Shown: piece by piece, positions 1 to 37,535 of the stretch
Numbering within the stretch: the first letter of the stretch is position 1
Layout of the letters: the number at the start of each line of letters is the position of its first letter
Assembly: GCA_027064095.1 (NCBI GenBank)
Contig: JAMOQI010000058.1
Coordinates: 1 to 37,535, forward strand
DNA: 37,535 nt
Origin: Bacteroidales bacterium
GTDB lineage: Bacteria; Bacteroidota; Bacteroidia; Bacteroidales; UBA1556
Direction of reading: 5' to 3'
Notes under the pieces: generated by a model
What the model saw: only the letters and a program-made list of their open reading frames with translations
Database searches by the model: none
Told to the model about the DNA's origin: nothing
Program-made: the position numbers and the translations under genes

Positions 1-2513
1 GTTCCGAATGGTCATTTACCACTGCAGTTACACAATCTGCTACAACACAAACAGCTCCATGGAGTGATGATTTTTCTACACATAGTGGAGGCGCCGGTAC
101 AACCACAAACGGCTGGGTAACCAATCCTACTACAGGATTTGATTGGCAAGTTTCAACCGATGGAACTACACCTTCAGGCAGTACAGGGCCTTCTGCTGAT
201 AATACGGGTGATGATCATTTTATTTTCACCGAAGCAACCGGCAGCTCAGCCGGTGATGTGGCATATTTGTATTCTCCCAAGTTAGACCTTACGGCTCTAA
301 CATCCCCTGAATTATCTTTCTACTATCATATGTATGGTTCCGATATGGGCGACTTACATATTGATGTATATAATGGATCTTCATACACTAATGATGTTGC
401 AGCCGCTATTTCAGGACAACAACAAACATCTCAAAGCGATTCGTGGTTAAAATATACGGTGAATTTATCATCATATTCAGGTACAATTCATATAAGATTT
501 AGAGGTGTTAGAGGTAGTGGATATACGAGCGATATGTCCATTGATGATTTTAATATTCATGAAACTCCGGCATGTCCTGACCCATCAGCACAAACAGAAA
601 CAAATATTACTACTTCATCTGTTGATTTAGGTTGGACAGAAAACGGCACCGCCACTACCTGGAACATTGAATATGGTCCTGCCGGTTTTACACAAGGCGA
701 CGGTAGCAGTACAACGATAACAGGAACAACAACAAATCCTCATTCTTTAACCGGTTTGTCTGCCGCTACCGATTATGATTGGTATGTACAAGCCGATTGC
801 GGTAGTGGTAGCACCAGCTCTTGGGTTGGACCGAGTAGTTTTACAACTGCAAAATATTCAACCGTTACTAATGGAAAAACAACTAAATGTTCACCTTTAT
901 GGGCCAGATCCGGTTCTACTGCAAGCTATTTCTATGATAAATATAGTTTTACGGTTCCCTCTTCCGGTAATTATGATATAACAGGTGATTGGAGACAGAG
1001 TGGCGGAAGTGATTTTGACGGTTATCTATATTTGTATGAAAACAGTTTTGACCCCGATAATCCAACTACTAACAGATTGGCATACGATGATGATTATGAC
1101 GTTGGAGGAGGAGGTACATCCGGTTCCAAGATAGAAAACCAGAGTCTTTCCAGTGGTACTACATATATTGTTGTAGGAACAACTTATGGTGCAAATAATT
1201 TGGGTGGAGATATGGAATTTACAATAGAGGGTCCGGCTTCGGCGACGGCAAATGCTACAGCTGATTATAACGGGGTACCATCGGGTTATACACATAATCC
1301 GCCTTCAACAGATGGTACTACCCGCACTGCAACCTATTCTTGTGATGATGAAAACAGTGTGACTCATTATTATTATGACAATGGTACCTCTACTAATTAT
1401 AGTGATGATGAATTACTCCTCTCCATCAATAAAAATGGTGAAGATATTGGAACTATTGGAGATGGAACATTCTCTTTAATCTTAGATGGAAATGCAGGAG
1501 TAAGCCATATTACCAATCCCCCGGCTGATTACGTATCCTCTTTTCATGGATGGTATGTTTTTAACAGATATTGGAAAGTTACACCAACATCTCAACCTTC
1601 ATCAGGAGTTAATGTAATATTTTACTATGAAACAGCAGATTTTACTGCATTACAAGATGCTCTAACTGATGCTGGATATTCAGCTCCAAGCAATCATACG
1701 GATATGTACACATTCAAAATTAATAATGTTACAAGTACTTATGATCCAAATCCTGCAAATGGCCATGATGGAGTCCCATTGGCATCTTCAAATGGTACTG
1801 ACGGTTGTTGGATATTCAGTAACGATACAAGAGCATCAACCAGTAAATGGGAATATTCCAACTTGGGTGACGATATTCACTCTATGGAGACTGTTGTGAC
1901 TCATTTCAGTGGTGGTGGTGGTGGTTCCGGTGATACTGGCGACGATGGTAGTGGCAGCCCATTACCTATGGAACTAATAAGTATTAGCGGTAAAAACTTA
2001 TTAAATTATAATTTAATTAATTGGACAACTGCTTCTGAAACTAATACCATGCAATTTATTTTAGAGAGATCTGTTAATTTGAAAAATGATGTAAAAGTTA
2101 TTGGCAAAGTAACCGCAGCAGGTAATTCTAATACATTGCTTAATTATGAAATAAAGGATATGAATCCTATTCCAAAGGCTTATTATCGTATTAGATCCAT
2201 TGATTTTGATGGAAAACAACAAATATCACAATGGATATATTTAGATAGAAATAGTGATAAACTAGAAATAGTAAATCTTTATCCTAACCCTGCAGTAAAT
2301 ACTATTAACATAGAATTGATGAGCCCTTCAATAGATAATGGTAAAATTGAGATTAGGGATATAGTTGGCAGAGTGCTATACGATCAAGAAGTAAGTTTTT
2401 ATAGTGGTAGTCAGACACTTGAATTAGATATTTCACAATTTGATAAAGGCACATATTATTTTATTGTTGAGAATGACGGCGTCAGAATAACACGATTGTT
2501 TGTAAGGCAATAG
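1..2513 (+). CDS. Secreted multidomain T9SS protein (MAM, Fn3, pre-peptidase C-terminal-like, type A sorting domain), 5' end missing
   Basis: The frame is open from base 3, so the gene begins before the window; the GTG at 258 lies inside a domain and is not the start. The first residues (EWSFTTA) look like the end of a fibronectin III domain. A MAM-like domain follows (about 60-560, DDFSTHSGG to IDDFNIHE), then a fibronectin III domain (about 565-855, ending SSFTTA), a pre-peptidase C-terminal-like beta domain (about 860-1235, DGYLYLYE, aspartate-rich), a beta-rich stretch of about 220 residues I cannot assign (1240-1910), a Gly/Asp/Ser linker, and the common Bacteroidota tail with LPMELISISG, WTTASETN and YYRIRSIDFDG. 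It ends with a type A sorting domain (LYPNPAVNTINIEL to the terminal LFVRQ). Such proteins are exported by Sec and T9SS and end up at the cell surface or outside. No catalytic domain is visible in the part present. The stop is followed by a strong terminator. Confidence 0.9.
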   Translation, partial: SEWSFTTAVTQSATTQTAPWSDDFSTHSGGAGTTTNGWVTNPTTGFDWQVSTDGTTPSGSTGPSADNTGDDHFIFTEATGSSAGDVAYLYSPKLDLTALTSPELSFYYHMYGSDMGDLHIDVYNGSSYTNDVAAAISGQQQTSQSDSWLKYTVNLSSYSGTIHIRFRGVRGSGYTSDMSIDDFNIHETPACPDPSAQTETNITTSSVDLGWTENGTATTWNIEYGPAGFTQGDGSSTTITGTTTNPHSLTGLSAATDYDWYVQADCGSGSTSSWVGPSSFTTAKYSTVTNGKTTKCSPLWARSGSTASYFYDKYSFTVPSSGNYDITGDWRQSGGSDFDGYLYLYENSFDPDNPTTNRLAYDDDYDVGGGGTSGSKIENQSLSSGTTYIVVGTTYGANNLGGDMEFTIEGPASATANATADYNGVPSGYTHNPPSTDGTTRTATYSCDDENSVTHYYYDNGTSTNYSDDELLLSINKNGEDIGTIGDGTFSLILDGNAGVSHITNPPADYVSSFHGWYVFNRYWKVTPTSQPSSGVNVIFYYETADFTALQDALTDAGYSAPSNHTDMYTFKINNVTSTYDPNPANGHDGVPLASSNGTDGCWIFSNDTRASTSKWEYSNLGDDIHSMETVVTHFSGGGGGSGDTGDDGSGSPLPMELISISGKNLLNYNLINWTTASETNTMQFILERSVNLKNDVKVIGKVTAAGNSNTLLNYEIKDMNPIPKAYYRIRSIDFDGKQQISQWIYLDRNSDKLEIVNLYPNPAVNTINIELMSPSIDNGKIEIRDIVGRVLYDQEVSFYSGSQTLELDISQFDKGTYYFIVENDGVRITRLFVRQ

Positions 2514-2523
2514 ACTATAAAAT

Positions 2524-2563
2524 AAAAGGGTGAATCGCTTAAGTGATTCACCCTTTTTCTTTT
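2524..2563. terminator. Rho-independent terminator, probably bidirectional
   Basis: GGGTGAATC (2528-2536) pairs with GATTCACCC (2545-2553), and the stem can extend inward through CTT/AAG with a G-U pair. A T-rich tract follows on the plus strand and AATAAAA precedes it. It sits between the convergent T9SS gene and the 2605-4575 gene, so it can serve both. Confidence 0.85.
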
Positions 2564-2604
2564 ACAAATTAAATATTCCCGAGATTATAAACTCATATAA
2601 GTTT

Positions 2605-4575
2605 TTAAAGTTTAAATATTTTATAAAATTCATCATCAACTTTTGTCTCCACAATTCCTTCTGCAGTTAAAATATCAAAATAAGATTTTACTTTACTAAC
2701 TAATTCATCACCTTCAACATAATTGAAATTAACGCGAGAAAGAAACTTCTCTACTCTATCAACAGGTTGACGCATCATATCATATGATAATTTTGCTGAA
2801 AGAAACCGATTTTCATTTACCCAGTCAATAGCATTTCTAAGTTCTTCTAAAACTATTTCCGATAGTTCCGGATTGTTCCTTACAAACTCACCTTTAAAGA
2901 CTATTCCTGCATTTGGAAATGAACCAAATCCCGGATTTATCTCATTCCATAATTTATTATAAGAAATCTCAGAAATAGGCTCTTTTCTATCTTCCATTAT
3001 TTTTACTGCATAACTAGCTTCTGGTTCGCGAAGAATAACAGTATCAGCTTTTCCGGTAACAAAATCTGAGTATATCTTCTCTGGTCGTCCAAAAGGTTTT
3101 CCATACGTAAAATGATAATCTTCTACATTTTCACCACTTGCTTTTAAGAGGTATTTTGTGATTTTAGCAGGAGGAGCTTCCTCAAATAATGGAGTGGCAA
3201 TATCATGTCCTTTTACATCTTTAAATTGTTCGGCTTTATAACCTCTGGCAAGCATAACAAAATTGTCCCAAACAAAAATTGCAGGAATCTTGACATCACT
3301 TTGTTGAAGTTTTGCTGATGTAATTAAAGCAGAGAAACTAATATCTGCTTTTCCATTTATTATCCACCCTAGATGCTTCTCTGTTTCTTCCCAGACTTTA
3401 AGCTCTTTAATATTAACAGATTTACGTATTTTCTCAGATTGAAGCAATCTCATAATAATAGGATATGCTACAGGAGTAGCAGATTGAATTACAACATCAG
3501 GTTTCTCAATATTCTCTTCACCTTCTAATTTCTCACTAACTTTTTTATGAAAATAAACCCAAATCTGAAATGGTCCTTTCTCTTCTGATACATAATCAAA
3601 GCCCATTTCTGAAAGCATATTTATAAGAGGAATAGGGTTAAATTTCTGAATTAAAATAAAACCATCATCTTCAGCGGTATCATAAGCTTTCTTTAGAATA
3701 ATATCGAAAGGATCGCTTTGCATAGATCTGACATCTAAAATCTCAAATTGCTCTTTTCTTTCTTCCCAATTTTGTACTTTAACTTCTTCTTTATCATTAT
3801 AAATTGACAAACGATACTCTCTTCCTTTTTCAATATTAAACTTAAGGCCTAAACCTTGTGCCACTTTAGCAATAATACCAGGTTCTTCCACAGATAAAAT
3901 AACAATATTCTCTCCTTTAACCAAATTAGATACACGTTCTATCAAATCATCACGGCTACTATCATTTAAAATATATCGTTCAGATGATTCTTTCCAATTA
4001 ATTTCTTCTCCTTCCGGTAATACATCATCTATTTTGGTATTAATACACTCAGGCATTACTTTAATCAGTTCTTCTTCTAATCCTAAATATGCATTCATAC
4101 TATGAAGTATTTCGCAAACTGAAACACCAGTAATTTTTGCAGCATCTTTAAATGTTGCAAAACGAGCCAGAGTTTTATATAAAACAGGATTCTGCATCTT
4201 TCTAAATTTAGGAGAAATAGATATTAGAACATCTTTCAATTCCTCGTGTTTATCAAGAACTTCCTTAATATTACTACTTGCTAAGATTGGCTGCCCTATG
4301 CTTTTCTTTTTACCAAAAACATCTTCCACAATAGATGCTGTGTCAATTTTAATATTTGACTCTTCATTCTCAGTTTCATTTGGTGAAGAATGAATAATAG
4401 CACCAACAGGACATACTTCTAATGCACTTTCGCATTCATCAGCCTCAGCTTCAGTCTTAGGTTGTAATTTCACAAAAGCTTTATCAGAATCATTCATTGC
4501 AAAATGTTTCTCACTTACCTCAACACATGCTCTGCAGTTGATGCATTCATCTGTTACTTTATATTTTGTTATCAT
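2605..4575 (-). CDS. Ferredoxin-DUF1858-DUF2249-substrate-binding-fold fusion protein
   Basis: A 656-residue protein of four parts. Residues 1-61 form a ferredoxin-like domain for one [4Fe-4S] cluster (C11, C14, C17 and C55 before Pro; extra C48). Residues about 92-170 match DUF1858 (KFRKMQNPVLYKTLARFATF, then AAKITGVS). Residues about 275-345 match DUF2249 (LDVRSMQSDPFDIIL, then NPIPLINMLSEMGF). From about 357 to the end is a fold of the NMT1/SsuA-like periplasmic-binding type (SATPVAYPIIMRLL, GKADISF, PPAKITKYLLKASG, GKADTVILREPEASYA). There is no signal peptide or membrane segment, so it should be cytoplasmic, unusual for a binding-protein fold. DUF1858 and DUF2249 occur elsewhere near hemerythrin and NO-stress genes (general knowledge). 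It lies 29 bp after the PepSY gene, in one operon, divergent from the regulator and norB. The ligand and reaction are unknown; electron transfer, NO/Fe-S repair or small-molecule sensing are all possible. Confidence 0.8.
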   Translation of the reverse strand: MITKYKVTDECINCRACVEVSEKHFAMNDSDKAFVKLQPKTEAEADECESALEVCPVGAIIHSSPNETENEESNIKIDTASIVEDVFGKKKSIGQPILASSNIKEVLDKHEELKDVLISISPKFRKMQNPVLYKTLARFATFKDAAKITGVSVCEILHSMNAYLGLEEELIKVMPECINTKIDDVLPEGEEINWKESSERYILNDSSRDDLIERVSNLVKGENIVILSVEEPGIIAKVAQGLGLKFNIEKGREYRLSIYNDKEEVKVQNWEERKEQFEILDVRSMQSDPFDIILKKAYDTAEDDGFILIQKFNPIPLINMLSEMGFDYVSEEKGPFQIWVYFHKKVSEKLEGEENIEKPDVVIQSATPVAYPIIMRLLQSEKIRKSVNIKELKVWEETEKHLGWIINGKADISFSALITSAKLQQSDVKIPAIFVWDNFVMLARGYKAEQFKDVKGHDIATPLFEEAPPAKITKYLLKASGENVEDYHFTYGKPFGRPEKIYSDFVTGKADTVILREPEASYAVKIMEDRKEPISEISYNKLWNEINPGFGSFPNAGIVFKGEFVRNNPELSEIVLEELRNAIDWVNENRFLSAKLSYDMMRQPVDRVEKFLSRVNFNYVEGDELVSKVKSYFDILTAEGIVETKVDDEFYKIFKL

Positions 4576-4604
4576 AATTATATAGTTTTATAAATCATTA
4601 AATA

Positions 4605-6119
4605 TCAGTATTTAACTCCACGATAAGTCTTCCACCACACCCATGTACCAGAAATAAGAATAAATAAAATTCCAAATCCGGATAGTGGAATAATAAGAAC
4701 ATAAAAACTTCCAAGTAGAAATTCAAATATTCTACCCGTATGCACTTCTAATCCTAAATTCCATAACGACATACGATATGTATTTGCTATTTTTGCCGGC
4801 ATAAATATGGATTCTCCCCCATTGATATTAAAAGCCCCTTTATCGTAATCAAAGACTATCTCATTATCTTTAAAATCTGTAGTATAGCCAGTAACCAAAT
4901 AATCTCCAATAGGAGGACCCATTTTCTCGGGTTTTTTCCAAGGCTCTTTTTTAATATAATCTATAACAGTATTTTTGGAAGGATTCCATTCAAATAAACC
5001 TTCAAAAGAACCAACCAAATAAGTATCTGATGACTGTTTCCTAAAAACATTTACTCCCATTATAGAAGCTGGAGGTTGAAATTTAAATCTCTTTAATGAA
5101 TCATTAAAATTAGTATCAGAATAATAAAATCCATCTAAAGTAGATACCAAAAAGCGTTCTTTTTGTTCATCATAAAGTATTCTTCGCAATTTATCAAACC
5201 AAGGATTTGGAGTATCTAATTCACTCCCCGGGAACTTAGAAACTTTGGCATTAGCCACGGTAATAATAAGAGGAGGTCGCAAAAACATACCTGTTGCAGT
5301 AGTAATTATAAGGAGGATTACGGTTGTCCAGCCAATTTTATTATGCCATTTTAGATTCCAAATATTAACAGCTTTAGTTTTAGCAAAAGGCTTCTTATTA
5401 ATTGCTTTTTTAATAATTCTTTTCTTATTAATAAAAATAACAACTCCTGTAATAGTAAGAAAAATAAATATTAGACCAACAATATCCACAATAAACTTCC
5501 CTATACTTCCATAAATTTCTCCACTATGAATTACCCATAGGGTTTTAAATAGTCCAATCTTATTATCATAATTCTCTGGCGCAGGAAGTTCCATAACTTT
5601 AAAATCTGCTAAATTTTTATTAGCAATAATAAGGTGAGACCTACTAAGAATATATATTTTATTATCTTTTTGAATAAGATCCACAATACGTTTTTCTGAA
5701 GTCGGTATTAAAACCTTATTCCATTTACTCTCTTTATAATTATACTCATATAATCCGAAAAAAGTAGCAGCAATAAGTTTTTGTTCGCTAGTCAATAATA
5801 ATGTGCTTATTTTTTTATTGTCGATACCTTGTGGAAAACCATTATTAAAATCAGTAAAACCAATAAAATTGGAATCAGTGAGCCAAACCCCCATATTACC
5901 ATATATAAGAATTGAATCAGAACTAAGCTTTAAAGTGGATTTTACTGCTGCATTATTCCAATTTTTAATACTATACTCATTTGGCAAATAATTTCTACTG
6001 ATATCAAAATTAGACAAGGCCTTTCTGTGATTTAATAAAATACCAGAAATAGAAAATAGTATAATAATAAACGCCAGTATTATACTTAACCATTTATGAT
6101 ATTTCTTTAAAAATTCCAT
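4605..6119 (-). CDS. PepSY-associated transmembrane protein
   Basis: A 504-residue membrane protein. The start (MEFLKKYHKWLSIILAFIII, then SGILLNHR) is the standard opening of PepSY_TM proteins. Further membrane segments lie near residues 205-232 (IVGLIFIFLTITGVVIF), 260-280 (IGWTTVILLIITTATGMF), and at the C-terminus (LIIPLSGFGILFILISGTWVWW). Between them are two extracytoplasmic stretches with propeller-like strands (LLLTSEQKLIAATFFGLYEY; FLVSTLDGFYY; YLVGSFEGLFEW). PepSY_TM proteins include ferric-siderophore and flavin-linked reductases, but I see no heme or flavin motif that settles a reaction here. It is the first gene of the leftward pair, divergent from the Rrf2 regulator with a 286-bp gap, which suggests a role in the NO or iron response. 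The ATG at 6117-6119 is preceded by a promoter-like box about 27 bp upstream. Confidence 0.8.
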   Translation of the reverse strand: MEFLKKYHKWLSIILAFIIILFSISGILLNHRKALSNFDISRNYLPNEYSIKNWNNAAVKSTLKLSSDSILIYGNMGVWLTDSNFIGFTDFNNGFPQGIDNKKISTLLLTSEQKLIAATFFGLYEYNYKESKWNKVLIPTSEKRIVDLIQKDNKIYILSRSHLIIANKNLADFKVMELPAPENYDNKIGLFKTLWVIHSGEIYGSIGKFIVDIVGLIFIFLTITGVVIFINKKRIIKKAINKKPFAKTKAVNIWNLKWHNKIGWTTVILLIITTATGMFLRPPLIITVANAKVSKFPGSELDTPNPWFDKLRRILYDEQKERFLVSTLDGFYYSDTNFNDSLKRFKFQPPASIMGVNVFRKQSSDTYLVGSFEGLFEWNPSKNTVIDYIKKEPWKKPEKMGPPIGDYLVTGYTTDFKDNEIVFDYDKGAFNINGGESIFMPAKIANTYRMSLWNLGLEVHTGRIFEFLLGSFYVLIIPLSGFGILFILISGTWVWWKTYRGVKY

Positions 6120-6145
6120 TATATTATAATATTTAAAATACGATG

Positions 6146-6153
6146 CAAATGTA
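6146..6153 (-). promoter_or_regulatory. Predicted -7 box for the PepSY operon
   Basis: CAAATGTA on the plus strand reads TACATTTG on the minus strand, matching the Bacteroidota -7 consensus TAnnTTTG. It would give a leader of roughly 20 nt before the ATG at 6119. The -33 element is not clear (nearest TTG about 25 bp away). Confidence 0.5.
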
Positions 6154-6248
6154 GTATTAAAAAATTATAATAGAATAACAACATCTAGGTATTTTAAGTT
6201 TTTCTATTAAATAAATCACTAATTTATTCGAAGTTAAAACAAAAATAT

Positions 6249-6256
6249 TATCTTTG
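6249..6256 (+). promoter_or_regulatory. Predicted -7 box for the Rrf2 regulator
   Basis: TATCTTTG matches TAnnTTTG. The -33 element is poor (TTCG about 19 bp upstream). The leader to the ATG at 6406 would be about 140 nt, long for this window, so regulation in the leader or a second promoter is possible. Confidence 0.4.
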
Positions 6257-6405
6257 TCGCATATTACTACACAGGTATGGTATTTTATTATTTGTTATGA
6301 AACGAGCACGACAAAAATACTTATTAATCCTCCTCTCTATTGGCAGGCAGATAAATAAATAATTATTTTTTTCATGCGAACATATGGCGTTAAATCTATA
6401 AACAT

Positions 6406-6819
6406 ATGAAACTTTCAAAAACTTCAGAATATGCATTAAGGGTACTGGCATATATGATTAACTCTGATATGCAAGTATTCAAAGCAAAGGATTTGGTTGA
6501 GACATTAAATGTTCCAAATAAATACTTGAGAAGATTAATGACAGATATGTCGAAATATGGTTTTATAAAGAGTTTACAAGGTAGAGAAGGTGGTTATGTT
6601 TTTGCCAAAAATGCTGACAAAATATTTCTAATTGAGGTTATAGATGCGGTGGAAGGTATTGATAAATACCAAGGTTGTATAATGGGACATCAAAGTTGTA
6701 GTGAAGAAAACCCATGTAGTCTTCATAAGTCATACGCTCCTATAAGAGATTTAGAAATGGAATATTTTAGAAAAACAAGCATCAAGGAATTGAAAGATAA
6801 AAACATTCATAAATTTTAA
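6406..6819 (+). CDS. Rrf2-family Fe-S transcriptional regulator, NsrR/IscR-like
   Basis: A 137-residue winged-helix regulator. The opening MKLSKTSEYALRVLAYM is the Rrf2 signature; the recognition region (VPNKYLRRLMTDMSKYGFI) and wing (SLQGREGGYVFAKN) follow. Three Cys near residues 88-101 (GCIMGHQSCSEENPC) are placed as the [Fe-S] ligands of NsrR and IscR, although the spacing is C-x6-C-x5-C and not the usual C-x5-C-x5-C. The gene lies 98 bp upstream of norB in the same direction and divergent from the PepSY pair, which supports an NO-sensing, NsrR-type role, probably repressing norB and perhaps the divergent operon. I leave the symbol blank because Rrf2 members with other ligands (iron, redox) cannot be excluded. 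Confidence 0.88.
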   Translation: MKLSKTSEYALRVLAYMINSDMQVFKAKDLVETLNVPNKYLRRLMTDMSKYGFIKSLQGREGGYVFAKNADKIFLIEVIDAVEGIDKYQGCIMGHQSCSEENPCSLHKSYAPIRDLEMEYFRKTSIKELKDKNIHKF

Positions 6820-6854
6820 TTATTCATCAATAAGGAACTAATAAAAATTTTTTA

Positions 6855-6879
6855 TATCTTTATCATCTACTTAAAGATA
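6855..6879. promoter_or_regulatory. Inverted repeat in front of norB, possible operator
   Basis: TATCTTTA (6855-6862) and TAAAGATA (6872-6879) form a perfect 8-bp inverted repeat with a 9-bp spacer, 39 bp before the norB ATG. The left arm is one base from the TAnnTTTG -7 box, so a protein bound here would block polymerase. A role as the Rrf2 binding site is inference. Confidence 0.45.
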
Positions 6880-6917
6880 GTGTTTAAACAATTATTTTTT
6901 TAACTAAATATTAAATT

Positions 6918-9158
6918 ATGAAACAAACATTACTAGACAAATTTATGAGCAAAAAAGGACTCTATACGAGTTTTTGGTTCATAGCTATTATTATGGTAGC
7001 GGCTTTGATTTATTTCACAGCCAATCTACAAAAGGAAGTTCCACCTATTGCAAAAGAAGTAAAATCACAATCAGGAGAAGTGCTTTACACTTACGATGAC
7101 GTAGTAGAAGGTAAGGGATACTTCCAAGAGTTTGACCTTATGGATTGGGGAACATTGTTAGGAATGGGTGCCTATATGGGTCCAGATTTCTCCACTGATT
7201 TTTTCCATCACCGTGCAGAATTTCTTTACGATTACTATGCTAAAGAAATGTTTGGCAAGCCAAATAAAGACTTGACAAATATTGAAAGAGGAGCTGTAAA
7301 AGAAAGAGTAAAGAAAGATTTTCATGAACAAACAAAGCTTTTAGAAGCAGGTGTAACTTATACCGATGCTTCTGCTTTAGCTTATCATGCAAACGTAAAA
7401 GCACTAACAAAATTACTAGTAGAAGGAGATCCCGAAAGAGCATTTCCAGGAGGTGTCATTCATGAAAATGAAGCAATAAAAATTGCTGCATTTGTAGATT
7501 GGTCACAAATGGTAGCTTCTTCTATTCGTCCTGGTACTGAAGGTAAAGTTGGAGAAGAGCGTACATGGTCAAATAACTGGCCTAAAGAACCATTAGTTGA
7601 TCAAGATACATCATATAATAATCATATAGTATCACTATGGGAATTCTTACTATTATGGGCTTTAACTATTCTTGTCATATTTCTTAGCTATGAATATTTA
7701 TTTAAAAAAGATAAAGGAGAAGAATTGGCTCCAGTGTTAAAAGTTACTAAACTTTTTAAATCACAAAAGAAACTTTTAAAATATATCCCTATCGTATCCT
7801 TACTATTTGTTGTACAGATGTTTTTGGGTGGATATATAGCACACTTATACGCTGATCCAACACAAGATTTTATTTTTCCACAAAGCATATTACCATTTAA
7901 CGTATTACGTTCTATTCATACACAGTTAGCTATATTATGGGTAGCAGTAGGTTGGTTAGTTGGTGGTTTATTAATTGCACCTTGGGTTGCTAATAAAGAC
8001 CACAAATTCCCATGGTTAGTAGATGTACTTTGGTTAGCATTAGTAACAGTTGCAGTTGGCTCTGTAATAGGACTTTATATGGGAGCAACAGGACAAATGC
8101 GTGATACATGGTTCTGGTTAGGAAACGAAGGTAGAGAATTACTAAACCTAGGTAGAGTATGGGATATTGGTCTTCTAATAGGCCTAGTATTTTGGTTCTT
8201 ACTTGTCGTATCTCTTATTAAAAAATCAGCCACAAATAACCCTCTTGTAGGAACAATTATTTGGTCTGCTTTTGGTATTGCCACTTTATATATTGCAGGG
8301 ATGATGCCTATTCATAAAATTATGCCTAACTTTACTGTTGATGATTATTATCGTTGGTGGGTAATTCATTTATGGGTAGAATTAACATTCGAACTATTTG
8401 CAGCTGGGGTAATAGCATTTATGACTGTTTCTTTAGGATTGATATCTCAGAAAACAGCAGAAAGAGTTATGTTTTTCGAGCTATTTTTAATAATGATGTC
8501 AGGAACATTAGGTGTAGGCCACCATTACTTCTGGCAAGGATTGGATGAATACTGGATTGCGATAGGAGGTATTTTCTCTGCACTTGAACCACTACCACTA
8601 GCATTAATGATAGTAGAAGCATGGAAAAATCACCGTGAACAAAAAGCTGAGGGTGTTACCAACAAATTTAGTACTCCATTCATGTGGATTACCGGTTCTG
8701 CTGTTCTTAACTGGATAGGTGCCGGATTCTTTGGTATGGTAATAAATACTCCAACAATTTCTTATTATTCTCACGGTACATATTTAATTATGCCTCACGC
8801 TCACACAGCCTTATTAGGAGCCTTTGGATATATTTCTATCGCATTCCTATATATGACTTCTCGTGCAAATGCTATGGCTAATGGCTGGGAATGGAATGAT
8901 AAATTAAGTAAATTTGGTTTCTGGTCCCTAACTATAGGAGTTCTTTTATTTGCTCTTCCTACTTTAATGATAGGTTTAGAACAAACAAAAATTGCTGCCG
9001 AAATGGGTTATTATTATACTCGTATTCATTCAGCACTAGAAATTGTTAAAAGCTGGATGTGGTTCCGTATTATACCAGATACTCTAATGCTTATTGGAGG
9101 AGTTACTGTCTTTATCGATCTAACAAAGAAAACATTCTTTGGAAAAAAAGCAGCATAA
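6918..9158 (+). CDS. norB: Quinol-dependent nitric oxide reductase (qNOR)
   Basis: A 746-residue membrane protein of the heme-copper oxidase superfamily that reduces two NO to N2O using quinol. The qNOR layout is visible: one N-terminal helix (about 15-36), a roughly 200-residue periplasmic domain, then some 13 helices. Metal ligands are all in place: H334 (low-spin heme b, SIHTQLAILW), H484 and E488 (HLWVE, FeB His and the nearby Glu), H535-H536 (GVGHHYFWQG, FeB), H627 and H629 (MPHAHT, the two hemes). There is no CxxCH heme c site and I see no Cys at all, which fits the single-subunit quinol form and not cNOR, which needs NorC. The gene follows the Rrf2 regulator by 98 bp, with an inverted repeat in its leader, and ends in a strong terminator. 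Its role is NO detoxification or respiration in the inner membrane. Confidence 0.96.
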   Translation: MKQTLLDKFMSKKGLYTSFWFIAIIMVAALIYFTANLQKEVPPIAKEVKSQSGEVLYTYDDVVEGKGYFQEFDLMDWGTLLGMGAYMGPDFSTDFFHHRAEFLYDYYAKEMFGKPNKDLTNIERGAVKERVKKDFHEQTKLLEAGVTYTDASALAYHANVKALTKLLVEGDPERAFPGGVIHENEAIKIAAFVDWSQMVASSIRPGTEGKVGEERTWSNNWPKEPLVDQDTSYNNHIVSLWEFLLLWALTILVIFLSYEYLFKKDKGEELAPVLKVTKLFKSQKKLLKYIPIVSLLFVVQMFLGGYIAHLYADPTQDFIFPQSILPFNVLRSIHTQLAILWVAVGWLVGGLLIAPWVANKDHKFPWLVDVLWLALVTVAVGSVIGLYMGATGQMRDTWFWLGNEGRELLNLGRVWDIGLLIGLVFWFLLVVSLIKKSATNNPLVGTIIWSAFGIATLYIAGMMPIHKIMPNFTVDDYYRWWVIHLWVELTFELFAAGVIAFMTVSLGLISQKTAERVMFFELFLIMMSGTLGVGHHYFWQGLDEYWIAIGGIFSALEPLPLALMIVEAWKNHREQKAEGVTNKFSTPFMWITGSAVLNWIGAGFFGMVINTPTISYYSHGTYLIMPHAHTALLGAFGYISIAFLYMTSRANAMANGWEWNDKLSKFGFWSLTIGVLLFALPTLMIGLEQTKIAAEMGYYYTRIHSALEIVKSWMWFRIIPDTLMLIGGVTVFIDLTKKTFFGKKAA

Positions 9159-9181
9159 TATTAGCTAAATAAAAATATTTT

Positions 9182-9220
9182 AAAGGCCGTTTGAATTTTC
9201 ACTCAAACGGCCTTTTCTTT
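9182..9220 (+). terminator. Rho-independent terminator after norB
   Basis: AAAGGCCGTTTGA pairs with TCAAACGGCCTTT around an 8-nt loop, followed by a T-rich tract. This is a near-perfect 13-bp stem. Confidence 0.93.
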
Positions 9221-9223
9221 TCT

Positions 9224-9231
9224 TATTTTTG
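9224..9231 (+). promoter_or_regulatory. Predicted -7 box for manA
   Basis: TATTTTTG matches TAnnTTTG, 23 bp before the ATG at 9255 and directly after the norB terminator, so manA probably has its own promoter with a leader of under 20 nt. No good -33 element is visible. Confidence 0.5.
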
Positions 9232-9254
9232 TACCTTATTCATTTTAAGATATT

Positions 9255-10247
9255 ATGGAATTACTTGGACCTTTAAAATTTTTGCCCTTATATAAAAACA
9301 AAATATGGGGAGGAAATAAAATAAAAGATATATTGAAATATGATTATTCTCCTTTGCCAAATTGTGGAGAAGTATGGGCACTATCAGCTATGGAAGGCAA
9401 TGAATCCGTTGTAGCAGAAGGACCTCTTGAAGGAAATACTCTCAATGAGCTTTTAGAAATATATATGACTGATTTAGTTGGTGAAGACGTCTTTGAAATA
9501 TATCAGAATGATTTTCCCTTATTAATTAAATTTATTGATGCTAATGACTGGCTATCGATACAGGTACATCCTAATGATGAGCTTGCACAGGCGCGGGGAC
9601 TGGAAAGAGGAAAGACTGAAATGTGGTATATCATTCAAGCTGATAAAAATGCCAAATTAATAAAAGGCTTTGCAAAAGACCTGTCCAAAACGGAATATCA
9701 AAATAGACTATATAATAAAACATTAAAAGATGTAATGAATTATATACCAGTGAATAAGGGCGATGCTTTTTATATAGACGCAGGAAATGTTCATGCATTG
9801 GGGCCAGGTATTCTTCTGACTGAAATACAACAATCTGCTGATACAACTTATAGAATCTACGATTGGGATAGAGTTGACAAAAACGGAAATAGTAGGAAAT
9901 TACATGTGCAAGAAGCACTTGAAGCTATTGATTTTAAAGCTGAAAAAGAAGGTAAAATAGATTATCATATACATAAAAATCAAAGTATGCCAATGGTTGA
10001 TGAGCAATATTTTACAACCAATATTTTGACTTTAGATACTGCTATAGAAAAAAATTATGAAGAGCTAAGATCCTTTGTTATTTATATCATCACTGATGGA
10101 AAGATGGTTTTGAAGAGTGAAAACACAAATATGAATCTAGGGATAGGTGATGTGGTTTTATTACCTGCAATTACTAATAAAATTGAACTACACCCACTTT
10201 CAGAGGCTACTCTTCTGGAAGTTTATATTAACTTAAGATCAACATAA
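9255..10247 (+). CDS. manA: Mannose-6-phosphate isomerase, class I
   Basis: A 330-residue cupin-type, zinc-dependent isomerase interconverting mannose 6-phosphate and fructose 6-phosphate, feeding GDP-mannose synthesis for surface sugars. Visible motifs are the N-terminal YKNKIWGG, the metal-binding SIQVHPNDELA (Gln and His), KTEMWYI (Glu) and GNVHALGPGILLTEIQQSAD (His), followed by YRIYDWDR. The length is that of the short bacterial type found in Bacillus and Bacteroidota. The C-terminal half is a second cupin domain (GDVVLLPA). It stands alone between the norB terminator and a convergent trmH. The last third is less conserved by eye, as usual for the family. Confidence 0.94.
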   Translation: MELLGPLKFLPLYKNKIWGGNKIKDILKYDYSPLPNCGEVWALSAMEGNESVVAEGPLEGNTLNELLEIYMTDLVGEDVFEIYQNDFPLLIKFIDANDWLSIQVHPNDELAQARGLERGKTEMWYIIQADKNAKLIKGFAKDLSKTEYQNRLYNKTLKDVMNYIPVNKGDAFYIDAGNVHALGPGILLTEIQQSADTTYRIYDWDRVDKNGNSRKLHVQEALEAIDFKAEKEGKIDYHIHKNQSMPMVDEQYFTTNILTLDTAIEKNYEELRSFVIYIITDGKMVLKSENTNMNLGIGDVVLLPAITNKIELHPLSEATLLEVYINLRST

Positions 10248-10505
10248 ACTCTGCTTACAATTTTCAAATAATTAGTTCTTAGTAAACTCAAATTTGAATT
10301 TCGCCCAAAGTTACTTTAGAATAGTTTCATTTTGGCTAAGGTTCATCAACGATTAAGCTTTTTTCATTACTAATTCTATTAGCGATAGATAATCATATAA
10401 CTCCAAATAATAAAATTAATATATCTACCATTTCGATTACTTATCTGTATTTCTTTACTTTTGTATGAATAATAAATAGTAAAAAGCTATTGCTGATATA
10501 ATCAT

Positions 10506-11195
10506 TTACTCAAATTTAGAATAATAATCCTTCAATATCAAATCAGATTTCTTAATAACAGCTTTAGCCCATTCTATCTGAATCTGAATTTTTTCTTTCT
10601 CCCTTAGCTGCCAATTGATATCCGATTTTCGCAGTTTTTCAGTAAGATGGTACATACTTAATGCTGCCGAAACTGAAATATTGAAACTCTCTGTAAATCC
10701 ATACATTGGTATTTTAACAAAAGCATCAGCATTATCCATTGCTACTTGCGAAATGCCATGCATCTCAGTGCCAAAAACAAGGGCTGTCTTCTGGTCTAAT
10801 GGCAAATCATCGAGAAGAACATCTTTTTCGTGGGGTGTGGTTGCAACAATTCTATAACCTTGATTTCTAAGCTGATTGAAACAATTTAGAGTATTTTCTT
10901 CTTCAGAATTATACTTTTTCATATTTAGCCATTTCGATGACCCCATAGCAACCTCTTCACTAAGAGTATATTTATTATTATTTTCAATAATATGCACATC
11001 TTGTACTCCAAAAAGATCGCATGACCTAAGTACAGCACTAGCATTATGTGGCTGATAAATATTCTCAAGGACAACAGTAAGATGTCTGGTTCTATTTTCA
11101 ATTATTGTTTCGAAAAGCCCACGTTTATTTTCAGAGATAAATTCAAACAAATAATCGCGAAGATGAATTAATGATTCTTTTGATTTGGATACCAT
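10506..11195 (-). CDS. trmH: TrmH-family tRNA (guanosine-2'-O)-methyltransferase
   Basis: A 229-residue SpoU/TrmH-class SAM-dependent enzyme that methylates a ribose 2'-OH, most likely G18 of tRNA. The three knot motifs are present: motif 1 (NIYQPHNASAVLRSCDLFG, with Asn and Arg), motif 2 (ALVFGTEMHGIS) and motif 3 (IPMYGFTESFNISVSAAL). The C-terminal helix rich in Lys and Glu is typical of TrmH and not of the longer RlmB. The gene starts only 15 bp after the HU terminator, leaving little space for a promoter, so it may depend on readthrough from HU or on a promoter overlapping that hairpin. Tyr and Phe before the stop are unremarkable. Confidence 0.9.
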   Translation of the reverse strand: MVSKSKESLIHLRDYLFEFISENKRGLFETIIENRTRHLTVVLENIYQPHNASAVLRSCDLFGVQDVHIIENNNKYTLSEEVAMGSSKWLNMKKYNSEEENTLNCFNQLRNQGYRIVATTPHEKDVLLDDLPLDQKTALVFGTEMHGISQVAMDNADAFVKIPMYGFTESFNISVSAALSMYHLTEKLRKSDINWQLREKEKIQIQIEWAKAVIKKSDLILKDYYSKFE

Positions 11196-11209
11196 GTCAA
11201 ATATATTTC

Positions 11210-11241
11210 AAAAAAAAGCCTCAACGCATAGCGAGAGGCTT
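11210..11241 (-). terminator. Terminator after the HU gene
   Basis: On the minus strand AAGCCTC (from 11241) pairs with GAGGCTT, with an inner CGC/GCG stem, and is followed by a run of eight T. It lies between HU and trmH. Confidence 0.85.
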
Positions 11242-11263
11242 CAATAAGTTTCTTTTTAAATTC

Positions 11264-11527
11264 TTATAATGCTAAATCAGCACCTGCTTTGAATTTAACA
11301 ACTTTCTTAGCTGGAATTTGAATAGTAGCACCGGTTTTAGGGTTACGGCCAGTACGTGCAGATCTTTCAGCAACAGAGAAAGAACCAAAACCTACTAATG
11401 CAACTTTTTCACCACTTTTTAAAGATTTAGTTGTTGCTCCTACAAATGCTTCTAAAGCTCTTTTTGCGTCAGCTTTGCTCAATCCAGAACCTTCAGCCAT
11501 TGCATCGATTAATTGTGTTTTGTTCAT
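11264..11527 (-). CDS. hup: HU-family DNA-binding protein
   Basis: An 87-residue histone-like protein that binds and bends DNA as a dimer in the nucleoid. The opening [25 protein letters not shown], the GFGSFSV turn, and the DNA-binding arm with RTGRNPKTG are all as expected for HU. The ATG is preceded by one of the best promoter matches in the window and the gene ends at a strong terminator, consistent with high independent expression. Confidence 0.97.
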
Positions 11528-11568
11528 GTTATAAAATTTAATGATTTAAAATTAATATAATAGCTTGA

Positions 11569-11597
11569 CAAATATAAACGAATAATTTTAATAACAA
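11569..11597 (-). promoter_or_regulatory. Promoter of the HU gene
   Basis: The -7 box TATATTTG (plus strand 11569-11576) and a TTG at 11595-11597 are 18 bp apart, a good fit to the Bacteroidota promoter. The predicted leader is about 35 nt. Confidence 0.6.
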
Positions 11598-11719
11598 GCT
11601 CCAAAACCTTGATATCATTGGTTTTGTTGAAAAGTAGGCCAAATTGTTAATAAGTATTTGGCTTTTTATTGATTTTAACTAAATTTATTGCAAGCCTTAC
11701 TGCCATTGACTTAGGAGAA

Positions 11720-12670
11720 TTATCTCCACGTCCAATCATTATTAATATCAAAACCTCTTAGAAAATCTAGGATATCGATTCTTTTTTTACTTTGTAATTG
11801 CAGCTCTATAATTTCTAATTGTCCACCATCAAAACCCAAAGCCAGATAATTTTTATTGTCAGTATAAATCTTCCCAACTTCACTTTCAGTTTTAATAACT
11901 TTGCTTTTATATATCTTCACCAAATATTCTTTGCCATTTGGCGACTGCCATAAAACAAATGCTGCAGGATAAGGGCTTAATCCTCTTACCCAGAGGTGCG
12001 CTTCCTCCACCTTTTGATTATACTTAAGATGACAATCCTCCTTAAAAATTTTTGGTGCAGGTTTTAATTTGTTAACATCGACAATAAAGTCTTCTTGCGA
12101 AATTAATTCAAGCTTTCCTTTTTCTATTAATTCTAATGTTTCAATAACAGTTTTACGGCTCAATTCCATGAGTTTATCATGTAAGTCACCAACATTATCC
12201 TCAGGCTGGATATCTACTTCATGTTGAAGAATTATCCGGCCAGTATCTATTTTATCATCAATCATAAAACTAGTAAGACCAGTTTTTGATTCATCATTAA
12301 TAATTGCGTGATTTATCGGAGCCGCACCTCTATACTGAGGTAATAGTGAAGCATGAATATTAAATGTTCCCATAGGAGGCATTGCCCATACATCTCTAGG
12401 AAGCATTCTAAAAGCTACAACAATAAATAAATCGGCATTAAAAGTTTCCAGTTCTTGAATAAAGTCTGAGTCTTTGAGCTTCACTGGCTGCAGAACTTTA
12501 ATATTATTTTCAAGAGCATATTCTTTCACAGCACTATATTTAAGTTTCTTACCTCTCCCTGCTTTTTTATCCGGTACAGTAACTACTGCTACAATTTCGT
12601 GTTTACTATTTACCACAGCATCAAGTGAGGCTACAGCAAACTCCGGAGTGCCCATGAAAATAATTCTCAT
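11720..12670 (-). CDS. fmt: Methionyl-tRNA formyltransferase
   Basis: A 316-residue enzyme that formylates initiator Met-tRNA using 10-formyl-tetrahydrofolate. The opening MRIIFMGTPEFAVASL, the catalytic block (NIHASLLPQYRGAAPIN, with Asn and His) and the conserved Asp in MIDDKIDTGRII are the family signature; the C-terminal tRNA-binding domain follows (VRGLSPYPAAFV). The length is normal. It begins 9 bp after the ribH stop, so the two are cotranscribed. Confidence 0.96.
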   Translation of the reverse strand: MRIIFMGTPEFAVASLDAVVNSKHEIVAVVTVPDKKAGRGKKLKYSAVKEYALENNIKVLQPVKLKDSDFIQELETFNADLFIVVAFRMLPRDVWAMPPMGTFNIHASLLPQYRGAAPINHAIINDESKTGLTSFMIDDKIDTGRIILQHEVDIQPEDNVGDLHDKLMELSRKTVIETLELIEKGKLELISQEDFIVDVNKLKPAPKIFKEDCHLKYNQKVEEAHLWVRGLSPYPAAFVLWQSPNGKEYLVKIYKSKVIKTESEVGKIYTDNKNYLALGFDGGQLEIIELQLQSKKRIDILDFLRGFDINNDWTWR

Positions 12671-12679
12671 AATAAATTT

Positions 12680-13234
12680 TTAATTTAACGGAATAAAATC
12701 ATCATCGAAGTCTTCATCGAAAAAATCATCTAAATCTTCGAAATCATCCAATATTTCATTGTCAAGAGTAATCATTTTAAGGGCCGTCATTGCACCTTCT
12801 ACTCCTTTGTTACCATGCTTACCTCCTGCTCTATCGAGAGCTTGCTGTTGGTTGTCAGTTGTAAGTACTCCAAAAATAACCGGTACATCAGTGTCTAAAT
12901 TAACTTTGGCTATAGCATTAGCACTAGCGTTGCAAATAAAATCAAAATGACGAGTTTCGCCTTGAATTACACAACCCAAGCATATCACTGCATCAACAAA
13001 GTATCCATTAATAACTTTTTGAGCCCCTAAAGCCAATTCAAATGTTCCTGGCACATATTTTACAATGATGTTCTCTTCTGCAATACCATTAGCTAAAAGC
13101 GTATCAATAGCACCTTTAGTCAAAGCATCGGTAATTTCTTCATTCCATTCTGACACTACTATTCCTATTGTAGCGTCTTCTACTTCCAAGTCAGATTTTT
13201 TAAAATCCGAAAGATTCTTAAGATTTGAGGCCAT
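12680..13234 (-). CDS. ribH: 6,7-dimethyl-8-ribityllumazine synthase with an acidic C-terminal tail
   Basis: A 184-residue riboflavin-pathway enzyme that joins the ribityl-uracil intermediate with dihydroxybutanone phosphate and assembles into pentamers or 60-subunit shells. Motifs: SEWNEEIT (substrate binding), VPGTFELALGAQ, CLGCVIQGETRHFDFI (catalytic Arg-His), FGVLTTDNQQQALDRAGG (phosphate site). Usual family length is about 155-160 residues; this one has roughly 15 extra residues at the N-terminus and a final 24 residues with 12 Asp/Glu and 5 Phe. The tail is outside the enzyme core. It is the first gene of ribH-fmt and starts downstream of a promoter box nested against the preceding terminator. 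Confidence 0.95.
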   Translation of the reverse strand: MASNLKNLSDFKKSDLEVEDATIGIVVSEWNEEITDALTKGAIDTLLANGIAEENIIVKYVPGTFELALGAQKVINGYFVDAVICLGCVIQGETRHFDFICNASANAIAKVNLDTDVPVIFGVLTTDNQQQALDRAGGKHGNKGVEGAMTALKMITLDNEILDDFEDLDDFFDEDFDDDFIPLN

Positions 13235-13258
13235 ATTAGCTGGTTTTAAAATTTAAGT

Positions 13259-13266
13259 CAAAAGTA
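13259..13266 (-). promoter_or_regulatory. Predicted -7 box for ribH-fmt
   Basis: CAAAAGTA on the plus strand reads TACTTTTG, a TAnnTTTG match, 25 bp before the ribH ATG. It abuts the T-tract of the upstream gene's terminator. No clear -33 element. Confidence 0.45.
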
Positions 13267-13299
13267 AAAAAAAAGGTCGAGCTAACGCCCGACCTTTTT
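13266..13299. terminator. Terminator after the TPR gene
   Basis: AAAAAGGTCG pairs with CGACCTTTTT across a short loop (a 10-bp stem), with T-rich tracts on both strands. On the minus strand it closes the 13319-14041 gene. Confidence 0.88.
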
Positions 13300-13318
13300 A
13301 TAAATATTCTATTAATGT

Positions 13319-14041
13319 TTATCTTCCTAATAAAGCCTCCTCACGAGCGATATATTTCTTAATTTCATTACCTTCAGCACTTCTATAATATTTTTCTTTA
13401 ATTTCATTAAAAGCGTCTAAAGCTTTTTGATGTTCTCCCAGAATATGGTATGTCATTCCGGCTTTTTTAAGCATCATAGGAGAAATAAAATTATTATCTT
13501 GAAGATGAGCTGCTTCCATATATTTTTCTGCTGCTTCCTTTTGATTTCCTAATTCCATTTCACAGTCACCAATAACACCTATAGACATTGGTTTGACATT
13601 TACATCTTCACTTTCAAAATCACCTAAATAATTAATAGCATCTTCAAAATATTCTTCTTTCATACCGCTAGTATCAGCTTGTGCCATTTTAAAATAGCAA
13701 ATTCCTGCATAATATCTGGCCAAATTACCGCTGGGAGTAGAGCCATAATTATCAATTATTTCTAAGAACCCTGGCTTATCATCAATACCATTTAAAGCAA
13801 AATTGAAATTATCATTATCAAAATATTGCTCTGCATGCCATATACTAGAATATGCTTCTTCTTGATTAGGAATACGAATATATTTATTGTAACCCATTAT
13901 TAACAAGACTATTGCAAACAGCCCTAATACACTATAACTTAATATATTTTTATTATTTTCAACAAACTGTTCTGTTTTACCAATTGCTTCTTCAACGTTA
14001 GCAAAACTCTCTTCAGTATTATCTATTTCTTTCTTAGCCAT
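13319..14041 (-). CDS. Membrane-anchored TPR protein
   Basis: A 240-residue protein with a cytoplasmic N-terminal acidic/helical stretch, one membrane helix at about 33-51 (NILSYSVLGLFAIVLLIMGY), then tetratricopeptide-type helices (ARYYAGICYFKMAQ; EAAEKYMEAAHLQDN; AGMTYHILGEHQKALDAFNEIKEKY). The layout is like YfgM/BepA-associated ancillary proteins, and a similar gene is often found next to ribH in Bacteroidota (general knowledge). It probably acts as a scaffold at the inner membrane; no enzyme motif is present. It has its own terminator and a promoter-like box. Confidence 0.82.
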   Translation of the reverse strand: MAKKEIDNTEESFANVEEAIGKTEQFVENNKNILSYSVLGLFAIVLLIMGYNKYIRIPNQEEAYSSIWHAEQYFDNDNFNFALNGIDDKPGFLEIIDNYGSTPSGNLARYYAGICYFKMAQADTSGMKEEYFEDAINYLGDFESEDVNVKPMSIGVIGDCEMELGNQKEAAEKYMEAAHLQDNNFISPMMLKKAGMTYHILGEHQKALDAFNEIKEKYYRSAEGNEIKKYIAREEALLGR

Positions 14042-14070
14042 AATTTATATTATTATTATTTAAAGTGGTG

Positions 14071-14078
14071 CAAAAGTA
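14071..14078 (-). promoter_or_regulatory. Predicted -7 box for the TPR gene
   Basis: CAAAAGTA on the plus strand reads TACTTTTG, 30 bp before the ATG at 14041. The same octamer is used in front of ribH. Confidence 0.45.
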
Positions 14079-14128
14079 GAATATTTTTCTACTTTATTAA
14101 TAAAAATTTTAATCAAAAAAATATCTAT

Positions 14129-14794
14129 TTATCTACGCTTCTTATAAGTTGATTTGCTCCTAGTCTTAGGCTTCCTTTTATTAGTAGCTTTTTTGTCTTT
14201 AGAGCTTTTCATTACTGATAATACAGAGTGTATTTTCTTAAGAATAGTATTTGAGGACACAAGTTTAACACCTTCAGGAAGCTTAAGCTTACCATCGGTA
14301 ATCTTCATAATATGCTCGTTTATCAAATCATCAGAAACAATATTCTTATTCCAACTAATATACATTTCTTTCATTTGATTAGCCATAATAACAAGAAGCT
14401 GATCGCGTTCTTCTCCTTCCTCTTTTTCAGCCAATGTCTGCAATACTAACTCGGTATTTTGACCATAAAAACGATATTTTATTCTATTCTCCTTATACGA
14501 AATGTGCTCTTTGGGACGAAGAGTAATATCTTTTTTAACGACCTCAAAAGGGTAGTCTACATCTAATTTGTAATCAGAAATAGCATAAAGATGATTCCAT
14601 AACTTCTTGTAATACTCTTCGTTAGGACTGTCATTTGGGTTTACTTGTTGCATTACAGAAACAATAATATAAGCTAGCTTAGTTCTTTTATTTCTGTCCT
14701 CAATTGTTAATGCATAATCCACTAAGTTTTGAACATTTCTGCCATATTCTTTTATGGCCATCTTAGGGCGGGTAGAATTATAATCTCTTTCCAT
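14129..14794 (-). CDS. DUF4290 family protein
   Basis: A Bacteroidota-restricted protein of unknown function. The opening MERDYNSTRPKMAIKEYGRN, then VDYALTIEDRNKR and LWNHLYAISDYKLDVDYPFE, are the DUF4290 signature. I start it at the ATG 14792-14794 (221 residues): the frame is open further to a TTG at 14818, but that codon overlaps the predicted -7 box, and family members begin just before the DYN motif. The C-terminal 30 residues are very basic (Lys/Arg/Ser/Thr), suggesting nucleic acid or ribosome contact; this is inference. It stands alone between the TPR gene and the helicase. Confidence 0.85.
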   Translation of the reverse strand: MERDYNSTRPKMAIKEYGRNVQNLVDYALTIEDRNKRTKLAYIIVSVMQQVNPNDSPNEEYYKKLWNHLYAISDYKLDVDYPFEVVKKDITLRPKEHISYKENRIKYRFYGQNTELVLQTLAEKEEGEERDQLLVIMANQMKEMYISWNKNIVSDDLINEHIMKITDGKLKLPEGVKLVSSNTILKKIHSVLSVMKSSKDKKATNKRKPKTRSKSTYKKRR

Positions 14795-14815
14795 ATTCAA
14801 TTTAAAAATGAGCCG

Positions 14816-14823
14816 CAAAATTA
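14816..14823 (-). promoter_or_regulatory. Predicted -7 box for the DUF4290 gene
   Basis: CAAAATTA on the plus strand reads TAATTTTG (TAnnTTTG). It overlaps the more upstream TTG codon, which argues for the ATG at 14794 as the start and a leader of about 15 nt. Confidence 0.5.
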
Positions 14824-15039
14824 CATAAAATAGTTATATAGCGGCCAATGAATAATTTATGAGCATAACAAAGATTTATTTTTATTCTTTGCTGTCTCTA
14901 TTTAGCCTTTAATAAAATATTAAAGATCATGTTATTTTAATAAACATACAACTCATACAGAGCAAACTCAGTTTATAAATCGTATACTAAAATACAAGCT
15001 AAAAACACAATTAGCTTTGCAATAATATACGAATTTAGC

Positions 15040-17373
15040 TTATTGTTTTAGTATTCTTAACTTAGCAAATCTAAGAATAAGAATTTTAGTTCCAGAGTTA
15101 TTGAAGAAAACTGAAGCTTTTCTGTTTTGTCCTTCTCCTTCAATTGTAAGTACTTTTCCTCTACCAAAACGGTCATGAAACACTTCCATCCCTACCATAA
15201 TACTATTTGATTGGTCGTTGGAAGATATTTGATTTTGGCTTTTAATTTCGTCCATTTTCTTAAGGTTTTTTGCTTTTATTGGTAATGGTATTTCCTTTGA
15301 TTTAGCTTTTGGCTTATTAATTATCTTTACGCTAGAAGAGCTTTCTAATTTTTTCTTTGGACCTTTAATATTCATGTTTGTTTCAGATGATAACAACATA
15401 TCAGAAGTTTGGTCGTCGATAAACTTAGGATCTAACTCATTTAGAAACCTACTAGGTTCAGAAAACTGAAGCTTTCCCCATTTATATCTACTTTCGGAAT
15501 AAGAAAGGAACACTTTCTTTTCTCCTCTGGTAAGTGCCACATAAAAAAGTCTTCGTTCTTCTTCAAGTTCAGTCCTGGAATTAAGAGAAAGTAATGAAGG
15601 GAAGAGGTTCTCTTCGAGTCCAACAATAAACACATAAGGAAATTCTAATCCTTTTGAAGCATGAATTGTCATAAGTGTAACGCTATCACTAATATCCTTA
15701 TTTTTATCATCAGCATCGGTAAAAAGTGCAATATCGAGCATAAACTCATCTAATGTACGAATACTCGAGGCTCCTTCTTCGTCACTTTCCATCTCAGAAA
15801 ACTCCTTAATACCCGCTAGTAGCTCTTCCATATTCTCAAAGCGCATAACACCTTCATCTTCTGTTTTAGAATTAGTTAAGTGCCTATATATTCCTGAGTT
15901 TTTAGTAATATGGTCTGCCAATTCATAAGCGTTCTTAGTTTTTAGATCTATCTTAAAGCTAAGAATCATATTAACAAATTCCATAATCCGTACTGCGGTA
16001 CTCTTTGGAACTATTTTACTACTCTCAATACTCTCTATCAATTTCCATAGCGATATGTTTAACTTATTGGCTTCAACACGCAATTTCTCTATTGTCGTGT
16101 TTCCAATTCCTCTTTTAGGATAATTTATCACTCTTAAAAGAGCTTCGTCATCATCAGTATTAACAACTAAACGAAAATATGCAAGTAGGTCTTTAATCTC
16201 TTTCCGCCCATAAAATGATGTCCCTCCGTAAATTTTATATGGGATATTCATTTTTCTTAAACCTTCCTCTATCGCTCTCGACTGGGCATTGGTGCGATAC
16301 AATACTGCAAAATCAGAATCCTTTACATGTTCTTCATTCTTAATAGCAAAAATAGTCCTTGCTACTCTTATACCTTCTTCGTTATCGGAAAGTGTAGAAA
16401 TAAGACGCAACTTATCACCCTTATCATTTTCAGTCCAAATGGTTTTATTGATTTGCTTTTTATTGTTTTTAATAATTGCATTAGCAACACCAACAATATT
16501 CTGAGTAGAACGATAATTTTGTTCTAACTTAAAAGTCTTTAAATCAGGATAATCCTTATTCATATTAAGAATATTCTGAATATTGGCACCCCTAAAAGCA
16601 TATATACTCTGTGCATCATCTCCTACCACGGTAAGATTTTCAGTTTGGGCAGCAAGACGCTTTACAATTAGATACTGAGAATAGTTTGTATCTTGATACT
16701 CATCTACTAAAAAATATCTAAATCTTCTTTGGTATTTAATAAGAACATCGGGAAAATCTCGTAATAACACATTGGTATTAAACAACAAATCGTCGAAATC
16801 CATTGCCGAAGCTTTACGTAAACGTTCTTGGTAAATAGTGTAAATAAGACCTATTTTACCTTTGCCGCTTTCCTTATCGGTTTGAGTAAGTTCCGGATTA
16901 TTATTGTAATTGATATGAGAAATCAGATTATTTTTGGCGGAAGATATACGAGACAGCACTTGGTTTGGCTTATAAAGTTTAACATCAAGCTGCTGTTCTT
17001 TGAGTATTTTTTTTATAATACTCTTACTATCATCAGTATCATAGATTGTAAAATTGCTAGGAAAACCGAGTTTCTCGGCTTCCATTCTAAGAATTCTAGC
17101 AAAAATAGAGTGAAAAGTACCCATCCATACATTTCTAGCTTCGGTACTGCCTACTATAGTTTCTATCCTTGCTTTCATCTCACGTGCTGCTTTATTGGTA
17201 AAAGTCAGCGCCATAATCTGAAAAGGGTCAACACCTTTCTCGATAAGATAAGCAATCTTGTAGGTAAGCACTCTTGTTTTTCCAGAACCCGCTCCGGCAA
17301 TAATCATACTTGGCCCTTCAGTTTGCTTTACTGCTTCTTGCTGTACCTTATTAAGCTGTTCTAATAAACTCAT
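15040..17373 (-). CDS. pcrA: ATP-dependent 3'-5' DNA helicase PcrA/UvrD
   Basis: A 777-residue superfamily 1A helicase acting in nucleotide excision repair and in clearing proteins from DNA. Motifs in order: Q-motif (LNKVQQEAV), Walker A (AGAGSGKT, residues 26-33), Ia (TFTNKAAREM), II (VDEYQDTN), III (GDDAQSIYAFRGA), IV (LEQNYRST), V (TLMTIHASKGLEFPYVFIVG) and VI (LFYVALTR). The end (MEVFHDRFGRGKVLTIEGEG) is the Tudor-like C-terminal domain of PcrA/UvrD that contacts RNA polymerase in other bacteria. Length is standard. It is flanked by 210-220 bp gaps and appears to be a single-gene unit. Confidence 0.95.
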   Translation of the reverse strand: MSLLEQLNKVQQEAVKQTEGPSMIIAGAGSGKTRVLTYKIAYLIEKGVDPFQIMALTFTNKAAREMKARIETIVGSTEARNVWMGTFHSIFARILRMEAEKLGFPSNFTIYDTDDSKSIIKKILKEQQLDVKLYKPNQVLSRISSAKNNLISHINYNNNPELTQTDKESGKGKIGLIYTIYQERLRKASAMDFDDLLFNTNVLLRDFPDVLIKYQRRFRYFLVDEYQDTNYSQYLIVKRLAAQTENLTVVGDDAQSIYAFRGANIQNILNMNKDYPDLKTFKLEQNYRSTQNIVGVANAIIKNNKKQINKTIWTENDKGDKLRLISTLSDNEEGIRVARTIFAIKNEEHVKDSDFAVLYRTNAQSRAIEEGLRKMNIPYKIYGGTSFYGRKEIKDLLAYFRLVVNTDDDEALLRVINYPKRGIGNTTIEKLRVEANKLNISLWKLIESIESSKIVPKSTAVRIMEFVNMILSFKIDLKTKNAYELADHITKNSGIYRHLTNSKTEDEGVMRFENMEELLAGIKEFSEMESDEEGASSIRTLDEFMLDIALFTDADDKNKDISDSVTLMTIHASKGLEFPYVFIVGLEENLFPSLLSLNSRTELEEERRLFYVALTRGEKKVFLSYSESRYKWGKLQFSEPSRFLNELDPKFIDDQTSDMLLSSETNMNIKGPKKKLESSSSVKIINKPKAKSKEIPLPIKAKNLKKMDEIKSQNQISSNDQSNSIMVGMEVFHDRFGRGKVLTIEGEGQNRKASVFFNNSGTKILILRFAKLRILKQ

Positions 17374-17525
17374 TTATAGTTGAATCCTTTACTTTGATAA
17401 TTATATCTGATATTTGTTTGGCAGTTGAGAATAATAATGTATAGAATAAAAGAGAAAACAAAAGCCTTTAAAGCCCTGTATCTCACTTAAGTAATAAAAT
17501 GCTTCCTATTCCCAATTAACTTTGG

Positions 17526-17533
17526 CAAAGGTA
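17526..17533 (-). promoter_or_regulatory. Possible -7 box for the pcrA transcript
   Basis: CAAAGGTA on the plus strand reads TACCTTTG. It lies about 150 bp before the pcrA ATG, so the leader would be long, and no good -33 element is seen. Confidence 0.3.
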
Positions 17534-17583
17534 ATAAAAACAAGGTATATCTTGGTAAATTATTATGTTCTTAATAAATAATA

Positions 17584-18825
17584 TTATTTTATTGAATTAA
17601 AGCAATATTCATAAACCTTAGTTGATGATCCAATATTAGAGTTTACATATTGAATACATTGGTTGCTAGAACGCTCTAGAAAATCATTATTAAATAATAA
17701 TTTATTCAATATTTTTTCTAAATCATCAAAATTAGAAACACTAAACGCACCCTTGAGCTCAATAAGGTCTCTAGCTTCTTTAAATTTATGATAATTAGGA
17801 CCATAAACAATAGGTTTACCAAAGCAAGCTGCTTCCAGGATATTATGAATACCAGCGCCAAAACCTCCTCCAACATAAGCCACATCAGCATATTGATATA
17901 AATGCATTAACTTTCCTATGCTATCAACCAATATTACATTTATATCTTGCAGCTTGTCACTCGAGCTTATTTTACTCCATCTTTTAATTTTTGAAGTTGT
18001 GAAAAGCTTTTCTATTTTCTGTAAATGCTCTTCATTTATCTCATGTGGCGCGATAATTATCTTTATTTCCTTGTTATTTAACAAATTATATTCTGCTATT
18101 AATTTCTCGTCGTCTGGCCATGAGCTTCCCAATAACAAAACTTTATTTCCCTCAGAGAAATTAGCAATATCATCAAATTGCAATGGATTAAGAGTATTCT
18201 GATAAACTCTATCGAAGCGGGTATCGCCACTAACAGTATAATTGTTCACACCTATTTTTTTCAATAAACTCGCTGAAACAGAATCCTGAATAAATAAATG
18301 CGTAAACATCTTTAAGTGCTTCGCAAACCAAGAGCCATAAGGTTTGAAGAAATGCTGTGAAGGGCGAAATATTCCTGAAACCAGATAAAGAGGAATTCCT
18401 AGATTCCTTATTTGATAAATATAATTGAACCAAAATTCGTATTTAACAAAAAAAACTTGTTCTGGTTTTACTATTTCTAAAAATTGCTTTACATTTTTTG
18501 GAGTATCGAAAGGGAGATAAAAAACATATTCAGCAAGTTTGTAATTCTTCCTAAGTTCATAACCGGAAGGGGAGAAAAAACTTACCAAAATTTTCTTAAA
18601 AGGATCGTTTTCTTTTATTTTCTCAATAATAGGGATTGCTTGCTCAAATTCTCCTACCGAAGACACATGAAACCAAATAATATGACCGGGCTCAACTTCT
18701 GATTTTATCTTTTGTAGCAAACCTTTCTGTGCTTCTGAAATTTTCTTTGCCTTTGAATTAAAAAGAGAAGCAAAGCCAATTAAAGTCTTATAAAGTCTTA
18801 TTCCAAAAGTGTATAAAATCCGCAT
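17584..18825 (-). CDS. waaA: 3-deoxy-D-manno-octulosonic acid (Kdo) transferase
   Basis: A 413-residue GT30 enzyme that transfers Kdo from CMP-Kdo to lipid A precursor at the cytoplasmic face of the inner membrane. Recognised from the N-terminal membrane-anchoring helix, HVSSVGEFEQAIPIIEKI, SFFSPSGYELRKN, YLPFDTP, the KYEFWFNYI block, SGDTRFDRV, and the donor-binding C-terminal half (LLGSSWPDDEKL, IIAPHEINEEHL, YVGGGFGAGIHNILEAACFGKPIVYGPNY). The length is normal. It shows that the organism makes Kdo-containing lipopolysaccharide. A single-gene unit with a good promoter match. Confidence 0.96.
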   Translation of the reverse strand: MRILYTFGIRLYKTLIGFASLFNSKAKKISEAQKGLLQKIKSEVEPGHIIWFHVSSVGEFEQAIPIIEKIKENDPFKKILVSFFSPSGYELRKNYKLAEYVFYLPFDTPKNVKQFLEIVKPEQVFFVKYEFWFNYIYQIRNLGIPLYLVSGIFRPSQHFFKPYGSWFAKHLKMFTHLFIQDSVSASLLKKIGVNNYTVSGDTRFDRVYQNTLNPLQFDDIANFSEGNKVLLLGSSWPDDEKLIAEYNLLNNKEIKIIIAPHEINEEHLQKIEKLFTTSKIKRWSKISSSDKLQDINVILVDSIGKLMHLYQYADVAYVGGGFGAGIHNILEAACFGKPIVYGPNYHKFKEARDLIELKGAFSVSNFDDLEKILNKLLFNNDFLERSSNQCIQYVNSNIGSSTKVYEYCFNSIK

Positions 18826-18848
18826 TAGTATTAAAAGATGATATTATG

Positions 18849-18877
18849 CAAAGATATTATTAATGTCTTACCAACAA
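18849..18877 (-). promoter_or_regulatory. Promoter of waaA
   Basis: The -7 box TATCTTTG (plus strand 18849-18856) and a TTG at 18875-18877 are 18 bp apart, the same spacing as in the HU promoter. The -7 box lies 24 bp before the waaA ATG. Confidence 0.58.
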
Positions 18878-18998
18878 TGAATCTATAATTTTATTTTACA
18901 GAATAATAAATTATAAATACATCATGTATTTTTATACTAAAAACACTTTGTCATACAATTTCAAACACCAAAATAACCTCATAATTTATGAAGCAACC

Positions 18999-19232
18999 TT
19001 ATTGACATTCCCACACTACTTTTTCGTTACCATTAATGATAGGGTCGGCATTTTCTTTTTCGTCAAGTGCAGGGCCACAATATTCAATAGCACTTTCTCT
19101 ACGTATTTCATGGCCATCATTTACATCATATGTAACAGCTTCACAGCTTTTGCAATCACTTACCGGTTCACAAGAATATAAGCCTATGATGCTTATTACA
19201 GATACAATTCCTATTATTTTAATTCGGTTCAT
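18999..19232 (-). CDS. Small Cys-rich lipoprotein
   Basis: A 77-residue protein with a signal peptide (MNRIKIIGIVSVISIIGL) and lipobox LYSC, the lipidated residue being C21. The mature 57 residues carry four further Cys (C27, C30, C52, C76), with DCKSC close to the anchor. No domain is recognised. The Cys could make two disulfides or bind metal. Plus-strand frames across the same DNA lack signal peptides or family features, so this strand is preferred. Neighbours are waaA and the outer-membrane pair, with gaps of about 170-200 bp on both sides, so it is probably transcribed alone. Confidence 0.7.
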   Translation of the reverse strand: MNRIKIIGIVSVISIIGLYSCEPVSDCKSCEAVTYDVNDGHEIRRESAIEYCGPALDEKENADPIINGNEKVVWECQ

Positions 19233-19437
19233 AGCAATTTATTATTATTAAAATAAAACAAGTTTTTTACAATATTTATGCCGATTTTAAGTTTAACAAG
19301 TATTATTCACCATATTGAATTAGACTACTGTTTATCTTATTATTTTTCAATAAATTAATAAGTATATTCTTACTTTTTACAATCCCTGAATTTTAATGTT
19401 AGTAGTTTATTCCAAATTATGAGGGAATATTAAAATT

Positions 19438-21552
19438 CTAAAACTTCCACCTCAATTGAACGGTTATTTCACTTTTTATATTACCATTAATTTCTTCTAA
19501 TCCGGAGCTTATTGTTTCTCTATTATTATATATAGTCTGTGAAAACCTGAGCCACATACTAATGGCATTATTGAGTTTATAATTCGCTACAACATAATAC
19601 TTTTGTCCTTTATAGTAATAACCCGGCACAGTAAACCTGTATAAAACATCATTTTCATATGCATAAATTCTACTATTATAATCATCCGTATTGAAAACTG
19701 CATATCTAAAACTAAATTTCAAAGGTATATTATCTATTGAATATTGTACATCTTGATAAAGCAAATACCCCTTACTAATAACCAAAGCCTCCTGGTCATA
19801 ACTAGCAAAACTCAAGCGAGATTGTAAACGCAATTGATGACTAAGTTTATAATTAAGATGGAAACGTATATTATGTCGTTTTTTAGACGAAACAAATGTA
19901 ATTGGCGCTGTGTCGTCGGTTAGATTAATAGCCTTATCTTCAAATTGATATCTAAAATAATAGCTAAAGTGTCTGCTAGGTCTTCTCTCATATTGCATAC
20001 TAAATTCGTTCCCACGTGAGGGTGAGTTAACTCTATATCTCAACCATGGAAACCTGAATATATCATAATAGAATCTAATATCAGACTTAGTACCAAGATG
20101 TAAAAGTACTCCCAAATAAACACCTTCTTCGTTTTGAGCTTTACCTCCTTCAGAAATTGGAATTGCATAGAAGGCTTGATAATTTTTTTGAAAATTTCTA
20201 TAATAAAGCGAAAATGTTAAGCGAGGGTGTAGATTAAAAATAGAGCCAATTAAAACAGCTTTTCCACCATTAGCGCTCATTGCAGCTTCGCCAAATAAAC
20301 TCAAATATTTATTCGCATAAGACATATCAAAACCCATATTAAAGTTTTCTTTTCCCTGAAAATCATAATACTGATATGGTGCTATATCCTTGTATAATTC
20401 TTTATCATAGATAGTTTTATAAGCAGTAAAACCTGCTCTTAGTCCGTGGTGTTTGTATGTAATATTTGAACCTATTATTTGTTCGTTAACAGCATTCTTT
20501 TTAACAACCTCGTTAGGAGTTCTGTGCAATCCACTCTCTTGAATTCCTGAAAAGACTAAATCCTCCGAGGAAGATGTATCTCTAATATCTAAACCGGCAT
20601 CTAAACCTTTATTTGAATAAAACACTGTAAGATCCAGTTCTTTAAAAAACTGATATGTGGCTGCTGCTCCTCTAAAGAACAACACTTCATTTGCTGAAGT
20701 ATTTGCTCTTAAGCCTCTCGCTTGACGTTGAATATTAATAGCCATAACAGATTTACCAAAACCTAAGCCTGACCACATCGTTAAGCCTTGACCAAATTCC
20801 AAATGATAATCACCTATGGCAAGAGCTCTTAAGTTTCCTTGATTTTTTAAAAAGAAATGAGCCGAGTAAAAATCAAAACCATGAGAATTATTACCTGAAA
20901 AGAATTCTTCTCCAGCATCTTTATCGCCCAAAATGCCGAAACTAAGCCTGTCTCTGTAAGAATACTTATATCTAAAATAAATCTTATTTTTATTTCCTAA
21001 GTAACGAGAATTAGGATGTTTTGCAAGAGTAGAATCGTCTATAGGCAAATATCCTTCCTGTTGTTCAAGAACTCTACCATAACGCAACAGAACCTGATTC
21101 TTTCCATATTTTAGCATATTAGAAAGCTTTAAAGGCATGGGCTTTGATTCTTTCTCAAAGGTAATAAATGGTTGTATTGCTAAAATAAGATTCACATAAA
21201 AACCATCCAAATCTTTTAGCTCGTATATTGTACTAAAACCTCTGTTTTTTGAACGCGCATCAATTAGTACAGCAATCTGATTGTCATTAAGAAACATTAG
21301 CTCTCGTAATTCTTCTGATGTAGCAGTATTAATATTTATTGGATGTTCGTATAATTCGAGAAAATGATCGTATAATTCTGAAAAGTCAAATTCGGCATTC
21401 GTTCTGGCAGAAAGCTCTTCAATACGTTGTTCTATAACTTTTTTTGCATCATCATCACTATACTGACCATAAGAATAACTATATACAATGCTAAGCAAGA
21501 CTGTAAGCAATAGCTTATTTACAAACGTAAATGATGTGAAAAAATATCTCAT
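19438..21552 (-). CDS. Helix-hairpin-helix / outer-membrane beta-barrel protein
   Basis: A 704-residue exported protein. A signal peptide ends at YSYG with Gln next (mature QYSDDD). Residues about 72-135 are a ComEA-like helix-hairpin-helix region (PININTATSEELREL, then RSKNRGFSTIYELKDL). The first hairpin reads FLND where DNA-binding copies have Pro-Gly-Ile-Gly, so classical DNA binding is doubtful. From about 155 onward it is rich in alternating aromatic strands (QVLLRYGRVL; KIYFRYKYSYRDRLSFGILGD; FSMQYERRPSRHFSYYFRYQFE) and ends in Trp-Lys-Phe, as expected for an outer-membrane barrel. Proteins of this layout are widespread in Bacteroidota with no known function. It follows the PorV/PorQ-like gene by 3 bp and is surely cotranscribed with it. 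Confidence 0.8.
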   Translation of the reverse strand: MRYFFTSFTFVNKLLLTVLLSIVYSYSYGQYSDDDAKKVIEQRIEELSARTNAEFDFSELYDHFLELYEHPININTATSEELRELMFLNDNQIAVLIDARSKNRGFSTIYELKDLDGFYVNLILAIQPFITFEKESKPMPLKLSNMLKYGKNQVLLRYGRVLEQQEGYLPIDDSTLAKHPNSRYLGNKNKIYFRYKYSYRDRLSFGILGDKDAGEEFFSGNNSHGFDFYSAHFFLKNQGNLRALAIGDYHLEFGQGLTMWSGLGFGKSVMAINIQRQARGLRANTSANEVLFFRGAAATYQFFKELDLTVFYSNKGLDAGLDIRDTSSSEDLVFSGIQESGLHRTPNEVVKKNAVNEQIIGSNITYKHHGLRAGFTAYKTIYDKELYKDIAPYQYYDFQGKENFNMGFDMSYANKYLSLFGEAAMSANGGKAVLIGSIFNLHPRLTFSLYYRNFQKNYQAFYAIPISEGGKAQNEEGVYLGVLLHLGTKSDIRFYYDIFRFPWLRYRVNSPSRGNEFSMQYERRPSRHFSYYFRYQFEDKAINLTDDTAPITFVSSKKRHNIRFHLNYKLSHQLRLQSRLSFASYDQEALVISKGYLLYQDVQYSIDNIPLKFSFRYAVFNTDDYNSRIYAYENDVLYRFTVPGYYYKGQKYYVVANYKLNNAISMWLRFSQTIYNNRETISSGLEEINGNIKSEITVQLRWKF

Positions 21553-21555
21553 ATC

Positions 21556-22377
21556 TTACTTATCCATTTGGTAAATAAGTGATAGCTGTGGAGAATATCC
21601 AAGAGTTTGATGCATCGATGAACTAAAATCAATTCTGAAAGCTTTCATCTGCAAACCTACACCAAAACTAAAAATAGAAGGATTATTACTTATTCCAATT
21701 CTGGTATAAAGAATGTCCCTTATACGATATTCTAATCCTCCACACATTACAATTTTATTATCAATATCGCTTTGGGCCTCCATTGCAGCAGTGAAATTTT
21801 TATCTAATCTCCATTGCAGACCTATTTTCAACAAAGAAGGTATTTTTTCTCCATTATAATCATTAAGCTTTACTTGTATAGGATTAAATATATGTGCACC
21901 TAAAGTCAAATCTTCGCTAACCTTTGCCATTAAACCAATCTCGAAGGTGAATAGTCCAACACTTCCATAATTATTACCTATATTTGTGGTAAGATAATCC
22001 ATCTGAACTCCCAAGGCAAGCCTTTTTGAAAGGAGCAAACCATATGCTAATCCAAATTTCTTTTCATTGTATTGTGAATATCCAAAGTAAGATAAATTTG
22101 CAGAGAATGAACCTTTTTTTGTTGGCACAACCAAACTTAAAGCATTCAGACTTAACTCCTTAGTCATAAACCTGTTTTCATAATAAAAGCCAACTCCAAA
22201 TTGAGAATTGAAACCTAGTGAGGCCTGATTATTAGCAAACGCCCATAGACCAGAAGAGGCAACACCTGTTCCTCCCATTGCAGATTCTGCTGCACCTAAA
22301 TTTGAGGGTATCTTCTGACCGTATATTTCTATACTAGATAAGGTGATGAAAAATATTAATAATAAAGATTTAAACAT
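21556..22377 (-). CDS. PorV/PorQ-like (FadL-fold) outer-membrane protein
   Basis: A 273-residue protein with a signal peptide ending IEIYG and Gln at +1 (mature QKIPSNLG). It carries the N-terminal motif of this group (AAESAMGGTGVASSGLWAFANNQASLG) and then repeated amphipathic strands with Gly turns up to a C-terminal LSLIYQ. PorV and PorQ proteins are outer-membrane partners of T9SS (PorV shuttles cargo), but this one is shorter than the characterised members, so its role may be specific to the barrel protein encoded 3 bp downstream. Only a poor promoter match (CTAAGATA, plus strand 22397-22404) is seen upstream. Confidence 0.75.
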   Translation of the reverse strand: MFKSLLLIFFITLSSIEIYGQKIPSNLGAAESAMGGTGVASSGLWAFANNQASLGFNSQFGVGFYYENRFMTKELSLNALSLVVPTKKGSFSANLSYFGYSQYNEKKFGLAYGLLLSKRLALGVQMDYLTTNIGNNYGSVGLFTFEIGLMAKVSEDLTLGAHIFNPIQVKLNDYNGEKIPSLLKIGLQWRLDKNFTAAMEAQSDIDNKIVMCGGLEYRIRDILYTRIGISNNPSIFSFGVGLQMKAFRIDFSSSMHQTLGYSPQLSLIYQMDK

Positions 22378-22469
22378 GGTGATAAATTTGATTTGGCTAA
22401 GATATAAAAATCATTTTCATTATCTGATATCAATATTTTTTTGATGTTGATAAATGTGAGAATAAAAAA

Positions 22470-23495
22470 CTATCTTTCACCATAAACAACAGCTACCATA
22501 GTTTGTCCAACAGCCTTAAGTGTAGATTTTTCTATTACACTCATATCATCACCAATGGTATGCCAATAAGGGAAAAACCCGGAATCTGTATTAGCATCAT
22601 GATGGATAATATCAATTGTTGGAATGTAAGCAAATTTATTTATAAACACGTGATCGTCAAGCACTCCTCCACCATCAATATTTCTAAAATAAGCTTCATA
22701 ACCATTTTGCTGAGCAATTTTCCAGACTTTTTTTAATACACCGGGAGCATAATGCTTTGAATAATATTCTTCTCCAAATATAGCATCTTTGGCACCAACC
22801 ATATCGAGTAGAATCCCATAGCGCGCATCATAACCGGGAATATGTGGATTCTTGGCCCAAAACTGGGCTCCTAAGCCCCATGAGTTTTCTGAATTTATAC
22901 TTGGCTGTTCATCAGCATGTTGCCCATAATCCTCAAGGTCTAAAAGAATAATATCAATACCTATGGCAGGTTTTTTTTTGCTCATCTGACGAGCAAGCTC
23001 CATCAAAATACCAACCCCACTAGCACCATCATTAGCACCATCAATAGGAGTAAAATGATTTTTATTATCAGGGTCATGATCTGCAAATGGACGAGAATCC
23101 CAATGAGAGGCTAATAATATTCTGGCTTCAGATTCAGGATTTATTGCTGCAATGATATTAATTCCATTAAGAATTTTATTGTCAAAACTACGAGATTTAA
23201 ATTTCTGTTCATACACCTTTATTCCTTTCGACTTAAAGAAGTTTACAAAATAAGCCGCACATTCAGCATGAGCCTTCGTTCCCGGAACTCTAGGTCCAAA
23301 AGATACCTGTTTTGCAACATAGTTATAAGCAGAATCGGCATCAAATTCGGGAATATTAATTTCCACCTCTTTCTTCTTTGTATTTCTTTTTACAGATTTT
23401 ACGGTATCATTCTCGCAGGCTTGCATTAACAACACAAAAACAAAAAGAAGAATTATTTTAAAAAATTTATTCATAATCATTAAACTTGAGGTCAT
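22470..23495 (-). CDS. M28-family lipoprotein, glutaminyl cyclase-like
   Basis: A 341-residue protein with a lipoprotein signal (lipobox LMQAC, lipidated C27; the true start may be M8). The M28 zinc fold shows ASHWDSRPFADHDPD (His), DGANDGASGV (Asp), DLEDYG (Glu-Asp) and a late IDIIHHDANTD His. The Glu-Asp pair at the catalytic position and the overall layout resemble the bacterial glutaminyl cyclases of Bacteroidota (for example from Porphyromonas) more than aminopeptidases with Glu-Glu. It would convert N-terminal Gln to pyroglutamate on exported proteins in the periplasm. An M28 aminopeptidase cannot be ruled out. It follows cysS by 18 bp, in the same operon. Confidence 0.8.
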   Translation of the reverse strand: MTSSLMIMNKFFKIILLFVFVLLMQACENDTVKSVKRNTKKKEVEINIPEFDADSAYNYVAKQVSFGPRVPGTKAHAECAAYFVNFFKSKGIKVYEQKFKSRSFDNKILNGINIIAAINPESEARILLASHWDSRPFADHDPDNKNHFTPIDGANDGASGVGILMELARQMSKKKPAIGIDIILLDLEDYGQHADEQPSINSENSWGLGAQFWAKNPHIPGYDARYGILLDMVGAKDAIFGEEYYSKHYAPGVLKKVWKIAQQNGYEAYFRNIDGGGVLDDHVFINKFAYIPTIDIIHHDANTDSGFFPYWHTIGDDMSVIEKSTLKAVGQTMVAVVYGER

Positions 23496-23513
23496 ATTAT
23501 TAGTATTCAGTAA

Positions 23514-25007
23514 TTATACTATCTCCCAAACCGCTCCATCCTTAGTATCTTTAATAATAATACCCATTTCAGTGAGCTTATTTCTAATATTATCAGCTGT
23601 TGCCCAATCTTTATTTAGTTTTGCTTCATGTCTGATTTTTAACATTAAACCTAAAAGTTTTGCACTTAACTCACTATCACCGCTAACAGCCTCATCTTTT
23701 CTAAGACCCAAAATATCGAAAACAAAAGTTCTGAAATATTTCTTCAGTAAATCCAAACTCTCAATATTAATAGCAACTTTAGCGTCGTTAACAGAATTAA
23801 TAAACTTCACTGCATCAAACAAATAAGAGATTAATACGGGGCTATTAAAATCATCATCAAGTGCTGAATAACAGTTATTTATCCATTCATTAACATCAAA
23901 TGCTGATTCTGTAACATCTTGGGGATTCAATTTATCTAAAGTTTCTTCAGCCTTCATTAATTTATCAAAACCCTTCTTAGCTGCAATAAGAGCATCATTT
24001 GAGAAATCTACATTAGAACGATAATGAGCTTGTAACATAAAAAATCTTATTGTCATTGGTTCAAATGCCTGTTGCAACAATTCGTGATTACCGGAAAAGA
24101 AATCATCAAGAATAATAAAATTCCCCAAAGATTTACCCATTTTCTGACCATTAATAGTCACCATATTATTGTGCATCCAATATTTAACAGGCTCTTTACC
24201 ATTAGCGGCCACACTTTGAGCTATTTCTGATTCATGATGAGGGAAACGCAAATCCATTCCACCACCATGAATATCAAAAGTCTCCCCTAAATACTTGCTA
24301 CTCATAGCCGAGCATTCCATATGCCAGCCCGGAAAACCACTACCCCAAGGAGAATTCCATCTCATAATATGTTCCGGAGACGCATTTTTCCAAATAGCAA
24401 AATCAACATTATCATGTTTTTCGCTTTGGCCATCTAGTTCTCTGGTATTTTCAAGGGTGTCTTCTATATTTCTCCCGGAAAGTTTCCCATAATGATGTTC
24501 TTTATTATATTTTACCACATCAAAATAAACCGAGCCATTAGATTTATAAGCAAAACCATTATCAAGGATTTTTTTTACCATCTCCATTTGCTCAATAATA
24601 TGTCCAGAAGCACGAGGCTGAATACTTGGTCTTAACACATTAAGAGCATCCATATTATCCATATATCTATCAGAGTAATATTGGGCAATTTCCATTGGTT
24701 CAAGCTCCTCAAGTCGTGCTTTTTTTGCAATCTTATCTTCACCACTATCAGCATCATTCTCAAGATGTCCAACATCTGTAATATTTCGAACATAGCGCAC
24801 TTTGTATCCTAAATGTTTTAGATATCGAAATACTAAATCAAATGCTACAGCAGGTCTTGCATGGCCTAAATGGGCATCACCATATACCGTTGGACCACAT
24901 ACATACATCCCAACATGGGGACTATTAATAGGTTCAAAGCTTTCTTTCTTTCTCGTTAGAGAATTATATAATTTCAGTTGATTTTCTTTTATAGCCATAT
25001 TATCCAA
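23514..25007 (-). CDS. cysS: Cysteinyl-tRNA synthetase
   Basis: A 497-residue class I synthetase. It shows the zinc-binding Cys and HIGH motif together ([18 protein letters not shown]), WHMECSAM (Cys), [14 protein letters not shown] (His, Glu) and the KMSKS loop (QKMGKSLGN), followed by the DALR-type anticodon domain. Length is standard. Either the ATG at 25007 or the one three codons later could be the start. It lies 15 bp after pheS and 18 bp before the glutaminyl-cyclase-like gene. Confidence 0.96.
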
Positions 25008-25022
25008 ATGTATTAAGCATAA

Positions 25023-26045
25023 TTAATATGCACCTCTAAATTGATCTAAGAATCGTTTATCGTTTTCAAAAAACAAACGTAAATCTTTAACTTGATATTT
25101 GAGCATTGCTATTCTCTCAACACCCATTCCAAAAGCAAAACCAGTGTACTTTTCTGAATCTATACCACAATTCTTAAGTACATTAGGGTCAACCATTCCG
25201 CAGCCTAATATTTCAAGCCAGCCGGTATATTTACATACATTACAACCTTTACCTCCACAAATATTACAGCTTACATCCATTTCTGCTGATGGTTCAGTGA
25301 AAGGAAAATATGAAGGACGAAGACGAATTTTTGTTTCCTCACCAAACATCTCTTTAGCAAAATATAAAAGTGTTTGTTTTAAATCTGAAAAAGAAACATT
25401 CTTATCAACATATAAACCCTCCACCTGATGAAAAATACAATGTGCTCTTGCTGAGATAGCTTCATTTCTAAAAACTCTACCAGGAGAAATTGTTCTAATA
25501 GGTGGATTCTGAGATTCCATAACTCTTGCTTGTACAGAAGAGGTATGTGTTCTTAAAGCTATATCAGGGTCTTTTTCTATAAAAAAAGTATCTTGCATAT
25601 CACGAGCAGGATGCTCTTCAGGAAAATTTAATGCGGTAAAAACATGAAAATCATCTTCCACTTCCGGTCCTTCAGAAATAATAAATCCGATACGATTAAA
25701 AATATCAATAATTTCTTTACGAACCAAAGAAATAGGATGCCTAGCACCAAAATGCGAAAACTCTACCGGCCTGGTTAAATCAATATCATTAGTCCCTTTA
25801 TCTTCCTTTCTGGCAATCTCACTCTTAAGAGAATTATACATCTCATACGCTTGGTTTTTAAGCACATTAACCATTTGTCCTACATCTGGTTTATCTTCTT
25901 TTGGGACATTCTTAAAGTCTTCAAATAATGATTGAATTAAACCTTTTTTACTTAAATATTTTAAACGAAATGACTCTAATTGCTCTTCAGATTCAATTTT
26001 CAAATCGTTAAGTTGCTTTTTTAAACCTTCTATTTTTTCCTTCAT
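25023..26045 (-). CDS. pheS: Phenylalanyl-tRNA synthetase alpha subunit
   Basis: A 340-residue class II synthetase subunit. It has the N-terminal coiled coil (1-90), [18 protein letters not shown], motif 2 ([28 protein letters not shown]) and motif 3 ([14 protein letters not shown]). A Cys-rich insertion ([13 protein letters not shown], residues near 280) resembles a small zinc ribbon seen in a subset of bacterial PheS. No pheT is present in the window, so the beta subunit is encoded elsewhere, as commonly found in Bacteroidota. It is the gene upstream of cysS in the operon. Confidence 0.96.
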
Positions 26046-26113
26046 TGGATTTGCTTATGTTAGATATAGCTAAAATAATAATATTCTAGCTTCTAAATTT
26101 ATTATCAATTATT

Positions 26114-26875
26114 TTATTCCTCAACTAAACTCACTGTCATTTTTATATCTTTTGCAGGGCGGTCACCAGGAAGAGTTTTTACTGCAGCTATTTTATCTAT
26201 AACATCTAAACCCATTACAACTTCACCAAAAACAGTATAATTCATATCTAGAAAAGGAGTTCCTCCAAGAGTCTCATAAACTTTTTTATGCTCTTGTGGA
26301 AATATTATTCCAATTCTCTGTCCTATTTGAGCCAATTCTGTATTAGTCCATGTTTTACCTTGTACAATATAAAACTGGCTTCCGGAAGATGCTTTTGTCG
26401 GATTTACTTGATCCCCTTCTCTTGCAGCAGCTAATGCTCCTTTTTTATGGTATAAGTTTTTATTGAATTCAGCAGGAATAGTATATCCAGGTCCTCCATT
26501 TCCATACATTGCTCCGGGCTGAGGATTCCTTGATTGAGGATCACCACCTTGTATCATAAAATCTTTAATAATTCTATGAAATATAGTACCATTATAAAAA
26601 CCCTCTTTAGCTAATTTTATAAAATTATCTCTATGCTTAGGTGTTTCGTTATACAATTTAATAATCATATCACCATAGTCAGTACTAATTTTAACTAACT
26701 GTTCTTTTTGCTCAACAGTATCAACATCTACTGTTGTGTTTTTTATCTCTTCTGCAACAGCCTTTTTCTTAATATTGCTATCTTTTTTATGTACCGTACT
26801 ATTACTACATGCTGTATTTAAAAGAACAAAGCTTATAAAAAATGTAATATATAAAGATATCTTACTCATAACCAA
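26114..26875 (-). CDS. Cyclophilin-type peptidyl-prolyl isomerase lipoprotein
   Basis: A 253-residue protein with a lipoprotein signal (lipobox LNTAC, lipidated C23) and a cyclophilin domain from about residue 62 to the end. Active-site signature: GTIFHRIIKDFMIQGGDPQ, then SSGSQFYIVQG and MNYTVFGEVVMGLDVID. An insertion with MYGNGGPGYTIPAEFN is typical of Bacteroidota cyclophilins. It would help fold proteins in the periplasm. The gene ends 68 bp before pheS with no visible terminator or promoter between, so it may head the pheS-cysS-cyclase transcript. Confidence 0.92.
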   Translation of the reverse strand: MVMSKISLYITFFISFVLLNTACSNSTVHKKDSNIKKKAVAEEIKNTTVDVDTVEQKEQLVKISTDYGDMIIKLYNETPKHRDNFIKLAKEGFYNGTIFHRIIKDFMIQGGDPQSRNPQPGAMYGNGGPGYTIPAEFNKNLYHKKGALAAAREGDQVNPTKASSGSQFYIVQGKTWTNTELAQIGQRIGIIFPQEHKKVYETLGGTPFLDMNYTVFGEVVMGLDVIDKIAAVKTLPGDRPAKDIKMTVSLVEE

Positions 26876-26913
26876 TGATTTAAATTATAACTAATTCAAC
26901 AAAAAACAATTTA

Positions 26914-26921
26914 CAAATGTA
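26914..26921 (-). promoter_or_regulatory. Predicted -7 box for the cyclophilin-pheS-cysS transcript
   Basis: CAAATGTA on the plus strand reads TACATTTG (TAnnTTTG), 39 bp before the ATG at 26875. No clear -33 element. Confidence 0.5.
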
Positions 26922-27112
26922 TAAAAATAAGTTGTTAGTATTAACCCTGATATTTTTCAAATACCCAAATTTGAATTTTTATAAATTAACCTTCCCCGAA
27001 CTTATTTCGAAGGTTTCCCAGCGTTGTACCCTACAGTTCATTGCTTATTCATACAAATCGCTTTGCTTTTGTATAAATAATACGTGATAACGTGAGTTTG
27101 TCCATTACATAT

Positions 27113-27146
27113 AAAAAAAACAGGGATACTTTACAACCCCTATTTT
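27113..27146 (-). terminator. Terminator of the giant repeat protein gene
   Basis: On the minus strand AAATAGGG pairs with CCCTGTTT (one G-U pair) around a loop of about 12 nt and is followed by a run of eight T. It lies 35 bp past the stop. Confidence 0.75.
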
Positions 27147-27180
27147 ACAATCACTATACATTGTAGCTCTTCTTACTAAA

Positions 27181-30100
27181 CTATCTCAAAAGTGTAACGG
27201 CTCCAGTATATTTTCTTTTTACATTTTTATTATCTGTTATATATAAAGCATAACTATATACATCAGGTTTGCATTCATCTCCTTTTATATCATCAACTCC
27301 CGTCCATGAGCTATAATAATCTTTGGAATGATATACACAACGTCCCCACCGGTTATAGATAAAGATTTCGAATTCTTCTATTCCCTCTTCTGAGAACAGT
27401 GGTCTAAATGTTTCATTGAGACCATCACCATTAGGAGTAAAAGCCATTGGAACAAATATTTTAGGGCCACTTTCTATATCTATTATTGCTGTAGCTGTAT
27501 CATAACAATTATAATCATTACCAACTATTAAACTAGAATGGAAAATTCCCTCCCCTAAATATATATGATAAGGATTACTTTCGTTGCTAATATTATATAT
27601 TCCACTAGCTGATTCTCCAAAATCCCATACTAAATTAGTGTAGTTTTTTGAATAATTATAGAAATTAACAACAGGATGATTGGGATCTGGTTTATTTGTA
27701 TTTACTCTAAAATTAGCATAAGGCTTAGGTAATACTTCCACAAAAGATTTTTTTGTTAAACTCGATGAACATCCAGCAAAAGTTGTTAATTCTAAATTTA
27801 CATCATATGTCCCGGGAACTGAATATACATACGATGGACATTGAAGGTGAGATGTATCGTTATGAGAAAGTGGGTCTCCAAAATTCCACTTATAACTCAT
27901 CATTCCAAAGTTATTATTAATAAAACTAACAGCTGTAGAGTCACAATTATGTTTATTTTTAAGCTCAAAATCAACTATAGGTAACGGGTTCACTTTAACA
28001 TAAACACTATCAGGAAAGGAAGCACAAGCAAAATCTTCAACATATAATTTTACTTTATATTCTCCTGCTTGTGTCCATTTTAGACTTACAGGCCCCATTC
28101 CTCCACCATTAACTATTGGTGAGCCTTCATAACTCCAATGATATATTCCATTACTAGTTGCATTACCATAATAATTTGCTTTAGTAATTTCGTCTTGACA
28201 TATAAAAGTATCTACCAATATATCGCATACCGGCCTCTGATTTACTACAATATAACTTGAGTCATATCCTATACAACCATTTGTATCAGTACCTATTACA
28301 CTAAAGTTTGTACTACTTAATGGCGAGACAATAATAGAGCTTGTTGTTTGCCCGCTATTCCATAGTATATCAGAGAGAGGAATATTTGAACTTACATTTA
28401 ATCCAACTGTATCGTAGGTACATATAATGCTATCAGTACTTGTAATATTTATGATAGGTAAAGGTGCCACCAATACATTTGCTAATGTAGTATTTGAACA
28501 AGAGTTTGTATCAGTTACAGTGACTGTATATGTTGAAGTAGATGTTGGATTAACCATAATGATATCAGAACTATCTCCGGTACTCCATTGAAATTGATTC
28601 ACTGAAGAACTAGAAACAACCTCTAAAATTGCTGTATCTCCTTTACATAGTATCGGTGGAATTATTCCAATTGAAACAAATGGTAAAGGATGTACTGTAA
28701 GATGAACAGTATCTATCTTAATACAAGTATTTGAATCTATTACCATTGCAACATAATCAGTATCTGATGATGGCGCTACTTTAATATGATTAACAGTATC
28801 CCCAACTCCCCATAAATAATTCAAATTGCTATTATTGCTCACTATACTCAAAATAATTGAATCACCATTACAAATCTCTGGATTAGAGGGGACGAATGAA
28901 AACTGAGGAGCTGGGTTAACTGTCACAAATATGGAGTCAAAATTCGAACATCCAATTGTATCAATAGCAGTTAATGAATATAGCATAGAATTTTGCGGAA
29001 AATCTATGATGTAAGAATTATTTGAGCCATTATTCCATTGAAAAGTCAAACTACTATCGCTGTAAACAGCGTTGAGCATTACACTATCATTAGCACATAT
29101 ATTCTTTGAATTATAATTTATAGCTATATTAGGTAAAGCTTGTACATAAATATTTGAATATACTGTATCGCTACAAGAATTAGAATCTTGTACAATCAGA
29201 GAATATATTTGACTTGAGTTTGGATTATCAATAATAGATTGGGAATGAGCGCCTGTTGACCAAGTATATGATAAATTACTGTCACCTATACCAAACAAGC
29301 TTACTGTATCCCCTTGACATATCTTAGTATCAATTGCATTTATTGCAACACTTGGTCTATTATAAACTGTAAACTGTATATTAGTACTATCTTTACAACC
29401 TAACGGAGACAATGCTATAAGTTTAAAATTATTTATTGTGTCTATTAGCGCGCGATAAATATTAGAAGTATCACCATTTTGCCACAAATAAGTAGCTGAT
29501 ATATTCGAACAGCTTGCAACTAAAACAACACTATCTCCTTGGCAGTATTTGTTTTTGTTTGTAGAAATTGTTAAAATAGGCTTTTGTTCTACAATTATCT
29601 TAATACTATCAGTTTTTGCGCAACCATCAGTACTAACACCAGTAACATTATAATATCCTGACACTTGAGGCTTATAATATACAGTGTCTTGCAATGCATT
29701 AGCTAAATATGGTGAAGGATACCATATATAATTATTTGCACCTATGGCATTTACCTCCACAGAATCTCCTTTACATATAATAGTTGAATCAAAATTATAA
29801 TAACTAATTGGCTCTCGTTTCACATCGCATCTTAGTATCGTATCATTTACACATCCTAAGCTATCAATAGCCGAAAGATTGTAAAAAGTATTTGCAATAG
29901 GAAATAATCTCGCATCATTGTTATTAATAACATTTAAATACGGAGAGCCATTCCAATTGTAGGTATTATTACCATTAATATGTATAAACAAAGTATCATG
30001 CGGACAAATAGCTAAATGACTAGGTGTAATATTAAAAGTAGGTAAAGCATAAGCTGTTACATAAACATCTGCGGTATCTCTACACATATTTAAATCATAC

Positions 30101-33100
30101 CCGACAACCTTATACTTTTTTGATATAGTATGAGAAACTTTTAATAATGGATTTGTTGAATTAATATTTGGACTTAACCATTTATAAGTATTTCCACCAC
30201 TGGCAACTAATTGTATGGAATCACCATAGCAAACTCCAGTACTACTACTTGTAAGGCTTATTGGTGGACTATTATACATTGATACAAAAACCGAATCAGA
30301 AGAAATACAAGAATTAGAACTTAATGCTACTACTTTATACCAAGAATTTTGATTAGGTACAGCATATACAACAGAGTCATTTGCATTTATAACTCCATTT
30401 CCCTGCCAAGTAAAACTTGCTCCATTTATAGCTTTAAGCAAAGCAGTATCACCATGGCATATTTGAGGAGTTAAAGCTTGAGCTACCACCGATGAATCCT
30501 TATGAACTACAACATTTACTTGGCTCTCTTTAGAACAACCGGAACCGTATGTTATTGTAACTTTATAATTGGTGCTCTGTAATGGAGAAACAACTAAATT
30601 AGAACTTGTATCTCCAGTGCTCCAATAATATGAATAGACTTGATTTTGAGTTATAGACTTAAGTTCCACACTATCTCCGTAACAAATATGCGGGTTTGTT
30701 GGAATTATAGTTGCTGGCGACCAAGTTACAAAGTCTGCAAATGCTGTATCTTTACATCCATTAGAATCAACTCCAACAACCATATAAGTCATGTTTGTAT
30801 TTGGGAATACAGTAACAGAATCTCCTTGATTAGATGATATTCCTATATTCGGATACCAATAATAATTAGCAGCACCACTAGAAATCAATAATTGTTGACT
30901 ACCAGAACATATATGGCTAAAATTTGGACTCACGCTAACATTAGGTTTAGGATATGTACCTATTGATATAGAAGCTGTATCCTTGCACCCGAGTAGGGTT
31001 TTCCCAACTACGTGATAAGTATTAGGCACATACTGATTTACATTAATGTCATTACCATGTAATACCAGATTACTAGAGTCCGAACTCCAAGTATATAAAA
31101 CAGCGCCACTTGCCTGTAAGCTTACAATATCACCGACACATACAGAACTTTTATCAGACACAACACTTATTATTGGGTTTGGTTCCACTTCAATAAATAT
31201 GGAAGTATCATTAACACAACCATTGGAATTGGTTGATAATAAATGCACTATTGTGCTTTGGGTTGGAATAATAAATATATTAGAATTTACATCACCATTA
31301 CTCCATAAATAAGATACATTATTTGTATTAGAATACGCACTTAACACAACCGTATCCCCTTCACATACTCTTTTTCTTGAACTACTAATAACACTTATTG
31401 GCGAAACTTCAACATTAGTGAATGCTGTATCTGAGCATCCATAATCTGTTTTCCCTATAATTCGATAATTAATTGAAGTATCGGGTTTACATATTACGCT
31501 ATTTCCTTTGTTTGTATCTAGATAAACATCTGGATACCAATTATAAGTAGAAGCACCAATGGCTGTAAGAATAACAGAGTCATTTGGACAGACTTGTGTA
31601 TTGGTAGGATTAATATTTATGTTCGGATATGCATGGACTCCTATTTGGGTGAGAGCGCTATCCTTACAACCATTTAAATTGGTACCTACTACTGTATATA
31701 TCGTTGTTGTGGTTGGACTTACCTTTATTGTTGCATTTGTATTAGAGTTTAATCCTGTATTTGGATACCAGTAATAATACTTAGCTCCCGAAGCTGTAAT
31801 TTCTGCACTATCGCCAATACAAATATGCTGCATTTTATCGCTAACAGTAACTTTCGGTGATTGTCTTACTTGAACTTTTGCAGATAAAGTATCAGAACAA
31901 CCATATGCATTAAATCCTACTACCTTATATTGTATTGTAGTATTAGGCTTTGCAATAACTGAACTTGCAGTACTATCATTAAGAAATTTTCCCGGTAACC
32001 ATTTATATGTTGAAGCCCCCGTGCTACTAATACTTATACTATCTCCTTGACAGATGTCAAAATAATTATTGGAAATATGTATTGCAGCATTAGGTACTAC
32101 TTGTACCTGAATATAAATACTGTCAATGCACCCAAAATTATCCTCTCCTATCAATTGATAAGTAGTAGAAACAGGTGTAGATGTGGTCACCAAACTACCA
32201 GTAGTTCTATCTAAGTAATTAGATGGAGACCACGTATAATATTTAGCTCCGTAGGCTCTTATTTTGGCACTTCCTCCTTTACACACATATACAGGATAAG
32301 GATTTACCATAAGACTGGGTTTACTATAAACAGTTACTGTAATACTCTTATTATTAGTGTATCCAAGATTGTCTGTTACAGTAACAGTATAAGTTGTTGT
32401 TGCATTTGGTTTTACCCATATTCCATTTGTAACTTCTCCCGTATTCCATTGATAATTACATAATACATTGGTTACAGCATCCAGATATGTTGAATCACCT
32501 AAACAAATAGCTCTACGTGATGTAACTATTTTAAGTTGTGGACGTGGATTTACAATTGCTGTATCGTAATTTACACAGCCATTAGCATCTGTTCCTTTAA
32601 TAAAAAAATGGGTTAGTGTATCCGTAGCTGCTGTGAAATAATTAGCTCCGGCCTGTAATATTACGTCTGTTGGGCCCCATAAATAACTTACCCCTCCTGT
32701 TACATTAATATTAAAAGGAGCCATAGGCTGCACTTCTGAATAGTCTGGATAAACAACTATATTTGGTAATGGATTTACAATAATATTTGCACTACTACTA
32801 GCTACAACATTGCAACCATTGGTGTCGTTGCCTATTAATTTAACAATAGTACTTGAACTTGGTGTAATCCTAATAGTATCGATAAGGTTTGAATATGTCA
32901 CTCCTTGAAAATCCCACCAATAATTATCTAAGACCTCGATATTATCACAATATACTTCTGCGGTATCTCCGTAGCAAATAGATTGAGTAGAAGGATATAA
33001 ATTAAAAGTTGGAGGAGAAAATGTATTTATGGTTACACTGTCGGAACGCTGACAACCTAAAGTATCTGTTACTGTCACAACTACCTGTGTTGGCTCAAGA

Positions 33101-35529
33101 ATAGTATAGTCTGTAAAATCACTATTATCTCCATTATTCCAAATATAATTTTGAGAATTTGAATTTGTACTAATGCTCACCATTGCATTTGAACCTTGAC
33201 AAACTATACTATCTATAAGTTTTATTTTGAACTCCGGATAAACATGTACTATTGCATCAATTGTATCGCTACATCCAAACACATCAACTCCTACAACAGA
33301 TACCGTTGTTGTGTTTGATGGCTTAAAATAAATACTGTTTGTATTGTTTGCTAGTATATTTCCATTATGAATCCAATAATAATAATCCGTTCCTGATGCA
33401 TGCAATTTTATTGAATCTCCATAACAAACACCTGATGTATTAGGAAGTTTTATGTTAACATTTGGTTTATTATACACTTCCAGATGTATAGAATCTGTAT
33501 TAGAACATCCTTGAATATTGGTTCCTTTTACATAATAGTCCATACTATTTGAAGGGCTTACATTTATTGATGTACCGCTGTACTGACTATTATTTTGATT
33601 TGACCACCATTGATAATTTATTGCACCACTTGCAGTTAAAGTAGCTGTCATATTTGCACAAATAGTATCATAACTACTTTGAATACTTATTTGTGGTAAT
33701 TGATCTACTAATATTGTCAACTCTATACTATCAACACATGAATAGCTATCGATTCCTTTAACCCAAAAACTATCTGTTTGGTTAGTAAATATATTTACAT
33801 CGCTATAGTTTTGATTATGAGATATAATATCATTATTATTCCATATATATTGACTAGCACCGCTTAAAACAAAATTAGCAGTATCTCCTTCACAAATTGT
33901 ATTTAATGTAGAACTAGATATCAAATTCATAGGTGCATATACTGTAAGATTTTTGGTTGCAGTAGATGTACATCCAAATTGATTTTCTCCAACTACTTTT
34001 ACCAAAGTACTATTGTTTAAAGGAATTAATAAACTATCATTTTGATAATTTTGCACAATCACATTATTCTTATACCAAGTATAATTATTAGCCCCAATAG
34101 CTTTTACTATTGAAGTTTGTCCTTTGCATACACTATCGATAGAAGCTATTAATATTATATTTGGAATTGGATTTACTTCTATATGTTTAGTAGTATTTAT
34201 TGAAAATCCACAACCATCGATTACCATTAAGCTAAGGTTTGTATCTTGTTGTGCTACAAAACCTACATTATTAGAATTCCAACTTAAGTTATATGGTTGT
34301 ATTCCTCCAGAAATAATAGCTGATTGATTAACTTGCTCCTGCTGACAGTAAATCGAATCTCCAAAAATTGATGCAGACAAGGAATTATAATCGCTTAATA
34401 TAAAATTGACAGTATCATTAGTGCATCCAGAAATTGGAATAATACAATTCAAAGTTTCGTCTCCTTCTGCTATATTATCAAGAATAGGAGTAATATATAA
34501 CCTAACGCTATCTGTACCTGCTGGTATGTAAATGCTGTCAGGCAAATTATTTACATCAATACCATTTTGTACTGTACCGGAATAAGAAATAGGAATATAA
34601 TAATCAAAAGATAAAGGACTTGATAAAATAAAATCAATAGCTGCGCTATCACATCCTTCATTAATAATATTGCTCTGAGAGTTATTAAACATAATAACAT
34701 TAGTCCGTAAACCTAAAGAAGAAAAACTATTTGCCTCAAGAAACACACCTGAATCGTAAGAGTGATCTGCACCATCACCTATAGCAATCTTAATATGATA
34801 AGTTTGACATGGAACAACCTTTATTTTAGCAAGCATAACAGTTGTTAAACCATCAAGTTGTATTGTAGTACCTCCTGTATTATCAATATAATAATTACAA
34901 TTTGTACAAGGTCCTAAATTATTAATTCCGTTATTTATAGTATTGGTAGAAATAGGAGTGCTAGTACCTGGTATTAAGGCAATATTTTCATTAATATATT
35001 GACCACCTAGTGGATTTGTACCTGTTATAAAAAAGCCAAAAACATCATTATAATTTGAACCCACCCATTCCGCATATTCTTCAGATCCAAAAACAAATCT
35101 AAACATTACGCTATCAGTTGTTGGAACGAAATCAAATTCTAAAACAGCAGCATCATAAATACTGCTTAAAGGTGTAAGAGCTTGTAATTGTGGATCGCCT
35201 CCTCCTTGAGTGTTATACTGTTTATTTGGAACAGTATTGCTTGATGCTAAATCTGTCACTTTGCCTGTTGACAATACTATCCCTGATGAAAGCCCAAGCA
35301 CACTTGGACCTCCTTGAGAAAAACTTCCTAATGACAAGCTGGAGCCTGTGTAACTAACGTTACTTACAGATACACCATTCCCTAAAAGTACGTTCTCCAC
35401 CAAACTTTGTGGTGTAGATCCGTTTTGAACGACAAATTGTGAATACGAAATTCCAGGATGTAAAATGAGCAATGTTAACACCAAAAATACGAAAACACAC
35501 TTTGCCATTTTCTTATTCTGTGTTTTCAT
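27181..35529 (-). CDS. Giant secreted adhesin-like protein: anchor L domain, about 26 Ig-like repeats, PKD domains, type B T9SS sorting domain
   Basis: A 2782-residue protein. The signal peptide ends SYS with Gln at +1 (QFVVQ). Domains in order: a choice-of-anchor L domain (about 36-280; SSGIVLSTGKV, FVFGSEEYAEWVGSNYNDVFGF), a Calx-beta-like domain (about 290-385; PAGTDSVRLYITPILDN, EGDET), a transitional Cys-containing domain, about 26 Ig-like repeats of roughly 76 residues (about 460-2440), three PKD-like domains (about 2440-2690; WNFGDPLSH, WDFGES) and a gliding-motility type C-terminal domain (FVPMAFTPNGDGLNETFRP, FIYNRWGRCVY, YSYALYITD). The C-terminus is the type B sorting signal for T9SS. 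Such long stalks usually serve attachment or cell-cell contact. No enzyme domain is present. No PorP/SprF-like gene, the usual partner of type B cargo, is adjacent. It ends at its own terminator and appears monocistronic. Confidence 0.93.
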   Translation of the reverse strand: MKTQNKKMAKCVFVFLVLTLLILHPGISYSQFVVQNGSTPQSLVENVLLGNGVSVSNVSYTGSSLSLGSFSQGGPSVLGLSSGIVLSTGKVTDLASSNTVPNKQYNTQGGGDPQLQALTPLSSIYDAAVLEFDFVPTTDSVMFRFVFGSEEYAEWVGSNYNDVFGFFITGTNPLGGQYINENIALIPGTSTPISTNTINNGINNLGPCTNCNYYIDNTGGTTIQLDGLTTVMLAKIKVVPCQTYHIKIAIGDGADHSYDSGVFLEANSFSSLGLRTNVIMFNNSQSNIINEGCDSAAIDFILSSPLSFDYYIPISYSGTVQNGIDVNNLPDSIYIPAGTDSVRLYITPILDNIAEGDETLNCIIPISGCTNDTVNFILSDYNSLSASIFGDSIYCQQEQVNQSAIISGGIQPYNLSWNSNNVGFVAQQDTNLSLMVIDGCGFSINTTKHIEVNPIPNIILIASIDSVCKGQTSIVKAIGANNYTWYKNNVIVQNYQNDSLLIPLNNSTLVKVVGENQFGCTSTATKNLTVYAPMNLISSSTLNTICEGDTANFVLSGASQYIWNNNDIISHNQNYSDVNIFTNQTDSFWVKGIDSYSCVDSIELTILVDQLPQISIQSSYDTICANMTATLTASGAINYQWWSNQNNSQYSGTSINVSPSNSMDYYVKGTNIQGCSNTDSIHLEVYNKPNVNIKLPNTSGVCYGDSIKLHASGTDYYYWIHNGNILANNTNSIYFKPSNTTTVSVVGVDVFGCSDTIDAIVHVYPEFKIKLIDSIVCQGSNAMVSISTNSNSQNYIWNNGDNSDFTDYTILEPTQVVVTVTDTLGCQRSDSVTINTFSPPTFNLYPSTQSICYGDTAEVYCDNIEVLDNYWWDFQGVTYSNLIDTIRITPSSSTIVKLIGNDTNGCNVVASSSANIIVNPLPNIVVYPDYSEVQPMAPFNINVTGGVSYLWGPTDVILQAGANYFTAATDTLTHFFIKGTDANGCVNYDTAIVNPRPQLKIVTSRRAICLGDSTYLDAVTNVLCNYQWNTGEVTNGIWVKPNATTTYTVTVTDNLGYTNNKSITVTVYSKPSLMVNPYPVYVCKGGSAKIRAYGAKYYTWSPSNYLDRTTGSLVTTSTPVSTTYQLIGEDNFGCIDSIYIQVQVVPNAAIHISNNYFDICQGDSISISSTGASTYKWLPGKFLNDSTASSVIAKPNTTIQYKVVGFNAYGCSDTLSAKVQVRQSPKVTVSDKMQHICIGDSAEITASGAKYYYWYPNTGLNSNTNATIKVSPTTTTIYTVVGTNLNGCKDSALTQIGVHAYPNININPTNTQVCPNDSVILTAIGASTYNWYPDVYLDTNKGNSVICKPDTSINYRIIGKTDYGCSDTAFTNVEVSPISVISSSRKRVCEGDTVVLSAYSNTNNVSYLWSNGDVNSNIFIIPTQSTIVHLLSTNSNGCVNDTSIFIEVEPNPIISVVSDKSSVCVGDIVSLQASGAVLYTWSSDSSNLVLHGNDINVNQYVPNTYHVVGKTLLGCKDTASISIGTYPKPNVSVSPNFSHICSGSQQLLISSGAANYYWYPNIGISSNQGDSVTVFPNTNMTYMVVGVDSNGCKDTAFADFVTWSPATIIPTNPHICYGDSVELKSITQNQVYSYYWSTGDTSSNLVVSPLQSTNYKVTITYGSGCSKESQVNVVVHKDSSVVAQALTPQICHGDTALLKAINGASFTWQGNGVINANDSVVYAVPNQNSWYKVVALSSNSCISSDSVFVSMYNSPPISLTSSSTGVCYGDSIQLVASGGNTYKWLSPNINSTNPLLKVSHTISKKYKVVGYDLNMCRDTADVYVTAYALPTFNITPSHLAICPHDTLFIHINGNNTYNWNGSPYLNVINNNDARLFPIANTFYNLSAIDSLGCVNDTILRCDVKREPISYYNFDSTIICKGDSVEVNAIGANNYIWYPSPYLANALQDTVYYKPQVSGYYNVTGVSTDGCAKTDSIKIIVEQKPILTISTNKNKYCQGDSVVLVASCSNISATYLWQNGDTSNIYRALIDTINNFKLIALSPLGCKDSTNIQFTVYNRPSVAINAIDTKICQGDTVSLFGIGDSNLSYTWSTGAHSQSIIDNPNSSQIYSLIVQDSNSCSDTVYSNIYVQALPNIAINYNSKNICANDSVMLNAVYSDSSLTFQWNNGSNNSYIIDFPQNSMLYSLTAIDTIGCSNFDSIFVTVNPAPQFSFVPSNPEICNGDSIILSIVSNNSNLNYLWGVGDTVNHIKVAPSSDTDYVAMVIDSNTCIKIDTVHLTVHPLPFVSIGIIPPILCKGDTAILEVVSSSSVNQFQWSTGDSSDIIMVNPTSTSTYTVTVTDTNSCSNTTLANVLVAPLPIINITSTDSIICTYDTVGLNVSSNIPLSDILWNSGQTTSSIIVSPLSSTNFSVIGTDTNGCIGYDSSYIVVNQRPVCDILVDTFICQDEITKANYYGNATSNGIYHWSYEGSPIVNGGGMGPVSLKWTQAGEYKVKLYVEDFACASFPDSVYVKVNPLPIVDFELKNKHNCDSTAVSFINNNFGMMSYKWNFGDPLSHNDTSHLQCPSYVYSVPGTYDVNLELTTFAGCSSSLTKKSFVEVLPKPYANFRVNTNKPDPNHPVVNFYNYSKNYTNLVWDFGESASGIYNISNESNPYHIYLGEGIFHSSLIVGNDYNCYDTATAIIDIESGPKIFVPMAFTPNGDGLNETFRPLFSEEGIEEFEIFIYNRWGRCVYHSKDYYSSWTGVDDIKGDECKPDVYSYALYITDNKNVKRKYTGAVTLLR
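28216..34150 (-). repeat. Coding tandem repeats: about 26 Ig-like units of ~228 bp
   Basis: Counting by hand, 26 successive units share the core C-x-G-D-(S/T) near the start, an aromatic-x-W about 15 residues later, Y-x-V-x-G/T before a second Cys in an N/D-x-x-G-C-x-D context. The two Cys are about 50-55 residues apart, as for an intradomain disulfide. At DNA level the units are clearly diverged, with no long identical stretches noticed, so the array is old or under selection for protein sequence. Confidence 0.85.
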
Positions 35530-35958
35530 TTGTAAGGTTAATTGAGCGGTTAATCCTTTAAAAACTGACGAATAATCAAATAGCTGTGTAAGCTTATTTT
35601 ATTTATTTGTTGTTTAAGCAGATGTTTTTACGTAAGTTTTTAACTTTAGTTACATAAATATGGTACTTTTTTTAAAAAAAAATACAACCTTTGCATATTG
35701 CTGATTTATTGTTATTTACAACTCTGCGATTACAAATAATTTTAAATACAACTTTTCCTGCTAACGCGAATTTGTAAAAAAATAATAAACTGGCTATAGT
35801 AGATTCGCTAAAATATTGTCAAGGTTTGAAAATATACGGATGGACACTAATACGTAATCATTTACATATATAATATGCTGAGTTGCCTTATTGAATATAA
35901 TTTTTAAAACGCCACAATTAAAGACTTATGTATAATACGCCGGACAGTTTTGGTATAT

Positions 35959-35983
35959 GGCGCACGGATTGCAAATCCACGCC
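35959..35983. repeat. GC-rich imperfect hairpin, possible dispersed-repeat remnant
   Basis: GGCG (35959-35962) pairs with CGCC (35980-35983), and GGATT (35966-35970) with AATCC (35974-35978), around a GCA loop. The hexamer ACGCCG occurs on both sides (35937-35942 and 35979-35984). Only one copy is in the window, so its repeat nature is inference. Confidence 0.35.
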
Positions 35984-36341
35984 GCAGTGGCAAATACTTA
36001 TTTTATGTTTATCACAAAGGCTCTAACGATTACGTGCTTTTGAAAAGTTTACCCATGTTGGTACACGATTAGTTATAAAAATTGAGGACAATTCAGTCTA
36101 TAAAACAATAGAAGTTTAGCAAAAAACCTATGATAAACTGATGACTGACGCAGCCTACTTTGTTTTAAGGAACTTTCTTTTGAAAATCAATAATTCGTAG
36201 ATATTATTCGAATGATCGTCAATATTTTAAACTTTTAAATAATTAATTTTGCATTTTTACGGACAGTAACGAATTGCATTATTAAATGCAACCATAAATT
36301 ATTTACTATTTAATATCATTAATCAAATATTAATTATATAG

Positions 36342-36360
36342 TCAAAAGACTTACTTTTGA
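36342..36360. promoter_or_regulatory. Promoter box with overlapping inverted repeat before the CcmF-like gene
   Basis: TACTTTTG (36352-36359) fits the -7 consensus, 23 bp before the ATG at 36383. A perfect 7-bp inverted repeat, TCAAAAG-ACTTA-CTTTTGA, covers the same bases and could be an operator. No TTG is found at the -33 position. Confidence 0.45.
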
Positions 36361-36382
36361 ATCCAATAAATATCTTAATAAT

Positions 36383-37535
36383 ATGACTTTAATAAATATC
36401 GTATATAATGGAGAGCATTTGCTCCCAGGAACCATTGGACAAGGGTTTATATACCTAGCCCTAATTGCATCACTTATTAGTTCTACTGCTTATATTTTAT
36501 CAGAGATAAAACAAAACTATAGGTTAAGAACAATTGGTAAGAATGCTTTCATTCTTCATTTTATCTCATTACTCGTTGTAGCTGCAAGTTTCTTTTATAT
36601 CCTTGTGAATAACTATTTTGAGTACGCTTATGTATGGAAACACACTGCTACTTATTTGCCATTTAAGTATATTGTCTCTTCATTTTGGGCTGGACAAGAA
36701 GGCAGTTTTCTCCTTTGGGTATTGATAGAGGGATTACTTGGCATGGTATTACTTTTCACTTCTAAGAAATTTGAAGGTAAAGTAATGACAGTACTGAGTT
36801 TAGGACAATTTTTTCTAACAACAATGATATTGGGCATAAAGCCACTTGGTTTTATTTTGGGGCAAAGTCCGTTTATGTTATTAAGAGAAGACGCAAACAA
36901 TATTGGCTCACAGTTTTTTCAAAATCCTGATTACGTTTCACAAATTGTTGATGGAAATGGTATAAACCCTCTTTTAGAAAATATATGGATGGTAACACAT
37001 CCTCCATTATTGTTTCTTGGCTATTCAGCATCTATAATTCCCTTTGCATTTGCTATTGCGTCATTATGGAGTAAAGATTATAAATCATGGTTGAAGCCAG
37101 CATTTCCATGGACTATTTTTAGCGTTCTTACTCTAGGAGGAGGAATACTTTTAGGAGGTGCTTGGGCATACGAATCACTAACATTTGGTGGTTTTTGGGC
37201 ATGGGATCCGGTAGAAAATGCATCTCTAATTCCATGGCTGGTTATTCTTGCTGGTATGCATATGATGATTTTAAATAAAAAAAGGAATCATTCTTTTGGA
37301 TTGAGTTATATTTTTATCATCCTTGGTTATGCATTAGTGGTTTATGCAAGTTATCTCACTCGTAGTGGTGTGCTGGGTGAAACATCTGTTCATGCATTTG
37401 GCAATAATGGTTTAAGCACACAGATGGTATTAATAATATTTATTGTTTTAATAACTTCTTTGATATTGTATTTTAAAAACTACAAAAACTTCCCTAAGAA
37501 CAAAAAAGATGAATTTCTTTCCAGAGAATTTTGGA
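36383..37535 (+). CDS. CcmF/CcsA-type cytochrome c maturation protein, 3' end missing
   Basis: The frame is open from the ATG at 36383 to the window end (384 complete codons), so the gene continues beyond it. The product has many membrane helices (for example LIASLISSTAYIL, LHFISLLVVAASFFYIL, ILGYALVVYASYL). It shows the conserved His of THPPLLFLGYSA (H206) and the tryptophan-rich heme-handling motif TFGGFWAWDPVENAS (residues 267-281), then LTRSGVLGETSVHAF. SFWAGQEGSFLLW near residue 110 is typical of CcmF. These proteins join heme to apocytochrome c at the outer face of the inner membrane. Whether it is a system I CcmF or the fused system II form cannot be decided without the C-terminus. A promoter box lies 23 bp upstream. 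Confidence 0.92.
   Translation, partial: MTLINIVYNGEHLLPGTIGQGFIYLALIASLISSTAYILSEIKQNYRLRTIGKNAFILHFISLLVVAASFFYILVNNYFEYAYVWKHTATYLPFKYIVSSFWAGQEGSFLLWVLIEGLLGMVLLFTSKKFEGKVMTVLSLGQFFLTTMILGIKPLGFILGQSPFMLLREDANNIGSQFFQNPDYVSQIVDGNGINPLLENIWMVTHPPLLFLGYSASIIPFAFAIASLWSKDYKSWLKPAFPWTIFSVLTLGGGILLGGAWAYESLTFGGFWAWDPVENASLIPWLVILAGMHMMILNKKRNHSFGLSYIFIILGYALVVYASYLTRSGVLGETSVHAFGNNGLSTQMVLIIFIVLITSLILYFKNYKNFPKNKKDEFLSREFW

Follow-up and report, generated by a model that had tools for sequence, protein, structure and literature searches.

The question raised by this locus is why a pair of genes from two function-unknown families stands beside a nitric oxide reductase gene and its probable regulator, and whether the pair takes part in the response to NO. 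The window, i.e. the whole stretch of 37,535 nt that was analysed, comes from a Bacteroidales bacterium of anaerobic type, whose genome is 86% complete. An earlier note, made from the letters alone, had proposed a four-gene cluster at 2605-9158, and four complete open reading frames were indeed found there, all of them real genes. FUS is used here as a label for the ferredoxin-DUF1858-DUF2249-binding-fold protein.

2605-4575, (-) strand: FUS gene, 656 aa, with ferredoxin, DUF1858, DUF2249-like segments and a substrate-binding-protein fold
2608-3504, (-) strand: C-terminal NMT1/THI5/SsuA-type substrate-binding fold, FUS residues 358-656
3550-3738, (-) strand: DUF2249 domain, FUS residues 280-342, from Pfam and AlphaFold secondary structure
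4108-4278, (-) strand: DUF1858 domain, FUS residues 100-156 (Pfam E 4.5e-13; solved relative 2fi0)
4396-4554, (-) strand: single [4Fe-4S] ferredoxin domain, FUS residues 8-60 (Pfam Fer4_13 E 1e-13)
4605-6119, (-) strand: PepSY_TM-type membrane protein, 504 aa, 4 transmembrane helices
6135-6160: putative Rrf2 operator within the promoter of PepSY-FUS, reading TTAATACTACATTTGCATCGTATTTT on the (-) strand; 15 bp separate its end from the PepSY start
6261-6286: putative Rrf2 operator of the Rrf2/norB promoter, a matrix match
6406-6819, (+) strand: Rrf2 regulator with a winged-helix fold (Pfam Rrf2 E 9e-27)
6918-9158, (+) strand: norB, quinol-type nitric oxide reductase, qNOR (PF22085 and COX1)

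The regulator and the reductase

The Rrf2 protein carries the three cysteines that had been noticed before (C91, C98 and C104, spaced C-X6-C-X5-C), which are conserved among the Rrf2 proteins of the cluster. Its E83 sits 8 residues before the first Cys, the same offset as in S. coelicolor NsrR, where the cluster ligands include E85 as the fourth (PMC4432287), and a Glu or Asp occupies this position in nearly all Rrf2 proteins of the cluster. Since the score against the NCBIfam NsrR equivalog was 41 bits, below the cut-off of 182, the protein is named NsrR-like and not NsrR. The scores for the SUF regulator, IscR, RirA and NsrR were alike and all far under their cut-offs, which would suit a sensor of iron-sulphur status or iron, similar to IscR, in a cluster answering general iron-sulphur damage and not NO itself; the predicted operator, unlike the NsrR consensus (PMC1274295), points the same way. 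However, the genes linked to this Rrf2 are NO genes (norB, Ric, hemerythrin, DUF438), isc/suf genes were not recognised next to them, and the acidic E83 occupies the position of the NsrR fourth ligand, so that we consider an IscR-like role quite improbable.

NorB matched the solved qNOR 3ayf over its full length (E 3e-132) with the His/Glu ligand motifs aligned, bearing out the earlier reading of a qNOR with all metal ligands, and no notable difference from 3ayf was seen. NirK, NosZ, NrfA and Hcp were sought in the 86% complete genome and none was found; thus NorB is more likely to serve detoxification than respiration, and a denitrification role was rejected because NirK, NosZ and NrfA were not found there.

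The membrane protein and the ferredoxin fusion

The PepSY_TM gene lies 29 nt before the FUS gene. The assignment of its product as a PepSY membrane protein held for the membrane family, since the Pfam PepSY_TM profile was matched by the window protein (E 7e-21, 75.8 bits versus 28.8) and by 27/27 homologues, but not for the periplasmic part, where PepSY domains are absent. In the AlphaFold model (pLDDT 87.7) a beta-propeller made of two inserts stands there instead, and the Foldseek matches are propellers as well. FoxB was absent from the Foldseek top 50, and the first PepSY alignment, run against the sequences of the PDB, likewise returned propellers only; with a larger PepSY alignment FoxB (7abw) was matched weakly (E 0.024), aligning at TM1 and the H198 motif IHxGxIxGLxG. 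The helices of the window protein are FoxB-like.

Five histidines, H8, H31, H198, H259 and H460, are invariant in the 27 PepSY_TM homologues. They would lie where helices end, on either face of the membrane, and these positions suggest how they may pair as haem ligands. The lysine-rich loops place both ends of the protein probably in the cytosol, and a ferredoxin fused to it would therefore be cytosolic too; in natural fusions the [4Fe-4S] ferredoxin comes after the predicted cytosolic end of the PepSY_TM part. Fused, PepSY-only and FUS-only proteins did not align correctly when taken jointly, and separate models were therefore made of PepSY and of FUS.

FUS is of cytosolic type, with no membrane helices in its AlphaFold model. 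The fusion described in the earlier note was recovered domain by domain, DUF2249 being marginal in the window protein (E 1e-6, 28.7 bits, slightly below the Pfam cut-off of 29.5 bits) and matched by 44/44 homologues, with a best E of 7e-15. The ferredoxin cysteines (C11-x2-C14-x2-C17...C55-P) are invariant across all homologues having that part, the closest solved sequences being Desulfovibrio ferredoxins I and II. C154 inside DUF1858, and H158 and C177 shortly after it, are invariant in all 44 homologues, and residues 200-260 form a further alpha/beta segment according to the AlphaFold secondary structure.

The binding fold, which lacks an export signal because it forms the C-terminus of FUS, was recognised by profile, with SsuA matching the window protein weakly and NMT1/THI5 matching 24/44 homologues, and by Foldseek through Thi5 (4esx/4h6d), SsuA (2x26) and 3hn0; its homologue alignment contains strongly conserved motifs. 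Thi5, the HMP-P synthase, carries a Cys-rich iron motif. No cysteine was found in FUS residues 178-656, binding fold included, thus a motif of that type is absent.

Neighbourhoods, fusions and putative operators

The whole four-gene set, with the PepSY_TM-FUS pair divergent from Rrf2-norB, is also present in two more genomes of the same genus (L043, L044), and other lineages contain parts of it, so the arrangement is not chance. Of the 12 loci in related genomes that hold both FUS and PepSY_TM, 10 also have norB, the same Rrf2 or DUF438-hemerythrin genes nearby, the two exceptions being a contig end (L048) and a broken PepSY gene (L071). The neighbourhood check proposed in the earlier note thus found the pair with norB, Rrf2 or DUF438 in every intact, sufficiently flanked locus.

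PepSY_TM and FUS form a single reading frame in five assemblies. The arrangements include Rrf2-NorB followed by the fused gene (L045, L047, L111), Rrf2-DUF438 followed by the fused gene (L046), Rrf2-NorB-FUS-PepSY (L090), NorB-FUS-PepSY at a contig start (L092) and NorB-PepSY-FUS (L066). In L111 the fused gene spans 5091-8552. PepSY without FUS stands beside Rrf2-norB in many Bacteroidales, FUS-less loci of the order Rrf2-NorB-(DUF438)-PepSY being found in L211-L217, and PepSY accompanies Ric/ScdA, hemerythrin, NorB and Rrf2 in L218, L219 and L221. Among 393 genomes of the order, phylogeny being ignored, NorB co-occurred with FUS (odds ratio 4.9, p 6e-5) and with PepSY (3.5, p 1e-5), while the co-occurrence of FUS and PepSY was weak (2.1, p 0.06); PepSY lay at most 4 kb from NorB in 13 of the 14 same-contig cases.

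That PepSY follows NorB whether FUS is present or not would agree with a metal reductase which gives reduced iron or copper for the assembly or repair of NorB, FUS being a donor or accessory and the module a NorB support system instead of a second branch. The known PepSY_TM enzymes reduce ferrisiderophores, and haem-copper oxidoreductases are supported by CrpH of Bordetella, which is likewise a PepSY_TM protein and has a His set of the same type (PMC13038864). On the other hand, CrpH orthologues co-occur with oxidases much more than with genes for nitrogen-oxide respiration (PMC13038864), the window protein has no PepSY domains, and in the NO clusters of L218 and L221 PepSY is nearest to Ric/hemerythrin, not to norB. 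Such a support role we regard as unlikely.

The expected association of FUS homologues with NO genes held for the pair but not for FUS alone, as only 17 of 80 GTDB FUS loci are NO-linked and the majority of the copies in anaerobes have no NO genes near them, being often in MinD/Nitro_FeMo-Co (orange-protein-like) islands or with FAD oxidoreductases. FUS must therefore have a wider job. In favour of the NO link, the NO-linked proteins are dispersed on the FUS tree, where the starred branches force at least seven label changes. FUS may be a cytosolic factor of general use in anaerobes, working in redox reactions or sensing a ligand, and taken up here to repair or to sense within the cytosol, with no electrons passing through PepSY; DUF1858-DUF2249-DUF2249 proteins such as DrpB work in nitrate signalling (PMC6282519). 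The five single-ORF fusions and the tight pairs in other lineages suggest a joint function instead, and we hold the general role to be possible but doubtful.

Putative operators were sought with a palindromic matrix trained on Rrf2 promoters of other genomes. The site before PepSY (6135-6160) is the top match in the whole window (0.04 expected per window) and the site before Rrf2 (6261-6286) the second best (0.16 expected), thus the divergent pair probably shares the predicted Rrf2 operator; a third match, at 33203-33228, falls within a large ORF and was taken as chance. By mismatch pattern just three sites in the genome have 2 mismatches, that of the window among them, and the genome-wide count was not useful (83 sites at 3 or fewer mismatches versus 165 for the reversed-pattern control). 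No strong operator of its own was found for the window norB, and none of the Rrf2 type before the fused gene in L045, L046, L047 and L111, where norB or DUF438 lies upstream of it; another palindrome precedes it in L045, L047 and L111.

A mere chance proximity of the pair to norB and Rrf2, for which nothing speaks beyond the broad range of FUS contexts, is scarcely credible and was rejected on the linkage repeated in many lineages, the fusions and the shared putative operator. That the pair takes part in the NO response has good support from the neighbourhoods, the five fused assemblies and its promoter, which bears the strongest putative Rrf2-type operator in the window.

A possible relay and its known relatives

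We consider it moderately probable that the four genes make up one module for defence against NO, controlled by Rrf2 and including a transmembrane haem relay that ferredoxin feeds; this is suggested by the gene linkage, the probably shared operator, the ferredoxin and His ligands and the natural fusions. The NsrR-like Rrf2 would repress both divergent promoters, which would open when NO, the presumed signal, hits its iron-sulphur cluster. The qNOR would turn NO into N2O using quinol electrons, and the PepSY-FUS pair would be a second branch, fed by ferredoxin and, judged from structure, perhaps moving electrons across the membrane: low-potential electrons of the cytosol may pass to the [4Fe-4S] domain of FUS, then to two b-haems in the PepSY_TM protein, the cytosolic-side one held by H8/H259 and the periplasmic-side one by two of H31/H198/H460, and finally to an acceptor held by the periplasmic beta-propeller. 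Haem loading, the direction of flow and the acceptor are our suppositions, and docking, gating or sensing is the probable task of the DUF1858/DUF2249/binding-fold part of FUS. Tentatively, and with more doubt than belief, the relay could be of a new class, NO-inducible, gated by a cytosolic binding-protein domain and conveying ferredoxin electrons via a diheme PepSY_TM/beta-propeller protein in order to reduce NO, an NO-derived or an NO-damaged target outside the cytosol.

If this is true, the relay is a second route of NO detoxification or repair besides qNOR, and it shows from what sort of donor PepSY_TM reductases draw their electrons. For FoxB the donor is given as unknown (PMC13038864); the natural PepSY_TM-ferredoxin fusion offers a candidate for at least the window subfamily, and a single protein suffices to test the question. 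Two function-unknown families, FUS and the PepSY_TM beta-propeller proteins, become tied, in anaerobic Bacteroidota, to an NO regulon whose operator is predicted. No description of a comparable NO regulon in these bacteria was found in the literature searched, nor, as the earlier note had supposed, of a system with such composition in the open literature searched.

FoxB (PDB 7abw) and CrpH share with the window protein the PepSY_TM profile, His at helix ends on both faces and a large periplasmic part, but they have PepSY domains where it has a beta-propeller, they differ from it in its adjoining or fused ferredoxin gene, and their context is siderophores or copper instead of NO. Thi5/NMT1 and SsuA/TauA have the overall fold of FUS residues 358-656 (Foldseek TM about 0.6-0.77 of target) at just 12-19% identity, and differ in that the FUS fold is fused behind a ferredoxin. 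DrpB of Thermus thermophilus and the DUF2249/DUF1858 proteins of denitrifiers have DUF1858 followed by DUF2249-type domains, as FUS does, and are expressed with nitrogen-oxide genes (PMC6282519, PMC11218638, PMC6710368); DrpB consists of DUF1858 and two DUF2249 only, whereas FUS adds the N-terminal ferredoxin and the C-terminal substrate-binding fold. NsrR regulons (norB, hmp, dnrN/ytfE, hcp) likewise have a three-Cys Rrf2 with an acidic fourth-ligand position beside NO reductase, and DUF438/hemerythrin and Ric genes appear likewise in clusters related to the window. The Cys spacing is X5/X5 in NsrR and X6/X5 in the window Rrf2, the operator is gATGyAT-N5-ATrCATc for NsrR (PMC1274295) and, as predicted, AATACTAC-N6-GTAGTATT for the window group, and this group adds the PepSY_TM beta-propeller protein and FUS as new members.

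Gene neighbourhoods of the cluster

The window is carried on contig 58 of a 2.13 Mb genome which is 86% complete. The earlier note had described an adjacent Rrf2 regulator and norB beside a tight, divergent pair, consisting of a PepSY_TM gene and the gene of the ferredoxin-DUF1858-DUF2249-binding-fold fusion protein (FUS). This layout was confirmed, all four genes being complete and real, with 286 bp between the two divergent gene pairs:

2605-4575, leftward of the gap, 29 nt past the PepSY_TM gene: FUS (ferredoxin, DUF1858, DUF2249 and substrate-binding fold)
4605-6119, leftward of the gap: PepSY_TM protein
6406-6819, rightward of the gap: Rrf2 regulator
6918-9158, rightward of the gap: quinol-type NO reductase (match to the solved qNOR 3ayf, E 3e-132)

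Elsewhere in the window (27181-35529, minus strand) a 2782-aa ORF with repeated Ig-like units and a gliding-motility-like C-terminal end probably encodes a large secreted surface protein.

The pair had been proposed to be part of the NO response, and this is well supported by the neighbourhoods of FUS in 80 loci mapped from GTDB genomes. The PepSY and FUS genes were adjacent in 12 loci including the window, and NorB, Rrf2 or DUF438-hemerythrin stood alongside in 10 of these; the exceptions were L048, where the contig starts 208 bp ahead of the fused gene, and L071, with a broken PepSY gene and unrelated neighbours. A single PepSY-FUS ORF of 1143-1164 aa was present in L045, L046, L047, L048 and L111, and the internal Met retained at the junction fits fusion by stop-codon loss. 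In L066 the two genes abut or overlap.

FUS without PepSY was NO-linked (NO genes nearby) in L070, L072, L098, L100, L103, L108, L114 and L115. In L108 (6821-9514) and L115 (6816-9473) the genes ahead of FUS encode Rrf2, a subunit-II-like protein of 182 aa and a COX1-family protein of 538-543 aa (not qNOR); here a different haem-copper-type enzyme takes the place of norB. In L038 FUS adjoins Hcp and a CRP/FNR regulator. Over all contexts at least 17 of the 80 loci were NO-linked, a lower bound because of contig ends. These are clustered on the FUS tree and do not form one clade (11 changes are needed, and well-supported branches force at least 7). Among 393 genomes of the order, in tests ignoring phylogeny, FUS co-occurred with NorB (OR 4.9, p 6e-5). 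The main alternative for FUS is a general cytosolic role.

FUS was also observed in islands with ferredoxin-motif MinD-type P-loop proteins and Nitro_FeMo-Co (orange-protein-like) genes (L049, L051, L052, L058, L060, L061, L064, L067, L081, L082, L101, L109), largely from one region of the tree, which suggests a second context. The FUS-bearing bins, mostly from sulphidic or vent metagenomes, are named Bacteroidota, Chlorobiota, Spirochaetota, Thermotogota, Bacillota and others (L062, L104 and L119 among them); this spread suggests gene transfer among anaerobes, and some bins may be misassigned. In L119 (Marinitoga lauensis, an isolate genome) FUS is split into two ORFs of 253 and 374 aa by a frameshift or sequencing error.

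In L211-L217 PepSY without FUS is part of Rrf2-NorB-(DUF438)-PepSY operons; its neighbours in L218, L219 and L221 include Ric/ScdA and hemerythrin. In the same 393 genomes, phylogeny again being ignored, PepSY co-occurred with NorB (OR 3.5, p 1e-5; 13 of 14 same-contig pairs at most 4 kb apart), while the co-occurrence of FUS and PepSY was weak (p 0.06). A role in the support of NorB, like that of the PepSY_TM protein CrpH, is the main alternative for the PepSY protein. The pair is, in our view, very probably a member of the Rrf2/NO module.

Searches of the genome gave no NirK, NosZ, NrfA or Hcp, which points to NO defence as the likely role and not to denitrification, although 14% of the genome is missing. 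DUF1858, DUF2249 and a PepSY protein are tied to nitrogen-oxide regulons in independent literature: the NnrR regulon of Bradyrhizobium includes a DUF1858 gene and a PepSY gene (PMC6710368), DrpB consists of DUF1858 and two DUF2249 (PMC6282519), and all four DUF2249 genes of H. mediterranei are induced under denitrification (PMC11218638). On contig 78 of the same genome (L039, 8546-11043) a 268-aa DrpB-like DUF1858-DUF2249 protein, a 440-aa weakly COX1-like membrane protein and a DUF59-type protein form a possible second nitrogen-oxide cluster.

Predicted operator sites

The palindrome TAAATACTACA-N4-TGTAGTATTTA precedes Rrf2 in 15 loci (22.6 bits). A matrix was made from these 15 sites alone, which exclude L043 and L044, the close relatives of the window. 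Its best match in the 37.5-kb window was at 6135-6160 (15.8 bits; 0.04 expected per window), 15 bp before the PepSY start, and the second-best at 6261-6286, ahead of Rrf2 (0.16 expected); both predicted sites are kept in the same-genus L043 and L044. The distance from the predicted Rrf2 operator to the Rrf2 start is about 119 bp in the window (6287-6405) versus 0-6 bp in L043 and L044. Several norB genes elsewhere bear the palindrome as well (L114, L111, L047, L045). Control is not uniform, since a different palindrome, AATCTAAATAAAGATT, stands before the fused gene in L045, L047 and L111. Ahead of the fused gene in L045, L047, L048 and L111 a conserved palindrome unlike the Rrf2 operator, TTAATCTAAATAAAGATTATTTTTG, adjoins a Bacteroidota-type promoter box.

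Predicted properties of the two proteins

In FUS (AlphaFold model, mean pLDDT 86) C11, C14, C17 and C55 were kept in every homologue possessing the ferredoxin part, which among solved proteins is closest in sequence to Desulfovibrio ferredoxins I and II. C154, H158, C177 and H401 were invariant in 44 of 44 homologues; DUF2249, just below the Pfam cut-off in the window protein, was detected in all 44 homologues tested. The C-terminal 300 residues matched Thi5, SsuA and related binding proteins (Foldseek, 12-19% identity), and since this fold is placed behind a ferredoxin, without its own export signal, it should work in the cytosol.

The PepSY_TM profile was matched by 27 of 27 homologues of the membrane protein, and H8, H31, H198, H259 and H460 were invariant. 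The model (pLDDT 88, pTM 0.85) contains four long helices. The lysine-rich loops would place the N-terminus, middle loop and C-terminus in the cytosol, and with this topology H8 and H259 would lie on the cytosolic side of the membrane, H31, H198 and H460 on the periplasmic side. In the natural fusions the ferredoxin comes straight after the PepSY C-terminus, which is predicted to be cytosolic. The mechanism that we regard as most likely, with moderate confidence in the statement as a whole, is a ferredoxin-fed transmembrane haem relay.

Comparison with FoxB and NsrR

For FoxB a pair of haems has been reported, with two His ligands to each, and the electron donor is stated to be unknown (PMC13038864; PMC11334425). 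The alignment of FoxB (7abw) to the PepSY protein (E 0.024) covers TM1 and the IHxGxIxGLxG motif, and H8 aligns with a FoxB His in TM1; the match is weak but correctly placed. The PepSY protein differs from FoxB in that, beside the PepSY_TM profile, the two loops that join helices 1-2 and 3-4 are predicted to fold jointly as a beta-propeller, replacing the PepSY domains.

The three Cys claimed for the Rrf2 protein are present, and an acidic residue stands eight positions ahead of the first of them, the arrangement known from S. coelicolor NsrR. The regulator nevertheless falls short of the NsrR score and lacks the NsrR operator, and can be called NsrR-like, not a proven NsrR.

Follow-up and report, generated by a model that had tools for sequence, protein, structure and literature searches.

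The window, a 37,535-nt stretch of a Bacteroidales contig, carries on its minus strand two adjacent genes for predicted outer membrane proteins, a small PorV-like barrel and a large barrel preceded by a helix-hairpin-helix (HHH) domain (Table 1). They had been annotated as 3 bp apart, and both open reading frames were recovered with that spacing. Upstream of the pair lies a gene of the M28 peptidase family, the sequence of which suggests that it may encode an enzyme like the glutaminyl cyclase of the Bacteroidetes Q-rule. A cysS-like gene, named from a reading of its translation, pheS and a cyclophilin gene also lie upstream, while kdtA and then pcrA follow the HHH-barrel gene after 612 bp. 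Elsewhere in the window are two type IX secretion system (T9SS) cargo proteins, a 751-aa ORF with MAM/fn3 domains and a Type A sorting domain (258-2513, plus strand) and a 2782-aa ORF with choice-of-anchor L, Ig_7, PKD and Type B (CHU_C) sorting domains (27181-35529, minus strand). A NorB-type nitric oxide reductase with a fused cytochrome c-like domain is encoded at 6918-9158 (plus strand). A contig-level search for related loci returned one relative, a Bacteroidales MAG with 73% identity. A scan for promoters and terminators gave results close to those from shuffled sequences.

Table 1. Features of the gene pair and its upstream neighbor, in window coordinates.
Feature	Position	Strand	Basis
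273-aa PorV/FadL-like outer membrane barrel with 14 strands (first in the pair)	21556..22377	-	ORF, profile, AlphaFold2, fold match
704-aa protein with an HHH domain and a barrel of ~24 strands (second in the pair)	19438..21552	-	ORF, Pfam, AlphaFold2, fold match
HHH_3 domain whose first hairpin is non-canonical (residues 87-89 read Phe-Leu-Asn, not Gly-Ile-Gly)	21160..21345	-	Pfam hit and family columns
3-bp gap between the PorV-like gene and the HHH-barrel gene	21553..21555	-	ORF coordinates
Upstream gene of the M28 peptidase family	22470-23495	-	Pfam

To classify the small protein, profile and structural comparisons were used. AlphaFold2, supplied with 86 sequences, predicted a 14-strand barrel (pLDDT 94.2) that matched FadL in the PDB fold search (Z 32.1). 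Among its FadL and PorV matches (Z 30-32), PorV of the T9SS translocon gave the lowest rmsd (8gl6_F; Z 31.0, rmsd 1.9 over 252 residues, 21% identity), and the two PorV chains 8gl6_F and 6h3i_F each align over 251-252 residues at rmsd 1.9 and 21-22% identity. Chains of Bacteroidota BAM complexes come next (Z 26-27). A phmmer search against PDB sequences found no match. The NCBIfam model PorV_fam (NF033709) scored 69.8 bits (E 2.9e-19), below its curated cut-off of 90 bits, and matched 73/86 relatives of the small protein at E <=0.001. The first-pass annotation "PorV/PorQ-like" stands for fold and family but fails at the level of equivalogs, for which the small protein reached 27.8 bits with PorV (NF033710, cut-off 250) and 22.2 bits with PorQ (cut-off 220). 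Like PorV it is a FadL-like barrel with N-terminal helices whose family co-occurs with SprA; it differs in being shorter (PorV chains have 345-367 residues), in falling far below the PorV cut-off, and in having its own pairing with the HHH-barrel. In one genome (G177, L230:6560-9340) the open frame of the PorV-like gene is extended N-terminally by about 660 residues that have no Pfam match.

The large protein matches Pfam HHH_3 at residues 70-131 (32.2 bits, E 1.2e-7, cut-off 27 bits), which identifies a ComEA-type HHH domain; the comE subfamily model gave 19.1 bits against a cut-off of 152. In the AlphaFold2 model (90 sequences, pLDDT 92.5, pTM 0.89) helices lie within residues 1-150, reaching to residue 149, and 24 strands of at least 9 residues, counted from the DSSP string, follow within 151-703. 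An HHH region in front of a large barrel, as first annotated, is thus what the model predicts, and structure prediction returned both of the barrels on which that annotation depended (pLDDT 94 and 92). The Foldseek search placed MtrB first (TM 0.39-0.42), and FimD chains aligned over 366-380 residues of the region 132/139-704 (rmsd 3.8-4.4, Z 13-15); AlgE and Wzi are among many other barrels in the list of structural neighbors. MtrB and FimD-type ushers resemble the large protein in barrel size, but TM is about 0.4 or less, identity is 9-11% and no common accessory domains were seen. The PDB fold search thus gave no close match for the large barrel, a result that does not make the fold new, and phmmer against PDB sequences found only HHH-type matches (E 0.18 and 0.56). 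The annotated records of Parabacteroides distasonis and Bacteroides finegoldii call the large protein only "helix-hairpin-helix domain-containing protein".

Because the hairpin had been noted to lack Gly-Ile-Gly, the corresponding family columns were examined by matching, by eye, the ComEA-like consensus LxGIG to the barrel consensus. Glycine occurs in 4/118 rows at residue 87 and in 0/121 at residue 89. Most members have Phe/Leu-Leu-Asn/Ser where the ComEA-like alignment has Gly-Ile-Gly, and Asn75 (120/122) and Glu111 (119/122) are nearly fixed. Since the change is shared across the family and these two residues are nearly invariant, the altered hairpin is an established feature of the family and not the product of decay. 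An accident of this particular genome is ruled out by the family-wide loss of Gly-x-Gly. The large protein resembles ComEA in its HHH_3 domain, but ComEA is short, and free or anchored in the periplasm, whereas here an HHH lacking Gly-x-Gly sits before a large barrel in a 704-aa protein. Furthermore, the genome encodes a separate, membrane-anchored ComEA-like protein (C32:92817-93728) with three HHH motifs, one of which has the Gly-Ile-Gly hairpin.

Conservation of the pair was examined among 149 Bacteroidales genomes. Single-sequence searches found the large protein in 130/149 and the small protein in 114/149. Loci were fetched for 123 of the 130, including that of the window, and with one further locus (L006) made 124. 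Profile search placed a PorV-like gene directly upstream of the barrel gene in 97/124. Of the 27 non-adjacent loci, 4 lie at contig edges and 5 belong to SprA-negative genomes; for 13 the gene was located elsewhere in the same genome (in G123 on a weak match only, 2e-8), and for 5 none was found. Match coordinates are adjacent in 6/7 of the unfetched loci. Outside the order, where 49 loci in 47 genomes were examined, the pair is present in 33/39 SprA-positive and 0/8 SprA-negative genomes. Adjacency, proposed in the first-pass annotation as a check on the pair, is thus retained within the order and beyond it, and chance neighborhood was rejected on this ground. It is very improbable that the two genes are mere neighbors with no functional connection. 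The 13 loci with the PorV-like gene elsewhere would fit such a view, as would five SprA-positive, barrel-bearing genomes that have no detectable partner away from contig edges, but adjacency within a few bases is kept across the families of the phylum while the outer neighbors change (purE upstream in 23 loci, hpt in 22, others elsewhere; names from our own reading of the sequences).

The two members of the pair obey different gene-content rules. SprA (TIGR04189) was detected in 140/149 genomes of the order and 154/198 of the phylum sample. By gene content, the PorV-like gene depends on it. Whole-genome profile searches found no PorV-like gene in any of the four SprA-negative, barrel-bearing genomes of the order that are at least 90% complete (G008, G059, G106 and G126) or in the 74%-complete G092; weak matches in these genomes, in frames of 328-445 aa, were read as other members of the superfamily. 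By comparison, the gene is missing in 5/111 SprA-positive, barrel-positive genomes of the order with the same completeness, 2 of these 5 at contig edges. Fisher tests of PorV-like absence against SprA absence, uncorrected for kinship, gave 5e-6 with 3 such SprA-negative genomes and 3e-5 with 6. As is expected of a PorV shuttle, the family occurs in SprA genomes, and the sole SprA-negative genome with a clear PorV-like gene is G127, where the absence of SprA may result from incompleteness (82% complete). Outside the order, a search limited to the locus found the gene at 0/8 SprA-negative loci (G150 and seven of family f135); the three barrel-bearing f120 relatives of G150 do have it. Whole-genome profile search detected no partner in the SprA-positive, barrel-bearing order genomes G023/G137, G079, G087 and G111, and the partner was missing, at the locus only, in 6/39 SprA-positive loci outside the order.

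The absence of the PorV-like gene can be seen in the gap between purE and the barrel gene, which is 344 and 24 bp in SprA-negative G106 and G126 and 750-1158 bp in 23 loci with purE upstream. In P. distasonis an unnamed 269-aa protein (196 bits with the PorV-like profile) precedes the HHH protein. In B. finegoldii the HHH protein stands without a partner between the same flanking genes (RNA methyltransferase, DUF4294, radical SAM); Bacteroides is not known to have a T9SS. No PorV-like gene adjoins the barrel gene at the loci of Prevotella sp. oral taxon 299 and Phocaeicola massiliensis. Three PLSDB "plasmid" records (L282, L283 and L285, strains TSDC17.2-1.1) carry apparent core genes such as nadA and may be chromosome pieces.

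The large barrel does not follow SprA. The 44 SprA-negative genomes of the phylum sample are the 43 of f135, a Chlorobiaceae-like family, and G150 (24 of them identified by subtraction from the barrel-search list), and the large protein is present in 43/43 f135 genomes (best E 1e-61 to 2e-123). Conversely, all 19 f123 genomes are SprA-positive without a barrel, their best matches (E 3.7e-10 or worse) being at the level of Tex-like proteins, of which the third HHH_3 match in the window's genome is one. Barrels without SprA in f135, G150 and the order, together with SprA without a barrel in f123, show that the large barrel and the T9SS are separable in both directions. The barrel as a simple T9SS component was therefore rejected. 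The first-pass suggestion of a secretion or DNA-handling machine thus divides between the two proteins, with type IX secretion tracked by the PorV-like half and not by the barrel half. A related possibility is that the two proteins together serve some type IX cargo as its dedicated exit or anchor, with the barrel as part of secretion. The PorV-like fold, the co-occurrence with SprA and the two T9SS cargo proteins in the window speak for it; we consider it improbable given barrels without SprA in 43/43 f135 genomes, G150 and five genomes of the order, and SprA without a barrel in 19/19 f123 genomes.

Two observations hint at DNA handling, a comEC linkage in one family and a partial co-loss with ComEA. 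In 4/4 barrel-bearing f120 genomes comEC lies directly downstream of the barrel gene, with a gap of -9 to +4 bp. These genes were identified by PF03772 and DUF4131 (194.7 bits in G150, 183.6 in G227) and by similarity in G269 and G285. Among 84 first same-strand genes within 250 bp downstream, from 83 genomes (G150 twice), comEC was found only in the 4 f120 genomes; POT transporters were found in 6. An OstA/LptA-like gene lies 1 bp downstream of the barrel gene in two f10 genomes (L025 in G127 and L029 in G009), which would point to lipopolysaccharide transport.

This last linkage bears on the strongest rival, in which the barrel serves envelope biogenesis or general transport, moving a lipid, a glycan, a nutrient or another envelope component; the HHH would bind a periplasmic protein and comEC in f120 would be a chance neighbor. 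We regard this as a serious possibility, with a chance below even and slightly behind that of the reading favored below. The barrel is widely retained, including in Bacteroides and in SprA-negative Chlorobiaceae-like genomes, kdtA lies downstream in the window, and AlgE and Wzi are among the many structural neighbors. However, the OstA-like linkage is likewise confined to two genomes of a single family, and 612 bp separate kdtA from the barrel gene. Barrels of this size match many folds loosely (TM about 0.4), which shows no function, and the partial ComEA co-loss is left unexplained.

That co-loss was examined in genomes of the order at least 90% complete. ComEA is missing in 11/15 barrel-less and 4/115 barrel-bearing genomes, for which a raw Fisher test gave 6e-10. 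In five genomes (G060, G068, G088, G109 and G142) short frames of 99-133 aa have lost the HHH part and align with the ComEA-like profile in its N-terminal membrane part only; two have an internal stop, and they look like either remnants or a retained small membrane protein. A quick ComEC tree of 40/149 genomes, weak and with long branches, gave 5 changes for barrel loss, 4 for ComEA loss and 2 supported independent pairs, in which ComEA changed in the same direction 1.0 and in the opposite direction 0.2 times on average. Co-loss therefore reduces to roughly two events, which do not suffice for a test, and the profile evidence is suggestive only. ComEC is of no use as a competence marker, being found in 140/149 genomes of the order; it is kept in 14/15 barrel-less genomes with a completeness of 90% or more. 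All Bacteroidia genomes of the phylum sample carry a ComEA-like protein, including barrel-less f123 and f122, and all 19 f123 and both f122 genomes combine ComEA and SprA without the barrel. If the barrel is a DNA channel, these two families must use another.

The f135 member G199 is Chlorobaculum-like, encoding an ScpB nearly identical to PDB 1t6s, which we take to be from Chlorobaculum tepidum. C. tepidum has been transformed naturally (PMC3842273). For Porphyromonas gingivalis, the way in which DNA passes this membrane barrier from outside is described as unclear (PMC11532111), and for Riemerella the crossing of the outer membrane is modeled only speculatively (PMC8459023). The same source describes a screen of 3000 R. 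anatipestifer mutants that yielded other outer membrane candidates, and an HHH protein, RA0C_RS02645, that is essential for transformation. Size and domain make-up suggest that the ComEA-like protein of the window's genome corresponds to RA0C_RS02645. The Riemerella candidates RA0C_RS04915/RS04920 are, like the pair described here, an outer membrane protein and a partner, both needed for transformation alongside a separate HHH protein (PMC8459023). RA0C_RS04915 differs from the barrel, on a comparison by description only, in being a CarboxypepD-regulatory-domain protein for which that account reports no HHH, and it is reported there only from Flavobacteriaceae (PMC8459023). If f123 is Flavobacteriaceae, which is our guess, this restriction would fit the use of another channel by f123.

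The best explanation is that the pair belongs to an uncharacterized outer membrane complex present across most of the Bacteroidota. We tentatively favor a channel, possibly for DNA entry, with a type IX-dependent PorV-like partner, while putting its chance below even. The large barrel would most likely be the substrate channel, with its HHH domain on the periplasmic side, where it would serve for docking or gating instead of gripping DNA in the canonical way. Its favored substrate is DNA entering the periplasm, which would be passed to the separate ComEA-like protein with its Gly-Ile-Gly hairpin and then to ComEC; envelope material is a close second choice. The DNA part is weak because ComEA co-loss comprises about two events, comEC linkage is confined to one family, and a large family has ComEA without the barrel. 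Retention of the barrel in gut Bacteroides, the HHH without Gly-x-Gly, ComEC retained without the barrel, the OstA/LptA-like neighbor in f10 and the other outer membrane candidates from the R. anatipestifer screen also count against DNA. PorV is described as collecting Type A cargo from SprA (PMC12618676). The PorV-like partner may act similarly, as an accessory that would contact the barrel, taking a T9SS-secreted surface protein at SprA and attaching it there. In its fullest form, the HHH-barrel would be the DNA-entry channel of most Bacteroidota including Chlorobiaceae, in place of the pilus secretin of other Gram-negative bacteria, with a PorV-family shuttle tethering a type IX-secreted DNA receptor to it and one large family having replaced the HHH-barrel by another barrel. 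We think this form unlikely.

No paper on the pair or on an HHH-barrel was found in the open-access literature. Within that literature the fold classes are known, and neither the arrangement of an HHH domain with a 24-strand barrel, nor the pairing, nor the gene-content rules were found in print. New here are the different rules that the pair members obey and the position of comEC directly after the large barrel in one family. Natural transformation has been shown in Porphyromonas, Riemerella and the green sulfur bacteria, and the large barrel, conserved, fitted with a ComEA-type domain and in one family followed by comEC, is a concrete candidate for outer membrane DNA entry. Whatever the substrate of the barrel, loss of the PorV-like partner along with SprA, but not of the barrel itself, raises the possibility that proteins of the PorV family connect type IX cargo with other outer membrane machines.
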